Assembly (NCBI GenBank): GCA_031655335.1
Contig: CP134226.1
Location: 1,240,001-1,304,000 of the forward strand
DNA from: Thalassospiraceae bacterium LMO-SO8
GTDB lineage: Bacteria > Pseudomonadota > Alphaproteobacteria > Rhodospirillales > Casp-alpha2
Reading direction: 5' to 3'
Length of the DNA: 64,000 bases
Made by a program: the position numbers and the translations under genes. Positions 1-64,000 of the stretch are shown here, one piece after another (the first letter of the stretch is position 1; every line of letters starts with the position of its first letter). The notes beneath the pieces are model-generated. The model had not been told where the DNA came from. It saw only the letters and a program-made list of their open reading frames with translations, and did not search any database.

Positions 1-591
1 GCCGTGATCATGGCGCGGCTGATGATGCCGGCCCCGGAGGGTGCCGCCGATACCGCCGCCCCCCTCGACCCGTCGCCCGACCGCGGCGTGATGGAGGCGA
101 TCACCCGCGGCACCGGCGACGGGGTGCCGCTGCTGATCAACATCATCGCCATGATCATCGTCCTGGTGGCCCTGGTCAGTCTGGTCAACATGACGCTCGG
201 CATGATCCCCGACGTGGGTGCTGGCCCCCTCACCCTGCAACGCATCCTCGGCTGGGTCATGGCGCCGGTGGTGTGGCTGATGGGCGTGCCCTGGGCCGAG
301 GCGCCGCAGGCGGGGGCCCTCATGGGCATCAAGACCGTGCTGAATGAGTTTTTGGCCTATCTGGAGATGGCCAAGCTGGGGCCGGCGGTGCTGTCCGACC
401 GCAGCCGCCTGATCCTGACCTACGCCATGTCGGGCTTCGCCAATTTCGGATCGCTGGGCATCATGATCGGCGGGCTGGCCGCCATGGCGCCGGAGCGCCG
501 GGCCGAGATCGTGAAACTCGCCCCCATGACCCTGGTGTCGGGCACGCTGTCGACCTGCCTAAGCGGGGCGATGGTCGGCATTCTCGGCTAG
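1..591 (+). CDS. Concentrative nucleoside transporter (NupC/CNT family), C-terminal part
   Basis: This is the C-terminal part of a CNT-family transporter, which imports nucleosides with a cation across the inner membrane. The reading frame is open at base 1, so the true start lies outside the window and the GTG at 4 is probably internal. The visible 195 residues contain hydrophobic helices, including the INIIAMIIVLVALVSLVN stretch, and the family's C-terminal features (LNEFLAYLEM, ALSGFANFGSLGI-like YAMSGFANFGSLGIMIGG). It ends 3' to 3' with the next gene, with the two stop codons overlapping by four bases. Confidence 0.88.
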   Translation, partial: AVIMARLMMPAPEGAADTAAPLDPSPDRGVMEAITRGTGDGVPLLINIIAMIIVLVALVSLVNMTLGMIPDVGAGPLTLQRILGWVMAPVVWLMGVPWAEAPQAGALMGIKTVLNEFLAYLEMAKLGPAVLSDRSRLILTYAMSGFANFGSLGIMIGGLAAMAPERRAEIVKLAPMTLVSGTLSTCLSGAMVGILG

Positions 592-2030
592 CGCAATACC
601 CGCACCTTGTAGGTCAGGGTCAGATCGCCCTTGCCCGGCACCTCGACCAGCCAGCGCGCCCGGTCGCCGGACCGCTCGTGCGCCAGAGAACTTTCAACGA
701 TGGTCCAGTCGCCGGGCAGAATCTCGGCGAGACGCACCCGCGCCGGTTTGGCGCGGCCGTTGGTAACGGTGATCTTAAAGGTTCCCTCCACATTGCGGCC
801 CTGGGCGTCCAGGCGCTTGAAGGCGGTCTGTTCGCGCTTGACCGTGACGTCGAAGGCGCGGCCCAGGGTGACGATCACCCGCCCGCCGTCCGGCGTGTCG
901 GCGATGCGGTCCGATCCGGCGAACAGGGTCTGGCCGTCGGCGCCCGTGCGGTAGGCGCGGACGATCCCGCCCGGCAGCGGCAGGCCGCCCGCGACCAGGG
1001 CCTTGTTGTCGAAACCGAGGCGCACCTGGGGATGGTCCGGGGCGGGGTCGCCCGGCGCCGGGCCGAACAGCTGCGGATTGCCGAGGCTGAGCAGGGTTTC
1101 CGACACGGGCACCTCGACCGGACCCAGGAGCGCCACCTGTTTGCGCTCTCCGGCGGCCAGGGTCTGGGCGCCCGGCAGGGTATAGACATGCACCGCCCCT
1201 TGGGCTTCCCGCACGGGCAGGGCCGCGTCGGCGGCGGCCCCTCGTGCCTCGGCCATCATCACGCGCGGCGCCCCCTTGGCCATGGGTTGGGGGGCGCCCA
1301 TCGCGCGGTTGACCTCGCCCGCGACCAGGCGCAGGCGGGCCGCATCCAGGGCCACGCCCGTGTCGTTCTGCACCGACGCCCAGCCGGACAGGCTGATCCG
1401 CCCGCCGTCGGGGGCGACGACGGCCGTGTAGTCGGTTGACCAGGACAGGCCCTCGGTAATGTAGGTCAGGGTCAGGCCCTTCACGTCCGCGCCGGCGGAA
1501 ATGCGCGCCGTCAGGCTGGGCTTGGCCGCCAGGTCGCCGACATCGTCCGGAAACACCAGCCGGCCCGGCATGCCCGTCTCGATCCGCCCACCCAGGCGCA
1601 GCACGACGCCGTTCTGAATGGACAGCACCGTCGCCTTTTCGATCCGCTCCTCGCCCGTGGTCGGATGGACCTTGACCACGCCGACCTCCTTGCCGAGGAA
1701 GCGTTCCAGCAGGCTGCGGGGGGTCAGCAGGTTGCGGGCAAGCGACAGCGACTGCACCGCGATGCCGCCGCCGTCACCGGCAAGGCGCAGGCTTTCGGCC
1801 AGGGTCCGCTGGCTGATGCCGTCGAGCATGATGTCCCGCGTGCCCGCCTGCGGCGTCAGGGCGCGGCGCTCCCAGATCTGGCCGAAGCCGCCCGTGAACA
1901 CGGTGACCACCCGTTCGGCGGCTTGGCCGGGGGCCGGCGCCTGCGCCTCGCCGCGAATCGGCAGGACCAGGACGGGCAGGGCCAACACGGCGGCGGCCAA
2001 GATTGCGGAACGATGGATCGGGCGGGACAT
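588..2030 (-). CDS. Secreted DUF4139 domain-containing protein
   Basis: This 480-residue protein has a signal peptide at about residues 1-30, with a hydrophobic AAAVLALPVLVLP core. The rest is predicted to be periplasmic beta-rich sequence of the DUF4139 family: LTYITEGLSWSTDYTAVV near the middle, and a C-terminal beta-sandwich-like part with LAEILPGDWTIVESS. The family's function is not known. AAGGAG lies six bases before the ATG. It is transcribed towards the nucleoside transporter gene and divergently from rmuC, with about 110 bp between the two starts. Confidence 0.82.
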   Translation of the reverse strand: MSRPIHRSAILAAAVLALPVLVLPIRGEAQAPAPGQAAERVVTVFTGGFGQIWERRALTPQAGTRDIMLDGISQRTLAESLRLAGDGGGIAVQSLSLARNLLTPRSLLERFLGKEVGVVKVHPTTGEERIEKATVLSIQNGVVLRLGGRIETGMPGRLVFPDDVGDLAAKPSLTARISAGADVKGLTLTYITEGLSWSTDYTAVVAPDGGRISLSGWASVQNDTGVALDAARLRLVAGEVNRAMGAPQPMAKGAPRVMMAEARGAAADAALPVREAQGAVHVYTLPGAQTLAAGERKQVALLGPVEVPVSETLLSLGNPQLFGPAPGDPAPDHPQVRLGFDNKALVAGGLPLPGGIVRAYRTGADGQTLFAGSDRIADTPDGGRVIVTLGRAFDVTVKREQTAFKRLDAQGRNVEGTFKITVTNGRAKPARVRLAEILPGDWTIVESSLAHERSGDRARWLVEVPGKGDLTLTYKVRVLR

Positions 2031-2139
2031 GGCGGTCTCCTTGGGATTGGGCGGGGGCTCAGGTTCCCTGTTTGTTTTCCTGGGCCGGTTGCGTCAAGCT
2101 TGGCCTCTAATTCCGCCGGAAACAAGGCAGCGACACGTC

Positions 2140-3261
2140 ATGGATGTGACCATTCTGGACAACACGGGCGCGGTACTCGGCATCGGGCTCGGCCTGCTGG
2201 CGGTGCTGGTTGCGCTGGTTTTCGCCGTGACCCAGCGTGCGCGGCGGGAAAACCTGGACCAGATGGCGCGGATCGCGGAAATGGCCGATGCCCTGTCGCG
2301 CCAGCAGGCGGAACTGTCCGGCGCATTGCAGCAGTCGCAGATGACCGTGAACGACCGCCTGGACGGCCTCGGCAAGCGGCTCGGCGACAGCCTGCATCAG
2401 CAGTCGGAACGCACGGGCCAGTCGTTGAAGACGCTGTACGAACGCCTCGCCGTCATCGACCACGCGCAGAAGAACCTGACCGACCTGTCGCAACAGATGG
2501 TCGGCTTGCAGGACATCCTGTCCAACAAGCAGGCGCGCGGCGCCTTCGGGGAAATCCAGTTGAACGACCTGGTGACCGCGACCCTGCCGCCCTCGGCCTA
2601 TGAATTCCAGGTCACCCTGAACAACGGCAAGCGCGCGGACTGCTTGCTCAAGCTGCCCAATCCGCCGGGTTCCATCGTGATCGACGCCAAGTTCCCGCTG
2701 GAAAGCTATCAGGCCCTGCGCGACGCGGGCTCGGACGAAGCGGCGCGCATCGCCGCCGGGCGGCGCTTCGCCCAGGACGTGAAGACCCATGTGGTCGCGA
2801 TCTCGGAAAAATACATCGTGCCCGGAGAGACGGCGGAATCGGCGCTCATGTTCCTGCCGTCGGAAGCGGTCTATGCGGAACTGCACGCCAATTTCGTCAA
2901 CGTGGTCGAGGAAAGCTACCGCCGCCGCGTGTGGATCGTCTCGCCGACCACGCTGATGGCGACGCTCAACACCGTGCGGGCGATCCTGAAGGATTCCCGG
3001 ATGAGGGAGCAGGCCCACGTGATCCAGGCCGAGGTCCAGAAGATGATGGAGGACGTGGGACGGCTCGACGACCGGGTCGGCAAGCTGCAAACCCATTTCG
3101 ATCAGGCGACCAAGGACATCCGCGACATCCGCGTCTCGACCGACAAGATCACCAAGCGGGGCGAGAAGATCGAGGACCTGCAATTGGCCGACGAAACCCC
3201 GGCGGAAGACCTGCCGCCGGCGGCCGCGCCCAACCTGCGCGTGCTCGGCCGCGACGACTGA
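2140..3261 (+). CDS. rmuC: DNA recombination protein RmuC
   Basis: This is a 373-residue RmuC-family protein, implicated in limiting inversions and recombination and related to restriction-like nuclease folds. The start at 2140 gives the usual layout: an N-terminal membrane helix (GIGLGLLAVLVALVFAV), a long coiled coil at about 35-120, then the RmuC domain with ARGAFGEIQLNDLV, IDAKFPLESYQAL and LMFLPSEAVYAEL. The frame is open for about 520 bases further upstream, but that part runs antisense through the DUF4139 gene and is not supported. It converges on recR. Confidence 0.92.
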   Translation: MDVTILDNTGAVLGIGLGLLAVLVALVFAVTQRARRENLDQMARIAEMADALSRQQAELSGALQQSQMTVNDRLDGLGKRLGDSLHQQSERTGQSLKTLYERLAVIDHAQKNLTDLSQQMVGLQDILSNKQARGAFGEIQLNDLVTATLPPSAYEFQVTLNNGKRADCLLKLPNPPGSIVIDAKFPLESYQALRDAGSDEAARIAAGRRFAQDVKTHVVAISEKYIVPGETAESALMFLPSEAVYAELHANFVNVVEESYRRRVWIVSPTTLMATLNTVRAILKDSRMREQAHVIQAEVQKMMEDVGRLDDRVGKLQTHFDQATKDIRDIRVSTDKITKRGEKIEDLQLADETPAEDLPPAAAPNLRVLGRDD

Positions 3262-3277
3262 TCGACTGCGGTAAAGT

Positions 3278-3880
3278 TCAGGCCAGCGGCCGCCGCGCCT
3301 TCATGGCCGCCGTCAGGGTGCCGTCGTCCAGGTAATCGAGTTCGCCCCCCACGGGCACGCCATGGGCCAGGCCCGATACCACGACCTCCTTGCCCAGGCC
3401 CGCGACGCGGTCGGCGATGTAATGGGCCGTGGTCTGGCCGTCGACGGTGGCGTTGGTCGCCAGGATCACTTCCGTCACCCCGCCCGCCTGGATGCGCGAG
3501 CAGAGGCCCGGAATGCGCAGGTCCTCGGGCGTGACGCCATCGAGGGCCGACAAGGTGCCGCCCAGCACGTGGTAGTGGCCCTTGAATCCGGCCGTGCGTT
3601 CCAGCGCCCACAGGTCGGCGACGTCCTCGACCACGCAGATCTGCGTGGGGTCGCGGCGGCCGTCCGTGCAGATGTCGCAGGGATCGCGGGTGTCCAGATT
3701 GCCGCAGACCGAACAGGTCTTGATGTTCTCGGCCGCCGCGTCGAGGGCGCGGGCGAGCGGGCCCATGAGGCTGTCCGTCCGTTTCATCAGGTGCAGCACG
3801 GCGCGCCGGGCCGAGCGCGGGCCCAGCCCCGGCAGCTTGGCCAGCAACGAGATCAGGCGATCGATGTCGGAGGTGACCAT
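3278..3880 (-). CDS. recR: Recombination protein RecR
   Basis: This is RecR, the 200-residue partner of RecF/RecO in loading RecA at gaps and daughter-strand breaks. The N-terminal helix-hairpin-helix has [21 protein letters not shown]...CDIC zinc finger follows at about 56-71, then the Toprim domain with [14 protein letters not shown]. Length is typical. It lies 17 bases after the ybaB stop on the same strand, so the two are very probably cotranscribed. In many bacteria dnaX precedes them directly; here dnaX is about 2.3 kb away. Confidence 0.96.
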
Positions 3881-3897
3881 GCCGGGAATTCAGAAAA

Positions 3898-4227
3898 TCA
3901 GAACGGCAGCTTGAAGCCGGGCGGCAGGCCGAGGCCGCCGGTCAAATCCTGCATGCGGGCCTGCATTTCGCGCTCCGCCTTGCCCTTGGCGTCGTTGATG
4001 GCGGCGGTGATGAGGTCTTCCAGGACCTCGACGTCCGTATCGGCGCCCGACAACAGGGAGGGGTCGATCTTCACGCCCCGCGCCTCGCCCTTGCCGTTCA
4101 GCGTGACCTCGACCATGCCGGCACCGGACGCGCCCGTGACCTCAAGTTCCGCCAGTTCGTCCTGCATGCGGGCCATCTTGGCCTGGATTTCCTGGGCCTG
4201 CTGCATCATCTTGCCGAGGTTCTTCAT
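3898..4227 (-). CDS. YbaB/EbfC family nucleoid-associated protein
   Basis: This 109-residue protein of the YbaB/EbfC family is a small dimeric DNA-binding, nucleoid-associated protein. The start MKNLGKMMQQAQEIQAKMA and the later VEVTLNGKGEARGVKIDPSLL are diagnostic. It is the middle member of the classical dnaX-ybaB-recR order and directly precedes recR. The gene on the other side starts divergently, 60 bp away. Confidence 0.95.
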   Translation of the reverse strand: MKNLGKMMQQAQEIQAKMARMQDELAELEVTGASGAGMVEVTLNGKGEARGVKIDPSLLSGADTDVEVLEDLITAAINDAKGKAEREMQARMQDLTGGLGLPPGFKLPF

Positions 4228-4287
4228 GGGGCGCTCGCTTCTTCAAAGGGTGTCCGGGGACCTGTCGGGGAGTGTATAACAACCCTC

Positions 4288-5124
4288 ATGCAGCATAGAA
4301 ACCTCTTCGTCTTCGACATCGAAACCATCGCCGACACGGACGCCGTGCCGGCGCTGACCGGCTTCGACGATCCCGACGTCCAGGCCCGGCGCGACGAGTT
4401 GTCCCGCTATCACCTGGAAATCACCGACGGGCGCAACGATTTCCACCGCCAGCCCTTTCACCGGGTCGTCGCCATCAGCTTCCTCGAGGCCGAGATCGAG
4501 CACACGCCGAGCGGCGGCGAGGTGTATCACCTGAAGGAACTGCGCTCGGGCGGCGAGGCCAGCTTCGGCGAGAAGAAGCTGCTGCAAGGCTTCTTCGGCT
4601 ATTTCGAGCGCCTGCGCCCCCGGCTGGTCAGCTTCAACGGCCGGGGCTTCGACCTGCCGGTCCTGAAATACCGCGCCATGGCCCATGGCGTGCAGGCGCC
4701 GCTGCTGCACGACACGTCCAACAAATGGGAAAACTACACCGCGCGCTACGCCCTCGATTGGCATTGCGATCTGATCGAAGCCTTGTCGGATTTCGGCGCC
4801 TCGGCGCGCATCAAGCTGAACGAGGTCTGCGCGATCCTGGGCCTGCCCGGCAAGTTCGGCGTCGACGGATCGCAGGTCGCCCCCATGTTCGACGAGGGGC
4901 GCGTCGCGGAAATCCGCGACTACTGCGAAACGGACGTGCTGAACACCTATCTGGTCTACCTGCGCTGGCAGCACCATCGCGGCGTGCTGACGACGGAGGC
5001 GCTCAACAAGGCGCTCGCCGACGTGATCTCATTGGTCGACGCCGAGGGCGAGGCCCGCCCGCGCCTGCGCAAGTTCATCGAGGCCTGGGGCGAGGCGTCG
5101 GGCAATAAGTTCCTGATGGACTAG
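4288..5124 (+). CDS. PolB-type 3'-5' exonuclease (DEDDy)
   Basis: This 278-residue predicted exonuclease is related to the proofreading domain of family B polymerases (COG3298-like). All DEDDy positions are visible: D10 and E12 in FDIET, D122 in SFNGRGFDLPVL, and Tyr212/Asp216 in the YCETD motif. It should therefore be a metal-dependent 3'-5' exonuclease; the substrate is not known. It starts divergently from ybaB and sits, with the downstream symporter gene, between the two halves of the dnaX-ybaB-recR group. The next gene begins four bases after its stop. Confidence 0.86.
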   Translation: MQHRNLFVFDIETIADTDAVPALTGFDDPDVQARRDELSRYHLEITDGRNDFHRQPFHRVVAISFLEAEIEHTPSGGEVYHLKELRSGGEASFGEKKLLQGFFGYFERLRPRLVSFNGRGFDLPVLKYRAMAHGVQAPLLHDTSNKWENYTARYALDWHCDLIEALSDFGASARIKLNEVCAILGLPGKFGVDGSQVAPMFDEGRVAEIRDYCETDVLNTYLVYLRWQHHRGVLTTEALNKALADVISLVDAEGEARPRLRKFIEAWGEASGNKFLMD

Positions 5125-5128
5125 GCCG

Positions 5129-6523
5129 ATGAGCAGACCTCCAAGCCCACCCCCAGACTGGACGCCTGTGGAGAACTCCCGGCGGCGCTCACTGTTGCCC
5201 ATGGCGGAATCCCTGCAAAATCTGGTGCGCGGTCGATTGTGGCTGCAGGTCCTGATCGGCATGGTGCTCGGCATCGCCACGGGCATGGCACTGGGTCCCA
5301 GCGCCGGCCTGGTGACGCATTCCACGGCCTCCGTCATCGGCAATTGGCTCGCTTTTCCCGGACAATTGTTCCTGGCGTCGATCCAGATGATCGTCATTCC
5401 TCTTGTGTTCGCCTCCATCATTCGGGGGCTGTCCGCGAATAATGATCTGGGGCAGTTGCGGCGGCTCGGACTTCGGACCGTGATTTATTTCGTCATCACC
5501 ACTGCCATTGCCGTCGCCATCGGAATCTGGCTGGCGCTGGTCATCGAACCCGGCCATTACCTGGACGCAGCAAGCATTCGTTCGGGACTAGACCCATTAC
5601 CCCAGGCGGCCGCAGACGGCCTGCTGGCGACGCCATCCATCGGCAATCTGCCGCAGCAGTTTCTCACCCTTGTTCCGTCCAATCCGCTGTCGTCCATGGT
5701 CGAAAGCAACATGCTGCAGGTCGTCATCTTCGCCAGCGTGGTCGGCGTCGCCCTTGTCATAATGGACCGCGACAAGGCCAAGCCCATGTTGGATCTGCTG
5801 GCATCCCTCCAGGAAGTCTGCATGACCGTGGTGCGCTGGGCCATGTGGCTGGCACCCTGGGCGGTGTTCGGGCTGTTGGCGCAATTGACGTCCAAGATCG
5901 GCCTGCAATCCCTGATCGGCATGGCGATCTACGTCGGCACGGTGTTGCTCGGTCTACTCTGCCTTCTGGTGTTGCTTTTGGCCATCGCCCGCATCGGGGC
6001 CGGAATGCCCCCGGGACGTTTTCTGCACGCGGCCAGGGACGTGATGCTGCTCGCCTTCTCAACCTCGAGTTCCGCCGCTGTCATGCCGCTTTCCATCAAG
6101 ACCGCTGAAGAACGGCTGGACGTCCGTCCCGTCGTCAGTCAGTTCGTCATCCCCATGGGCGCCACCATCAACATGAACGGTACGGCGCTTTACCAGGGCG
6201 TGGCGGCCATCTTCCTGGCCCAGGTCTTTGGCGTGGAAATCGGAGCGGGCGGGTTGACGCTGATCGTTCTAACGGCGGTGGGGGCTTCTATCGGATCGCC
6301 GGCCACGCCCGGGGTCGGCATCGTTGTTCTGTCCTCGATCCTGGCCACCGTCGGCGTGCCGCCGGCGGGCATCGCCTTGATCATGGGCGTCGACCGTATC
6401 CTGGACATGTGCCGCACATCCCTCAACGTGGTCGGGGATCTGGTCGCCTGCGTCCTGATGGACCGCTGGATGCGGCGCGAGGAGAGGACTGCGAGCCAGG
6501 CAAAGACCAGCGGGGTCGCCTAG
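5129..6523 (+). CDS. Dicarboxylate/amino acid:cation symporter (DAACS family)
   Basis: This secondary transporter is of the GltP/DctA type, with up to 464 residues. Family signatures are the serine-rich loop FSTSSSAAVMPLSIK, the NMNGTALYQG motif and GASIGSPATPGVGIVVLSS, which belong to the re-entrant loops that bind substrate and sodium or protons. The GTP-like start at 5129 gives a 24-residue polar leader. The ATG at 5201 (MAESLQNLVRGRLWLQV) is an equally likely start, and neither has a strong SD. The stop overlaps that of dnaX on the other strand. Substrate specificity (glutamate, aspartate or C4-dicarboxylate) cannot be told from the sequence. Confidence 0.9.
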   Translation: MSRPPSPPPDWTPVENSRRRSLLPMAESLQNLVRGRLWLQVLIGMVLGIATGMALGPSAGLVTHSTASVIGNWLAFPGQLFLASIQMIVIPLVFASIIRGLSANNDLGQLRRLGLRTVIYFVITTAIAVAIGIWLALVIEPGHYLDAASIRSGLDPLPQAAADGLLATPSIGNLPQQFLTLVPSNPLSSMVESNMLQVVIFASVVGVALVIMDRDKAKPMLDLLASLQEVCMTVVRWAMWLAPWAVFGLLAQLTSKIGLQSLIGMAIYVGTVLLGLLCLLVLLLAIARIGAGMPPGRFLHAARDVMLLAFSTSSSAAVMPLSIKTAEERLDVRPVVSQFVIPMGATINMNGTALYQGVAAIFLAQVFGVEIGAGGLTLIVLTAVGASIGSPATPGVGIVVLSSILATVGVPPAGIALIMGVDRILDMCRTSLNVVGDLVACVLMDRWMRREERTASQAKTSGVA

Positions 6524-8352
6524 TCGTCGTCCCGCCGGTCCCGGTGACGAACATCGGAAATCTCGGCCCCCGGGAACGCCTCCATCACCGCCTTGACCAG
6601 GGGGTGTTGGGACACTTCGTCCTTTTCCGCGGCCTGGGCCTTGGCGCGCTGTTCAGCCAGGGTCGGCTGGCCCGCTTCGTTGGACACGGTGACCATCCAG
6701 CGCTCGCCGGTGACGGACTTCAGAAACTTGCCCAAATCGCCCGCAAGGTTGTCGGGGGCGCCGGGGCCGGGGCGGAATTCCATGCGGCCCGGCTCGAACG
6801 TCACCAGATGGACCTGGGCCGTCATGTGGGATTGCAGGATGCCTTCTTTCAGTTGCCCGGCCAGGGCGACCAGATCGGTGAAGCTTTCGATCCGCGCCTG
6901 CATCGGGCCGCTGTCCGCCGCCGTCGTGGGGGCCGGATCGTAATCCGGTTCCGCATCGTAATCGGGGGCGTCGTCGTAATCGGGTTCGGGCTGGGCCAGG
7001 GCGCGGGCGGCACCGCCGCCGGAAGACGGCGCCGGGGACGCGGGCGGGGTCGGCGCGGCGGACTGGGCCGCCGGCGGCTGTGGTGCGGGCGCTTGCGGGG
7101 CAGGTGCCGTAGGTGCGGGCGCGGCGGCGGCGTCCTCGGTCAGCCGGCGGATCGCCTCTTCCGGGGTCGGCATGTTGGCCGCATGGGCCAGGCGCACGAT
7201 GACCATTTCCGTCGCCTGGATGGCGTTGGGCGCGTGCTGAACCTCGCCCACGCCCTTCAGCAGCATCTGCCAGGCCCGGGCGAGGGCGCCCATGCCGAGG
7301 CGTTCCGAAAGGTCCTTGCCGCGCACGCGCTCGATCTCGGGCACGGCGGGGTCGGTCAGGGTTTCCGGCACCAGTTTGGCGCGGGTCAGGAAGTGGACGA
7401 TTTCCAGAAGGTCGTTCAGCACCGCCGCCGGATCGGCGCCGTCCTGATACATGGCGGCCAGCTGGTTGAGGGCGCCGGGCGTGTCGCCCTGGAGCGTCTT
7501 TTCCAACAGGTCGAAGCCCTGCGAGCGGTCGGCCAGGCCCAGCATGTCGCGCACCAGGTCCTCGCCGATCGCCCCTTCGGTCATGGCGATGGCCTGGTCC
7601 AGGATCGACAGGCCGTCGCGCACGGAGCCGTCGGCGGCCCGCGCGATGACGTGCAGCGCGGCCTCGGATATCTCGGCCCCTTCCTTGGCGCAGATGCCCT
7701 TGAAGTGGTCGGCCAAGCGCTGCACCTCGATGCGGCGCAGATCGAAGCGCTGGCAGCGCGACAGCACCGTCACCGGCACCTTGCGGATTTCCGTGGTGGC
7801 GAAGATGAACTTCACATGCTCGGGCGGCTCTTCCAACGTCTTCAACAGGGCGTTGAAGGCGTTCTTCGACAGCATGTGGACTTCATCGATGATGTAGATC
7901 TTGAACCGGGCCGAGGTCGGCCGGTAGCGCACGCCGTCGATGATTTCCCGGATGTCGTCGACCCCGGTGCGCGACGCCGCGTCCATTTCCATGACATCGA
8001 CATGGCGGTCCTGGGCGATGGCCTTGCAATTGGCGCAGACGCCGCAGGGATCGACCGTGGGGCCGCCGGTGCCGTCGGGGCCGACGCAGTTGAGCGCGCG
8101 GGCGATGATGCGGGCGGTCGTCGTCTTGCCGACGCCCCGCACGCCCGTCAGCACGAAGGCATGGGCAAGCCGGCCGGCGGCGATGGCATTGGTCAGGGTG
8201 CGGACCATCGCTTCCTGGCCGATCAGGCTGGTGAAGTCGGTGGGCCGGTATTTGCGCGCGAGAACCTGATAGGCCGCCTGGTCGGGGGCGGCGTCACTCC
8301 CGCCGGAAGCGGCGGGTGCGGGATGGTCCCGGGTTGCGTCCATATCGTCCAT
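6520..8352 (-). CDS. dnaX: DNA polymerase III subunit gamma/tau
   Basis: This is the 610-residue clamp-loader ATPase of the replicative polymerase. The Walker A motif GVRGVGKT is at 70-77, the zinc ligands are Cys89, Cys103, Cys106 and Cys109, and the Walker B DEVH is at 156-159. A Pro/Ala-rich linker with acidic repeats (DYDDAPDYDAEPDYD) leads into a C-terminal tau domain. No obvious A-rich slippery site for making gamma was seen. The SRP RNA gene lies about 90 bp upstream on the same strand, a conserved arrangement. Confidence 0.96.
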   Translation of the reverse strand: MDDMDATRDHPAPAASGGSDAAPDQAAYQVLARKYRPTDFTSLIGQEAMVRTLTNAIAAGRLAHAFVLTGVRGVGKTTTARIIARALNCVGPDGTGGPTVDPCGVCANCKAIAQDRHVDVMEMDAASRTGVDDIREIIDGVRYRPTSARFKIYIIDEVHMLSKNAFNALLKTLEEPPEHVKFIFATTEIRKVPVTVLSRCQRFDLRRIEVQRLADHFKGICAKEGAEISEAALHVIARAADGSVRDGLSILDQAIAMTEGAIGEDLVRDMLGLADRSQGFDLLEKTLQGDTPGALNQLAAMYQDGADPAAVLNDLLEIVHFLTRAKLVPETLTDPAVPEIERVRGKDLSERLGMGALARAWQMLLKGVGEVQHAPNAIQATEMVIVRLAHAANMPTPEEAIRRLTEDAAAAPAPTAPAPQAPAPQPPAAQSAAPTPPASPAPSSGGGAARALAQPEPDYDDAPDYDAEPDYDPAPTTAADSGPMQARIESFTDLVALAGQLKEGILQSHMTAQVHLVTFEPGRMEFRPGPGAPDNLAGDLGKFLKSVTGERWMVTVSNEAGQPTLAEQRAKAQAAEKDEVSQHPLVKAVMEAFPGAEISDVRHRDRRDDD

Positions 8353-8438
8353 GGGCCGTCCGTGGCGGGAGGGGCTGGTTGGCCCGGCTTTGGGCGGCGG
8401 CGGCGCCCCTTGGGGCCGCGCACCTGGGAAAATTAAGC

Positions 8439-8531
8439 GGAGACTGGCACCGACCCGGGCCGAAACTCGTTACGGCTGCTTCCTTCCGGACCTGACCGGG
8501 TTCGCGAGGAAGCCCGTCCGGGCCAGTCTCC
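8439..8531 (-). ncRNA. ffs: Signal recognition particle RNA, small bacterial type (4.5S)
   Basis: Read on the minus strand, this region carries the highly conserved SRP RNA apical core GGTCAGGTCCGGAAGGAAGCAGCC. The ends are complementary: GGAGACTGGC at the 5' end pairs with GCCAGTCTCC at the 3' end, which gives a roughly 93-nt hairpin of the usual size. The RNA binds Ffh and directs ribosomes making membrane proteins to FtsY. It lies just upstream of dnaX, as in many proteobacteria. The exact ends are set from the terminal stem and may be off by a few bases. Confidence 0.95.
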
Positions 8532-8538
8532 TGACCCT

Positions 8539-8569
8539 AATATAGCAACTCTTGGCCGGGTTTCCACAA
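8539..8569 (-). promoter_or_regulatory. Possible sigma-70 promoter of the SRP RNA gene
   Basis: On the minus strand, TATATT (8539-8544) lies seven bases before the inferred 5' end of the RNA. TTGTGG (8564-8569) lies 19 bases further upstream. The -10 is good and well placed; the -35 and the long spacer are weaker. Confidence 0.45.
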
Positions 8570-8654
8570 GCGTGGCGCATCTCCCTGCTGGGGATAAATC
8601 GCGGACCCCGTCAGGGCCGTTGCCAAGGGCCCGTGCCTGTGCCAATTTTCCCGG

Positions 8655-9602
8655 ATGCCGAAAAGATTGATGTATACGGGCGGTCCCCTGGACCGGGCCG
8701 GCGACCGGCGGCGCGATGCCGCCGGGGTCGCGGAACTCCTCAACCATCCCAAGGCCCGGGTTGCACCCGTGTGGCGCGACCGCAACCTGGTGGAACCTGG
8801 AGACAGCCCGCGGGCGGGCTGGCTGACCGGCGAGGCGGCGGTCATCGTGACGACCCAGGCCAGCGTGCAGGTGTTTCTGGGCATGTGGGAAGATGCACCC
8901 TATTTCGCCGTCGACCTGTCCCATCACGACGAGGACGCCCTGCCCAACCTGGTCAACGGTGCCACCTTCGAGGACCTGCGCCAGATCGGACGCCTGCTCG
9001 CCGCCGAAGAGGCGACGATCCTGGCCTATGCCAGGGGCATGACCCATTGGCACCGGCGACAGAAATACTGCAGCGACTGCGGCAGCCCCACGGAGGCCCG
9101 CGACAGCGGCCATGTCCAGGTCTGCACCAATCCGGATTGCGGGCGCTCGCACTTCCCACGCACGGACCCGGCGGTGATCATGCTGGTGACCCACGTCGGG
9201 GCCGACGGCGTCGACCGCTGTTTGCTGGGCTGGTCGACGCGCTGGGACTTTCCCATGTATTCGACCCTGGCCGGGTTCGTGGAACCCGGCGAAAGCCTGG
9301 AGGAAGCCGTGGCCCGCGAGGTGCTGGAGGAATCGGGTATCCGCGTCGCCGACGTGACCTACCGAGGGTCGCAGCCCTGGCCGTTTCCGGCCTCGCTGAT
9401 GCTGGGCTTCCGGGCGCGGGGGCTGAACGACGACATCACCGTCGATCCCACGGAAATCCGCGAGGCCAAGTGGTTTTCCCGCGCCGATCTGGCCCAGTTC
9501 GGCGAATTCTACGGCGAGACGGACCCCAATCGCCCGCGCCTGCCGCGCACGGACAGTATCTCGCGGCGGCTGATCAACGATTGGATCGACGAGGGCGACT
9601 GA
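8655..9602 (+). CDS. nudC: NAD+ diphosphatase / NADH pyrophosphatase NudC
   Basis: This is a 315-residue NudC-type Nudix hydrolase, which cleaves NAD(H) to NMN(H) and AMP and removes NAD caps from RNA in studied species. A four-cysteine zinc ribbon is at Cys139, Cys142, Cys157 and Cys162. The Nudix box starts at G207 (GFVEPGESLEEAVAREVLEE). The NudC-specific SQPWPFPAS follows at 239-247. All three features are intact. The gene diverges from the SRP RNA/dnaX unit. Confidence 0.94.
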   Translation: MPKRLMYTGGPLDRAGDRRRDAAGVAELLNHPKARVAPVWRDRNLVEPGDSPRAGWLTGEAAVIVTTQASVQVFLGMWEDAPYFAVDLSHHDEDALPNLVNGATFEDLRQIGRLLAAEEATILAYARGMTHWHRRQKYCSDCGSPTEARDSGHVQVCTNPDCGRSHFPRTDPAVIMLVTHVGADGVDRCLLGWSTRWDFPMYSTLAGFVEPGESLEEAVAREVLEESGIRVADVTYRGSQPWPFPASLMLGFRARGLNDDITVDPTEIREAKWFSRADLAQFGEFYGETDPNRPRLPRTDSISRRLINDWIDEGD

Positions 9603-9631
9603 GGCCGCGCCCGTGAACCAATTGACCGTCG

Positions 9632-9667
9632 CTTCCGTAAACAAATAAAGCCCCTCTGTTACGGAAG
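9632..9667. promoter_or_regulatory. Perfect 9-bp inverted repeat overlapping a putative promoter
   Basis: CTTCCGTAA (9632-9640) and TTACGGAAG (9659-9667) are exact inverted copies separated by 18 bases. A TTGACC (9622-9627) with an AATAAA 16 bases downstream (9644-9649) could be the -35 and -10. The repeat would then flank the -10 and end ten bases before the ATG of the SDR gene. This looks like an operator for a dimeric regulator. No regulator gene is adjacent. Confidence 0.45.
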
Positions 9668-9676
9668 TTCACCGTC

Positions 9677-10399
9677 ATGCCTCAAATATCCAAGGTCCGG
9701 AATGCGCCCCCTGCGACTGTGGCCGCCGTGTTTGGCGCGAACGGCGCGATCGGCAATGCGATCGCAAATCGGCTGGAAGACAGCGGCCGCTTTAAATCGG
9801 TGTTCCGTTTCTCTCGCCGCACAGACCCCGCCGTCGACATCACCAGAGAAGAGAGCGTGGCGGCGGCGGCAGATCTGGTCGTCGGCACAGGCACCGCGCT
9901 GCGTCTCGTCGTGGACGCGACAGGCTTTCTCCATGGGCCGGACGCAATGCCGGAGAAAAGCTGGCGCGACCTCGATCCGGACCGCATGGCCCGCGCATTT
10001 GCCGTCAATGCGATTGGCCCGGCATTGATCCTGAAACATTTTCTGCCGCTTCTGCCGTACGCCGGGCGGTCCGTTTTCGCCACACTGTCAGCCAAGGTCG
10101 GGAGTATCGCCGACAATCGGCTGGGCGGGTGGTACAGCTACCGCGCCTCCAAAGCCGCGTTGAACCAAATCGTGCGGACCGCAGCGGTGGAACTCGGGCG
10201 CCGGCGACCGGGCGCAATCTGCGTCGCCCTGCATCCGGGAACCGTCGACAGCCCGCTGAGCGCCCCTTTCGCCAAGAACGGCTTGACCGTGCGCTCCCCG
10301 GCGGGCGCGGCGGAACGTCTTCTCGACGTCATCGACGGCTTGACCCCGACGGATAGCGGGGGGTTTTACGATCATTCGGGGGAGCCATTGCCATGGTGA
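9677..10399 (+). CDS. SDR family oxidoreductase (CsgA/C-factor-like)
   Basis: This is a 240-residue short-chain dehydrogenase with an NAD(P)-binding GANGAIG motif at 20-26. The catalytic residues look intact: Ser138 in TLSAKVGS, Tyr155 and Lys159 in YSYRASK. The C-terminal part HPGTVDSPLSAPFAKNGL resembles C-factor-like SDRs. The substrate is unknown. Its last codons overlap the start of the DCC protein gene, so the two form an operon, preceded by an operator-like inverted repeat. Confidence 0.85.
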   Translation: MPQISKVRNAPPATVAAVFGANGAIGNAIANRLEDSGRFKSVFRFSRRTDPAVDITREESVAAAADLVVGTGTALRLVVDATGFLHGPDAMPEKSWRDLDPDRMARAFAVNAIGPALILKHFLPLLPYAGRSVFATLSAKVGSIADNRLGGWYSYRASKAALNQIVRTAAVELGRRRPGAICVALHPGTVDSPLSAPFAKNGLTVRSPAGAAERLLDVIDGLTPTDSGGFYDHSGEPLPW

Positions 10400-10788
10400 T
10401 CGGCCTTGACCACGGCCCACCCGTTCTCACCGTTTTTTTCGACGGCGGCTGTCCGCTTTGCCGGAAAGAGATCGCCTTCTACCGTCGCCGTTCCGGCGCG
10501 GAGCGTATTCGCTGGGTGAATGTTCAAGCCTGCGCAGACCGCGAGTTACCCGACGGTCTGAGTCGCTGCGATGCCTTGCGGCGTTTTCACACCCGGGATG
10601 CCCAGGGCCGATTGTACTCGGGCGCACGCGGATTTGCCGAGTTGTGGGCGGCACTGCCTGCGTTTCGCCTCGCCGGACTTCTGTTCCGCATCCGGCCAAT
10701 GGGAGCACTGCTGGAAATCACCTACCGCACCTTTCTCCGTATCCGGCCGCTCATTCCCCGTCGTCCCGGGTCCCCCACCAAAATGTGA
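10393..10788 (+). CDS. DCC family thiol-disulfide oxidoreductase-like protein (DUF393)
   Basis: This 131-residue DUF393 protein has the family motif FFDGGCPLCRKEIAFYRRR, with a thioredoxin-like Cys20-x2-Cys23 pair. The family is predicted to be redox-active, but its biochemistry is not settled. A hydrophobic segment follows at about 88-105. The ATG lies inside the last seven bases of the SDR gene, so translation is probably coupled. Confidence 0.82.
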   Translation: MVIGLDHGPPVLTVFFDGGCPLCRKEIAFYRRRSGAERIRWVNVQACADRELPDGLSRCDALRRFHTRDAQGRLYSGARGFAELWAALPAFRLAGLLFRIRPMGALLEITYRTFLRIRPLIPRRPGSPTKM

Positions 10789-10869
10789 ACGGATGTGCGT
10801 GGCGGTCGGCGGCGGATCGGTGGATATAGGCGGCAAATCCGATTGCCTGCTTGTTAAGGAGTTCCACCC

Positions 10870-11208
10870 ATGACCGACGTTTCCCTGACCCCCGCCGCCA
10901 AGACCGTCACCGCCACCGTGAACGGCGAGGTGATCGCCGAAAGCGCCAAGGCGCAGATCCTCAAGGAAGGCGCCTATGCGCCCATGTACTATTTCCCGAA
11001 GGCCGACGTGCGCATGGACGCCCTGGCGGCGACGGAAAAATCCACCCTGTGCCCGCACAAGGGCACGGCCAGCTACTGGTCGATCAACGCCGGCGGCCGG
11101 ACGGCGGAAAACGCCGCCTGGGCCTACGAAACCCCGCCGGCGGGGCTGGAGGCCATGGCCGGGCACATCGCATTCTATCCGTTCGTGGTCAAGTTCGCGG
11201 AAAAGTAG
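10870..11208 (+). CDS. DUF427 domain-containing protein
   Basis: This 112-residue protein is made of one DUF427 domain: NGEVIAESAKAQIL at the start, then YYFPKADVRMD, STLCPHKGTASYW and AAWAYETPPAGLEAMAGHIAFYP. The single-domain length is typical. The function is unknown. AAGGAG is placed eight bases before the ATG. The gene is followed by a short tandem repeat and a convergent cupin gene. Confidence 0.86.
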   Translation: MTDVSLTPAAKTVTATVNGEVIAESAKAQILKEGAYAPMYYFPKADVRMDALAATEKSTLCPHKGTASYWSINAGGRTAENAAWAYETPPAGLEAMAGHIAFYPFVVKFAEK

Positions 11209-11214
11209 GCGCCT

Positions 11215-11256
11215 GGGTCAGCAAGGCCCGGGTCAGTAAGGCCCGGGTCAGTAAGG
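11215..11256. repeat. 15-bp tandem repeat, about 2.8 copies
   Basis: The unit GGGTCAGTAAGGCCC is present at 11215-11229 (one mismatch), 11230-11244 and 11245-11256 (partial). The unit contains the stop codon and last codons of the minus-strand cupin gene, so that gene's 3' end, stop included, has been copied downstream of itself. In the cupin frame each copy again gives a TGA stop. Confidence 0.85.
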
Positions 11257-11724
11257 ACTGCCGTCCTTGTGGGTGAACAGCCACTGGCCGTCCGGGCCCA
11301 GGTTGGCCTGAATGTCGTCGCGGGGATAGCTGGCCGCGTCGCCCGGCGTGCGGTCGCCGATTTCCAGGTACAGCACGTCGGCCGTGGTCCGGTTGACCAG
11401 GTGATGGGCCGAACCGCCGGCGGGAAAGCCCGCGCACATGCCGGGCGACAGTTCGGTTTCGCCGTCTTCCGTGACCAGGGTGGGCGATCCTTCGAGAATG
11501 TAGACGAATTCGTCCTGGCGGGTATGGCGGTGGAGCAGCGCCGATTCGCCGCCCGGCGCGAGCCGCGTCAGGTTGACGCCGAAGTTGGCGAGCCCGAAGA
11601 CGTCGCCCAACTGGCGCTTTTTGCGCCCCGCCATGCGGCTGAAGAACGGTTCCGGATAGGTCGAGGGCTTGGCCCGGGGGGCGATGTCCAGCGCCCGGAC
11701 GGCGGGGGGTCTTTCGTCGGTCAT
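11248..11724 (-). CDS. Cupin domain-containing protein
   Basis: This 158-residue single-domain cupin has motif 1 visible as GGESALLHRHTRQDEFVYILEG, which supplies two His and one Glu metal ligands. Motif 2 is GMCAGFPAGGSAHHLVN. It probably binds a divalent metal; the reaction cannot be told. The C-terminal tail WLFTHKDGSPY is conserved in the 'cupin domain-containing' group of proteobacteria. Its stop lies within a 15-bp tandem repeat. The next gene upstream is the DUF983 gene, about 30 bases away. Confidence 0.8.
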   Translation of the reverse strand: MTDERPPAVRALDIAPRAKPSTYPEPFFSRMAGRKKRQLGDVFGLANFGVNLTRLAPGGESALLHRHTRQDEFVYILEGSPTLVTEDGETELSPGMCAGFPAGGSAHHLVNRTTADVLYLEIGDRTPGDAASYPRDDIQANLGPDGQWLFTHKDGSPY

Positions 11725-11754
11725 CGCGGGATGCTCCTTATCCCGAAATCGGCG

Positions 11755-12138
11755 TTACTGCGTTTCGTCGCCGCGCAGGCCCAGATGCCACATCAGGCCC
11801 AGAATCCCGCCCTTGACCCGCGGCAAAAGCGCCAGCGTGAGGCCCAGGGTCACCGGCACGGCCACGCCCAGCAGCATCCAGGTCGGCGGCGACATCAGCT
11901 GTTCGCTCATCAGCAGCATCGGCACCACCATATGGCCGACGATGGCGATGGTCAGATAGGGCGGGAAGTCGTCGGCACGGATATGGCCCAACTCCTCCCC
12001 GCAATGGGGGCAGTCGGTGACCTTCAGGTAGCCCTTGAAGCTGTGGCCGATACCGCAGCTGGGACAACGGCGCGCGAGACCACGCAGGATGGCGAGGCCC
12101 AGGTGGGGCCGGATGTCTTCGAAGGTCACGGGGGTCAT
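11755..12138 (-). CDS. DUF983 membrane protein with zinc-ribbon-like motif
   Basis: This 127-residue DUF983 protein starts MTPVTFEDIRP. Near the N-terminus are two CxxC pairs, RCPSCGIG and DCPHCGEE, likely to bind zinc. Two hydrophobic segments follow (LTIAIVGHMVVPMLLM and MLLGVAVPVTLGLTLALL). The function is unknown. The ATG overlaps the pheA stop in an ATGA, so it is translationally coupled to pheA. A longer frame upstream (to 12204) would overlap pheA by about 70 bases and is less likely. Confidence 0.84.
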   Translation of the reverse strand: MTPVTFEDIRPHLGLAILRGLARRCPSCGIGHSFKGYLKVTDCPHCGEELGHIRADDFPPYLTIAIVGHMVVPMLLMSEQLMSPPTWMLLGVAVPVTLGLTLALLPRVKGGILGLMWHLGLRGDETQ

Positions 12139-12998
12139 GCTCCTTGATTGGCGGCGGTTTTGCGGAACGGATGGGCCGGATAGGTGCCCAGCACCTTGAT
12201 CCATTCGGAATAATGGGACAGATCCTCGAAGGCCAGCTGGACCGAGGGCGCGTCCATGTGGCCCTCGACCTCGGCGAAGAACTGGGCCGCGATGAAATCG
12301 GGGCCGACGTAACTTTCCAGTTTGGTCATGTTGACCCCGTTGGTGGCGAACCCGCCCATGGCCTTGTAGAGGGCGGCGGGAACGTTGCGCACACGGAACG
12401 TGAAGCTGGTGATGTACGCCTCGGCCTCATTATAGGCCGGCGGTTCCGCCGTCAGTGACAAGATCACAAAGCGCGTGGTGTTGTGCTCCGCGTCCTCGAT
12501 GTTCTGTTTGAGCGAACAGAGGCCGTAGATTTCCCCGGCCAGGCTGGAGGCGATGGCCGCCTGAGACTTGTCGCCCTGGGCCGCGATGTCCTTGGCCGCC
12601 CCCGCTGTATCGACATGAACCACGGGCGTCACGCCCAGGTCGCGGATCAGGTTGCGGCACTGGTTGAGCGCATGGACATGGCTGTGGACATGGGTCAGGT
12701 CGCCGATTTCGGCGCCCGGCACGGCCAGAAGATGATGATGCACCCGGTGGAAATGCTCGCCGATGATGTGCAGGCCGGAATCGGGCAGCAGATGGTGGAT
12801 GTCGGCGACCCGCCCGGCGACGGAATTTTCGATGGGAATCATGGCCAGCCGCGCCTTGCCGTCATGCACGGCGGCGAAGGCGTCTTCGAAGGTGCGGCAG
12901 GGCAAGGGCTCCATCTCGCCCCGCGCCTCGCGGCAGGCAAGATGGGAATAGGCACCGGGCATGCCCTGGAAGGCGATGGAAGTAGCGGAAGAAGCCAT
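12135..12998 (-). CDS. pheA: Prephenate dehydratase
   Basis: This is a 287-residue monofunctional prephenate dehydratase, converting prephenate to phenylpyruvate for phenylalanine synthesis. FQGMPGAYSHLA opens the catalytic domain; IPIENSVAGRV and the HNTTRFVIL motif (NTTRF, catalytic Thr) follow. A C-terminal ACT domain has ALYKAMGGFATNGVNMTKLESY, so feedback control by Phe is likely. No chorismate mutase domain is present. The start at 12998 matches the family; the frame extends to 13196 but that part is low-complexity. Confidence 0.94.
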   Translation of the reverse strand: MASSATSIAFQGMPGAYSHLACREARGEMEPLPCRTFEDAFAAVHDGKARLAMIPIENSVAGRVADIHHLLPDSGLHIIGEHFHRVHHHLLAVPGAEIGDLTHVHSHVHALNQCRNLIRDLGVTPVVHVDTAGAAKDIAAQGDKSQAAIASSLAGEIYGLCSLKQNIEDAEHNTTRFVILSLTAEPPAYNEAEAYITSFTFRVRNVPAALYKAMGGFATNGVNMTKLESYVGPDFIAAQFFAEVEGHMDAPSVQLAFEDLSHYSEWIKVLGTYPAHPFRKTAANQGA

Positions 12999-13207
12999 GG
13001 CTGAGCGGTCTTGGGGGTCCGGATGGGGAAAGGCCCGGAGATCACGGGCATTTTCAGAAACTGGCGGGAGTATCGTTGGCGAGGCTGCCGGTGTCAACGC
13101 GGGCCGGACCCGCGCCATGAAGAAGCGGACGGGCGGCGGCTTATGCCGCTTGAACATGGCGGCATGGGCGGTTAAATTCCCCGCAACAATCGGCAAAGGA
13201 AAACACC

Positions 13208-13720
13208 ATGCAGTTCTCCCGGATGGAAAAACTCGGTTTCGGCGTACTCGTGACGGCCTGGGTCGTGTGGGGCACCAACAAGATCGGCGATACGCTGGTT
13301 CACGCGAACGAGCCTGAAAAGATGGGCTTCGAAGTCGCCGTCGCCGACCAGGGCGATGCCCAGGACGCGGCCCCCAAGGAAGCCGAAAAGCCGGTGATGG
13401 AACTGATCGCCACCGCCTCCGCCGACGCCGGCGCCAAGGTGTTCAAGAAATGCACCGCCTGCCATTCGGCGGAAGCGGGCGCCAAGCACAAGATCGGCCC
13501 GAACCTGTGGGGCATCGTCGGCCATCCCCAGGGCAAGGCCGACGGCTATACCTATTCCGGCGTTCTGGCCGGTCTGAGCGGCAAGTGGACCATGGAAGAG
13601 TTGGACAAGTTCCTCGCCGACCCCAAGGGCTATGCCCCCGGCACCAAGATGACCTTCCGCGGCATTCCCAAGAATTCCGACCGCGCGGCCCTGCTGGTCT
13701 TCCTGGACTCCCTCAAGTAA
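13208..13720 (+). CDS. Membrane-anchored cytochrome c (CycM/c552-like)
   Basis: This 170-residue class I cytochrome c is held by an uncleaved N-terminal helix (FGVLVTAWVVWG). An Ala/Glu/Lys-rich linker leads to the heme domain, with the heme site Cys82-x2-Cys85-His86 (CTACH) and likely axial Met148 in GTKMTF. Related alphaproteobacterial proteins carry electrons from the bc1 complex to terminal oxidases. It is divergent from pheA, a common neighbour in this class, with about 210 bp between the two starts. Confidence 0.92.
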   Translation: MQFSRMEKLGFGVLVTAWVVWGTNKIGDTLVHANEPEKMGFEVAVADQGDAQDAAPKEAEKPVMELIATASADAGAKVFKKCTACHSAEAGAKHKIGPNLWGIVGHPQGKADGYTYSGVLAGLSGKWTMEELDKFLADPKGYAPGTKMTFRGIPKNSDRAALLVFLDSLK

Positions 13721-13757
13721 GCCTTTCACGGCTTTCATTCGACCGGAGGACGGCGCC

Positions 13758-14549
13758 GTGACGCAACCGACCACGGACGCCCAGACCGCCCAATGCCTGG
13801 CCCTGGCCATGGACATGGCGGCCCGCGCGCGTGACATCGTGCTGGGCCATTACGGCACCGCCCCCGACGTCGAGGACAAGGCCGACCTGAGCCCCGTCAC
13901 CATCGCCGACCGGGAATGCGAGGCCGCCATGCGCGACATGATCGCCGCCGCCTTCCCCGGGCACGGCATCTTCGGCGAGGAGTTCGGGGCCGAGAACGCG
14001 GACGCCGAATTCGTCTGGGTGCTCGACCCCATCGACGGCACCAAGGCCTTCATCACCGGCAAGCCCCTGTTCGGCACCCTGATCGGCCTGCTGAAGGACG
14101 GTGCTCCCTATCTGGGCGTCATGGACAACCCGGCCTTGGACGAGGTCTGGGCGGGTGCGCCCGGTCTGGGGGCGACGCGCAACGGCGCCCCCGTACGCTG
14201 CCGGCCCTGTCCCGATCTGGCCTCCGCCTGGCTGTACACCACCTCGCCGCAGATGCACCAGGGCCTCAACTTCGGCCATTTCGAAAACCTGCGCCATGGC
14301 TGCCGCCACGCGCTTTACGGCGGCGATTGCTACAGCTACGGCACGCTGGCCCGCGGCCGCGCCGACCTTGTCTGCGATTCCAGCATGCAGCCCTATGACT
14401 ATGTCGCCCTGGTGCCCATCGTCGAAGGGGCCGGCGGGCGCATGACCGACTGGGCCGGCGGCACCCTGGGCCTGACGGGCGACGGCACGGTCATCGCCTC
14501 GGGCGATGCGGCGCTGCATGAGCAGGCCGTGGCGGCGCTGCGGGGATAA
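13758..14549 (+). CDS. Inositol monophosphatase family protein, probable histidinol-phosphatase
   Basis: This 263-residue enzyme of the inositol monophosphatase fold has the metal-binding motifs GEEFG, WVLDPIDGTKAFITG and, near the C-terminus, MQPYDYVALVPIVEGAGG. The ITGKPLFGTLIGL stretch and overall length resemble HisN-type histidinol-phosphate phosphatases, which would place it in histidine synthesis. Another phosphomonoester substrate is possible. The start is GTG with GGAGGA seven bases upstream. Confidence 0.85.
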   Translation: MTQPTTDAQTAQCLALAMDMAARARDIVLGHYGTAPDVEDKADLSPVTIADRECEAAMRDMIAAAFPGHGIFGEEFGAENADAEFVWVLDPIDGTKAFITGKPLFGTLIGLLKDGAPYLGVMDNPALDEVWAGAPGLGATRNGAPVRCRPCPDLASAWLYTTSPQMHQGLNFGHFENLRHGCRHALYGGDCYSYGTLARGRADLVCDSSMQPYDYVALVPIVEGAGGRMTDWAGGTLGLTGDGTVIASGDAALHEQAVAALRG

Positions 14550-14552
14550 CGA

Positions 14553-14951
14553 TCAGACCCAGCTGCGGAAATACGCCTCTCGCCGAGCCGCCTCCAACTG
14601 TTCATACCTTTCCCTGTCCGACAGGCGGCATGTTTGGATGACGACCAGCGGCGGCATCATGAAAAGCATGAAAAACGCGATCAAGGTAAGGTGCCGATCG
14701 CCATCGTTAACACCGACGTTGATGAAATAGAGCGCTAATAGCATCGATATCGATGCGAAATTTTTTATGACTTTCGTATCAAACCGCATCCGCTCCAACG
14801 TCACTGACCTGACCCGCCAATCGAATATCGAATATCCGGGCTGAACGCCCCCGAACTTTTTACTTATGCGCCGCTCAATCCGGTCACCGGCCCGATACGC
14901 CCACTTGAGTACCCCGGCGACAAAATTGATGACTGCAAGCACACTCCACAT
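14553..14951 (-). CDS. Hypothetical small membrane protein
   Basis: This 132-residue ORF was not recognised. It has a hydrophobic N-terminus (SVLAVINFVAGVLKWAY), a basic stretch, then two close hydrophobic segments (FASISMLLALYFINVG and LTLIAFFMLFMMPPLVVI) and a charged, Arg-rich tail. The base composition is clearly more AT-rich than the rest of the window and includes runs of T and A. It points against both neighbours and may be a recent arrival. A real gene is likely but not certain. Confidence 0.5.
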   Translation of the reverse strand: MWSVLAVINFVAGVLKWAYRAGDRIERRISKKFGGVQPGYSIFDWRVRSVTLERMRFDTKVIKNFASISMLLALYFINVGVNDGDRHLTLIAFFMLFMMPPLVVIQTCRLSDRERYEQLEAARREAYFRSWV

Positions 14952-15105
14952 TGTTGCATCCTTTCCCGAATGTGATCAGACGACTGGATCGGCGATAATT
15001 TTCTACAAATCACAAGCTTGCCACAATCCGGCGTCACTTCTTGACCGGAACCGGCTAATCTCCATATTCCGACGCAGCGAACACCGCATACCGGGGGAAC
15101 CAAAG

Positions 15106-16929
15106 ATGCGATTTCTAAGCGCCCTTCTCGTCCTCACCTGCCTGTCCCTGCCCGCCGGCGCGGCCGACGCGCCCAAGCCGGTGCACGGGCTCGCCATGCA
15201 CGGCGACCTGAAGTACGGCCCGGACTTCAAGCATTTCGACTACGTCAACCCGGACGCCCCCAAGGGCGGCACCGTGCGCCTGGGCGCCACCGGCACCTTC
15301 GACAGCTTCAACCCCTTCATCATCAAGGGCACGGCGGCGGGGGCATCGGGCTTCGTCTACGACACCCTGATGGACGACGCGGCGGACGAACCGTTCAGCC
15401 AGTACGGCCGCCTCGCCGAAACGGTGACCATGCCCGACGACCGTTCCTGGGTCGAATTCCGGCTGCGCAAGGAAGCGCGCTGGCACGACGGCATGCCGGT
15501 GACGGTCGATGACGTGATCTTTTCCTTCAATACCCTGGTCAAGGAGGGGGCGCCCTTCTATCGCTTCTATTACGGCAACGTGGCCGAGGTGACCCAGACC
15601 GGCGAGCGGTCCGTGAAATTCACCTTCAAGCCGGGCGAAAACCGGGAACTGCCGCTGATCATCGGCCAATTGACGGTCCTGCCCAAGCATTACTGGAAGG
15701 ACAAGGAGTTCAACAAGACGACCCTTGAACCGCCCTTGGGCAGCGGCCCTTATAAGATTACCGAGTTCGAGCCTGGACGTTTCGTGAAGCTTTCCCGCGT
15801 CAAGGATTACTGGGGCAAGGACATCCCGGTGATGACGGGCTACAACAATTTCGACGAGATCATTTTCGACTACTACCGCGATTCCAACGTGGCGCTGGAG
15901 GCCTTCCTGGCCGGGCGTTACGACTACAAGTCGGAAAACTCGTCCAAGGCCTGGGCCACGGCCTATGCGACCCCCGCCGTGAAGAAGGGCGTGCTGGTCA
16001 AGGAACAGATCCACCACGACCGCCCGGCGGGCATGCAGGGCTTCGCCTTCAACACCCGCCGCGACCTGTTCAGCGACCCCCAGGTGCGCCACGCGCTGGC
16101 CTATGCCTTCAACTTCGAATGGTCGAACAAGGCCCTGTTCTACGGCCAGTATGAGCGCACCCGCAGCTATTTCCAGAATTCGGAAATGGCGGCGACGGGC
16201 CTGCCGGGGCCGGACGAGCTGAAACTTTTGGAACCGTTCCGCGCCGACCTGCCGCCCGAAGTCTTCACCAAGGAATACAACCCGCCCAAGGGCGACGAGG
16301 GCGGCAACATCCGGGGCAACCTGCGCACGGCGTCCAAGCTGCTGACCGACGCCGGCTGGGTGATCAAGGACGGCAAGCGCATCAATGCCAAGACGGGCAA
16401 GCCCTTCGCCTTCGAAATGCTGCTGGTCAGCCCCCTGTTCGAACGCATCGCCCTGCCGTTCGCCAAGAACCTGGAAAAACTGGGCATCGCCATGACCGTG
16501 CGCACCATCGACACGGCCCAGTACCGGCGCCGGCTCGACACCTTCGATTTCGACATGGTGGTCAGCGGATTCGGCCAGTCCATGTCGCCGGGCAACGAAC
16601 AGCGCGAATTCTGGTCGACGGCGGCAGCCGAGCAGGAAGGCTCGCGCAACATCATCGGCATCAAGTCCAAGGCCGTGGACGCCATCGTCGAAAAGCTGAT
16701 CGCGGCGCCCTCGCGCAAGGACCTGGTGACCGCCTGCAAAGCGCTCGACCGCGTGCTGCAATGGGGGCATTACATGATCCCCAACTGGCACGCGCCCTAC
16801 GACCGCATCGCCTATTGGGACAAGTTCGCCCGGCCCAAGGTGACGCCGACCCGGGGCAACCAGTTCTTCGCCTGGTGGATCGACCCGGCCAAGGCCAAAT
16901 CCCTCGCCGACCGCAGGAAGGGGTTGTAG
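15106..16929 (+). CDS. yejA: Peptide ABC transporter substrate-binding protein (YejA-like)
   Basis: This 607-residue periplasmic binding protein of SBP family 5 feeds a YejBEF-type importer, whose E. coli version takes up microcin C and peptides. A signal peptide covers about residues 1-19 (hydrophobic LSALLVLTCLSLPAGA). FKHFDYVNPDAPKGG and TFDSFNPFIIKG are typical YejA features, as is QGFAFNTRRDLFSDPQVRHAL. The frame is open for 240 bases upstream, but only the ATG at 15106 gives a proper signal sequence. It heads a four-gene import operon. Confidence 0.92.
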   Translation: MRFLSALLVLTCLSLPAGAADAPKPVHGLAMHGDLKYGPDFKHFDYVNPDAPKGGTVRLGATGTFDSFNPFIIKGTAAGASGFVYDTLMDDAADEPFSQYGRLAETVTMPDDRSWVEFRLRKEARWHDGMPVTVDDVIFSFNTLVKEGAPFYRFYYGNVAEVTQTGERSVKFTFKPGENRELPLIIGQLTVLPKHYWKDKEFNKTTLEPPLGSGPYKITEFEPGRFVKLSRVKDYWGKDIPVMTGYNNFDEIIFDYYRDSNVALEAFLAGRYDYKSENSSKAWATAYATPAVKKGVLVKEQIHHDRPAGMQGFAFNTRRDLFSDPQVRHALAYAFNFEWSNKALFYGQYERTRSYFQNSEMAATGLPGPDELKLLEPFRADLPPEVFTKEYNPPKGDEGGNIRGNLRTASKLLTDAGWVIKDGKRINAKTGKPFAFEMLLVSPLFERIALPFAKNLEKLGIAMTVRTIDTAQYRRRLDTFDFDMVVSGFGQSMSPGNEQREFWSTAAAEQEGSRNIIGIKSKAVDAIVEKLIAAPSRKDLVTACKALDRVLQWGHYMIPNWHAPYDRIAYWDKFARPKVTPTRGNQFFAWWIDPAKAKSLADRRKGL

Positions 16930-16985
16930 GCCCGCCCCCACGGCAACGGTAGCCGCACGGGTCGCCAGGCCTTATCATCGCCGCC

Positions 16986-18104
16986 ATGCTCGCATATATC
17001 CTCCGCCGACTGCTGCTGATCCCGCCGACGCTGCTCGGCATCATGATCATCAACTTCGCCGTGGTGCAGATCCTGCCCGGCGGGCCGGTCGAACAGTTGA
17101 TCGCCCAGATCGCCGGCGACGACGTGTCGTCCACCGCCCGCGTGTCGGGCGACGGCGGATCCGAGGTCATGGCCGCCAAACGCCCGGCCCAGGGGGCCGG
17201 CGGCGATTCGACCGTGACCAGCAAGTACCGGGGGGCCCAGGGCCTGCCGCCCGAATTCATCAAGGACCTGGAACGCCAGTTCGGTCTGGACAAACCGGCG
17301 CACGAGCGCTTTTGGCTGATGATGAAGCGCTACGCGACCTTCGATTTCGGCAACAGCTATTTCCGCGATCAGTCGGTGACGCAGCTGGTGCTCGACAAGA
17401 TGCCGGTGTCGATCTCGCTCGGCCTGTGGACGACGCTGCTGGTCTATCTGATCTCGATCCCGCTGGGCGTCGCCAAGGCCGTGCGCGACGGATCGAAATT
17501 CGACGTCTGGACCTCGGGTCTGGTGATCTTCGGCAATGCCGTGCCGGGCTTCCTGTTCGCGATTCTGCTGATCGTGCTGTTCGCCGGCGGACGTTTCTGG
17601 GACGTCTTTCCGCTGCGCGGGCTGGTATCCGAGAACTTTTCCGAACTATCGACCTGGGGTCAGGTGAAGGATTATTTCTGGCATCTGGCCCTGCCCATTT
17701 CGTCCATGGTGATCGGCGGCTTCGCCGGGTTGACCATGCTGACCAAGAATTCGTTCCTGGAACAGATCAACCAGCAATACGTGGTGACCGCCCGGTCCAA
17801 GGGCCTGACGGAACGCCAGGTGCTCTACGGCCACGTGTTCCGCAACGCCATGCTGATCGTCATCGCGGGCTTTCCCTCGGCCTTCATCGGCATCTTGTTC
17901 ACGGGGGCCTTGCTGACCGAGGTGATTTTCTCCCTCGACGGGCTGGGGCTTCTCGGCTTCGACGCGGCGCTGACGCGCGATTATCCGGTGATGTTCGCGA
18001 CGCTGTATTTCTTCACCCTGCTGGGGCTGGTCATGGGCATCATCGGCGATCTGATGTACCACATCGTCGATCCGCGCATCGATTTCGACGCGCGCGAGGT
18101 GTGA
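16986..18104 (+). CDS. yejB: ABC transporter permease (YejB-like)
   Basis: This 372-residue inner-membrane permease closely matches YejB: MLAYILRRLLLIPPTLLGI at the start, VQILPGGPVEQLIAQI, SKYRGAQGLPPEFI and FPLRGLVSENF. The transmembrane domain carries the EAA-type loop (TARSKGLTERQVLYGHVFRNA) that contacts the ATPase. It lies 56 bases after yejA and four before yejE. Confidence 0.94.
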   Translation: MLAYILRRLLLIPPTLLGIMIINFAVVQILPGGPVEQLIAQIAGDDVSSTARVSGDGGSEVMAAKRPAQGAGGDSTVTSKYRGAQGLPPEFIKDLERQFGLDKPAHERFWLMMKRYATFDFGNSYFRDQSVTQLVLDKMPVSISLGLWTTLLVYLISIPLGVAKAVRDGSKFDVWTSGLVIFGNAVPGFLFAILLIVLFAGGRFWDVFPLRGLVSENFSELSTWGQVKDYFWHLALPISSMVIGGFAGLTMLTKNSFLEQINQQYVVTARSKGLTERQVLYGHVFRNAMLIVIAGFPSAFIGILFTGALLTEVIFSLDGLGLLGFDAALTRDYPVMFATLYFFTLLGLVMGIIGDLMYHIVDPRIDFDAREV

Positions 18105-18108
18105 CGCC

Positions 18109-19209
18109 ATGCGCCCGGACATGACGACCGCCGCCGATCCCGCCACGACGGCACCGCCGCTGCCCGGCCGGCGCGTGTTCGGCCTGCGCATCACGCCGTT
18201 GACCGAACGGCGGCTCGCCAATTTCCGGCGCAACCGCCGAGGCTACTGGTCGCTGTGGATTTTCGTGCTGCTGTTCGTGCTGTCGCTGGGGGCGGAGCTG
18301 ATCGCCAACGACAAGCCGTTCCTGGTCTACTTCAACGGCGGGTTCTATGTCCCCGTGGCCGAGGCATACGCGGAAACCACCTTCGGCGGCGAATTCGCGA
18401 CCGAGGCCGATTACCGCGACCCCTACGTCAAGGACCTGATCAACGCCAAGGGCTGGATGATCTGGCCGCCGATTCCCTATTCCTACGACACGGTCATCAA
18501 GGATCTGCCGGGCCCCGCACCCTCGCCGCCGTCGCTCGACAATTGGCTCGGCACCGACGACCAGGGCCGCGACGTGATGGCGCGCATGATCTACGGCTTC
18601 CGCATTTCCGTGCTGTTCGGCCTGGCGCTGACGGCGATCAGCGCCGTGATCGGCATCGCCGCCGGCGCCGCGCAGGGTTATTTCGGCGGCTGGATCGACC
18701 TTCTGGCGCAGCGCTTCATGGAGGTCTGGTCGGGCCTGCCGACGCTCTACCTTCTGATCATCCTGGCCAGCGTGGTGACGCCCAGTTTCTGGTGGATCCT
18801 CGGCCTGATGCTGATGTTTTCCTGGATGGCCTTCGTCGGCGTGGTGCGCGCCGAATTCCTGCGCGCGCGCAATTTCGATTACGTGCGGGCGGCCCGGGCC
18901 TTGGGCGTGTCCGACGGGGTCATCATGTTCAAGCACGTCCTGCCCAACGCCATGGTCGCGACCCTGACCTTCCTGCCGTTCATCCTGTCGGGCTCCATCA
19001 CCACGCTGACGTCCCTCGACTTCCTGGGCTTCGGCCTGCCCGCCGGGTCGCCGTCGCTGGGTGAATTGCTGAACCAGGGCAAGAACAACATCCAGGCCCC
19101 CTGGCTGGGCTTCACGGCGTTCTTCTCGCTCGCCATCATGCTGTCGCTGCTGGTCTTCGTCGGCGAGGCCGTGCGCGACGCCTTCGACCCCCGGAAGGTG
19201 TTCAAGTAA
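18109..19209 (+). CDS. yejE: ABC transporter permease (YejE-like)
   Basis: This is the second permease of the importer, 366 residues. The family N-terminus ITPLTERRLANFRRNRRGYWSLW precedes the first membrane helix. The periplasmic part has WPPIPYSYDTVIKDLPGPAPSPPS and NWLGTDDQGRDVMARMIYGFR. The EAA loop is VRAARALGVSDGVIMFKHVLPNA. The ATG at 18121 is a possible alternative start. Its TAA overlaps the yejF ATG by one base (TAATG). Confidence 0.94.
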   Translation: MRPDMTTAADPATTAPPLPGRRVFGLRITPLTERRLANFRRNRRGYWSLWIFVLLFVLSLGAELIANDKPFLVYFNGGFYVPVAEAYAETTFGGEFATEADYRDPYVKDLINAKGWMIWPPIPYSYDTVIKDLPGPAPSPPSLDNWLGTDDQGRDVMARMIYGFRISVLFGLALTAISAVIGIAAGAAQGYFGGWIDLLAQRFMEVWSGLPTLYLLIILASVVTPSFWWILGLMLMFSWMAFVGVVRAEFLRARNFDYVRAARALGVSDGVIMFKHVLPNAMVATLTFLPFILSGSITTLTSLDFLGFGLPAGSPSLGELLNQGKNNIQAPWLGFTAFFSLAIMLSLLVFVGEAVRDAFDPRKVFK

Positions 19210-20834
19210 TGTCCAAGCTGCTGGAAATCGACGATCTGCACGTCACCTTCGGCGCCGGGGATGGCGCCGTCACCGCCGTGCAGGGGGCGAGCCTGACCAT
19301 CGACAAGGGCGAGACCCATGCGCTGGTCGGGGAATCTGGATCCGGCAAATCGGTCACGGCGCTGTCGGTCATGCAATTGCTGCCCTATCCCCTGGCCCGC
19401 CACCCCCGGGGATCGGTCAGGTTCAACGGCCAGGAGCTGGTGGGGGCGCCCGGCGGGGTCATGCGCACCATCCGCGGCAACCAGATCGCGATGATCTTTC
19501 AGGAACCGCTGACCAGCCTCAACCCACTGCATTCCATCGAAAAGCAGATCGCCGAGGTCCTGTTCCTGCATCAGCACATGACGGCCAAACAGGCCCACGC
19601 GCGGGTGCTTGAACTGCTCGACCTGGTCGGTCTGGGCGAAGCCGCCTCGCGCCTGCAATCCCTGCCCCACGAATTTTCCGGCGGTCAGCAACAACGCATC
19701 ATGATCGCCATGGCATTGGCCAACAACCCGGACCTATTGATCGCCGACGAGCCGACGACGGCCCTGGACGTCACCATCCAGGCCCAGGTCCTGAAGCTGA
19801 TGAAGGAGATTCAGCAGAAACTGGGCATGGCCATGCTGCTGATCACCCATGACCTGGGCATCGTGCGCCGCATGGCCGACACGGTCTCGGTCATGAACGA
19901 CGGCCGCATCGTCGAACAGAACGCCACCGAAGCCGTGTTCACCGACCCGCAACACGATTACACCCGCCACCTGCTGGCGGCCGAGCCCAAGGGCCGGCCC
20001 GAACCCGCCGACGCGGCCGCACCCGAGCTGGTGCAGGGCCGCGACGTCAAGGTCTGGTTCCCCATCAAACGCGGGTTCCTGCGCCGCACGGTGGGCCATA
20101 TCAAGGCCGTCGACGGCATTTCTCTGACGCTCAAACGCGGTCATACGCTGGGCATCGTCGGCGAATCCGGATCGGGCAAAAGCACGCTGGGCCGGGCCCT
20201 CCTGCGCCTGGAACGCTCGACCGGCGACATCCTGTTCGAGGGCGCCAACATCCAGGGCTGGCAGTTCAAGCAGATGCGCCCGCTGCGCCGGGAAATGCAG
20301 ATCGTGTTCCAGGACCCCTTCGGTTCCTTAAGCCCGCGCCTGTCCGTCGGCCAGATCATCGAGGAAGGCCTGATCGTCCACGGCCTCGGCGGCGACGCCC
20401 TCGCGCGCCGGCAACTGGTGGCCGAGGCCTTGCACGAGGTCGGCCTGACGCCCGAGATGCAGGACCGCTATCCCCACGAATTTTCCGGCGGCCAGCGCCA
20501 GCGCATCTCCATCGCCCGGGCCCTGGTGCTGAAGCCTAAGTTCATGGTGCTGGACGAGCCGACCTCGGCGCTGGACATGTCCGTGCAGGCGCAGATCGTC
20601 GAACTGCTGCGCGACTTGCAAAAGAAGCACGATCTGGCCTACCTGTTCATATCCCACGATCTGAAGGTCGTGCGCGCCGTCAGCCATGAGATCGCCGTCA
20701 TGCGCCGGGGCCGCGTCGTCGAATACGGGTCCGCCCAGCAGATCATCGACGAACCTAAGGATCCCTACACCAAGGCCCTGATGGCCGCCGCCTTCGAACT
20801 GAAGGCCGACGAAACCGGAGTCGTCTCAACATAA
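19209..20834 (+). CDS. yejF: ABC transporter ATP-binding protein, duplicated (YejF-like)
   Basis: This 541-residue protein has two ABC ATPase domains in one chain, the YejF design. Each half has a Walker A (GESGSGKS, twice), an ABC signature ([12 protein letters not shown] in the first, [12 protein letters not shown] in the second) and a Walker B ([24 protein letters not shown]). It powers the YejABEF importer from the cytoplasmic side. It is translationally coupled at both ends: TAATG with yejE before it and TAATG with ghrA after it. Confidence 0.95.
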
Positions 20835-21784
20835 TGATTTCCATCCTCTACATGGCCCCCGGGGATAAACCCGATCCCTGGCGGGACGCCTTTCTTGCAC
20901 AAATGCCCGACGCCGATTTCCGCGTGTGGTCCGACGACCCGGCCAAGGACGAAACCGGCGACAAGGCCGACATCCAATACGCCATCGTGTGGAAGCCGCA
21001 GCCCGGAATCCTGAAAAGCCTGCCCAACCTGAAGGCGATCTTTTCCATGGGCGCCGGGGTCGACCATTTGTGGAACGACCCGGACCTGCCGGACGGCGTG
21101 CCCCTGGTGCGCCTGGTCGACCGCTGCCTGACCCAGGGGATGAGCGAATACGTGATCTATTGGACGATCCATCACCACCGCAAGATGGGCGTCTATGCCG
21201 GCTGGGCCGCCGAGCATCGCTGGAAGCGCCTGCGCCAGGCCGACGCCGAGCAGCGCCGGGTCGGCATTCTGGGCCTGGGCGAGTTGGGCAGCGACGCGGC
21301 GAAAAAGCTGGTGCCCCTGCATTATCAGGTCGCCGGCTGGGCACGCTCGAAAAAGGACATTCCCGGCGTCGACTGCTTCCATGGCCCGGATCAGCTGATC
21401 CCGTTCCTGAACCGCACGGAAATTCTCATCTGCCTGCTGCCGCTGACGCCGGACACCCAAGGCATCATCAACAAGGACACCCTGGCGGCCCTGCCCGAAG
21501 GGGCCTGCCTGATCAATTGCGCCCGGGGCGGACATGTCGTGGACGCCGATCTGATCGCGGCGCTCGATTCGGGCCATATCGCGGGGGCGACGCTCGACGT
21601 GTTCCACACGGAGCCCCTGCCCGAAGATCATCCCTACTGGTCCCACCCCAAGGTCAACGTGACGCCGCACATGGCGAGCCTGACCGTGCCGCATTCATCG
21701 ACGGAATGGTATGTCGCCAACATCCGGCGCATGGAGGCGGGGGAGCCGCCGCTCAACACCGTCGATCGCGGCACGCGGTACTAG
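20834..21784 (+). CDS. ghrA: Glyoxylate/hydroxypyruvate reductase A (D-2-hydroxyacid dehydrogenase)
   Basis: This 316-residue GhrA-type enzyme probably reduces glyoxylate to glycolate and hydroxypyruvate to glycerate with NADPH. The nucleotide-binding GLGELG is at 147-152. Catalytic-region motifs are NCARGGHVVDADL (Arg), LDVFHTEPLPEDHPYW (Glu) and VTPHMAS (His). The N-terminal FSMGAGVDHLW is typical. The ATG overlaps the yejF stop by one base, so it is made with the peptide importer. The functional reason for this is not clear. Confidence 0.9.
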   Translation: MISILYMAPGDKPDPWRDAFLAQMPDADFRVWSDDPAKDETGDKADIQYAIVWKPQPGILKSLPNLKAIFSMGAGVDHLWNDPDLPDGVPLVRLVDRCLTQGMSEYVIYWTIHHHRKMGVYAGWAAEHRWKRLRQADAEQRRVGILGLGELGSDAAKKLVPLHYQVAGWARSKKDIPGVDCFHGPDQLIPFLNRTEILICLLPLTPDTQGIINKDTLAALPEGACLINCARGGHVVDADLIAALDSGHIAGATLDVFHTEPLPEDHPYWSHPKVNVTPHMASLTVPHSSTEWYVANIRRMEAGEPPLNTVDRGTRY

Positions 21785-21788
21785 ATCG

Positions 21789-22604
21789 TCAGTTGAACGG
21801 CCCGACGTAGCCGTAGGCCACGGCGAGCAGGAAAATCCCGAGCACGATGCGGTAGATCACGAAGGGCGTGAAAGTCGCGCGCCGCAGCCAGGCCATCATC
21901 AGGGCGATGGCGACCAAGGCCGTGATGAAGGCAAGGCCCGCCGCCGTGAAGGCATCGGAGGTCAGCGCCGCGTCGCCCGATTTCCAGAGCTCAAAGCCCT
22001 TGAGCGCCCCCGCCCCCAGGATCGCCGGGATCGACAGCAGCATGGAGAAGCGCGCGGCGTCCGTGCGCTCCATGCCCAGCAGGCGCGCCGCCGTCATGGT
22101 GATGCCGGCGCGCGAGGTTCCCGGGATCAGGGCCAGGCATTGGGCGATGCCGATCACCAGGGCGTCCGAGATTTCCAGGTGTTCGATGCGCCTGAGCGTC
22201 ATGCCGATGCGATCGACGGCATAAAGCAGGATGCCGAAGCCCAGGGTCGCCCAGGCGATCATCTCAAGAGAGCGCAGACCGTTCGGGTAATATTCATTGA
22301 GGGCGTATCCGGCGCCGATCACCGGCAGGGTCGCCAGAATGACCAGCCCGGCCAGCTTGGCCCCCCGGTCGCGGCGCCCCTTGAGCACGCGGCCCAGGCC
22401 CGACAGCATGTCCCAGAGGTCGCGATGGACATAGAGCACCACGGCGCCCAAGGTCCCGACATGAACGGCGACGTCGATCAACAACCCCTGGTCGGTCCAG
22501 CCCAAAAGCCGGGGCGTGACCGCGAGATGGGCCGAGGAGGAGATCGGAAGAAACTCCGTGATCCCCTGAATCAGCGCCAAAATCGCAAGATGTAGTGTAG
22601 GCAA
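21789..22604 (-). CDS. uppP: Undecaprenyl-diphosphatase UppP (BacA)
   Basis: This 271-residue membrane phosphatase recycles undecaprenyl diphosphate to the monophosphate carrier for cell-wall synthesis; its overproduction gives bacitracin resistance. The signatures are QGITEFLPISSSAHLAV near the start and IPGTSRAGITMTAARLLG, which form the active site. Several hydrophobic helices span the rest. The start is TTG, supported by AGGAG six bases upstream. It converges with ghrA and diverges from gltB. Confidence 0.95.
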   Translation of the reverse strand: MPTLHLAILALIQGITEFLPISSSAHLAVTPRLLGWTDQGLLIDVAVHVGTLGAVVLYVHRDLWDMLSGLGRVLKGRRDRGAKLAGLVILATLPVIGAGYALNEYYPNGLRSLEMIAWATLGFGILLYAVDRIGMTLRRIEHLEISDALVIGIAQCLALIPGTSRAGITMTAARLLGMERTDAARFSMLLSIPAILGAGALKGFELWKSGDAALTSDAFTAAGLAFITALVAIALMMAWLRRATFTPFVIYRIVLGIFLLAVAYGYVGPFN

Positions 22605-22823
22605 GGCGTGCTCCTACGACTTTTGGGTCTTCTAGCCGATCCCCGGGGCCCTGCCAAGGGGCCGTCGCGGCCGAATCCGCATTTGTGCACCTGCTCATAA
22701 GGACCGAAACGGGCCAATTTCCCGTGATTTTTATGACAGTTGAGGCCGGTTTTTGTTTGGCGTCCGGGGTCTGGATTGCTATCTAAATGGGCTCTCAAGA
22801 ACCCGCGAATAGGAAGTTAACGC
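22605..22823. promoter_or_regulatory. uppP-gltB divergent intergenic region
   Basis: This 219-bp region must hold the promoters for uppP (leftward) and gltB (rightward). It is noticeably more AT-rich towards gltB. I see no convincing -35/-10 pair. A GG-N10-GC arrangement around 22750-22780 recalls sigma-54 spacing but lacks the conserved TGGCAC. No strong hairpin was seen. Confidence 0.35.
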
Positions 22824-25800
22824 ATGAGCCAGACCTCACGGCGCAACGGTTATGGACTGCCCGTTGAAGAGGGGATGTACGACCCCTTGAACGAGCACGA
22901 CGCTTGTGGATTCGGCTTCATCGCCGACATTCACAACGAGCCGCGCCATGAGATCGTGCATCAGGCGCTGGACATCGTCCATCACATGGATCACCGGGGC
23001 GCCATCGGCGCCGATCCCATGGCCGGCGACGGTGCCGGGATTCTGATTCAGCTGCCCGACGCGTTCATCCGCAAGGTGTTCGCCAAGCAGGGCATCGAGG
23101 TGCCGGCCAAGGGCGACTATGCGCTGGGCATGGTGTTCCTGCCGCGCGACCACAAGCTGCGCGACCTTGCGATCAAGGCCATCGAAACGACCACCGCCGC
23201 CGAGGGCCAGGTGCTGCTGGGCTGGCGCGACGTGCCGACGGACAACAGCGTGCTGGGCGAAAGCGTCAAGCCGAACGAGCCGGTCATCAAGCAGGTGCTG
23301 ATCCAGCGCGGGCCGACCACGCCCGACAACGCGGCGTTCGAGCGCAAGCTTTACGTCATCCGCAAGCAGGCCCATCACGCGCTGTGGGACAAGGACGAGG
23401 GGTCCTGGCAGGACTTCTATTTCCCGTCCATGTCGTCGGCGACCATCGTCTACAAGGGCATGGTCCTGGCGCCCAACCTGTCCAAGTACTACGTGGACTT
23501 CCAGGACAAGGATTTCGCCACGGCGATCGCCCTGTTCCACCAACGGTTCTCGACCAACACCTTCCCGAGCTGGCGCCTGGCGCAACCGTTCCGCTTCCTG
23601 TGCCACAACGGCGAGATCAACACCCTGCGCGGCAACGTCAACTGGATGAACGCGCGCCGCCACAACATGTCGTCGAAGATTCTGGGCGACGACCTGGACA
23701 AGCTGTGGCCGCTGATCGGCGACGGATCGTCCGATTCGTCGACCTTCGACAACGCGCTCGAGCTTCTGGTCATGGGGGGATATTCGCTGTCCCACGCCAT
23801 GATGCTGATGATCCCGGAAGCCTGGAACAACAACCCGCAGATGGCCCCCGAACGGCGCGCCTTCTATGAATACTTCTCGGCCCTGATGGAACCCTGGGAC
23901 GGCCCCGCCGCCATGGCCTTCACCAACGGCCGCCAGATCGCCGCGACCCTGGACCGCAACGGCCTGCGCCCGGCGCGCTATATCGTCACCGACGACGGCC
24001 TGGTGGTGATGGCGTCGGAAGTCGGCGTGCTGCCCATTCCGGAGGAAAAGATCGTCCAGAAATGGCGCCTGCAGCCGGGCAAGATGCTGCTGGTCGACCT
24101 GGAGCAGCACCGCATCATCTCGGACGAGGAACTGAAGTCGGAACTGGCCGCCGAATATCCCTATCAGGAATGGCTCGACGCGACGCAGATTCACCTCGCC
24201 GACCTGCCGCCGGAAATCGGCCCGATGACGCCGGATTCCAAGACCCTTTTGGATCAACAGCAGGCCTTCGGCTACAACCGCGAAGACCTCAAGTTCTTCC
24301 TCGACCCCATGGCCGAGAAGGGCGAGGATCCGGTCGGTTCCATGGGCCGCGACATTCCGCTGGCCATGCTGTCCGACAAGCCGCGCATGCTTTACGACTA
24401 TTTCTTCCAGAACTTCGCGCAGGTCACCAACCCGCCGATCGACCCGATCCGCGAGGAACTGGTGATGTCGCTGGTCAGCTTCATCGGCCCGCGCCCGGAC
24501 CTGCTCGATCTGGGGTCGGGCGGCACGCACAAGCGGCTTGAGGTCGATCAGCCGATCCTGTCCAACACGGACCTGGAACGCATCCGCCGCATCGAAAACC
24601 ACGTCGACGGCTCGTTCAAGACCTACACGCTGGACATCTGCTATCAGAACACGGGGCCGAACCGCCAGACCATGGCGCAGGCCGTGGACCGCATCTGCCA
24701 AAAGGCGGAAAAGGTCGTGCGCGAACAGGGCTACAACATCATCATCCTGTCCGACCGCGGTCTGGACGCCGACAACATCGCCATTCCGGCGCTGCTGGCG
24801 ACGGGCGCCGTGCATCACCACCTGATCCGCCAGGGCCTGCGCACCGAGGTCGGCCTGGTCGTGGAAACGGGCGAGGCGCGCCGCGTGCACGATTTCTGCC
24901 TGCTCGCCGGTTACGGCGCCGAGGCCATGAACCCCTATCTCGCCTTCGACACGATCTCCAACATCGTGCAGGAAAAGGCCAGCGGCCTGTCGGAAGCCAA
25001 GGCCCATGCCTATTACATCAAGGCGGTCGGCAAGGGCATCATGAAGGTCATGTCCAAGATGGGCATCTCGACCTACCAGTCCTATTGCGGCGCGCAGATC
25101 TTCGACGCCGTCGGCCTGTCGAGCGAATTCATCGATGCGTACTTCACGGGCACGGCGACCAAGGTCGAAGGGGCCGGCGTCATCGAGATCGCGGAAGAAA
25201 CCGAACGCCGCCACGCGCTGGCCTTCGGCGACGCGCCGATCTACCGCTCGGAACTGGATGTCGGCGGCGACCTGGCCTTCCGCATCCGCGGCGAGGAACA
25301 CGTGTGGACGCCGGAAACCATCGGCACCCTGCAACATGCCGTGCGCTCGGCCAACTACAAGCAGTTCAAGGCCTATACGGCCAAGGTCGATAACCAGGTC
25401 GCCAAGCTGAAGAACCTGCGTGGCCTGTTCGACCTGAAGCCCGTGGGCAAGCCGGTACCGCTGGACGAGGTCGAACCCGCGTCGGAAATCGTCAAGCGCT
25501 TCGCCACCGGGGCCATGTCCTTCGGCTCCATTTCCTGGGAGGCCCACACGACCCTGGCGATCGCCATGAACCGCATCGGCGGACGCTCCAACACGGGCGA
25601 GGGCGGCGAGGACGAAATCCGCTACAAGCCCCTGCCGAACGGCGACAGCATGAAGTCGCGCATCAAGCAGGTGGCGTCGGGCCGGTTCGGCGTGACCACG
25701 GAATATCTGGTCAACGCCGACGATTTGCAGATCAAGATGGCCCAGGGTGCGAAGCCCGGCGAGGGCGGCCAGCTGCCCGGCCACAAGGTCGACGAATGGA

Positions 25801-27449
25801 TTGCCCGGGTGCGCCATTCGACGCCGGGCGTCGGCCTGATTTCGCCGCCGCCGCATCACGACATCTATTCCATCGAGGATCTGGCGCAGCTGATCCACGA
25901 CTTGAAGAACGTCAACCCCAAGGCGCGGATTTCCGTCAAGCTGGTGTCCGAAGTGGGCGTCGGCACGGTTGCCGCCGGGGTGTCCAAGGCCTATGCCGAC
26001 CACGTCACCATTTCCGGCCACGACGGCGGCACGGGGGCAAGCCCGCTGACCTCGATCCTCAACGCCGGCGGCCCGTGGGAACTGGGCCTGGCGGAAACCC
26101 ATCAGACGCTGGTCATGAACGCGCTGCGCGGGCGCATCGCCGTGCAGGTCGACGGCGGCGTGCGCACTGGGCGCGACGTGGTGATCGGCGCGTTGCTGGG
26201 CGCCGACGAATTCGGCTTCGCGACCTCGGCCCTGATCGCCGAAGGCTGCATCATGATGCGCAAGTGCCATCTGAACACCTGCCCGGTCGGCGTCGCGACC
26301 CAGGACCCGGAACTGCGCAAGCGTTTCACCGGGGAACCGGAACACGTCGTCAACTTCTTCACCTTCATGGCCGAGGAAGTGCGCGAGATCATGGCGTCGC
26401 TCGGCTTCCGCACGATCAACGAGATGATCGGCCGCCGCGAGGCGCTCGACGTGCGGCCCGCCGTCGACCACTGGAAGGCCCACGGCGTCGACGTGACGCG
26501 CCTGCTCGCCCCGGTCAAGCCGGCCGAGGGCGTGGCCATCTACAACTGCGAGACCCAGGACCACGGGCTCGACAAGGCGCTCGACCACCAGCTTATCAAG
26601 GGGGCCAAGGACGCCATCGAGAACGGCACCCCGGTCAGCCTCGAGTTCCCGATCAAGAACATCAACCGCACGGTCGGCGCCATGATGTCGGGCGAAATCG
26701 CCCTCAAGCACGGCCACGCGGGTCTGCCCGACGACACCATCCACATGAAGTTCACCGGCAACGCCGGGCAGAGCTTCGGCGCCTGGCTTTCCAAGGGCGT
26801 GTCGTTCGAATTAATCGGGGACGCCAACGACTATGTCGGCAAGGGGCTTTCGGGTGGACGCATCGCCGTCTATCCGTCGCCCAAGAGCCCCATCGTGCCG
26901 GAAGAAAACATCATCGTCGGGAATACCGTTCTCTATGGCGCCATCGCCGGGGAATGCTATTTCCGCGGTATCGCGGGCGAACGCTTCGCCGTGCGCAACT
27001 CGGGCGCGGCCGCCGTGGTCGAGGGTTGCGGCGATCACGGCTGCGAATACATGACCGGGGGCACCGTCGTCGTGCTCGGCGAGACCGGGCGCAACTTCGC
27101 CGCCGGCATGTCGGGCGGCATCGCCTATGTCCTGGACGAAGCGGGTGATTTCGACACGCTCTGCAACCAGGGCATGGTCGAACTGGAGCCCATCGACCCC
27201 AACGAACCCGACGACGGCACCGCCGACATCGCGTCGGACCCGATGCGCTTCGACGCGCGTCGTCTCAAGGGCCTGATCGAGAATCACCTGCGCTATACGG
27301 GCAGCTCGCGGGCCAAACACATCCTGGACAACTGGGACGCCTACCTGCCCAAGTTCGTCAAGATCATGCCGGTGGATTACCGCCGTGCGCTCCGCGAGAT
27401 GCAGGAGCGCGCCGCCGGCGCAGAAACGGCCGCACTGGCCGGGGAATAA
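22824..27449 (+). CDS. gltB: Glutamate synthase large subunit (NADPH-GOGAT alpha)
   Basis: This 1541-residue subunit makes glutamate from glutamine and 2-oxoglutarate. Cys28 in [10 protein letters not shown] would be the N-terminal nucleophile after removal of a 27-residue propeptide, as in Azospirillum GltB. The glutaminase domain has [12 protein letters not shown] and [12 protein letters not shown]. The FMN synthase domain has [14 protein letters not shown], and the 3Fe-4S loop is CHLNTCPVG. The C-terminal beta-helix domain has [12 protein letters not shown]. It is followed three bases later by gltD. Confidence 0.97.
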
Positions 27450-27452
27450 ATA

Positions 27453-28898
27453 ATGGGAAAACCCACTGGATTTTTGGAGATCGAGCGTCACGATCGGTCT
27501 TACCGCCCGGTTGAAGAACGCCTGAAGCATTGGCAGGAGTTCGTCGAACCGCTGACCGACGCGGAAGTATCGGAACAAGGGGCCCGCTGCATGGACTGCG
27601 GCATCCCCTACTGTCACCAGGGCTGCCCGGTGAACAACATCATTCCGGACTGGAACGATCTGGTCTATCGCGACAAATGGCGCGAGGGGCTGGAGCTTCT
27701 GCACTCCACCAACAACTTCCCCGAGTTCACGGGCCGTGTCTGCCCCGCCCCCTGCGAGGCGTCGTGCACCCTGAACCTGCAAGACGAGCCGGTGACCATC
27801 AAGACCATCGAATGTTCGCTGGTCGACCGCGGCTGGGCCAAGGGCTGGATCAAGCCGCAGATTCCGGCCCACCACACGGACAAGCGCGTCGCCGTCGTCG
27901 GATCGGGCCCGGCGGGCCTGGCCTGCGCCCAGCAGCTGGCCCGCGCCGGGCACAAGGTCGTGGTGTTCGAAAAGAACGAACGCATCGGCGGCCTGCTGCG
28001 TTTCGGCATTCCCGACTTCAAGATGGAAAAGCACCTGATCGACCGGCGCATCGCGCAGATGCAGACCGAAGGAGTCGAATTCCGCCCCAACAGCCACGTC
28101 GGCGAGAACGTGGACGCCGCCGACCTGATGAAGGATTTCGACGCGGTCGCGCTGTGCGGCGGATCGGAAAGCCCCCGCGACCTGCCGGTGCCGGGCCGCG
28201 ACCTGCCCGGCGTGCATTTCGCCATGGAGTTCCTGACCCAGCAGAACCGCCGGGTCTCCGGGATCAACACGCCCCAGGGTGCCGAGATCATGGCCACGGA
28301 CAAGCACGTCATCGTCATCGGCGGCGGCGACACGGGATCGGACTGCGTCGGCACGTCGAACCGCCATGGCGCGGCCTCGGTCACGCAGCTGGAGCTCATG
28401 CCCCAGCCGCCGGAAAAGGAAAACAAGGCCCTGACCTGGCCGGACTGGCCGCTCAAGCTGCGCACCTCGTCGTCGCATCAGGAAGGCGTGGAGCGGGATT
28501 TCGCGGTGATGACCAAGTCGTTCACCGCCGGCCCCGACGGCCGTGTCAGCGCGCTGAACGGCGTGCGCCTGGAATGGCGGCCCAGTGAAAGCGGCAGCAT
28601 GGAAATGGTCGAGGTTCCGGGAAGCGAATTCACCCTGAAGGCCGATCTGGTGCTGCTCGCCATGGGCTTCGTCCATCCCATCCACGACGGCATGATCGAA
28701 GCCATGGGCGTCGATCTCGACCCCCGCGGCAACGTCAAGGCCGACACGGACAAGTACGCGACGTCCCTGCCCAAGGTCTATGCCGCTGGCGACATGCGCC
28801 GGGGCCAGTCCCTGGTCGTCTGGGCGATCCGCGAAGGCCGTCAGTGCGCCAGGGCGATCGACGAATTCCTGATGGGAACGAGCGACCTGCCGCGCTGA
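27453..28898 (+). CDS. gltD: Glutamate synthase small subunit (NADPH-GOGAT beta)
   Basis: This 481-residue flavoprotein passes electrons from NADPH to GltB. N-terminal 4Fe-4S cysteines are in [17 protein letters not shown] and [11 protein letters not shown]. The FAD-binding motif is [16 protein letters not shown], and the NADPH site is [13 protein letters not shown]. The C-terminal FAD motif is [17 protein letters not shown]. The length is standard. It ends 3' to 3' with the first PAS_5 gene, 12 bases away. Confidence 0.97.
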
Positions 28899-28910
28899 TC
28901 GTGACTGGCT

Positions 28911-29495
28911 CTAGCGTCCCTGCGCCGGGACGGCGCCGGGTGCCGCGACGAATCCCACGAAGGCGTCCGGATTATCGACAATGATCGCCGTCGTCATGAT
29001 CTTGTCCACGCGCGCGCCGTCCGGCGACGCGATCGGCAGACGCAGGGTGATGCATACCGCCGCTTCCGCCGGTTTGAACGGATAGACGTTGCGGAACAGG
29101 GTCGGTGCCCGCGATTCCAGAACCAGGCCGCATTGTTCGGCGATGATCGGCCCTGACTTGTCGGGCAGAATGTCCCGCACCTCGCGGCCCGTGCCGTCGC
29201 GGCCGTACAATTCCGCCCGGTTCGTTCCCCAGAACCGATAGACGAACCGCGGCTGGTCCGGGTCTTCGTCCAGAACATCGACCACCACGCACATGGGAAT
29301 GATCAAGGGCGGCAATTCGTACAACTTGAACTCGGCCCACGGCGGCGCCCAGCGGTCGCCGCGCTGTGTTTCCCAGTAGGCCAGAACCTCGGCCATGCCG
29401 TCCGGCATCAACGCCGTGTCCACCGGGAGCTGCATATACTCCAGATAGCCCATGGTCGATGTCACCATGCCGGCGTCGTGCGGGATTTCAATCAT
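28911..29495 (-). CDS. PAS domain-containing protein (PAS_5-like), copy 1
   Basis: This 194-residue protein appears to be a single PAS-type domain of the alphaproteobacterial PAS_5 family, with RFVYRFWGTNRAELYGRDGTGREV and VCITLRLPIASPDG. No output domain is present. The ATG at 29495 is chosen because GGAG lies six bases upstream; a TTG at 29522 is the alternative. A second, diverged copy lies just upstream on the same strand. The ligand and role are unknown. Confidence 0.75.
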   Translation of the reverse strand: MIEIPHDAGMVTSTMGYLEYMQLPVDTALMPDGMAEVLAYWETQRGDRWAPPWAEFKLYELPPLIIPMCVVVDVLDEDPDQPRFVYRFWGTNRAELYGRDGTGREVRDILPDKSGPIIAEQCGLVLESRAPTLFRNVYPFKPAEAAVCITLRLPIASPDGARVDKIMTTAIIVDNPDAFVGFVAAPGAVPAQGR

Positions 29496-29587
29496 GTCAC
29501 GCTCCGCCCGAAGTGTATTCAATCCAGACTGTCTTGGCCATGTCGCCGAATGCCATGACTGGCATGCACGCAGGCGTATGCAAAAAG

Positions 29588-30127
29588 CTACGGGCGGTCT
29601 TCGAGCAGACGCTGAATCTTGTCGGCATGGCGCAGGAACTTGGTCGCCGCGACGATCTTGCCGACCCCCGGCCCGTCATCGGCGGCAAGCGGCAACCGCA
29701 GGGTATGGCATTCGGCGACCAGTCCGCTTTCAAGCGTCCAAGAGTTCTGCATCAGCATGGGACGGCGCGTGTCGTAGACCGCCTGATATTGCGCCAGCAC
29801 ATCCGGCGCGTTCAATTCGCTGAGTCCTTCGATGACCGGCTTGCCCGTGGGGTCCGGGCGATTGCCGAGAAACAGAAACCGCCCCGTGCCCCAGAATCGG
29901 TAAACAAAATCGGTCGGGGCCGGGCCAGCATCGACGACGGTCAGAATCGCGAGAATGTCCGGATCCAGGTCGATCAGCCGGAACCCCTCCCCGATGGCGC
30001 CGCCCCAAGGCGGCAGGTCGGGTGGGGTCGCCAATCCTGCCCAGTAGTTGAACAGCACCGCCAGCCTAGGTTCCATCACCTGGGGGGAGATGGAAAGTGC
30101 TTCCATCCGAGGCTTCTGTTCGACCAT
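29588..30127 (-). CDS. PAS domain-containing protein (PAS_5-like), copy 2
   Basis: This 179-residue paralogue of the neighbouring PAS_5 protein shares DFVYRFWGTGRFLFLG, the CHTLRLPLA segment and the same order of elements. The two differ in most other positions, so the duplication is old. AAGGGG precedes the ATG. It is also a single-domain protein without a visible output module. Copy 1 begins 92 bases downstream, so cotranscription is likely. Confidence 0.75.
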   Translation of the reverse strand: MVEQKPRMEALSISPQVMEPRLAVLFNYWAGLATPPDLPPWGGAIGEGFRLIDLDPDILAILTVVDAGPAPTDFVYRFWGTGRFLFLGNRPDPTGKPVIEGLSELNAPDVLAQYQAVYDTRRPMLMQNSWTLESGLVAECHTLRLPLAADDGPGVGKIVAATKFLRHADKIQRLLEDRP

Positions 30128-30228
30128 CCGTTCCCCTTCGGGTATAAATCCCTGTAAAGGTTAGGCCTCTATCGGACCGGAGATCAACCATTGCCCGAAA
30201 ATCGCCCCGCTGACAGTCTTGGCGTCCC

Positions 30229-30942
30229 ATGACGACGCGCCCCGTCATCGGCATTCTGCTCGACTATCAGGAAAAGGGCAGCTTTTCCAAACGCCCGCAT
30301 CATGCCCTGCGCTGCGCCTATTTCGATGCCGTCTGGGCGGCCGGCGGCCTGCCCGTGGGCCTGCCCTATATCGCGCAGGCATGGGACGATTATCTGGACG
30401 CGATCGGCGGCGTCATCGTGCCCGGCGGCTTCTACCCCTTTCCCGAGGTTTACTACGGCGGCGAAATCGTCGTCGCCGAAGCGCCGCATCCCCGCCACAC
30501 CGCCGAGGTGCCCCTGGTGCGGGCCGCCATCGACCGGGACGTTCCCCTGTTGGGCATCTGCGCCGGACTGCAGGTTCTCGCCGCGGTCGAGGGGGCCAGC
30601 CTGATCCGCGACCTGAAATCGGAAATCGCGGGGCCCATCGACCATCTCAACGAAAAACCGGCGGAGGAAACCGCCCATGCGGTGGCCGTCACGCCGGGCA
30701 CCCTGCTGCACAAGATCGTCGGGCGCGACGAGATGATGGTCAACACCGCCCATAACGAAGCCCCGCGCGCGCTGCCGCCGACGCTGATCGTCAACGCCGT
30801 GGCGCCGGACGGGGTGATCGAGGGCGCGGAGCGGCCTGACAGCAAATTCTGCCTGGGCGTGCAGTGGCATCCGGAATTCTTTCTGGGCGACCGCGACCCC
30901 AATCAGGCCCTGTTCCGGGCCCTGGTCGAGGCGGCGCGGTGA
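30229..30942 (+). CDS. Gamma-glutamyl-gamma-aminobutyrate hydrolase family protein (peptidase C26, PuuD-like)
   Basis: This 237-residue class I glutamine amidotransferase-like hydrolase has the nucleophile Cys111 in LLGICAGLQVLAA and the His214/Glu216 pair in GVQWHPEFF, so the triad is complete. IVPGGFYPFPEVYYGGE resembles PuuD-type enzymes, which split gamma-glutamyl amides. The true substrate is not known. It heads a three-gene operon; its TGA overlaps the GTG of the dehydrogenase gene. Confidence 0.85.
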   Translation: MTTRPVIGILLDYQEKGSFSKRPHHALRCAYFDAVWAAGGLPVGLPYIAQAWDDYLDAIGGVIVPGGFYPFPEVYYGGEIVVAEAPHPRHTAEVPLVRAAIDRDVPLLGICAGLQVLAAVEGASLIRDLKSEIAGPIDHLNEKPAEETAHAVAVTPGTLLHKIVGRDEMMVNTAHNEAPRALPPTLIVNAVAPDGVIEGAERPDSKFCLGVQWHPEFFLGDRDPNQALFRALVEAAR

Positions 30943-31787
30943 GCATTCCATCTTCCGGCACGGCAACCGTCGGCATCGCCGGCTGCGGCGCGATGGGACT
31001 GCCCATGGCGGAATGCCTGTTGGCGGCGGGTTACGACGTCTGGGGCCATGACGTCAGGAATATTGACGACTTCGGCGTCTTCGCGCCGCGCATGATCGCG
31101 GATGCGGGCGATTTCGCCGCGCGCTGCGACATCGTGCTGTCCGTGGTCCGCGATCTGCGGCAAACGGAAGACCTGTGTTTCGGCGACCAGGGCATCCTGT
31201 TGCGCCCCAACCGGCCGGACCTGTTCGTGACCTGCTCCACCCTGTCGCCCCGCGCCGTGGCGGATCTGGCGGCGCGCATGCCGGACGGCGTGGATTTCGC
31301 CGACGCCCCCATGTCGGGGGCGCCCTTTCGCGCGGCCCGTGGCACGCTGACCTTCATGGTCGGCGGCGCCCCGGCGACGGTGGGGCGCCTGATGCCCCTG
31401 TTACAGGCCATGGGCGACGGCATCCACCACCTGGGCCCCGTGGGGGCGGGCATGACCTGCAAGGTGTTGAACAATTTCGTCGGCGTGGTCGGCGTCGTCG
31501 CCGTGCGCAAGGCGTTGGCCTCGGCCCAGGCCCTGGGGCTCGACCGACGGCGGCTGCTCGACGTCATGGCCGTGTCGTCCGGGTCGACCTGGTACGGCGA
31601 CAACATCGACGCCATCGACTGGTCGCGCCAGGGATACGATCCCGGCAACACCATCGGCATCATCGAAAAGGACGTGAAGGCCTATCTGGATGCCCTGGAC
31701 GATGGCGCCGGGGCGTTCGAAACGGCCTTGCTGGACGAACTGCGGGCACTTGAGCCGCTTGACCTTGAACCGGGACCACTGTCGTGA
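30939..31787 (+). CDS. NAD(P)-dependent oxidoreductase of the 3-hydroxyisobutyrate dehydrogenase family
   Basis: This beta-hydroxyacid dehydrogenase-type enzyme has about 282 residues. The Rossmann motif is GIAGCGAMGLPMAECL. The substrate-binding motif is DAPMSGAPFRAARGTL, and the catalytic lysine lies in GAGMTCKVLNNF. The start is taken as GTG at 30939 (GTGA overlap with the preceding stop) because the upstream extension is proline-rich and lies over the hydrolase gene. The substrate is probably a 2- or 3-hydroxyacid; it cannot be named. Confidence 0.83.
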   Translation: MSIPSSGTATVGIAGCGAMGLPMAECLLAAGYDVWGHDVRNIDDFGVFAPRMIADAGDFAARCDIVLSVVRDLRQTEDLCFGDQGILLRPNRPDLFVTCSTLSPRAVADLAARMPDGVDFADAPMSGAPFRAARGTLTFMVGGAPATVGRLMPLLQAMGDGIHHLGPVGAGMTCKVLNNFVGVVGVVAVRKALASAQALGLDRRRLLDVMAVSSGSTWYGDNIDAIDWSRQGYDPGNTIGIIEKDVKAYLDALDDGAGAFETALLDELRALEPLDLEPGPLS

Positions 31788-32164
31788 CCGGGCGCTGGTG
31801 GATCGTCCTGGCCGGGGTGTCGGGCGCCCTCGCCGTGGCGTTGGCCGCCTATGGCAGCCACGGGTTGGAGGGCGACGCGGTCCTCAAGGACCAGTTCGCC
31901 ACCGCCAACCGCTTTCACATGTGGCACAGCCTGGCCCTGATCGGCGCGGCCCTGGTCCGGGATCGGGCGGGGACCAGGGCCGCGCCGTGGGCCGCTGGGG
32001 CGGCGGCCCTGTTCGCAATCGGCATTCTGTTGTTTTCCGGCGCGCTTTACGCCGCGACGGCGCTCGGTCTGTGGAGACTGACCTTTCTCGCCCCCTGGGG
32101 CGGCTTTGCCCTCATGGCCGGCTGGCTGGCGCTTGCCGTGACGGCGTTCCGCGCACGCCCCTGA
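31784..32164 (+). CDS. DUF423 family membrane protein
   Basis: This 126-residue protein of the DUF423 family has four hydrophobic segments: WIVLAGVSGALAVALAAYG at the start, then MWHSLALIGAAL, AAALFAIGILLFSGALYA and a C-terminal GGFALMAGWLALAV. The ANRFHMWHSLAL motif is typical. The function is unknown. The GTG start overlaps the preceding stop (GTGA). The 3' end overlaps by 53 bases a predicted convergent gene. Confidence 0.85.
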   Translation: MTGRWWIVLAGVSGALAVALAAYGSHGLEGDAVLKDQFATANRFHMWHSLALIGAALVRDRAGTRAAPWAAGAAALFAIGILLFSGALYAATALGLWRLTFLAPWGGFALMAGWLALAVTAFRARP

Positions 32165-32840
32165 CGGTCGCGGCGGCGCGGACACCCGCGCCCCGGGGCG
32201 GCAGATGAACGAAACGGTGGCCCCGGGCGGTGAAGGCCTCGGTCAGCGCCGCCATGTCGTCGAGCAGCGGTTGCTGCCAATCAAGCCCCACCAGACGCAG
32301 CGCCATGGCCCGGGCGCGGCCCCCGTCCCCCGCCTGCACGGCGGCGGCAAGGGCGACCAGGGCGCGTTCGTCCCCGGTGGTCGTGCGCTTCCAGGCCTTG
32401 TGGAAATGCATCATGCGGCGCCCGCCGGCGTTGAGGGTCTCGATCACCCCACGCAGCGCGACCATGGCCCGGGTCGTGCGCAGATCGCCGAAATGGGCGC
32501 GGTACTGCATGCCGACCAGGGTCCAGTTTTCCGGCCCGTGCAGCCACAGGCGGATCGGCTTGATCAGCAGGCATTCGGGCAGGTCGAGATCTGAAAAATC
32601 GAGCCGCCGGGGCCGTTCCGCCGACTGATCGGCGGCGCCGCAGGCCGTCGTCGCCTGACGCAGACCCGTGGCCGCGTCGGGACAGGGCCCTTGATCCGCC
32701 GCGGGGCCCGCGGCACCCCACCGGCCGCCGTCCGATTGACCGCCGGATCGACCGCCGGATCGACCGCCGGATCGACCGCCGGATCGACCGCCGGATCGAC
32801 CGCCCCGATGTCCGCCACCGCCGTATCCCATATGTCCCAT
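32112..32840 (-). CDS. Hypothetical protein with N-terminal Gly/Arg/Ser repeats
   Basis: This 242-residue predicted protein was not recognised. The N-terminus is Gly-rich (MGHMGYGGGGHRGG) and continues into five GGRS repeats encoded by a perfect 12-bp DNA repeat. After a linker, about residues 80-210 form a plausible globular alpha-helical domain with LDFSDLDLPECLLIKPIRLW and FHKAWKRTTTGDERALVALAAAV. The start could also be the ATG at 32831 or the TTG at 32891. The 53-base overlap with the DUF423 gene makes the exact 3' end doubtful. Confidence 0.55.
   Translation of the reverse strand: MGHMGYGGGGHRGGRSGGRSGGRSGGRSGGRSGGQSDGGRWGAAGPAADQGPCPDAATGLRQATTACGAADQSAERPRRLDFSDLDLPECLLIKPIRLWLHGPENWTLVGMQYRAHFGDLRTTRAMVALRGVIETLNAGGRRMMHFHKAWKRTTTGDERALVALAAAVQAGDGGRARAMALRLVGLDWQQPLLDDMAALTEAFTARGHRFVHLPPRGAGVRAAATVRGVRGTPSRQAPASRP
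32738..32797. repeat. 12-bp tandem repeat, five perfect copies
   Basis: The unit GACCGCCGGATC is repeated five times without change, and a partial sixth copy follows. Read in the minus-strand gene it encodes GGRS repeats. A unit length divisible by three means that copy-number change would not break the frame. Confidence 0.93.
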
Positions 32841-32976
32841 CAATGCCGTCCCGTATGCTGCCTGTTCATGATCGATGCATCGCAATTGCAATTCATTCGC
32901 ATTTGCAAGTCAAGCGAAAAGGCGGCACCCGTCCTTTTTGCGGCAAACGGCGGGGACGAATTTCCGGGAAAGACCG

Positions 32977-33504
32977 TCAGGGGCGGGACAGCACGTCCTT
33001 CAGCACGTCGAGGATCAGGCCCGTGCCTTTTTCCAGCAACACGACGGAGGTATCCACGATGACGCGTTCCGTGCCGTTCGCCGGCGGCGGCAGGTTGACC
33101 ACCGCTTCGTAAGGCAACGGATTGGCGGCAAGTCCCGGCGGCAGACGGCCGTTGCGTTCCAGCTGTTTTTGCAACCCCGGCGGAAGCTTGCCTTTCTTGG
33201 CCAGGCCGGGGGGCAGGCCCTTGCCGCGGCCCGGCTCGCCCTTGTCTTTTTTCTTGCCGTAGAACTTGCCGTCGCGGCCCTGTTCCAGGTCGTCGTATTT
33301 GCCGTCGTGCCCGGTCTTGCGGTAGGTGCCGTCGCCGTTGGCCTCATAGCGCCCATCCCCCAGGACTTCCTTCAGAATCCGTTTCTCGATTTCCGAAAAC
33401 ACGATGTCCGTGACCGACGGCTGCGCCGTCGACTGCGCCCGCGCGGCAGGGGAGGCCACGGCCATGGCCGTGGCCGCCATCAATAGAAATGCCAGCACCC
33501 TCAT
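32977..33504 (-). CDS. Secreted CigR/RcnB-like protein
   Basis: This 175-residue protein has a signal peptide (MRVLAFLLMAATAMAVASPAARA). A Lys/Gly-rich charged middle leads to repeated LPPGL elements: GLPPGLAKKGKLPPGL, then NGRLPPGLAANPLP. This pattern is found in CigR/RcnB-like periplasmic proteins. The tail VIVDTSVVLLEKGTGLILDVL is also consistent. The biochemical role is uncertain. The frame is open far upstream through pckA (to 34575), but the start at 33504 gives the only credible signal peptide. Confidence 0.72.
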   Translation of the reverse strand: MRVLAFLLMAATAMAVASPAARAQSTAQPSVTDIVFSEIEKRILKEVLGDGRYEANGDGTYRKTGHDGKYDDLEQGRDGKFYGKKKDKGEPGRGKGLPPGLAKKGKLPPGLQKQLERNGRLPPGLAANPLPYEAVVNLPPPANGTERVIVDTSVVLLEKGTGLILDVLKDVLSRP

Positions 33505-33629
33505 GATTCGCTCCCTTGACTGTTTGGTCTGTTTTCGCGACCAGTCTGCCCGAACGGATCGCCCGGCCAAAGAAAAACCGGCGCCTCTTGCCAGGGGCGC
33601 CGGTTTTCCGGTCGGGCTGCGGGACGGGA

Positions 33630-35237
33630 TCAGGCGGCGGCGCGGATGGCGGCCGCCTTCACACTGTCGCCGACATGGCTTTCGAACTGGCCGAAGTTGG
33701 CTTCGAACCGCTGGGTCAGGTCGCGCGCCTGGGCGTCGTAAGCCCCGGCGTTGGCCCAGGTGTTCTTGGGGTTGAGCACGTCCGTCGGCACGTTCGGGCA
33801 GGCGTTGGGCACCAGCACCCCGAAATTGGGATCGGGGGTGAAGCCGGCGGCGTCGAGCTTGCCGTCGAGCGCCGCGTGCAGCATGGCCCGGGTATAGGCG
33901 ATCTTCATGCGTTCGCCCTCGCCGTAGCCGCCGCCGGACCAGCCGGTGTTGACCAGCCAGCATTTGGCGTTGTGCTTGGCCATCTTTTCGCCCAGCAGCT
34001 TGGCGTAGACCGTGGGATGGCGCGGCATGAACGGTGCGCCGAAGCAGGTCGAGAACGTCGCCTGCGGCTCCTTCAGGCCCCGTTCGGTCCCGGCGACCTT
34101 GGCCGTATAGCCGCTGAGGAAGTGGTACATGGCCTGATCCGGGGTCAGCTGACTGATCGGCGGCAGCACGCCGAAGGCGTCGCAGGTCAGCATCACGATG
34201 TCCTTGGGCTGGCCGCCGCAGCCGCTGGCCGAGGCGTTGTGGACCTTGGAGATGTCGTAGCTGACGCGGCCGTTCTCGGTCAGGGACGGATCGAAGAAAT
34301 CGAGCCCGCCCGTGGCCGGGTCCATCACCACGTTCTCGATGATCGAACCGAAGGTGTGGCAGAGATCGAAGATTTCCGGCTCGGCCTCGTGGGTCAGGTT
34401 GATGGTCTTGGCGTAGCAGCCGCCTTCGAAGTTGAAGACCCCGACATCGCCCCAGCCGTGTTCGTCGTCGCCGATCAGCGTGCGCGAGGAATCCGCCGAC
34501 AGGGTCGTCTTGCCGGTGCCCGACAGGCCGAAGAAGATGGCCGTGGCGCCGTCGGCGCCCTGGTTGGCCGAGCAATGCATGGGCAGCACGTCGCGGGCCG
34601 GCATCAGGAAGTTCATGATCGAGAAGATCGACTTCTTGATCTCGCCGGCATAGGCCGATCCGCCGATGATGATCATGCGCCGTGACAGGTGCACGACGAT
34701 GAAGGTGCCCGAGGTGGTGCCGTCATGTGCCGGGTCGGCGGTCAGCGACGGCGCCTGGATGACGGTGAATTCCGGTTCGAAGGAGGCCAGGTCATCGCGC
34801 GGCGGCTGAATGAACATGTTGCGCGCGAACAGGTTGTGCCAGGCTTCCTCGGTCACCACCCGCACCTTCAGGCGGTAATCGGGATGGGCCCCGGCGTAGC
34901 AGTCCTGCACGAAGGCGTCCTTGCCCTGGTAATGCTTCTGCATCTTGTCCAGCAGGCCGTTGAAATGAGCCTCGGACATGGGGCGGTTGACCTTGCCCCA
35001 CCAGATCTCACCCTTGGTCGCGTCTTCCTCGACGATGAAGCGGTCGTTGGGCGAACGGCCCGTGTGCTGGCCTGTTTCGGTGACGATGGCGCCGCCGGCC
35101 GAAATCCGGCCTTCGCCGCGGCGGACCGCCTCTTCGAACAGATGATGAGCGTCGAGGTTCCAAAAGGCCCGCTTGACCCCCGCCAATCCGTGGTTGTCCA
35201 ATCCGAAGCTGGAAATGAAGTGTCCTGCGTTCTCCAC
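33630..35237 (-). CDS. pckA: Phosphoenolpyruvate carboxykinase (ATP)
   Basis: This 535-residue ATP-type enzyme converts oxaloacetate to PEP for gluconeogenesis. Motifs are GRSPNDRFIV, the P-loop GLSGTGKTTLS at about 237-247, and GWGDVGVFNFEGGCYAK, which binds metal and nucleotide. The start is taken as GTG at 35237 (VENAGHFISSFGLD) because AAGGAG is six bases upstream and the length then fits the family; the frame runs on to 35405. In many alphaproteobacteria pckA is directly divergent from chvI; here three genes lie between. Confidence 0.95.
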   Translation of the reverse strand: MENAGHFISSFGLDNHGLAGVKRAFWNLDAHHLFEEAVRRGEGRISAGGAIVTETGQHTGRSPNDRFIVEEDATKGEIWWGKVNRPMSEAHFNGLLDKMQKHYQGKDAFVQDCYAGAHPDYRLKVRVVTEEAWHNLFARNMFIQPPRDDLASFEPEFTVIQAPSLTADPAHDGTTSGTFIVVHLSRRMIIIGGSAYAGEIKKSIFSIMNFLMPARDVLPMHCSANQGADGATAIFFGLSGTGKTTLSADSSRTLIGDDEHGWGDVGVFNFEGGCYAKTINLTHEAEPEIFDLCHTFGSIIENVVMDPATGGLDFFDPSLTENGRVSYDISKVHNASASGCGGQPKDIVMLTCDAFGVLPPISQLTPDQAMYHFLSGYTAKVAGTERGLKEPQATFSTCFGAPFMPRHPTVYAKLLGEKMAKHNAKCWLVNTGWSGGGYGEGERMKIAYTRAMLHAALDGKLDAAGFTPDPNFGVLVPNACPNVPTDVLNPKNTWANAGAYDAQARDLTQRFEANFGQFESHVGDSVKAAAIRAAA

Positions 35238-35485
35238 AATAAACTCCTTGAGGATAAAGTCCGCGCCCACCGACCGCGGCGATGCGGCCCGTTGCCCGTT
35301 TCGTTGAATATGAAGGATGACCGCCGACAGCCCGCCCCCCGGCGGTCCATCACGCTCTGTGTCCCTGGTGTTTCCCTGCGCCCTGTTAATCAAGGTTTCC
35401 CGCAAAACGTAACCTTCCCGGCAGGACGGGGCAACATTCCTTTCACATTATCGCAGCCAAAATGTCGCCGAACCACCGGGCGGGG
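35238..35485. other. Intergenic region upstream of pckA
   Basis: This 248-bp gap precedes pckA. On the minus strand a GATAAT (35447-35452) is a good -10, with only a weak TGGTTC 17 bases upstream near the end of the HugZ-like gene. The part nearest the start has the pckA SD. No strong terminator or riboswitch was seen. Confidence 0.35.
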
Positions 35486-36226
35486 TCAGGCCCCGGCCCG
35501 CGCCTTCGCCGCGAGATCGACCAGGGCCCGGCGCAGGCCGCCCGCGTCGGCCGCCATGGCGTCGAATTCAAGGCGCGCTGGAACGTCGTTCCGCATCAGG
35601 TCCAGGCCCCAGGGATCGCAGGCGACGGCGCGCCAGCCCTGGCCCTTTCGCCGCAACAGCTTGTTGGCGTAAAGGTCGAGCGCCGCCCCGTGATCGCCGT
35701 TCATGTGATCGATGACGCCCGCTTCCGCCTGGGCGACGGCGCGCACGGCGGCCGCGGGCGGCGCGATCTCGTCGCCCTTCAGCCATTGCGCGCGGGCGAA
35801 GCCGCCGACCAGATGCACCCGGTCGATGTCCATGCGGTAGAATCCGAAGTCGCCGAAATCGGCATAGCGCGCCGCCCCCGGATGGCGGGCCAAAAACCGC
35901 GCGCGGTGGCGCTTCGACGTGGTCGGGGCGACCGTGCCGAGGACCGAGATGCGCGGCCCCTGCTGCGGGTTCTTCTTGCGCAGGGCGCGTTCGACCAGAA
36001 GCGACGCCTTTGGGTCTTTCGCGAGATTGCCCGTGTGATCGGACAGGCCCGAAAACAGAAATATGGGGGCGCCGTCCGTATCCGGCGCGTAGGTCACGAG
36101 CGAGCCGTAGGGCCAATGCGCCTTCCCCCGGAAGGTCGTGGACAAGACGCCCGCGCGCCCGCCCATCAGCAGACTGCGGATCTCGGCGATCAGGACATCG
36201 CGGGGAACGGAAGGGGGGCGGACCAT
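35486..36226 (-). CDS. HugZ-like FMN-binding split-barrel/DUF2470 protein
   Basis: This 246-residue protein has an N-terminal pyridoxamine-phosphate-oxidase-like split barrel (AGVLSTTFRGKAHWPYGSLV, FLFSGLSDHTGNLAKDPKASLL) and a C-terminal DUF2470-like part with GVIDHMNGDHGAALDLYA. Members such as HugZ bind or degrade heme in some species; that activity here is inferred only from family. The ATG at 36226 has AAGGAGG ten bases upstream and is preferred to 36283. Confidence 0.82.
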   Translation of the reverse strand: MVRPPSVPRDVLIAEIRSLLMGGRAGVLSTTFRGKAHWPYGSLVTYAPDTDGAPIFLFSGLSDHTGNLAKDPKASLLVERALRKKNPQQGPRISVLGTVAPTTSKRHRARFLARHPGAARYADFGDFGFYRMDIDRVHLVGGFARAQWLKGDEIAPPAAAVRAVAQAEAGVIDHMNGDHGAALDLYANKLLRRKGQGWRAVACDPWGLDLMRNDVPARLEFDAMAADAGGLRRALVDLAAKARAGA

Positions 36227-36332
36227 CGCGGCGGAACCTCCTTGAACGGCGGGCGGCGGAACCATCCCGCCGCCCGTGTTCAAGATTGCCCGAAGGCCGT
36301 GCGGTCAATCAATGACCGCGATCAATGCCGCC

Positions 36333-37079
36333 TCAGGTCAGGCGGAAACGCTGCGCCAGGGTTCCCGTGGCCCAGCCGAGAAAGGCCCAGAAGGCCGCCG
36401 CCGTGACCAGGGAGGCCGCGACGAAATGGCCCGCCAGTTCCGGCGGCACGGCGCCGCCGATGGCGTCCGGTTGGGGGGCCCCGACCAGATGGGGCAGAAT
36501 CAAAAGCGCGACGCCGCCGAAGGGCATCCAGCGGTCACGGCCCAGGAACATGAGGGCCAGACCCGCCACCGACGCGCCGGCCGCGAAGATCCACCATCCC
36601 TGGCGGGCGACCAGCTCGGCGGCCATGGAGCCCGGCACCTCGGGCGGCAAACCCAAGGACGGGGCCAGCGACACCGCCGCGAACCCGGCGACACCCCACA
36701 TCACGCCCTGCCGCCCATCGACGGGCCGGCCGCGCATGAACATCGCCGCCGTCAGCACCAGGGCGAAGCCGATTCCCGTCAACACGTTGGCGAGGGTGGT
36801 GTACAGCGTGCGTTCCAACCCGTCTTCGGGCCCCCAGCCTTCCGCTTCGGCGCCCGGCGCGTGCTCTCCCGTGGCATGGGCCAGATAGAGCCGCCCGCCG
36901 GTCAGCCCGCGCGCCGTCAAATCCAACCGCGCATGACCGCCCAGGGAGGCCGCGGGTTTGTTTTCGAATTCCTCCGCATGGAGAATGATGGGGGTGGTCG
37001 TGAAGTGCTGCACCACGGAAATGACGAGCCCAGCCGCCAGCCCGGCCAGCAGCGCGACCGTAAAGATACGTCCGATCAT
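36333..37079 (-). CDS. cbtA: CbtA-type putative cobalt transporter subunit
   Basis: This 248-residue membrane protein of the CbtA family is a predicted cobalt transporter. It has the N-terminal helix FTVALLAGLAAGLVISVVQ followed by HFTTTPIILHAEEFE. Further hydrophobic stretches include LTGIGFALVLTAAMFM, GVMWGVAGFAAVSLAPSLGLPPEVPG and a C-terminal SLVTAAAFWAFLGWATG. It follows cbtB by ten bases and shares its cobalamin riboswitch leader, which fits control of cobalt uptake by coenzyme B12. Confidence 0.88.
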   Translation of the reverse strand: MIGRIFTVALLAGLAAGLVISVVQHFTTTPIILHAEEFENKPAASLGGHARLDLTARGLTGGRLYLAHATGEHAPGAEAEGWGPEDGLERTLYTTLANVLTGIGFALVLTAAMFMRGRPVDGRQGVMWGVAGFAAVSLAPSLGLPPEVPGSMAAELVARQGWWIFAAGASVAGLALMFLGRDRWMPFGGVALLILPHLVGAPQPDAIGGAVPPELAGHFVAASLVTAAAFWAFLGWATGTLAQRFRLT

Positions 37080-37089
37080 GGCGCCCTCC

Positions 37090-37266
37090 TTAGTGGCAGG
37101 GGAAGGCGAAGGCGTGCCGGGTATCGTGGGCAGCGTTGTGAATGGCCTCCGGATGGGCGAAGCCCGTGCCGAACAGCAGGAAAACCCCGAACAGAAGAGC
37201 GAGGGCCGCGGGCATCGCCCGTTCGGCGGCGGTCGTCGTGACGATCCGGTTGGTCTGAGTGGTCAT
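37090..37266 (-). CDS. cbtB: CbtB-type small cobalt transporter subunit
   Basis: This 58-residue protein has one membrane helix (PAALALLFGVFLLFGTGFA) followed by a His-rich tail, HPEAIHNAAHDTRHAFAFPCH, as expected for CbtB, where the histidines may bind metal. The first residues are MTTQTNRIVTTT. GGAGG lies nine bases before the ATG and is partly covered by a possible hairpin. It is the first gene after a cobalamin riboswitch and is followed by cbtA. Confidence 0.9.
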   Translation of the reverse strand: MTTQTNRIVTTTAAERAMPAALALLFGVFLLFGTGFAHPEAIHNAAHDTRHAFAFPCH

Positions 37267-37269
37267 TGC

Positions 37270-37310
37270 GTGAAACCTCCGATTTCAAAAACGTCGCGTT
37301 AAGGTTTCAC
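37270..37310 (-). promoter_or_regulatory. Possible Shine-Dalgarno-sequestering hairpin of cbtB
   Basis: On the minus strand GTGAAACCT (37310-37302) and AGGTTTCAC (37278-37270) are exact complements separated by 23 bases. The second arm contains the AGG of the SD GGAGG (37280-37276) and ends three bases before the ATG. A small GGCGG/CCGCC hairpin (37315-37328) lies just upstream. This could be the expression platform of the riboswitch. Confidence 0.5.
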
Positions 37311-37365
37311 CGCTGGCGGCTTTCCGCCCCTACAGGACCCCCGTCCCTTGGGTATCGCGGTGACA

Positions 37366-37598
37366 GGCGGCAGGTCTCCTGGCTTGTGGGTCGTCGTACC
37401 GTCCGGCCTTCCCGGGCACCCCATCCTTCCTTGCGGAAGAATCCGGCGTCCAGTGGCGCGACGGTGAACGGTACTCGCCACTCACAGTTGCGGGGGCAGC
37501 CACGGCGCGGGAGCCCCCGAATTGGGTCTGCTCCGTTCCGTGTTCCCTCTTAGCCCCGGGGCCTCATGCCCTTGATCGGGGAACCACCTGGCGCGGAC
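37366..37598 (-). promoter_or_regulatory. Cobalamin (AdoCbl-type) riboswitch
   Basis: Read on the minus strand this leader contains the B12 box AGCCAGGAGACCTGCC (37384-37369) near its 3' end. Upstream are the other conserved blocks of the class: TAAGAGGGAA, the GCCCCCGCAACTGTGAG region and a paired TTCCGCAAGGAA arm. The order matches the known cobalamin riboswitch. It sits about 100 bases before cbtB. The outer ends are approximate. Confidence 0.95.
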
Positions 37599-37831
37599 TA
37601 TAAGGAACAAGGGCGGCGGCGGTCAACGGATTGCGACCATCCCGCCGCCGGTTTTGCCTTATTTCCCCCTTGGGATTGGTCAAAGACGCCCCATTCGCGT
37701 TAAAATTCTGCCATAAAGGCGGACGAGAGTGGCCTTCCGCCGGAGGGGCCTTATGGCAAATCCGGCGTATCGTCATTCGCCGCCCGGCGGGCCCACCGAT
37801 GCCCCCGCCGGCGACCCGCAAGGAGATTTCC
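37599..37831 (+). promoter_or_regulatory. chvI upstream region
   Basis: This 233-bp stretch lies between the riboswitch (leftward) and chvI (rightward). TAAAAT (37701-37706) could be a -10 for chvI, with TTGGTC (37676-37681) 19 bases before it; this is a weak call. A GC-rich inverted repeat lies at about 37611-37660. AAGGAG precedes the chvI ATG. Confidence 0.3.
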
Positions 37832-38524
37832 ATGCCGAGTTCCATCGCCCTGGTCGACGACGATCAAAACATTCTGACCTCCGTGTCCATGGCGCTGGAG
37901 GCCGAGGGCTACAACGTCACCACCTATTCCGACGGGGCCGAGGCCCTGGAAGGCCTGGGCCGCGCCCCCGTGGACCTGGCCGTGCTCGATATCAAGATGC
38001 CGCGCATGGACGGGATGGAGCTGTTGTCCCGCATCCGCGAGCGCGACAATCTGCCGGTGATCTTCCTGACCTCGAAGGACGACGAGGTCGACGAGGTCGT
38101 GGGGCTCCGCATGGGGGCCGACGACTACATCAAGAAGCCGTTTTCCCAGCGCCTGTTGATCGAGCGCATCCGCGCCGTGCTGCGCCGCCGCGAATTGGAG
38201 GGCAAGGAGCCCGATTCCAAGGATGTCGTGCGCCGGGGCGAGTTGGTGCTCGACCCAGGCCGGCATCTCTGCACCTGGCAAGGCAAGGAGGTGAACCTGA
38301 CGGTCACCGAATTCCTGATCGTCGAGGCCCTGGCCCGCCGCCCCGGCCACGTGAAAAACCGCGACCAGTTGATTGACGCCGCCTACGGCGAGAATATCTA
38401 TGTCGATGACCGGACGATCGACAGCCACATCAAGCGGCTGCGCCGCAAGTTCCGGGCCGTGGACAATGACTTTTCGGAGATCGAAACGCTGTACGGCATC
38501 GGCTACCGCTACAAGGCGGAATAG
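37832..38524 (+). CDS. chvI: Response regulator ChvI (OmpR family)
   Basis: This 230-residue regulator has a receiver domain with acidic residues Asp9/Asp10, phosphoacceptor Asp53 ([11 protein letters not shown]) and Lys102 (DDYIKKPF). A winged-helix DNA-binding domain follows ([28 protein letters not shown]). It closely resembles ChvI, which in rhizobia controls envelope, acid and exopolysaccharide responses. AAGGAG is eight bases before the ATG. The kinase gene chvG follows after 58 bases. Confidence 0.94.
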
Positions 38525-38582
38525 CTTGCACATCGCGCCGGTCGCCGCGTTTGCCGCCCTGTTCCGGGGCTTAAGGGGGCCC

Positions 38583-40289
38583 ATGGCCAAGGACGGAACC
38601 TATCCCGAGGACGGCCCGGCCGCGCCGAAAACCCCGGCGGGCGGCAAGACGTCCGCCGCGCCGGTGGGAGAGACCCCGCGCGGCGGCGAGCGTCAGCGCA
38701 AGCGGCGCCTGATTTCGCCCATTTCCGTTCATATCCTGGCCATCAACATGCTGGCCCTGTCGATCCTGGTCGCCGGTGTGCTGTACCTGGGCGACTATCG
38801 GCAAAGCCTGATCCGCGCCGAACTGTCGGCCTTGCGCACCCAGGCGCAACTGTTCGCCGTGGCCCTGGCCGAAGGGGCCATGCACCTGGACCAGTCGTCG
38901 GAACAGCAGGTCGCCACCAACATCCGCAACCAGATGCTGCGCCGGCTGGTCGAGGCCACGGGCACGCGCGCGCGCCTGTTCAACCGGGCCGGCGAACTGG
39001 CCGCCGACTCGCGCTATTTCGGCAAGACCCGCCAGGCGGTGGAGGTCGAACAGCTGCCGCCGCCGGGCACCGACGAGGGCGGCACGGCCGACGCCGTGTT
39101 CGACATCTACGACCGCCTCACCCGTTGGCTGCCGGGAACCCTGCCGCTCAGCCATTACCGGGAAATCCCGGAGCCCTCGGCCGCCGATTATCCCGAGGTC
39201 ATGTCCGCTCTCATGGGCGACGACAGCAGGATCGTGCGCGCCTATTCCCAGGACAGCATGATGCTGTCCGTCGCCGTGCCCGTGCAGCGCTACAAGCGCA
39301 TCCTGGGTGCCTTGATGCTGACCAAGCCGTCGGCCAGCATCGACAACGCGCTTCTGGACGTGCGCCTGGATATCCTGAAGATCTTCGGCGTCGCCATCGC
39401 CATCACCACGTTCCTGTCGATCTATCTGGCGCGCACCATCGCGCGGCCCGTGAAGCGTCTGGCCGCCGCCGCCGACCGCGTGCGCCGCGACCACAGCCGC
39501 GAAGAGGAAATCCCCGATTTCACCACCCGCAACGACGAAATCGGCGACCTGTCCCATGCGCTGCGCGGCATGACGGCAGCGCTCTGGACCCGCATGGACG
39601 CGATCGAGCGGTTCGCCGCCGACGTCGCACACGAGATCAAGAACCCCCTGACCAGCCTGCGCAGCGCGGTCGAGACCGCGGCCCGGATCAAGGACGTGGA
39701 CCAGCAACGCAAGCTGATGTCGATCATCCAGGACGACGTCGGCCGCCTGGACCGCCTGATTTCCGACATTTCCGACGCGTCCCGCCTGGATGCGGAACTG
39801 TCGCGCTCGCACCGCGAGCCGGTCGATCTGGCCGGCATGCTGTCGACCCTGGCCGATGTCCATGCGACGACGGCGGCGGACGGCGGGCCGAAACTGGTGT
39901 TGGAGATCATGGACGGCGAGAAACTGTCGGTGCAGGGCATGGAAGGCCGCCTGGTCCAGGTGTTCCGCAACCTGATCGCCAATGCCGTGACCTTCAGCCC
40001 GCCGGGCGGCGCCATCCGCATCACCGCGTCGCGCGACCGCAAGGCGGCGGTCGTCACCATCGACGACGAAGGTCCCGGCATCCCTCCCGGCAAGGAAGAG
40101 GCGATCTTTCAGCGCTTCTATACGGAACGCCCGCAGGGCGAGAAATTCGGCACCCATTCCGGTCTGGGGCTGTCGATCTCGCAGCAGATCGTCGACGCCC
40201 ACGACGGCACCATCCGCGCCTCCAACCGCCTGGGCGCCGACGGTAAAATCCTCGGCGCCCGGTTCACGGTCACCCTGCCGGCGGCCTAG
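38583..40289 (+). CDS. chvG: Sensor histidine kinase ChvG (ExoS-like)
   Basis: This 568-residue inner-membrane kinase has a membrane helix at about 47-70, a periplasmic sensor domain to about 265, a second helix (IFGVAIAITTFLSIYLA), a HAMP linker, and a HisKA domain with the phospho-site His350 in DVAHEIKNPLTSLRSAVE. The ATPase domain has NLIANAVTFSPPGG, DDEGPGIPPG and SGLGLSISQQIV. The start at 38583 leaves a long Pro/Gly-rich cytoplasmic N-terminus; a TTG at 38524 is possible. Its stop overlaps that of the opposite methyltransferase gene. Confidence 0.93.
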   Translation: MAKDGTYPEDGPAAPKTPAGGKTSAAPVGETPRGGERQRKRRLISPISVHILAINMLALSILVAGVLYLGDYRQSLIRAELSALRTQAQLFAVALAEGAMHLDQSSEQQVATNIRNQMLRRLVEATGTRARLFNRAGELAADSRYFGKTRQAVEVEQLPPPGTDEGGTADAVFDIYDRLTRWLPGTLPLSHYREIPEPSAADYPEVMSALMGDDSRIVRAYSQDSMMLSVAVPVQRYKRILGALMLTKPSASIDNALLDVRLDILKIFGVAIAITTFLSIYLARTIARPVKRLAAAADRVRRDHSREEEIPDFTTRNDEIGDLSHALRGMTAALWTRMDAIERFAADVAHEIKNPLTSLRSAVETAARIKDVDQQRKLMSIIQDDVGRLDRLISDISDASRLDAELSRSHREPVDLAGMLSTLADVHATTAADGGPKLVLEIMDGEKLSVQGMEGRLVQVFRNLIANAVTFSPPGGAIRITASRDRKAAVVTIDDEGPGIPPGKEEAIFQRFYTERPQGEKFGTHSGLGLSISQQIVDAHDGTIRASNRLGADGKILGARFTVTLPAA

Positions 40290-41215
40290 GACTTCTTCAA
40301 ACTCACCAGGATCGTATCCGCCGCCATCTGCCCGCCGACCCGTTCGCGGCCCCGGTGGTCGGCCAGCACGCGGCGGAATTCCTCCCAGTTGGCGAGCACC
40401 ACCGGCAGGCGGGCGAGGCCACGGACCCGGCCCTCGCCCCGGACCTTGTCGCAGGTATGCTTGAGCGCCCGTTTCCAAGGCGCCTTGGCCTTGGGCATCC
40501 AGGTTTCCAAGTCCAGCCCCAGCACCCGGGCCAAGCCTTCGAGGGCGGCGATGTTCCACCGCGTCATGTGATGGGGCGGCAGGTTCATGACGTCATCATG
40601 CAGGTATTCGCGGCTCATCGGCGAATAGGGCACGGAAAACAGGATACGTCCCTTGGGCGCCAGCAGATTGCGCACGGCGCCCATGAGGGCCCCCGGCGTC
40701 GCGACATGTTCGAGCACATGGCTGAGGACCACGGCGTCATAGGCGCCCGCGGCCTCGACGATCACCTGTTCCAGCGATTCGCGGCGCACGTCGAGCCCCC
40801 GCGCCTGCGCCTTTTTCACCGAACTTTCCGACAGGTCGATGCCCTCGGCCGTGACCTGGGGCAGGTCCTTAAGCGTTTCCAGGAAATCGCCCTGCCCCGC
40901 ACCCAGCTCCAGCAGGCGAAGCGGCCGCGCCTCCGCCGCCAGGACGTCCTTGATGCGGGCCCATTCCCAGCGCCCCTGGGCGTGGTACTTGGGGAACGAG
41001 GTCAGCCAATCGTAGAGCACGGCACCCCCCGCCCGCATGGGGTCCGCATAGACCAGGGCGCAATCGGCGCAGCGCACGATGTCGTAATCGCCGGGCACCG
41101 CGTCCGCAGGCGGGCTTTGCCCAAACACGGCCGCGAGCCCGCGCGCGATTTCGTCCGCGCCAAGGCGGCGGATCACGGCGCCGGGGCCGGAACAGACGGG
41201 GCATTTGGCGGTCAT
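40286..41215 (-). CDS. Class I SAM-dependent methyltransferase with N-terminal zinc-binding motif
   Basis: This 309-residue protein has cysteine pairs CPVC and CADC in its first 55 residues, likely a zinc site as in C-methyltransferase-type families. The SAM-binding domain is LRLLELGAGQGDFLETL with VVLSHVLEHVATPGALM. A C-terminal part, FSVPYSPMSREYLHDDVMNLPPHHMTRW, is typical of methyltransferases acting on sugars or lipids. The substrate is unknown. It points against chvG and hprK and looks inserted in the regulatory cluster. Confidence 0.84.
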   Translation of the reverse strand: MTAKCPVCSGPGAVIRRLGADEIARGLAAVFGQSPPADAVPGDYDIVRCADCALVYADPMRAGGAVLYDWLTSFPKYHAQGRWEWARIKDVLAAEARPLRLLELGAGQGDFLETLKDLPQVTAEGIDLSESSVKKAQARGLDVRRESLEQVIVEAAGAYDAVVLSHVLEHVATPGALMGAVRNLLAPKGRILFSVPYSPMSREYLHDDVMNLPPHHMTRWNIAALEGLARVLGLDLETWMPKAKAPWKRALKHTCDKVRGEGRVRGLARLPVVLANWEEFRRVLADHRGRERVGGQMAADTILVSLKKS

Positions 41216-41243
41216 GGCCGCCCTTATACCTTCTTGGCTGCCG

Positions 41244-42035
41244 TCAGTAATTAACCGATTCGCCCGATCCGCCGTCGACGGCGATGCATTGGCCCGTGAC
41301 CATCCCCGCCAGGGGCGAGCAGAAGAACAGGACCGCGTTCGCCATGTCCTCGGGCGCCACCAGCCGGCCCATGGGAATTTCCGTCTCGCGCTTGGCCATG
41401 GCGTCCTTCAGGCTGATGCCCGCGTCGTCGGCCTCGCGCTGGAAGATCTGCATGACCCGCTCCGTCGCCGTGAACCCGGGATGCACGCAGTTGATGGTGA
41501 CCCCGCCCTTGGCGGCGCGGGTCGCCAGCTGCTTGGTGAAGTTGGCGACGCCCGCGTTGACCACGCCGTTGGTCACGCGAAGGGGGGCGACGATGCGCGC
41601 CGTCATGCCGCCGATGTTGACGATGCGGCCCCAACCCTTTGCCTCCATGCGCGGCAGCAGGATGCGCGCCAGGCGGATATAGGCCATCAGCTTGACGTCG
41701 ATGTGGTAGCGGAACAGCTCGTCCGTCTGCTCGTCGAAGGGGGCCGCGGTCGAGGTCACGGCGTTGTTGACCAGGATGTCGACGCCGCCGGCCGCCGCCA
41801 GGGCCTGTTCGGCGAACCGCTCCACGTCCTCCAGCTTCGACACGTCGGCCTGGAACGGCCAGGCCTCGACCCCGAGTGCGCGGATGTCCGCCGCCGTCGC
41901 CTCCAGGCTGTCCGGCGTGCGCCCGCACAGCGCGATGTTGGCGCCCTGTTTCGCCAGGGTCAGCGCGATGGCGCGGCCGATGCCGCGCGAGCCGCCGGTG
42001 ACGAAGGCGGTCTTGCCCTTCAGTTCGAAATCCAT
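41244..42035 (-). CDS. SDR family protein lacking the catalytic Tyr and Lys
   Basis: This 263-residue short-chain dehydrogenase-like protein has an intact nucleotide site, TGGSRGIGRAIAL at about 13-25, and NNAV at 90-93. In the catalytic region the expected Ser, Tyr and Lys are replaced by about Gly143, Asn156 and Asn160 (LRVTNGVVNAGVANFTK). The C-terminus is otherwise typical (GQCIAVDGGSG). It may bind NAD(P) without normal SDR catalysis, or use other residues. A GGGAGG-type SD precedes the ATG at 42035. Confidence 0.85.
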   Translation of the reverse strand: MDFELKGKTAFVTGGSRGIGRAIALTLAKQGANIALCGRTPDSLEATAADIRALGVEAWPFQADVSKLEDVERFAEQALAAAGGVDILVNNAVTSTAAPFDEQTDELFRYHIDVKLMAYIRLARILLPRMEAKGWGRIVNIGGMTARIVAPLRVTNGVVNAGVANFTKQLATRAAKGGVTINCVHPGFTATERVMQIFQREADDAGISLKDAMAKRETEIPMGRLVAPEDMANAVLFFCSPLAGMVTGQCIAVDGGSGESVNY

Positions 42036-42250
42036 GTTGTTTGTCCTCCCATGAGGTTCTGCGGTGCCCCCGCTTGCGCGCAGCATGGCGCAGCGGAATG
42101 GACCCGTCCACAAGGGCACGGCGAATTTTTCCCGCCCACGGGCGGTTTGCAAAAAACCGGGACAAAAATACGCCGCCGTCGCCGGAAGTCACGGGTCGGC
42201 CTCAAGAATTGGCTGGACAGGACCGGCCCGCCATTCCAACCTCCCCGCTT

Positions 42251-42745
42251 ATGCGGATGGTTCACGAACAAGTCCATGCCACCTGCGTCGCCATCGGCGG
42301 CGCGGGCGTGCTGCTGCGCGGCCCGTCGGGGGCCGGCAAGTCGGATTTGGCGCTGCGCCTGATCGACGGCGGCGGCGCCGACGGCCCCCGTCTGGTCGCC
42401 GACGACCGGGTCGACCTGACCCTGCGCGCCGGCCGCGTCTGGGCGCAGGCCCCTGGGCCGCTGAAGGGCCTGTTGGAAGTCCGCGGCGTCGGCATCATGC
42501 CCATGAAGGCCCTGGACGAAATTGCCATCGCCCTGGTCTGCGATCTGGTCGCGCCGCCTTTGGTCGAGCGCCTGCCCGAGGTCGTGACGACCCCGGTCCT
42601 GGACCTGGACATCCCCTTCATCCGCCTGGCCCCGTTCGAGGCCTCGGCCCCCGCCAAGATCCGCCTGGCACTGCGCCGCCTGCCCTGGGAAGCCGTGGAC
42701 GGCGAGGCCGATATCATCGCCGGACGGATCGGAGAACAATCATGA
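42251..42745 (+). CDS. hprK: HPr kinase/phosphorylase, short alphaproteobacterial form
   Basis: This 164-residue protein consists only of the C-terminal kinase domain of HprK, as in other alphaproteobacteria. The P-loop GPSGAGKSD is at 24-32. LLEVRGVGIMPM matches the family's K3-like motif, and DLDIPFIRL follows. It should phosphorylate HPr on Ser46, which is present in the HPr gene nearby. The N-terminal domain of the Firmicute enzyme is absent. Its TGA overlaps the rapZ ATG (ATGA). Confidence 0.92.
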   Translation: MRMVHEQVHATCVAIGGAGVLLRGPSGAGKSDLALRLIDGGGADGPRLVADDRVDLTLRAGRVWAQAPGPLKGLLEVRGVGIMPMKALDEIAIALVCDLVAPPLVERLPEVVTTPVLDLDIPFIRLAPFEASAPAKIRLALRRLPWEAVDGEADIIAGRIGEQS

Positions 42746-43629
42746 CGTCCGGCGGCGAACAAGCGGCGCCAGCCGGGAAACTGCCCCTGGTTCTGGTCAC
42801 CGGGGTGTCGGGGGCGGGCAAGTCATCGGCCCTGAAGGCGCTCGAGGACATGGGGTTCGAGGCCGTCGACAACCTGCCGCTGTCGCTGATGGGCCGGCTG
42901 GTCGCCCCCGGCGACTTTCCCCATCCCATCGCCGCCGGCGTCGATATCCGCACCCGCGAATTCGGGGCCGAGGCGTTCCTGGAACAGGTCGCGGAACTGC
43001 GCGCGCGCGCCGATGTCGACGTCAAGGTTCTGTTCATGGACTGCGACGATCAGGTGCTGACCCGCCGTTACGCAGAAACCCGGCGGCGCCATCCGCTCGC
43101 CATCGACCGGCCCGTGGCCGACGGCATCCGCCAGGAACGCACCCTTCTGGCCCCCGTGCGCGAACAGGCCGACGTGGTGATGGACACCTCCGACATGTCC
43201 CTGGGCGCGCAAAAGGCGGCCATGGAAGATCATTTCGCCGTTCAGGGCGATCCGGGCCTGCCCGTGTTCGTGGTTTCCTTTTCCTACAAAAACGGCCTGC
43301 CACGCGACGCCGACCTGGTGTTCGACGTGCGGTTCCTGAAGAACCCCCATTACGACCTCGATCTCAGGCCCTTGACCGGCCTGGACGAAAAGGTCGGCCG
43401 GCATGTCGCGGGCGATCCCGGGTTCGACGAGTTCTTCGGCCATCTGACGGCGCTGCTGGGGCCGCTGCTGCCGCGTTATGCGGCCGAGGGGAAAAGCTAT
43501 CTGACCATCGCCGTCGGCTGCACCGGCGGGCGCCATCGCTCCGTTTATGTCGCCGAACGCCTGGGGGCTTGGCTGGGCAGCCAAGGAGAAAAGGCGCGGG
43601 TGCGCCATCGCGACTTGGACAAACGATGA
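42742..43629 (+). CDS. rapZ: RNase adapter protein RapZ
   Basis: This 295-residue YvcJ/RapZ-family P-loop protein has GVSGAGKS at 21-28 followed by ALEDMGFEAVDNLP. The C-terminal domain has VSFSYKNGLPRDADLVFDVRFLKNP and VGCTGGRHRSVYVAE. In enteric bacteria RapZ binds GlmZ sRNA and directs RNase E; in alphaproteobacteria the partner is less clear. It is translationally coupled to hprK and sits inside the PTS gene group. Confidence 0.94.
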   Translation: MTSGGEQAAPAGKLPLVLVTGVSGAGKSSALKALEDMGFEAVDNLPLSLMGRLVAPGDFPHPIAAGVDIRTREFGAEAFLEQVAELRARADVDVKVLFMDCDDQVLTRRYAETRRRHPLAIDRPVADGIRQERTLLAPVREQADVVMDTSDMSLGAQKAAMEDHFAVQGDPGLPVFVVSFSYKNGLPRDADLVFDVRFLKNPHYDLDLRPLTGLDEKVGRHVAGDPGFDEFFGHLTALLGPLLPRYAAEGKSYLTIAVGCTGGRHRSVYVAERLGAWLGSQGEKARVRHRDLDKR

Positions 43630-43739
43630 GATTCGTACCAATATCCCTTTCCGGAAAGATACCGAAGCGGACCAAATAAACCGCCGGCCGGGGAGCCGCC
43701 ACTTCTTGAGGGACACACACGAATGATGGAATGCCTGTC

Positions 43740-44147
43740 ATGATCGGATTGGTCGTCGTAACCCACGGCAATCTGGCGACGGAAATGATTTCCGCCCTGG
43801 AACACGTGGTCGGGCCGCAACCCGACGTGGCCGCCGTGTGCATCGGGCCCGAGGACGACATGGAGGAACGCCGCGCCGAGATCATGGAGCGGGTCGAGCA
43901 GGTCGAATCGGGCGAGGGCGTCGTGGTGTTGACCGACATGTTCGGCGGCACGCCGTCGAATTTGGCGATTTCCATTCTGGATCGCGCCAATGTCGAGGTC
44001 ATCGCCGGGATCAACCTGCCCATGCTGGTCAAGCTGGCCAGCGTGCGCAAGACCGAACCTCTGGCCAAGGCCGTCGAGGCGGCCCAGGAAGCGGGCCGCA
44101 AGTACATCAACATCGCGTCGCGCCTGCTGACCCAGGAAGCGCGCTAG
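43740..44147 (+). CDS. PTS IIA component, mannose family (EIIA-Man-like)
   Basis: This protein of about 135 residues is a free-standing EIIA of the mannose family. The phosphorylated His9 lies in GLVVVTHGNLA, and LTDMFGGTPSNLAI is diagnostic. No IIB, IIC or IID gene is nearby, so it probably serves as a regulatory phosphate acceptor from HPr rather than in sugar uptake. The ATG at 43731 is an alternative start. HPr follows 21 bases later. Confidence 0.93.
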   Translation: MIGLVVVTHGNLATEMISALEHVVGPQPDVAAVCIGPEDDMEERRAEIMERVEQVESGEGVVVLTDMFGGTPSNLAISILDRANVEVIAGINLPMLVKLASVRKTEPLAKAVEAAQEAGRKYINIASRLLTQEAR

Positions 44148-44168
44148 CGCGCCCGGCCGGGAAGACTT

Positions 44169-44462
44169 ATGCCGTCGCGTACCGTCACCATCGTCAACAT
44201 GCGCGGCCTGCACGCCCGTGCGGCCGCCAAGTTCGCCAAACTGGCGGGCGAGTTCGAAGCCGAGGTTCTGGTCTCCAAGGACGGCCAGACCGTGGGCGGG
44301 CGGTCGATCATGGGGCTGATGATGCTGGCCGCCGCCCCCGGCACGGAGATCGAGATCGCCTGCAACGGCGATGGCAACGCGGCCGCGTTGGACGCCCTGG
44401 CCGCCCTGGTCGAGGACGGCTTCGACGAGGAACTGTCGGACATCCCGGCGCCGGACAAATGA
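44169..44462 (+). CDS. ptsH: Phosphocarrier protein HPr
   Basis: This 97-residue HPr has the EI-phosphorylated His15 in NMRGLHARAAAKF and the regulatory Ser46 in VGGRSIMGLMML, the target of HprK. The fold pattern and length are standard, with an acidic C-terminal extension. It lies between the EIIA gene and ptsI, so phosphate flow EI to HPr to EIIA is encoded in one stretch. Confidence 0.95.
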   Translation: MPSRTVTIVNMRGLHARAAAKFAKLAGEFEAEVLVSKDGQTVGGRSIMGLMMLAAAPGTEIEIACNGDGNAAALDALAALVEDGFDEELSDIPAPDK

Positions 44463-44484
44463 GCCCCGTGACATGAGGGGGGAC

Positions 44485-46224
44485 ATGGAAAAACGTTTCG
44501 AAGGAATGGGGGTTTCGCCCGGGATCGCCGTGGGCCCGGCCCACGTGCGCGAGGCCGGCACCCTGGAAGTCCCCGAACGGCACGTCGCCAAGAAGGGCCG
44601 GCCGGCCGAGGCAAAGCGCCTGACCGCCGCCGTGATCCTGGCCCGCCGCCAGATCAAGCGCCTCAAGGCCCAGGCCCAGAAGGACACCGTCACCCAGGAA
44701 ATGCATTTCCTGTTCGACGCCTACCTTCAGATGCTGGAGGATTCGCGCCTGGTGCGCGGCGCCCAGGACCTGATCCAGGGCAAGGGCCTGAACGCCGAGG
44801 CGGCGGTACAAAAGACCCTGACCGGCATCGTCCATGCCTTTCAGGCCATGGACAACGCCTATATCGCGGCCCGGGTCGACGACGTGCGCGACGTCGGCAA
44901 CCGCATCATCCGCAACCTCATGCGCGAACCCCTGAAGCCGTTCAGCCAGGCCGCACCGGGATCGGTCATTATCGCCGATCAGTTGTCGCCCGCCGACACG
45001 GCGCAGTTGGACCCCGCGCGCATCGCGGGTGCCGCGACGGCGCTGGGCGGGGCCGAGGGGCACGCGGCGATCATGGCCCGGGCGCTGGGCATCCCGCTGG
45101 TGCTCGGCGTGCCCGATTTGGCCGACGCGGTGACGACCGGCGCCCAGGTCATCATCGACGGCACCCGCGGCACGGTCATCGTCAACCCGACGGCGCGCAC
45201 GCTGGGCGTTTACGAGCAGCTCAAGATCGACGCCCGCAAGGTCGCCGAACGCCTGGGCCATATGCGCACCGTGCCCGCCGTCACCCGCGACAACGTGACC
45301 GTGGCCCTGGCCGCCAACCTGGAACTGCCCATCGAACTTGAGATGGTCAAGCGCAACGGGGCCGCCGGCATCGGCCTGCTGCGCACGGAATTCCTGTACA
45401 TGAGCCGCGACGACACGCCGACGGAGGACGAACAGTACGCGGCGCTCAGGGAAATCGTCGACGCCATGGACGGCAAGCCGGTGACCATCCGCACCCTCGA
45501 CGTGGGCGGCGAGAAACCGGCCCGGGGGCTGTTGGGCGACCTCGGCGAGGCGGCCGCTTCGGCGCTCGGCCTGCGCGGCATTCGTTTGTCGCTAAAACAC
45601 ACGAAGACCATGGACGCGCAGCTGACGGCGATCCTGCGCGCCGCCTGCCACGGGCCCGTGCGCATCCTGCTGCCCATGGTCTCCACCGTCTCGGAGGTCC
45701 GCCAGACGCGCGACGCCCTCAACAGGGCCGTGCAACGGCTCAAGCGCCGCAAACAGAAGGTGCCCAACCCCCTGCCGCCCTTGGGCGTGATGATCGAGGT
45801 GCCGGCGGCGGCGCTGGCCGCCGACGCGCTTGCCCAGGTTTCGGACTTCTTCGCCATCGGCTCCAACGACCTGACCATGTACACGCTGGCCACCGACCGC
45901 ACCAACGAACACGTCGCGCATCTGTTCGACTCGCTCCACCCGGCGGTGCTGCGTCTGATCCAGTTCGCGACCCAGGCCGCCCTGCGTTCGCGCATCCCGA
46001 TCTCACTCTGCGGCGAGATCGCGGGCGATCCGCGCTATGCACCCCTGCTTTTGGGCCTGGGACTGCGCGAGCTGTCCATGGTGCCGGCCAACATCCCGCT
46101 GGTGAAACAGCGCATCCGCGCGCTGGACATCGCCGCCGCCACCCGCCGCGCCGACGCCATCATGGGCCAGGTCGACCCGGGCCGCATCGCGGCCCTGCTC
46201 GACGATTTCAACGGGCTGTCCTAA
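44485..46224 (+). CDS. ptsI: PTS enzyme I (phosphoenolpyruvate-protein phosphotransferase)
   Basis: This 579-residue enzyme I uses PEP to phosphorylate HPr. There is no N-terminal GAF domain, so it is not the PtsP (EI-Ntr) form. The active His193 is in LGGAEGHAAIMARAL, where the usual TSH is changed to EGH. The PEP-binding domain has IGLLRTEFLYM, GSNDLTMYTLATDRTN and the catalytic Cys in ISLCGEIAGD. The ATG at 44485 has GAGG six bases upstream; 44473 is an alternative. Its stop overlaps that of the hydrolase gene. Confidence 0.93.
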   Translation: MEKRFEGMGVSPGIAVGPAHVREAGTLEVPERHVAKKGRPAEAKRLTAAVILARRQIKRLKAQAQKDTVTQEMHFLFDAYLQMLEDSRLVRGAQDLIQGKGLNAEAAVQKTLTGIVHAFQAMDNAYIAARVDDVRDVGNRIIRNLMREPLKPFSQAAPGSVIIADQLSPADTAQLDPARIAGAATALGGAEGHAAIMARALGIPLVLGVPDLADAVTTGAQVIIDGTRGTVIVNPTARTLGVYEQLKIDARKVAERLGHMRTVPAVTRDNVTVALAANLELPIELEMVKRNGAAGIGLLRTEFLYMSRDDTPTEDEQYAALREIVDAMDGKPVTIRTLDVGGEKPARGLLGDLGEAAASALGLRGIRLSLKHTKTMDAQLTAILRAACHGPVRILLPMVSTVSEVRQTRDALNRAVQRLKRRKQKVPNPLPPLGVMIEVPAAALAADALAQVSDFFAIGSNDLTMYTLATDRTNEHVAHLFDSLHPAVLRLIQFATQAALRSRIPISLCGEIAGDPRYAPLLLGLGLRELSMVPANIPLVKQRIRALDIAAATRRADAIMGQVDPGRIAALLDDFNGLS

Positions 46225-46940
46225 ACCCCGGCGTCGGCGAGCCAACCTGCGATCACGCCAAGGACCGCCTCCGGCGCCTCCATCGGCGTCATATGGCCGC
46301 AGTCCTCGATGATCTCGAACCGCGCGCCCGGAATGGCGTCCGCCATCTCTTTTGATTCGTTCATCGAACGCAGTTCATCCTGATGCGCCCAGATGACCAG
46401 GGCCGGGCAGGCGATGTTGGCGAGGTCCGGCCGCCCGTCGCGGCGCTGGATGGAAAGCTGCTTGATGAAGGCGTCGCCGCCCATCCGCAGTGCCATGTCC
46501 TTGACCTCCTGGATCAGGGCTTCGTCGTCGCGCCGGTCCGGGTGGAAGGCCTTCTTCACGGCGTCCGAGGACAGGCCCCTGAAGCCGCGTTCCCGGGTAT
46601 GGGCGATCAGGAAGGCGTTGCGTTTGGTGATTTCAGGGCGCGGCGGGTGGGCCGAGGAGTTCATCAGCACCACCCCCGCGACGCGGTCCGGCGCGAGACG
46701 CAGGATCTCCCGGGCGACGAAGCCGCCGAGCGAGAAGCCGATGAGGATGAAGCGCTCCGGGGCGCCCTCTAAAATCTCCCTGGCCGTCGCCTCAAGATCG
46801 TCGGTGCGGCTGAGGTCCGCGAAGGTGCAGGTGCCGAGAGCCGCCAGCCCGGGCTCCATGCGCGACCACAGGGCGCGGTCGGTCATGAAGCCGGGGCAAA
46901 GAATGAAATGGCGGGAAGGGGTCGATGGCTCGGTGGTCAT
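46221..46940 (-). CDS. Alpha/beta hydrolase
   Basis: This 239-residue alpha/beta hydrolase has nucleophile Ser70 in ILIGFSLGGFVA and the His of the triad in EDCGHMTPMEAP near the C-terminus. It is probably an esterase or related enzyme; the substrate cannot be told. The start overlaps the stop of the upstream dehalogenase-type gene (ATGA), so the two form an operon. Both point against the PTS genes. Confidence 0.86.
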   Translation of the reverse strand: MTTEPSTPSRHFILCPGFMTDRALWSRMEPGLAALGTCTFADLSRTDDLEATAREILEGAPERFILIGFSLGGFVAREILRLAPDRVAGVVLMNSSAHPPRPEITKRNAFLIAHTRERGFRGLSSDAVKKAFHPDRRDDEALIQEVKDMALRMGGDAFIKQLSIQRRDGRPDLANIACPALVIWAHQDELRSMNESKEMADAIPGARFEIIEDCGHMTPMEAPEAVLGVIAGWLADAGV

Positions 46941-47647
46941 CCACAGAGTGTATCGGCCATCTCCTTGAAGTTTTCAACGATCAGGTCGGGCTGTTCCGGC
47001 CAGGCGCCGAAGGGCCGCTTGCGCCGGTCGATGAAGGCCGTGCGCATGCCGAAGCTTTTCGCGCCCACCACGTCGAATTCGTGGTTGGCGACGAACAGGC
47101 AGGACGTGCGGTCGAAGCCGGTGATGTCGCAGGCCGTGGCGTAGGTCGCCCAATGGGGCTTGAAGTAGCCCGCTTCGGCGACCGAGATGACGTGGTCGAA
47201 CTTGAAGCCGATGTGCGGTCCGGCGTTGGCCAGCATGTCCGGGTCGCCGTTGGACAGGATCGCCAGTTTGTAGCCCGCCTTGCGCAACTTGCCCAAGGCC
47301 TTGATGACGTCGGGGAAGGGCTTCAGCTTTTCGATCTCGGAGACCAGCCATTCGACCTCGGCCTGACTGTACTCGATGCCGGCCCGGTCCATGACCACGG
47401 AGACGGCCCGGTGGCCGATCTGCCGATAGGGGGTATGGCCGCGATCGCACAAGGCATCGATCATGGAGTTTTCGAAGTGCGTGCGCCGCCACCAGGTGAC
47501 GAAGCTGTGGGGGTTGCCGTCCCAGCCCTTCTTTTTCAGGAACGGCGTGGCGATTTCCGTCAGGCCCTTCTGCATGTCGACGATGGTGCCGTACTGGTCG
47601 AACACCAGAATCTTGATTTCGCGCTTGAGAATGTCCGGGTCGGTCAT
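46937..47647 (-). CDS. HAD superfamily hydrolase, haloacid dehalogenase type II-like
   Basis: This 236-residue HAD enzyme resembles L-2-haloacid dehalogenases. The nucleophile Asp17 is in LVFDQYGTIVD, motif II is AILSNGDPDML, and Lys lies in GYFKPHWATY. Motif III appears as FVANHEFDVVGAKSFG, where type II enzymes usually have SSNxWD, so activity on haloacids is not certain. It is coupled by ATGA to the alpha/beta hydrolase. The upstream region is shared with ahcY. Confidence 0.84.
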   Translation of the reverse strand: MTDPDILKREIKILVFDQYGTIVDMQKGLTEIATPFLKKKGWDGNPHSFVTWWRRTHFENSMIDALCDRGHTPYRQIGHRAVSVVMDRAGIEYSQAEVEWLVSEIEKLKPFPDVIKALGKLRKAGYKLAILSNGDPDMLANAGPHIGFKFDHVISVAEAGYFKPHWATYATACDITGFDRTSCLFVANHEFDVVGAKSFGMRTAFIDRRKRPFGAWPEQPDLIVENFKEMADTLCG

Positions 47648-47947
47648 GTGGGAAGGTCCCTTTCAGGTGGCCAGTTGTTGAGCAGCGCGCAGTATGCCTT
47701 GGGCCAAGGCCCTGGAAAATCGCGAAATTCTAGGCCCAAGGTCGAGATTTTCTCCGCATTGTACTTGGTCCCGATCCCGGGCCGCCCCAGGCCCGCCCCT
47801 TGAAGATTGGCCCCGAGGCTGCTACATCCCGGTCACCACGCCGGACCGGGCGGGACCCCGCCCGGCGAAATTATTTCACAGTGCAGCACCTTCGGACATC
47901 AACGTCCGAGGTTTGCGCCGAACGGATTCAACGAACAGGAGTTCTAT
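47648..47947. promoter_or_regulatory. Structured intergenic region upstream of ahcY
   Basis: This 300-bp divergent region has three dyads: CCTTGGGCCAAGG palindrome at 47697-47709, whose CCTTGGGCC also pairs with GGCCCAAGG at 47733-47741; a very strong CCGGGCGG/CCGCCCGG hairpin at 47846-47865; and CGGAC/GTCCG at 47893-47908. The last two are probably in the ahcY leader. I do not see the conserved core of the SAH riboswitch. No T-run follows the strong hairpin. Confidence 0.5.
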
Positions 47948-49342
<1,395 letters not shown>

Positions 49343-49371
49343 TCCGGCCGTTCCGCCGGAAAAGGTTAAGA

Positions 49372-49400
49372 GGCGGCGCGCAAGCGCCGCCTTTTGCTTT
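49372..49400 (+). terminator. Rho-independent terminator of ahcY
   Basis: GGCGGCGC (49372-49379) pairs with GCGCCGCC (49384-49391) across a GCAA tetraloop, and TTTTGCTTT follows. It lies 29 bases after the ahcY stop. This is the clearest intrinsic terminator in the window. Confidence 0.93.
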
Positions 49401-49433
49401 GTTATCAGGCAGTTCAATGATTAACATCCCTGC

Positions 49434-51089
49434 GTGCTAAGCAATATCACCCCCATCAGCGCGTTCAGCGCCGGCCTGCTCCTCGGCGCCGGCCTGCTAT
49501 TGATCGTCGCCTGGATGTTCCGGCGCCGCGCGGGCGAGGCCGAACACGAACGCCGGCGGATCGAGGCCGTGGCCGTCAAAGCCCGGGAAATCCTGGCCGG
49601 ATCGCCCGACGGCCTGTTCCTGTGGGACCGCGGATCGGGCGGCGTCACCTGTTCGCGCAAGCTGGCGTCGCTGCTGTCGCTGGCCGACGGCACCAACGCC
49701 AAGTTCGAGGATGTCATCGCCCGCTTCGACGGCGATTCGGCAAAACGGCTGAAGGCGTCGGTCACTTTCCTGCACGAAGAGGGCCGGCGTTTCGAGATCG
49801 TGCTGACCACCGCCGATTCGGGCGGCCGGCGCATGATCCAGGCCGTGGGGGCGCGGGCCAGCGCCAAGGACGGCAAGGCGCTCGCCGACATGGTGTGGAT
49901 GCGCGACATTTCCGCCGCCGCCAAGCTGCTGATCGACCTGACCGGCGAGGGCGACCTGCCGGAAGCCCGCGACCTGCACCTGCGCGGCCTGCTCGACGCC
50001 CTGCCGTTCCCGATCTGGCTGCGCGACGGCGACCTGCGCGTCGTGTTCACCAATCAGGCGGCGCTCAACCAGCGCGTCGCCGGCCCCGACGACGGCCAGG
50101 CGGAAACGGCGCGCGACGAGGCCCGCGCGGTGACCCGCGTCCAGGACCTGGAAAATGCCGGCGAGACCAGGTCCTTCGACGTCACCGAATGCCCGCTCGC
50201 CACCGACGGGGGCGGCGACGGCGAGGCCGCGCCGGACAGCGCCGTCAGCGGCCTGATCGGATATGCCTTCCCCCATGGATCCGGCGAGAACCCGGCGCCG
50301 CCCCCGGCGGCCGAGCCGGCCGCCCTGCCGCCCTGGGCGCAGATGGCGGCGGCCGTGCTCAAGGGCCTCGGCACCGGGATCGCCATCTTCGACCGTTCGG
50401 CCAAGCTGGCGTTCTTCAACGAGGCCTACCGCGACATGTGGCGGCTTGACGGCGCCTGGCTGGACGAAGGCCGCGATTTTCCGGAAATCCTCGAACACCT
50501 GCGCGCCGAGCGCCGCCTGCCCGAGGTTCCCGACTTCCGCGCCTACAAGATGGAACAGTTGGCCCTGTTCGAAGAGGCCGGCGACCCCATGGGCGATCTC
50601 ATGCATCTGCCCGACGGGCGCACCCTGCGCGCCGTGGCATATCCCATGCCGTCGGGCGGGCTTGCCTTCGGCTACGACGACGTGACCGACCAGCTCGACC
50701 TGGAAAGCGCCAACAACGCGCGCGACGCCGTCTACCGCGCCAGCCTGGAAAACCTCAGCGAGGCCATCGCCGTGTTCGGATCGGACGGCCGGCTGAAGTT
50801 CTGGAACCCGGCCTTCGCCCGGCTATGGGATGTCGGCGGCGACGGGTTGACCGCCGGCACCCACGTCAGCGACTTCGTCGAGGCGACCCGCCCGCTGGCC
50901 GCGCCCGGCGGCGACTGGGACACCAAGAAGGCGCAGATCCTGTCGGCCATGACCCGGCGCGAGGTCACCCGCGACGCCATCGAATGCGCCGACGGCCGGC
51001 GGCTGGAATTCGTCAACACGCCCCTGCCCGACGGCGGGGTGCTGATCGCCTATGCGGAAACACGGGCGAACGGGACCCCCGACGCCTGA
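49434..51089 (+). CDS. PAS domain membrane protein without a kinase domain
   Basis: This 551-residue protein starts with GTG and has an N-terminal membrane helix (FSAGLLLGAGLLLIVAWMF). Three or more PAS-like segments follow: LAGSPDGLFLWDRGSGG, GLGTGIAIFDRSAKLAFFNEAY and NLSEAIAVFGSDGRLKFWNPAF. It ends shortly after the last PAS (LEFVNTPLPDGGVLIAYAETRANG). In related genomes the gene after ahcY encodes a PAS histidine kinase; here no HisKA or ATPase domain is found within or directly after it. It may be a truncated sensor. Confidence 0.8.
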   Translation: MLSNITPISAFSAGLLLGAGLLLIVAWMFRRRAGEAEHERRRIEAVAVKAREILAGSPDGLFLWDRGSGGVTCSRKLASLLSLADGTNAKFEDVIARFDGDSAKRLKASVTFLHEEGRRFEIVLTTADSGGRRMIQAVGARASAKDGKALADMVWMRDISAAAKLLIDLTGEGDLPEARDLHLRGLLDALPFPIWLRDGDLRVVFTNQAALNQRVAGPDDGQAETARDEARAVTRVQDLENAGETRSFDVTECPLATDGGGDGEAAPDSAVSGLIGYAFPHGSGENPAPPPAAEPAALPPWAQMAAAVLKGLGTGIAIFDRSAKLAFFNEAYRDMWRLDGAWLDEGRDFPEILEHLRAERRLPEVPDFRAYKMEQLALFEEAGDPMGDLMHLPDGRTLRAVAYPMPSGGLAFGYDDVTDQLDLESANNARDAVYRASLENLSEAIAVFGSDGRLKFWNPAFARLWDVGGDGLTAGTHVSDFVEATRPLAAPGGDWDTKKAQILSAMTRREVTRDAIECADGRRLEFVNTPLPDGGVLIAYAETRANGTPDA

Positions 51090-51116
51090 CCCGTGACCCC
51101 TGACTTTCGGCTGACT

Positions 51117-51144
51117 TTGACTCCGCCCGCCGACGCACTATATT
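51117..51144 (+). promoter_or_regulatory. Sigma-70-type promoter of hspQ
   Basis: TTGACT (51117-51122) and TATATT (51139-51144) are separated by 16 bases, about 60 bases before the hspQ ATG. This is the best vegetative promoter in the window. It does not match the RpoH consensus well. Confidence 0.65.
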
Positions 51145-51202
51145 GAGGATGCGCCTGCGAACGGCCGTCCTCGGAAGAAGGCAATAAAAGGACCACAAGG
51201 TC

Positions 51203-51532
51203 ATGAGTAGATCATTCGCGAAATTCCCGCTCGGCGAGTTCGTCCGCCACCGCGTCTATGGATTCCGCGGCGTGGTGTTCGACATCGACCCCGAATTCAA
51301 CAACTCGGAGGAATGGTACGACAGCATTCCCGCCGAGGTGCGCCCGCGCAAGGACCAGCCGTTCTATCACCTGCTTGCGGAAAACCACGACAAGTCGCCC
51401 TATGTGGCCTACGTGTCGGAGCAGAACCTGGAGCTTGAGGATTCGGACGAGCTGATCGACCACCCGGACCTGCCGGACTATTTCACGGTCGACGACGACG
51501 GACGTCTGATCTACCGCCACCCCATGAACTGA
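51203..51532 (+). CDS. hspQ: Heat shock protein HspQ
   Basis: This 109-residue HspQ/YccV-family protein binds hemimethylated DNA and influences DnaA and Lon turnover in enteric bacteria. The diagnostic parts are FPLGEFVRHRVYGFRGVVFDID, NNSEEWYDSIP, KDQPFYHLLAEN and PYVAYVSEQNL. The length is standard. It has its own good promoter. It is not known to belong to the ahcY cluster and may be part of the material that separates it from tsaE. Confidence 0.94.
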   Translation: MSRSFAKFPLGEFVRHRVYGFRGVVFDIDPEFNNSEEWYDSIPAEVRPRKDQPFYHLLAENHDKSPYVAYVSEQNLELEDSDELIDHPDLPDYFTVDDDGRLIYRHPMN

Positions 51533-51691
51533 GGCCGCCCCCGGGCAGAAGCCGATCTAAGCTCCTGCATTGGTATATGGCCTTAGTCTAAATTGTGGGC
51601 CCGCAGCCCGGGGTCTAAAATCCCGTATGGATTGAATGTCGCTGCGCCGGGGGCGCGCTAGGCCTCCTTGTCAACACAATGAGGCGTGTAA

Positions 51692-54283
51692 ATGCTTTTT
51701 TTGGAACTGCTGCAAAACGCCGCGCTTCTGCTGGCGTTATGCTTTGCTCAGCGGTTCATCAGCGCCTACGGAAACAGGCATCCATTTCAGGCCCGGATCG
51801 CTTCCGGCGTTCTGTTCGGCGGGGCGGCGGTTCTCGCCATGGCGATGGCGGTGCGGTTCGCGCCCGGCATCATCTTCGATTCACGGACGGTCGTGCTGTC
51901 CATGGGCGCCCTGTTCGGCGGCCCGGTGGTCGCCGCCGTTTCCGGTGCGATGGCCGCCGCCTACCGCGTGCACCTGGGTGGGGCCGGCATGCTTGTCGGT
52001 CTCGGCGTCATCGCCGTCTCGCTTGCGCTTGGCCTCGCCTGCCGGCGCTTCAGCGCGTCCGAACCGGACCGGATCGGGATGCCTCAGTTGTTCTTCCTCG
52101 GTTTGGCTGTCCACCTGACTTCGGTCGGGTTGTTCCATCTGCTGCCCATGGCTGCCATCCATGACAGGCTGACGCCGATCTTTCTGCCCTATGTGGTGGT
52201 ATTGACCCTGGCGTCCGTCGCCATGGGGCTGCTGTTGCGGGAGATAGAGAGTGCGCGGGGATTCGACGCAATCCTCGGGGATAGCCGGGAACGCTACCGC
52301 ACCCTGTTCAACTCCGCGACGGTCGCCATCTTCGAAGTGAATTTGGCAACGGTCTTCTGCCAAGTGCGGCAACTGCGCGAGGCCGGGGTGAGTGACCTGC
52401 GGGCCTTTCTGGCGGACAACCCCGATCTGGTCAGCGACCTGATCAACGGCATCCGGGTGGTCCGCGTCAACCCCGCGGCGCTGCGCCTGTTCGGCGTCTC
52501 ATCCGAACGCGCGTTCCGGCGCGAGATCGATCAGTTTTTCGGCCCCGAAACCCGCAAGGCGTTCATCGACAGCCTGTGCGCCATGTGGAACGGTGCCGAA
52601 ACCTTCACCGTCAAGACCGCCTATCTGGCCCGGGACGGACGGCCGATCGCCTGCATCCACGCCATGCCCGTTCCGCACACGGAAGCCGCGGCGCGCCGGG
52701 TTCCCGTCACCATCGTCGACATCTCGGCGCAGCAGGAATCGGAACGCCAGCTTGCCGAGGAACGCCGCCGCCTGGGGGAAATCCTGTGGGGCACCAACGT
52801 CGGCACCTGGGAATGGAACGTGCAGACGGGCGAACTGACGATCAACGAACGCTGGGCCGGAATCGCCGGCTATACCCTGAACGAACTGGCGCCCGTATCG
52901 ATTCAGACCTGGATCGACCTTGCCCACCCGGACGACCTTGCGGAGTCGAACCGACTGCTGCAACAGGCGTTCGAGGGGGCCATCGACTACTATGACTGCG
53001 AGGTTCGCCTGCGTCACAAGGCCGGGCATTGGGTCTGGATCCAGGACCGCGGCAAGGTCGTGGAATGGGCCGCCGACGGCAAGCCCTTGCGTATGTCCGG
53101 AACGCATACGGACGTGACGGAACGCAAGGGCGCCGAAGAGCATGCGCAGCGCCTGTCCATCGTGCGCGACGCGCTGCTGCGCTGCCACGCGGCGATCCTG
53201 CGCGAACAGGATGAAACCCGTCTGTTCCAGAAAGTCGCCGATGTCCTGGTCGAAGTCCGTGGATACACCCTGGTGTGGTTGGGTCTGCCGCTGCCGGACG
53301 ACGGGAAGCGGGTCGCGCTGGCCGCCCGGGCGGGCGATGCCGCCGGTTATGTCGATCTTCTCGATATCCGCTGGGAGGGCGGCGAGGACCTCGCCTTTCG
53401 GCCGACCGCCACCGCCGTGCGCACGGGCAAGGTGCAGGTCGCGCACGACCTCAGGAAAATCATGGCCGGCAAACCCTGGGCGGAAGAGGCCCAGCGGCGC
53501 GGGTTCAAGTCGTACCTGGTCGCGCCCATTCACTGCGGCGAAGAGACGGCGGCGATCCTCTATGTCTACAGTTCCATCGAAAGGGCATTCGACGACGTGG
53601 AGATCGACCTGATTACCGAGTTCTCCAACAACATCGGCCTCGCCCTGCGGTCGATCCGCCTAAGCCGGGAAACGACGTCCCTGCATTCCGCCCTGGAAGA
53701 CGCGGCCTTCGGCGCCGTGCGGGCGATCGCCGCCACCATCGAAAAACGCGACCCCTATACCAGCGGCCACCAGGAAAACGTCGCCACCATATCCGTCGCC
53801 ATTGCGCGCAAGCTGGGCTGGCCCCGCAGCCGGATCGATGGCTTGCGTCTGGGCGCCACGATCCACGACATCGGCAAGATTTATATCCCGTCGGAAATCC
53901 TCAACCGGCCCGGCCGCCTGACGGACAGCGAGTTCGGCATGGTCAAATCCCACCCCCAGGTCGGCTACGATATACTGGAGAACACATCCTTTCCCTGGCC
54001 CATCAAGGAAATGGTCGTGCAGCACCACGAACGGATCGACGGCACCGGCTATCCCCAAGGCCTCAAAGGCGACGAGATCATCGAAGAGGCCAAGATCATC
54101 GCCGTCGCCGACGTGGTGGACGCCATCACCTCCCACCGCCCCTACCGGCCCGGCCTGGGGATCGACATGGCGCTGGCCGAGATCGAACGGGGCCGCGGCA
54201 CCGCCTACGATCCGGCGGTGGCCGATACATGCCTGCGGATGATCCGCGACGAGGGGTTCCGCTGGGGCGACTTCAGGAATTGA
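51692..54283 (+). CDS. LytS-type membrane sensor with PAS, GAF and HD-GYP domains
   Basis: This 863-residue probable cyclic-di-GMP phosphodiesterase has an N-terminal 5TM LytS/YhcK-like sensor (about 5-185, with ALFGGPVVAAVSGAMAAAYR). Two PAS domains follow at about 200-350 and 360-480 (the second with a PAC motif, HWVWIQDRGKVVE), then a GAF domain at about 490-655, and an HD-GYP domain. The catalytic HD is at 725-726 (HDIGKIYIP), and HHERIDGTGYP is at about 778-788, all intact. GAGG precedes the ATG. It likely lowers c-di-GMP in response to a signal. Confidence 0.88.
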   Translation: MLFLELLQNAALLLALCFAQRFISAYGNRHPFQARIASGVLFGGAAVLAMAMAVRFAPGIIFDSRTVVLSMGALFGGPVVAAVSGAMAAAYRVHLGGAGMLVGLGVIAVSLALGLACRRFSASEPDRIGMPQLFFLGLAVHLTSVGLFHLLPMAAIHDRLTPIFLPYVVVLTLASVAMGLLLREIESARGFDAILGDSRERYRTLFNSATVAIFEVNLATVFCQVRQLREAGVSDLRAFLADNPDLVSDLINGIRVVRVNPAALRLFGVSSERAFRREIDQFFGPETRKAFIDSLCAMWNGAETFTVKTAYLARDGRPIACIHAMPVPHTEAAARRVPVTIVDISAQQESERQLAEERRRLGEILWGTNVGTWEWNVQTGELTINERWAGIAGYTLNELAPVSIQTWIDLAHPDDLAESNRLLQQAFEGAIDYYDCEVRLRHKAGHWVWIQDRGKVVEWAADGKPLRMSGTHTDVTERKGAEEHAQRLSIVRDALLRCHAAILREQDETRLFQKVADVLVEVRGYTLVWLGLPLPDDGKRVALAARAGDAAGYVDLLDIRWEGGEDLAFRPTATAVRTGKVQVAHDLRKIMAGKPWAEEAQRRGFKSYLVAPIHCGEETAAILYVYSSIERAFDDVEIDLITEFSNNIGLALRSIRLSRETTSLHSALEDAAFGAVRAIAATIEKRDPYTSGHQENVATISVAIARKLGWPRSRIDGLRLGATIHDIGKIYIPSEILNRPGRLTDSEFGMVKSHPQVGYDILENTSFPWPIKEMVVQHHERIDGTGYPQGLKGDEIIEEAKIIAVADVVDAITSHRPYRPGLGIDMALAEIERGRGTAYDPAVADTCLRMIRDEGFRWGDFRN

Positions 54284-54299
54284 GCCCGCCCCCTCCGGC

Positions 54300-55067
54300 C
54301 TATTTCCCCGGCACTTGTAGGATGAAGTTCACGCGCCGGTTCCGCGCGCGGCCCTCGGCCGTGTCGTTGGCGGCGATGGGCTGCGTTTCGCCATGGCCGA
54401 CCACGGTCAGGCGCGCCGGGTCGATGTCCTTGCCGATCAGAAAGCGGACGACACTGCTGGCCCGCGCCGAGGACAACTCCCAATTGGACGGGAAACGGTC
54501 GCTGGCGATGGGCACGGTGTCCGTATGACCCTCGACCGAAAGAGCATAATCGCCCGTGGCGAACACGGGTGCCAGCGCGGCGAGCAGGGTCTCGCCATCG
54601 GCGACCAGATCGGCCACGCCCGAGGGGAACAGAACGCTTTCCCGGATCGAGATTTCGACGCCGCCCTCGCGCTGGCGGATGTCCACGTCTTCCGACATGC
54701 CGGCCCCGGCGACGCTGTCGCGCAACGACGAGATGAGCGCGTCGCGGCCGTCGCTCTCCGGTTCGGCCCGGAACGGCGGTGGAAACGGCGTCGCCTTCTG
54801 CGGGCGGGAGACCGTGGGCGCGCTGCGCGCAGCACCCTGGAGGGAATCGATCATCGACCGATAGGCCGGTTTGTCGAATTGGGACAAGGACAGCAGCACG
54901 ACGAACAAAGCGACCAGAAGGCTGATGATATCCACGTAGCTGAGCAACCAGGGGCCGACGGCGCCCTGGTCGCCGCCCGGCGGCGGAACATCGGCGGCGA
55001 CCCACCGCGACCGGCGCCCCTTGCCCGCGGGACCGGCCACCGGACGCTTGTGCGGACGGTACGTCAT
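54300..55067 (-). CDS. MotB-like flagellar motor/OmpA domain protein
   Basis: This 255-residue MotB-type stator protein has a single N-terminal helix, LLSYVDIISLLVALFVVLLSLSQFD, with the proton-accepting Asp after SYV. A periplasmic linker precedes the OmpA-like peptidoglycan-binding domain (SVEGHTDTVPIAS, ELSSARASSVVRFLI, RARNRRVNFIL). It is coupled by an ATGA to the motA gene. It could drive flagellar rotation or be a motor-like proton channel with another role, as no flagellar genes are nearby. Confidence 0.86.
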   Translation of the reverse strand: MTYRPHKRPVAGPAGKGRRSRWVAADVPPPGGDQGAVGPWLLSYVDIISLLVALFVVLLSLSQFDKPAYRSMIDSLQGAARSAPTVSRPQKATPFPPPFRAEPESDGRDALISSLRDSVAGAGMSEDVDIRQREGGVEISIRESVLFPSGVADLVADGETLLAALAPVFATGDYALSVEGHTDTVPIASDRFPSNWELSSARASSVVRFLIGKDIDPARLTVVGHGETQPIAANDTAEGRARNRRVNFILQVPGK

Positions 55068-55870
55068 CTCGCGAATCCGACGCCGTACTTGGTCTTGTCA
55101 TTGCCGGCAACCTCGTCACCGGGATTTTCCATGAACGAGCGCAGGGTTTCGCGGATGTAGCTGGGGGACCGTTCCTCCTTCACCAGGCGGATGCCTTCCA
55201 TCACCATGTTAAGCAGCGCGATCCGCTGCTCGGTCCGCCCCTCGAGCTTGACCGCGACCGGGACGAACACGAGATTGGCCAGAAGGATGCCGTAGAACGT
55301 CGTGACCAGCGCAAGCGCCAGGTTCGCGCCGATCACGTCAATGGATCCGGCCCCCAGGTTCTGTAGCATGTTGACCAGACCGAGAAGCGTGCCGACAAGG
55401 CCGAATGCCGGCGCATAGGCCCCCATGGAACGGAAGATCGCCGCCTCCGCCCGTTCCTTGATACGCAGGCGGTTGATCCGCCATTCCAAAAGGTCCTGAA
55501 TATCGGCAAGCGGCACGCCGTCCGCGACAAGCTGAATGCCCGTGCGCAGGAACGGACTTTTGACGCGCAGAAGTTGGTCTTCGATCTTGGGCGCCTGGCC
55601 GGTGGAGATCAGCTTGGCGACCTCGACCAGTTCCTCGACGTCTTCCTTTTCGTACATCCGCTCATTCTTGAGCACGACAAGAAAGACCTTCAGCACCCGC
55701 AGCACCTCGCGCATGGGATAACTGATGAGGGTCGCCGCGACCGTTCCGCCCAGAACCAGAATGAGACCCGGCAGGTTGACGAACACGCCCCAACTATCCG
55801 TGCTGAAGGCGACGGCGGCGATGACGATGCAAAAGCCGATGACGATCCCGGCAATGGTCGATGGATTCAC
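55064..55870 (-). CDS. MotA/PomA-like motor stator protein
   Basis: This 268-residue stator protein has four helices: TIAGIVIGFCIVIAAVAFS and LPGLILVLGGTVAATLISYP at the start, then MGAYAPAFGLVGTLLGLVNML and ALALVTTFYGILLANLVFVPVAVKL. The cytoplasmic loop is Arg- and Glu-rich, as needed for FliG contact. It is closer to PomA-type than enteric MotA by length. The start is GTG. It is followed by the motB-like gene. Confidence 0.88.
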   Translation of the reverse strand: MNPSTIAGIVIGFCIVIAAVAFSTDSWGVFVNLPGLILVLGGTVAATLISYPMREVLRVLKVFLVVLKNERMYEKEDVEELVEVAKLISTGQAPKIEDQLLRVKSPFLRTGIQLVADGVPLADIQDLLEWRINRLRIKERAEAAIFRSMGAYAPAFGLVGTLLGLVNMLQNLGAGSIDVIGANLALALVTTFYGILLANLVFVPVAVKLEGRTEQRIALLNMVMEGIRLVKEERSPSYIRETLRSFMENPGDEVAGNDKTKYGVGFAR

Positions 55871-55995
55871 CCGATATCCCCTTCCTCGTCCCCTTTAGCG
55901 AGGGGCGCCGCGCGACATGGCATAAGTCTAACATTAAGACATGTCTCGCACGACCCGGACGAAAGACATGGATGTCGACACACGGGAAGCGGCGG

Positions 55996-56652
55996 TTAGC
56001 GGCAGTTCTGGCTGGAAAAATAGGCGGCCATATCCTCGATCTGCGCGTCGTTCAGATAACTGCCCTGGCGGGTCATCATGCTGTGCACGCGCGACGGGCC
56101 TGGCCGGGTCAGGTCGATCCAACGGGTATCGCGGAACGATTTCAATTGGGCGCTCAGATAGGCCCGCCGCTGTCCGGCCAGGGTCGGGATGAACGCGTGA
56201 CGGCTGCGGCCCGCCTCACCGTGGCAGAGAAAACAGCGCTTCGCGAGCGGGGTCGGGGGCAAAGGGTCCGCCGGGCCGCCGTCCAGGTCGTGGGCGTTGA
56301 CGCAGGCCTGGCGGGAGAAATAGTCCGCGACCGCCTCGATATCCTCATGCACGACCTTGGGCGCTTCGGCGCTCATCACCGGGTGTTTGCGTTCCAGCCG
56401 CGTGAACCCACTGCAGGACGGACAGAAATCCCGCAGGAAGGCGGTGATCTGATGAATCAGATACCTGACGTCCTGGCCCAGGATCGACGGTACCTGGGGT
56501 TTCTCGTGAAGGTGCGCACGCCCGTGGCACGGCAGGCAGGTCACGGCCGCGGAAAGCGGCGGTTCATCCGACGCGGCGGGGCCGTTCAGAAATGCGGCCG
56601 CCAACAGGCCCCCGGCGGTCAGGCCGCTTTTCAACAATCTCCCCAAGCGCAA
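55996..56652 (-). CDS. Diheme c-type cytochrome (c4-like)
   Basis: This 218-residue periplasmic cytochrome has an N-terminal signal sequence (SGLTAGGLLAAAFLNGPAA). Two heme motifs are visible: Cys39-x2-Cys42-His43 (CLPCH) and CFLCH in the C-terminal half. A third pair, FCPSCSGF, has no His and is probably a relic or a disulfide. AHSMMTRQGSYLNDAQIEDMAAYFSSQ-like sequence at the end is typical of c4 domains. It may deliver electrons to an oxidase. The partner is unknown. Confidence 0.83.
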   Translation of the reverse strand: MRLGRLLKSGLTAGGLLAAAFLNGPAASDEPPLSAAVTCLPCHGRAHLHEKPQVPSILGQDVRYLIHQITAFLRDFCPSCSGFTRLERKHPVMSAEAPKVVHEDIEAVADYFSRQACVNAHDLDGGPADPLPPTPLAKRCFLCHGEAGRSRHAFIPTLAGQRRAYLSAQLKSFRDTRWIDLTRPGPSRVHSMMTRQGSYLNDAQIEDMAAYFSSQNCR

Positions 56653-56684
56653 CCGTCTTTTCCCCTGAGTTCCGCCGATATGGC

Positions 56685-57722
56685 CTAGTCGTCCCCCACG
56701 CCGGGCACGCCCTTGGTCGTGGAATATTCGAAATGCAGGATCTCGCCCGGCCGCGCCACCGCATGGGCGCCGTGGGCGGCGGCGGCGGCCTCGGCGAAAC
56801 CGGTCAGGATCAGTTTCAGCTTGCCGGGATATGTCGCGATGTCGCCGGCCGCGAACAGCCCCGGGCGATCCGTCGACATGGTCGCCGGATCGACGGCGAT
56901 ATGGTTGTCGCGCAGATCCAGTTGCCAGTCGGCGATCGGCCCCAGTTGTTGCAACATGCCGAAGAACGGCAGCAGGACGTCGGCGGGAAGCCGCCGTTCG
57001 TTGCCGTCGAGATCGCGGGCGATGACGGCGTCGAGCCGCCCGCCCTTACCTTCGAGCCCGCCCAGCTGATAGGGAATGACCAGATCCACCTTGCCCGCCG
57101 CCGCCAGGTCTTCCAACCGGCGCACGTTGTCGGGCGCGGCGCGGAATTTCGCGCGGCGGTGGACGACGGCCAGGCTTTCGGCGACATCGGCCAGGGACAA
57201 GGCCCAGTCGACGGCGCTGTCGCCGCCGCCGGCGATGACCACGCGGCGGCCCCGGAAATCCTCGATCCGCCCGACCATGTATTTGACGCCCAGGCCGGGG
57301 GCCTGGTCCTCATAGGCTTCGATGCCGTCCAAGGGCGGGCGGTTGGGCCCGAAGGCGCCGACCCCGGCGCAAATGATGACCGTGGGGGCGGCGACCGCCG
57401 TGCCCCGGGCGGTTTCGACCTGCCAAAGACCGGAATGCTGCGTCAGGCCGGTGACCGGGCTGCCCAGGTGATAGACGGGGTCGAAGGGGGCGGCCTGTTC
57501 GGTCAGGCGGTCGACCAGGTCCTGGGCGCCGATCCGGGGATATCCCGGGATATCGTAAATGGGTTTTTCCGGGTAGAGTGCGCTCAACTGCCCGCCGGGC
57601 ATTTCCAGGGCGTCGACCACGTGACACTTCAGGCCCAGCATGCCGCATTCGAACACCGCGAACAGGCCCACGGGGCCCGCGCCGATGATCACCACATCCG
57701 TCCGTTCCGGCGTCTGGGACAC
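56685..57722 (-). CDS. Ferredoxin-NADP+ reductase, thioredoxin-reductase-like type
   Basis: This 345-residue FAD enzyme of the YumC/FNR2 type has the FAD motif VIIGAGPVGLFAVFECGMLG, the NADP motif VVIAGGGDSAVDWAL and the C-terminal GDIATYPGKLKLILTGFAEAA. The CxxC of thioredoxin reductase is absent, which supports ferredoxin/flavodoxin reductase activity. It follows the cytochrome gene on the same strand. It is probably transcribed alone. Confidence 0.9.
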   Translation of the reverse strand: MSQTPERTDVVIIGAGPVGLFAVFECGMLGLKCHVVDALEMPGGQLSALYPEKPIYDIPGYPRIGAQDLVDRLTEQAAPFDPVYHLGSPVTGLTQHSGLWQVETARGTAVAAPTVIICAGVGAFGPNRPPLDGIEAYEDQAPGLGVKYMVGRIEDFRGRRVVIAGGGDSAVDWALSLADVAESLAVVHRRAKFRAAPDNVRRLEDLAAAGKVDLVIPYQLGGLEGKGGRLDAVIARDLDGNERRLPADVLLPFFGMLQQLGPIADWQLDLRDNHIAVDPATMSTDRPGLFAAGDIATYPGKLKLILTGFAEAAAAAHGAHAVARPGEILHFEYSTTKGVPGVGDD

Positions 57723-57838
57723 CTGCGCCTGCTCCTTCGGTCTTTTTCGGGCTGTTATTCGGGATTCCTTACATGGCGGGCCACGCGGGTCAGGTCAAGC
57801 CTTGTCCCCGCAAGGGTATTTTCGTTAAAAGGGCGGCG

Positions 57839-58339
57839 ATGGTTGCGATGGCGCATGCAAGCGAGGAACCGGCCGGCTTCGTCCTGACCCTGGCGGGAGA
57901 GGACGCGGCCCTGTCCCTTGGCGCGCGCCTGGCGGCGCTCTGCCGGCCCGGCGATGTGATCGCCCTATGGGGCGGGCTGGGCATGGGCAAGACCGTGGTC
58001 GCCCGTGGCTTCGTGCAGGCCCTTCTGGGCCCCGACGAAGAGGTGCCGAGCCCGACCTTCACCCTGGTCCAGCCCTACGACGGGCCGGACGCCACCCTGT
58101 ACCACTTCGACCTTTACCGCCTGAACGACCCCGAGGAAGCCTTCGAACTGGATATCGAGGACGCCTTCGCCGAAGGCATTTCCCTGATCGAATGGCCGGA
58201 ACGCCTGGGACCTTACCTGCCGGCCGGGCGGCTCGACATCAAGCTGTCGCCGGGCGAAAGCGAAACCCAACGGCGGGTGCGCCTGTCCGGCGGCGGCGAC
58301 TGGACTGAACGATTGAAACGAGCGGAGCTCCATGACTGA
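57839..58339 (+). CDS. tsaE: tRNA threonylcarbamoyladenosine biosynthesis protein TsaE
   Basis: This 166-residue ATPase is needed, with TsaB and TsaD, for t6A37 in ANN-decoding tRNAs. The Walker A motif GGLGMGKT is at 45-52. PSPTFTLVQPYDG, YHFDLYRL and LIEWPERLG are typical. The start at 57839 is chosen because the upstream frame (to 57773) has no family match; 57848 is also possible. It begins the tsaE-amgK-murU-addB-addA operon and overlaps amgK by eight bases. Confidence 0.93.
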   Translation: MVAMAHASEEPAGFVLTLAGEDAALSLGARLAALCRPGDVIALWGGLGMGKTVVARGFVQALLGPDEEVPSPTFTLVQPYDGPDATLYHFDLYRLNDPEEAFELDIEDAFAEGISLIEWPERLGPYLPAGRLDIKLSPGESETQRRVRLSGGGDWTERLKRAELHD

Positions 58340-59354
58340 ACGTGACGACCTGATTGCCGGTTTCCTGAACCAACACGGCTGGGGCGGGGCCGCGCGCAGC
58401 GTGCTTGCCGCCGATGCCTCGTTCCGGGGCTATTACCGCCTTGCCGACGGCGACCGCCGCGCCGTGCTGATGGACGCGCCGCCGCCCAAGGAAGACGTGC
58501 GCCCCTTCGTTTCCGTCGCCCGGCACCTGCTGAAGCTGGGTCTGAGCGCGCCCGAGGTCTATGCCGAGGACGCGGCCGCCGGCCTGTTGCTGCTGGAAGA
58601 CCTGGGCGACGACACCTATACCCGCATGCTGGCCGACGGCGCCGACGCCGAAGCGCTGTACGCCTGCGCCGTCGACGTGCTGATCCATATCCACGACCGC
58701 GCGCCCGAGGCCGCCATCCCCCGTGCCTTGCCGCCCTATGACGAACGCAAGCTGATGGAGGAGGCCAGCCTGCTGACCGACTGGTACCTGCCGGCGGTCA
58801 CCGGGGCCGAGATCGACGACGAGGCCCGCGAGGCCTATCAGGAGGCCTGGCGCCCCGCCTTTCGCCAGGTTCTGGCCCAGCCCAAGACCCTGGTGCTGCG
58901 CGACTTCCACGTCGATAACCTGATCTGGCTGAAGGACCGCGCCGGCATCCAGCGTTGCGGGCTGCTGGATTTCCAGGACGCCGTCGCCGGCTCGCCGGTC
59001 TATGACTTGATGTCGCTGCTGGAGGACGCCCGGCGCGAGGTCGATCCCGTGCTGACCGCGCACATGCTGGCGCGCTATCTCGCCGCCTTCCCGGACATGG
59101 ACCACGAGGCGCTCGGCGCCAGCTACGCCATCCTGGGCGCCCAGCGCCACGCCAAGGTCATCGGCATCTTCACGCGGCTCAGCCACCGCGACGGCAAATC
59201 GCGCTACTTGGAACACATCCCCCATGTCTGGCGCATGCTGGAACGCTCCCTGGCCCATCCGGCCCTGGCCGAGGTCAAGGCCTGGATCGATACCGCCATC
59301 CCCCAGGAAACCCGCACCGTTCCGTCGCCGTCCCAGCCCGAGGCCGCGGCGTGA
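58332..59354 (+). CDS. amgK: Aminoglycoside-phosphotransferase-family sugar kinase (AmgK-like)
   Basis: This 340-residue kinase of the APH fold has catalytic elements LVLRDFHVDNLIWL and LLDFQDAVAGSPVYDLMSLLEDAR. In Pseudomonas AmgK phosphorylates N-acetylmuramate and N-acetylglucosamine at the anomeric position for cell-wall recycling. The next gene encodes the matching uridylyltransferase, which strongly supports this role. It overlaps tsaE and murU. Confidence 0.88.
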   Translation: MTERDDLIAGFLNQHGWGGAARSVLAADASFRGYYRLADGDRRAVLMDAPPPKEDVRPFVSVARHLLKLGLSAPEVYAEDAAAGLLLLEDLGDDTYTRMLADGADAEALYACAVDVLIHIHDRAPEAAIPRALPPYDERKLMEEASLLTDWYLPAVTGAEIDDEAREAYQEAWRPAFRQVLAQPKTLVLRDFHVDNLIWLKDRAGIQRCGLLDFQDAVAGSPVYDLMSLLEDARREVDPVLTAHMLARYLAAFPDMDHEALGASYAILGAQRHAKVIGIFTRLSHRDGKSRYLEHIPHVWRMLERSLAHPALAEVKAWIDTAIPQETRTVPSPSQPEAAA

Positions 59355-60106
59355 GCAAGACCCCGGACGCCACGGCGCCGGGGCCGGCCAAGGCCATGGT
59401 CCTGGCCGCGGGGCTGGGCACGCGCATGCGTCCGCTGACGGACAACAGGCCGAAACCATTGATCGAGGTCGACGGCAGGGCCCTGATCGACCACATGCTC
59501 GACCGCCTGGAAGAAGCGGGCGTGACGGAGGCCGTGGTCAACGTGTTCCATCTGGCCGAACAGCTGGAAAGCCATCTCGCCGGGCGCCCAAGCCCCAAGA
59601 TCACCATCATCCGCGAGGCCGAACGGCTGGAGACGGGCGGCGGGGTGAAGAACGCGCTGCATCTGTTCGGCGGCGACCCCTTCTACGTCGCCAATTCGGA
59701 CGCGCTTCTGCTCAACGGCCCGCACGCCATCCTGCCGCGTCTGGCGTCCTGTTGGGATGACGACAAGATGGACGGGCTGCTGTTGCTGCATTCCACGGTC
59801 GAGGCCTTCGGCTACGAAGGGCGCGGCGACTTCTGCGCCGACCCGGACGGCCAATTGACCCGCCGGCCCGAGGCCGAGATCGCGCCCTGGCTGTTCACCG
59901 GCGTGCAGATCCTGCACCCGCGCCTGTTCGACGGCGCGCCCGAGGGGGCGTTCTCCCTCAACGTCCTCTACGACAGGGCGATCGAGGACGGGCGTCTTTA
60001 CGGCGTCATGCATGACGGCGAATGGTTCCACGTCGGCACCCCCGACGGCCTGGCCGAGGCCGAGGATTACATGTCCGAACGCTTCGCCGGGCGGACCTAT
60101 CGATGA
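59351..60106 (+). CDS. murU: N-acetylmuramate-1-phosphate uridylyltransferase (MurU-like)
   Basis: This 251-residue nucleotidyltransferase has the signature MVLAAGLGTRMRPLTDNRPKPLIEV and metal-binding NSDALLL. With AmgK it makes UDP-MurNAc directly from recycled sugar, bypassing MurA and the fosfomycin-sensitive step. PLIEVDGRALIDHMLDRL matches the family. Its start overlaps amgK and its stop overlaps the addB ATG (ATGA). Confidence 0.9.
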   Translation: MSKTPDATAPGPAKAMVLAAGLGTRMRPLTDNRPKPLIEVDGRALIDHMLDRLEEAGVTEAVVNVFHLAEQLESHLAGRPSPKITIIREAERLETGGGVKNALHLFGGDPFYVANSDALLLNGPHAILPRLASCWDDDKMDGLLLLHSTVEAFGYEGRGDFCADPDGQLTRRPEAEIAPWLFTGVQILHPRLFDGAPEGAFSLNVLYDRAIEDGRLYGVMHDGEWFHVGTPDGLAEAEDYMSERFAGRTYR

Positions 60107-63084
60107 CCCCCCCGGGGGGCTCCGGCAACCCCAAGGTCTTCACGATCCATCCGGGTCGGCCCTTCGTCGACGTGCTGGCGGAAAGTCTGCTGGCGGAAAC
60201 AGGCGGGAACCCGGAACGGCTTGCCGATTATCAGGTTCTGCTGCCGACCCGGCGCGCCATCCGCGCCCTGACCGAGGCCTTTTTGCGCGCCGCCGGCGGG
60301 CGCACCGTGCTGCTGCCCAAGTTGACGCCGCTGGGCGATGTCGACATCGACGAACTGGATGACGGCGAAAGCGCCGAAACGGGGGGCCTCGACCTGGCGC
60401 CGGCGCTCCCCGGCATGCGCCGCCAAACCCTTTTAGCCTCGCTCATCCGCGCCGTTCCCGGCCGCGCCGAAACGCCGGACCAGGCCCTGCGCCTGGCCCA
60501 GGAGCTGGCCCGCCTGATGGACCAGGTGGCGACGGAACGGCTCGACTTCCGGGAGATCAAGAACCTGATTCCGCCGGATCACGAGTTGGCCGAACATTGG
60601 CAGAAGACGGTCAGGTTCCTCGACATCGTCGCCGACGCCTGGCCCGTCTACCTGGCCGAGGCCGGATGCCTGGACGGCGCTGAGCGCCGCAACCGGGTTT
60701 TGCAGCAACGCACCGAGGCCTGGCGCCGGCAGCCGCCGGCCACGCCGGTGATCGCCGCCGGCTCCACGGGCTCGATCCCGGCGACGGCGGACCTCTTGGC
60801 CGTGATCGCCGAATTGCCCAGGGGGGCGGTGATCCTGCCGGGCCTGGACCGCGACATGCCCGACGATGCCTGGGAAGCGCTGGAGCCGCACCATCCGCAA
60901 TACGGCCTGAAGCATCTGCTGTCGCGGTTCGCTTGCGACCGGACCAACGTCGCCGATTGGGCGCCGGAAATCGGCGGAACGGCACCCGCCCGCAAGGCGC
61001 GGGGCGATCTGTTCAGCCTGGCACTGCGTCCGGCCGCCGTCACGGGGGCCGCCGGGGCGCCGGGTGACGACACGGACGCGGCGGCGGTCGCGGGCCTGGC
61101 CCGCATCGATTGCGCGACCTTGGCCGAGGAAGCCTCGGTCATCGCCCTGGCGCTCCGCGAAGCGTTGGAAACCCCCGGCAAGACCGCGGCCCTGGTGACA
61201 CCGGACCGGGCCCTGGCCCGCCGCGTCAAGGCGGAACTGGCGCGCTGGGGCGTGGCGCTGGACGATTCCGCCGGCACGCCTTTGGCGGAAACGCCCGCCG
61301 GGGCGTTCCTGCGCCTGACCGCCACCCTGGCGGCGGAGGATTTCGCGCCAGTGCCCCTGCTCGCCGTCCTCAAGCATCCCAAGGCGGCGCTCGCCGGCGA
61401 CCCGGCGCATCTCCGCGTCCTTGCCCGGCGGCTGGAAACAGCGAAGATTTTGCGCGGCATCCGCCCGGCGCCGGGCATCGCGGGCCTGCGCGCCGCCGTC
61501 CGGCTGCTGAAGGAACCGGGGCCGTTGCCCGGCCTGGTCGATCGCCTGGAACGGGCGGCGGCCCCCTTCGCCGATCTGATCAGGTCCCCGGAGACCGACC
61601 CCAAGAGCCTCGCCTCGGCCCATCTCGCCTTTGCCGAAGCCCTGGCGGCGAGCGGCGAGGAGACAGGCGCCGAACGCCTGTGGGCCGGCGAGGACGGCGA
61701 GGCCGCCGCCCGCTTCATGAACGAGGTGCTGGACGCCCTGCCGGGTCTGGGCCCCGTGCGGGGCCGCGATTATCCGGCCCTGCTCGACAGTCTGATGGCG
61801 GGTCACGCCGTGCGCCCGGCCTGGGGGGCGCATCCGCGCCTCAACATCTGGGGCCTGCTCGAAGCCCGGTTGCAGCAGGCGGACCTGATGATTCTGGGCG
61901 GCCTCAACGAAGGCAGCTGGCCGCCGGAAGCCAAGCCGAGCCCCTGGATGAGCCGCCCCATGCTGGCCGATTTCGGCCTGCCCCTGCCGGAACGGCGGAT
62001 CGGTCAGACCGCCCATGACTTCGTCCAGGCGGCCATGGCGCCCGAGGTCCTGTTGACCCGGGCCGAGCGGGTCGAGGGCGCGCCCAGCGTGCCGGCGCGC
62101 TGGCTGCTGCGGCTCGGCAACCTGGTTGCGGGGACGGCCATGGAGGACGCGCTCAAGACGCGCGGCCATCTGAAATCCTGGGCCGCCGCGCTGGACGATC
62201 CGGGCGGCGCCGTCATCCCGGCCCGGCCCCTGCCGCGCCCGCCGGTGGCGATGCGGCCCAAGGGCCTGTCCGTGACCCAGGTCGAGAAATGGGTGCGCGA
62301 CCCCTATGCCGTCTATGCCCGGAACATCCTTCGGCTGCGTCCGCTTGATCCCATCGACGCCGACCCCGGGGCCGGCGACCGGGGCGAGATCATCCACCGG
62401 GCGCTGGAACTGTTTATCGCAGCCCACCCCCGCGATCTGCCGGCGGACGCGGAAACACGGCTTCGGGCATTCGGCGAGGAGGTTTTCGCCCAGCACGCCG
62501 ACCGGCCCGCCGTGCGCGCCTTCTGGTGGCCGCGGTTCCTGCGCGTCGCCCGCTGGTTTCTGGAGGTCGAGCGCGAACGCCGGGCGCGCGGCTGCCGTCC
62601 CGTGGCCTGGGAGGCCAAGGGATCCTTGACCCTGGAGACCGGGGCGGGGCCCTTCACCCTGACCTGCATCGCCGACCGCATCGACCGCGACCCGGCCGAA
62701 GGGTTCGAGATCATCGACTACAAGACCGGGCGCACGCCGACCAGACCGCAGGTCGAAAGCGGCTTTTCCCCGCAACTGCCGCTGGAGGCCGCGGTGCTGC
62801 GCGCCGGCGGATTCGACAAGCTGGCGGCGGGCGAGGTTTCGGCCCTGGCCTATTGGAAGATGTCGGGCGGGCGCGAGGCCGGCAAGGTCACATCCCTGGA
62901 CGGCGTCCAACAACTGACCGAGGACGCGGCGGCGGGCCTGGCCCGGCGGGTGGTGTTTTTCTCGGACCCGCAGACGCCCTACGCGCCCCGCGTGAAGCCG
63001 ATGTTTGAGAGCGACCTCGGCGATTACGACCACCTGGCCCGCGTGCGCGCCTGGAGCGCCGCCGGCGGGGAGGACGGCGAATGA
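60103..63084 (+). CDS. addB: Double-strand break repair protein AddB
   Basis: This 993-residue subunit of the AddAB helicase-nuclease, alphaproteobacterial type, begins MTPPGGSGNPKVFTIHPGRPF, then LLPTRRAIRALTEAF. The middle part has LMILGGLNEGSWPPEA, and the C-terminal nuclease domain has EIIDYKTGRTPTRPQV with the PD-(D/E)xK-type core. With AddA it processes broken ends for RecA loading. It is coupled by ATGA to both neighbours. The start at 60103 is chosen over 60022, which lies in murU. Confidence 0.93.
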   Translation: MTPPGGSGNPKVFTIHPGRPFVDVLAESLLAETGGNPERLADYQVLLPTRRAIRALTEAFLRAAGGRTVLLPKLTPLGDVDIDELDDGESAETGGLDLAPALPGMRRQTLLASLIRAVPGRAETPDQALRLAQELARLMDQVATERLDFREIKNLIPPDHELAEHWQKTVRFLDIVADAWPVYLAEAGCLDGAERRNRVLQQRTEAWRRQPPATPVIAAGSTGSIPATADLLAVIAELPRGAVILPGLDRDMPDDAWEALEPHHPQYGLKHLLSRFACDRTNVADWAPEIGGTAPARKARGDLFSLALRPAAVTGAAGAPGDDTDAAAVAGLARIDCATLAEEASVIALALREALETPGKTAALVTPDRALARRVKAELARWGVALDDSAGTPLAETPAGAFLRLTATLAAEDFAPVPLLAVLKHPKAALAGDPAHLRVLARRLETAKILRGIRPAPGIAGLRAAVRLLKEPGPLPGLVDRLERAAAPFADLIRSPETDPKSLASAHLAFAEALAASGEETGAERLWAGEDGEAAARFMNEVLDALPGLGPVRGRDYPALLDSLMAGHAVRPAWGAHPRLNIWGLLEARLQQADLMILGGLNEGSWPPEAKPSPWMSRPMLADFGLPLPERRIGQTAHDFVQAAMAPEVLLTRAERVEGAPSVPARWLLRLGNLVAGTAMEDALKTRGHLKSWAAALDDPGGAVIPARPLPRPPVAMRPKGLSVTQVEKWVRDPYAVYARNILRLRPLDPIDADPGAGDRGEIIHRALELFIAAHPRDLPADAETRLRAFGEEVFAQHADRPAVRAFWWPRFLRVARWFLEVERERRARGCRPVAWEAKGSLTLETGAGPFTLTCIADRIDRDPAEGFEIIDYKTGRTPTRPQVESGFSPQLPLEAAVLRAGGFDKLAAGEVSALAYWKMSGGREAGKVTSLDGVQQLTEDAAAGLARRVVFFSDPQTPYAPRVKPMFESDLGDYDHLARVRAWSAAGGEDGE

Positions 63085-64000
63085 AGGAAACCCGCAAGAG
63101 CGCCAACGAGGTCCAGGTCGCCGCCGCGCGGCCCGAGGAGTCGGCCTGGGTTTCCGCCAACGCGGGGACCGGCAAGACCCATGTCCTGACCAACCGCATC
63201 GTGCGGCTGCTGCTGAAGGGCGTGCGCCCGCGCCATATCCTCTGCCTGACCTATACCAAGGCCTCGGCCGCAGAGATGGCCAACCGTCTGGCGCGGCTGC
63301 TGGGCAAATGGGCGGTCATGGACGACGACGTCCTGGCCGCGGACTACCGCGAGCAGACCGGCGTGCCGCTGGACCGCGACGACCTCGCCCGCGTGCGCAG
63401 GCTGTTCGCCGAGGTCGCGGACACCACCGACGGCCCCAACATCCGCACCATCCATTCGTTCTGCGAATCGCTGCTCGGCAGATTCCCGCTGGAGGCCGGG
63501 GTCGCCCCCCATTTCCAGGTGATGGACGAACGCACGGCGGCGGAACTGCGCCGCGAGGCCCGCGACCGCGTGCTGAACGACGCCGCCGAACACCCGGACA
63601 ATCCCGCCGCCCGCGCCATGGACCATCTGGCCGGGTTGCTCGACGAAAGCGGCTTCGACGACCTGATGACGGCGCTGGACTTCGCGCGCGGGCGTCTCAC
63701 CCGCCTGTTCCGCGACCATCAGGGCACGGCGGGCCTGGCCATGGCGACGCGCCGCAAGCTGGGCCTGGCGCCCAAGGACGACCGGGCCTCGGTGATTCTG
63801 GGCGCGCCCGCGCCTGACGCCGCCGCCCTGCGCCAGGCGGTCCAGGCGCTTTCCGGCGGCAAGAAGACGGACAAGGAACGGGCCGACCTGATGGCCCCCT
63901 GGCTTGCGGCGGCGGACGATAACGAACGGGCGGCCTTGTTCGCCGACTACTGCCGCGCCTTCCTGACCCAGAAGCGCACGCCGCTCGCCAAGGTTCTGAC
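63081..64000 (+). CDS. addA: Double-strand break repair helicase AddA, N-terminal part
   Basis: This is the start of the UvrD/Rep-like helicase-nuclease subunit of AddAB. The first 300 residues are present and the frame is still open at the window end. The Walker A motif ANAGTGKT is at 26-33 (SAWVSANAGTGKTHVLTNRI), and motif Ia is ILCLTYTKASAAEMANRL. IRTIHSFCESLLGRFPLEAG is also typical. The ATG overlaps the addB stop (ATGA). Confidence 0.95.
   Translation, partial: MKETRKSANEVQVAAARPEESAWVSANAGTGKTHVLTNRIVRLLLKGVRPRHILCLTYTKASAAEMANRLARLLGKWAVMDDDVLAADYREQTGVPLDRDDLARVRRLFAEVADTTDGPNIRTIHSFCESLLGRFPLEAGVAPHFQVMDERTAAELRREARDRVLNDAAEHPDNPAARAMDHLAGLLDESGFDDLMTALDFARGRLTRLFRDHQGTAGLAMATRRKLGLAPKDDRASVILGAPAPDAAALRQAVQALSGGKKTDKERADLMAPWLAAADDNERAALFADYCRAFLTQKRTPLAKVL

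Follow-up and report, generated by a model that had tools for sequence, protein, structure and literature searches.

The window analysed here, a 64,000-nucleotide stretch of DNA from Thalassospiraceae bacterium LMO-SO8, carries on its minus strand, in this order, a promoter match, a cobalamin riboswitch aptamer, a platform of about 85 nt, cbtB and cbtA (Table 1). The sequence-only reading of this DNA had placed a cobalamin riboswitch with a complete B12 box on this strand, and both are confirmed: RF00174 matches at full length and far above its gathering score of 31.5 bits, the box reads AGCCAGGAGACCTGCC, and a whole-genome search found no second match in the 3.98-Mb genome. Because the -10 box TATAGT lies at 37602-37597, the transcript likely starts near 37590, where the 5' strand of P1 begins; similar promoter hexamers occur in several relatives' leaders, as seen by eye and uncounted. 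An extension of P1 as the switch (CGCG 5' of P1 with CGCG 3' of P1) was considered and dropped, since the promoter match sets the start at about 37590, inside P1, and the upstream CGCG is probably untranscribed. The RF00174 match stops short of the platform, so standard annotation would miss the platform.

The genes cbtBA are proposed to serve in cobalt uptake, and both match family profiles, cbtB above the cut-offs (Table 1). The literature describes cbtAB as predicted cobalt transporters (PMC2667541), and the NCBIfam name of the CbtB profile itself says "proposed" (cobalt transporter subunit). The cbtB frame, which opens with the ATG at 37266, had been thought short enough to be missed by gene finders; this remark fails for profile-based annotation, given that the Pfam PF09489 and TIGR02459 profiles both find it. 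CobN is encoded in the same genome, so the host plausibly makes B12 and needs cobalt.

Several neighbors were identified by family matches or profile searches. The riboswitch and cbtBA are flanked on one side by a gene for an ATP-type PEP carboxykinase (33630-35405, minus strand) and on the other by genes for an OmpR-type response regulator (37826-38524, plus strand) and a Stimulus_sens_1 sensor kinase (38571-40289, plus strand), a set that we take to resemble the pckA-chvI-chvG arrangement of other alphaproteobacteria. Just 3' of cbtA, at 35486-36283 on the minus strand, lies a gene with CREG/PNPOx and DUF2470 domains, presumably the combination found in HugZ-type heme-related proteins; this gene may be on the cbtBA transcript. 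The window also contains a bacterial small SRP RNA (RF00169, 8438-8529, minus strand, 61.1 bits).

Table 1. Features of the riboswitch and cbtBA in the window, in the direction of transcription
Feature	Position	Strand	Basis or remarks
Sigma-70-type promoter match	37597..37626	-	TTGACC 37626-37621, 18-nt spacer, TATAGT 37602-37597; consensus scan 10/12
Cobalamin (AdoCbl) riboswitch aptamer, RF00174	37352..37603	-	full-length match, 98.9 bits, E 1.7e-23
P1 5' strand CAGGTGG	37584..37590	-	pairs with CCGCCTG 37370-37364
L5 GCCCCCG	37491..37497	-	Rfam alignment; complementary to L13
B12 box AGCCAGGAGACCTGCC	37369..37384	-	sequence and RF00174 alignment
P1 3' strand CCGCCTG	37364..37370	-	pairs with CAGGTGG
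P-alpha 5' strand TCACCGC (anti-anti-SD)	37357..37363	-	directly 3' of P1; seven pairs with GCGGTGA; swap tests, pair counts
P13 hairpin GGAC-GGGG-GTCC	37335..37346	-	sequence, covariation
L13 CGGGGG	37338..37343	-	complements L5 CCCCCG, six pairs
Spacer hairpin hp2	37315..37328	-	between P13 and P-alpha 3' strand; fold
P-alpha 3' strand GCGGTGA (switch strand)	37307..37313	-	overlaps 5' arm of SD hairpin
SD hairpin 5' arm (anti-SD) GTGAAACCT	37302..37310	-	exact complement of AGGTTTCAC
Shine-Dalgarno (SD) GGAGG	37276..37280	-	nine bases from ATG
SD hairpin 3' arm AGGTTTCAC	37270..37278	-	exact complement of GTGAAACCT
cbtB	37090..37266	-	58 aa; PF09489 E 1.7e-19, 70.1 bits (cut-off 27); TIGR02459 74.6 (cut-off 64.4)
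cbtA	36333..37079	-	248 aa; PF09490, TIGR02458

The hairpin over the cbtB ribosome site

The exactly complementary arms that had been noticed from the letters are indeed there: GTGAAACCT and AGGTTTCAC are separated by a loop of 23 bases, and the second arm covers the final three bases of the SD GGAGG and stops three bases short of the ATG. Could this be a chance inverted repeat? When dinucleotides were shuffled around a fixed SD, helices this long (nine perfect pairs or longer) did arise over it, in 30 of 5,000 shuffles of a 60-nt region and in 19 of 5,000 of a 90-nt region (about 0.5%). Against chance stand the identical arms with different loops found within the genus and the SD helices rebuilt in other genera, as outlined below, and we regard a chance origin as scarcely credible.

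Matches to CbtB occur in 40 of the 48 genomes of the family. A pattern search of the 800 nt preceding cbtB at 42 of its 43 places (the fragment G024:C70 was left out) found a B12 box in 36, and among the best 80 named cbtB relatives, 35 have a box within 600 nt upstream and at least 4 more have a variant box. Several platform types are present among the cbtB leaders, and the window's type is found in 18 (in genera g1, g2, g4, g7, and g8, window included). In g1, the window's own genus, both arms of the SD hairpin are identical in all five continuous leaders (window included) around three different loops: one is common to the window, G028, and G032, and the two others differ from it in sequence and length. 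Another member of the genus, G029, has an assembly that breaks at the SD hairpin, with the aptamer and cbtB at the ends of two contigs (L050, L162/L196). In other genera, different sequences rebuild a predicted SD hairpin. In g7 and most of g2, the SD ACGGAG lies opposite CCGTAGCGGT through variants of ACCGC(T/A)ACGG, g4 and g8 use arms of the form GTGAT.../...ATCAC, and in G007 the pairing is GGTGAAGATC with GATTTCACC.

To these 18 leaders of the window's type were added six from other families, whose start codons were chosen manually. In 23 of the resulting 24 leaders, the best helix that the anti-SD and SD zones can form lies over the SD, reaching no more than its edge in G007; in the remaining leader, G087, the helix flanks the SD. 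In G080, the SD is 14 nt from the hand-picked start codon, which is unusually far. When each leader's anti-SD zone was scored with its own SD zone and with those of other groups, the own partner was preferred (10 groups, p 0.0013; 0.019 and 0.008 with other choices of zone); five leaders (G007, G012, G013, G021, and G087) showed no such preference relative to the average foreign partner. The covariation proposed for the SD stem is therefore present across genera as co-evolution of the arms (swap p 0.0013 to 0.019), and inside the genus, the arms are invariant, so that strict covariation is uncountable there. In total, the shuffles, the overlap in 23 of 24 leaders, and the co-evolving arms uphold the idea that the hairpin sequesters the SD, and we infer that it does so in a ligand-dependent manner. 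As a separate observation, the sister genera g12 and g14 (L034, L036, L040, and others) have cbtB riboswitches with shorter platforms, and the g14 leaders, judged by eye, have a hairpin 3' of the aptamer without a G-run in its loop.

The position of the hairpin also bears on whether the riboswitch might instead act by transcription attenuation. There is precedent for that kind of control in a B. subtilis reporter study, in which 37 of the 38 functional riboswitches carry predicted terminators (PMC9600662). At this locus, however, the region from 36250 to 37800 holds no site resembling an intrinsic terminator, and the hairpin lies over the SD in nearly every leader compared; attenuation in place of translational control is thus highly improbable.

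The competing helix P-alpha

The platform also holds two elements that were absent from the sequence-only reading, namely, a P13/L13 kissing-loop hairpin and a competing helix, P-alpha. The L13/L5 kissing loop is predicted from the complementarity of the two loops, and all 18 leaders, the window's among them, match the pattern of a C-rich L5. P-alpha encloses both P13 and hp2. Because its 3' strand, GCGGTGA, is common to P-alpha and the SD hairpin, the two helices cannot both form fully.

In an alignment of the 18 leaders (A3), P-alpha and P13 taken jointly are paired in 96.0% of cells and score 0.268 for covariation; each of these values was reached in 0 of 500 shuffles. Eight cells are changed on both sides, versus 1.7 in shuffles. 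The case that A3 makes for P-alpha is nonetheless thin, because seven of these eight cells belong to P13 and only one to P-alpha, of whose seven pairs four are invariant. A single sequence shows one P-alpha pair altered on both strands, and in 5 of 18 leaders the outermost pair fails. It is the wider comparison across the order that carries P-alpha.

The covariance model R1, built on the platform, matched 41 of the 317 order genomes, representing 19 of 115 genera; one of these matches, G172, was set aside for lack of a B12 box. Searched against 385 genomes of the class, R1 returned the window and five marginal matches. Since R1 contains the P-alpha pairs, the search was repeated with a sequence-only model (R2), which gave 39 matches in 37 of the 317 order genomes. 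Thirty-six of the 39 were used as leaders; G082 and G218, which have no B12 box in the stretch, and G192, which has a box and a partial match, were left out. In these 36 leaders, the mean P-alpha duplex energy is -13.2 kcal/mol, versus -6.1, -6.3, and -8.2 kcal/mol in three decoy zones, and the swap test over 12 groups gives a p of 0.0019.

We then consider the order at large, where RF00174 is found in 111 of 120 genomes. The order sample consists of 63 leaders from outside the family, 23 among the loci listed and 40 chosen manually for breadth across families; rule-based scoring dropped 14 of them (no box found in 3, no P13 found in 11). In permutations at the family level, which assume exchangeable families and leave their relatedness unmodelled, the order sample and the R2 set together (85 leaders, 27 families) gave a result as good as that observed in 15 of 50,000 trials, and the order sample alone (49 leaders, 22 families) did so in 145 of 50,000. 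The rebuilt pairs include GUCACC/GGUGAC, GUCGCC/GGCGAC, and AUCACC/GGUGAU. Leader by leader, the signal is weak: a shuffle test with long zones and little power gave a p below 0.05 in 6 of 46 scorable order leaders and below 0.01 in none. In g1 and most of g2, the leader's own P-alpha partner scored no better than those of other groups, in a scoring that misplaced the 3' zone in G054, G052, G053, and G151. Taken together, the sequence comparisons support a P-alpha that is conserved and co-varies across the order.

The platform is not always followed by cbtB. By eye, the matches in two other families (f24: G240, G243, and G190; f2: G054) precede long open reading frames that look like TonB-dependent, BtuB-type receptors, and in two genomes of g2 (G008 and G009; L183 and L184), a second copy of the platform precedes a secreted, porin-like open reading frame instead of cbtB. 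We speculate, tentatively and with more doubt than confidence, that P-alpha around P13 and hp2 and a rebuilt SD hairpin form an order-wide module ahead of cbtB and BtuB-like receptors, in which P-alpha would give a kinetic ON state by capturing the shared strand before transcription reaches the SD, and the sequences of the SD stem would be freely swapped with the shared strand kept.

Computed folds and the proposed switch

How do the two helices fare in computed folds? Unconstrained and ligand free, the leader from 37590 folds with eight of the nine pairs of the SD hairpin at a probability of at least 0.96 and with P-alpha at 0.0. The sequence-only reading had named, as a possible refutation, a more stable fold that leaves the SD open in both states; the computed equilibrium fold instead closes it. 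The platform from 37368, folded freely, has an ensemble energy of -44.9 kcal/mol (SD hairpin 0.94, P-alpha 0.0), a value that uses P1 3'-strand bases that the aptamer would hold. The energy is -40.1 kcal/mol with P13 forced (SD hairpin 0.89, P-alpha 0.15), -38.4 kcal/mol with P-alpha forced, and -38.2 kcal/mol with the P-alpha 5' strand blocked. When the platform is started just after P1, the difference between P-alpha forced and blocked is -0.3 kcal/mol, and P-alpha reaches 0.08 in the free fold. Forcing P-alpha opens the first three SD bases to 0.73, 0.58, and 0.59, versus 0.44, 0.04, and 0.01, and the last two stay closed. Two-state folding of the 24 leaders is mixed: with a tail of 15, the SD is more open with P-alpha in 10 leaders and less open in 6, and other tails give 11 versus 6 and 8 versus 7.

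An equilibrium fold with the SD hairpin and no P-alpha is also what would be seen if the hairpin were ligand independent and merely kept the basal translation of cbtB low, with B12 acting elsewhere, for example, on transcript level. In keeping with such a role, a review describes coenzyme B12 as suppressing the transcription of cbtBA in Pseudomonas denitrificans (PMC8123684). A permanently closed SD, however, has no need for a conserved, co-varying P-alpha, and P-alpha is what forms in the computed fold of an RNA truncated at 37285, short of the SD. We therefore consider a ligand-independent hairpin unlikely. Both helices are supported by sequence and comparison; the energies alone give no ligand-free ON state at equilibrium, and because the computed equilibrium without ligand favors the SD hairpin, an ON state needs kinetics or factors outside the model.

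These observations are consistent with a proposed mechanism, which we hold to be probable, in which a translational B12 riboswitch represses cbtBA, with the ON state set by P-alpha and the OFF state set by the SD hairpin. In the absence of B12, the nascent RNA would make P-alpha before the SD is transcribed; P-alpha would hold the shared strand, the SD would be free, and cbtB could be translated at first. Upon binding of AdoCbl, L13 would dock on L5 and P-alpha would be disfavored, and with P-alpha lost, the SD hairpin would shut the ribosome site of cbtB. Repression is the expected sign of the ligand effect because cbtBA is suppressed in P. denitrificans, the btuB kissing loop favors the RBS hairpin, and CobN is encoded here.

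Could the sign be the opposite, such that docking stabilizes P13 and the surrounding P-alpha, the SD opens, and B12 activates cbtB? P-alpha does enclose P13, the two appear together in a constrained fold, and an activating corrinoid riboswitch has been published (PMC10653944). With P13 forced, the SD hairpin is nevertheless still preferred over P-alpha; the kissing loop of E. coli btuB, as described in the same paper, promotes the RBS hairpin (PMC10653944); B12 represses cbtBA in P. denitrificans, according to the review (PMC8123684); and it would make little physiological sense for an excess of B12 to switch on cobalt uptake. Activation is in our estimation very unlikely.

Comparison with known cobalamin riboswitches

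The locus contributes a cobalt-transport operon whose two-helix switch is complete and open to testing. The comparisons further suggest covariation, across an order of alphaproteobacteria, of an enclosing helix similar to the one computed for E. coli btuB. Such order-wide covariation offers a comparative way to study how B12 riboswitches relay ligand binding to the SD. Among the literature matches listed, as judged by titles and abstract openings, no title dealt with this order's platform.

The closest likeness drawn here is to E. coli btuB, for which the published description has the SD freed by a helix between the anti-SD and an anti-anti-SD, P13 in a pseudoknot, and P14 at the SD (PMC11162775). 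The window resembles this arrangement in its P13 kissing hairpin, its separate SD stem (P14 in btuB), and its predicted ON-state anti-SD/anti-anti-SD helix. In the leader of btuB from E. coli K-12, GUCGCA/UGCGGC encloses the P13 region, overlaps the 5' arm of the SD stem, and is present in the computed platform fold; that this helix is the btuB counterpart of P-alpha is our own, computed assignment. Unlike btuB, the window has hp2 inside the enclosing helix, cbtB as its gene, and other arm sequences.

Two further systems share parts of this design. Pseudomonas denitrificans RS3, ahead of cbtBA-cobEM, is likewise a B12 riboswitch before cbtBA and is described as having an antisequestor and an RBS hairpin (PMC8123684), a likeness by description. 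Coenzyme B12 suppresses cbtBA 43-fold in that organism, an effect that the review judges to be transcriptional (PMC8123684), unlike our reading of the window. The corrinoid riboswitch of Priestia megaterium metE similarly has a kissing loop between L5 and L13 and a competing alternative helix, as described in PMC10653944, but it ends in a transcription terminator, whereas the window has an SD hairpin. On present evidence, the window's platform works like, and belongs with, the translational cobalamin riboswitches; it represents a known type of switch in well-preserved form, to which the competing helix and the covariation across the order are added.
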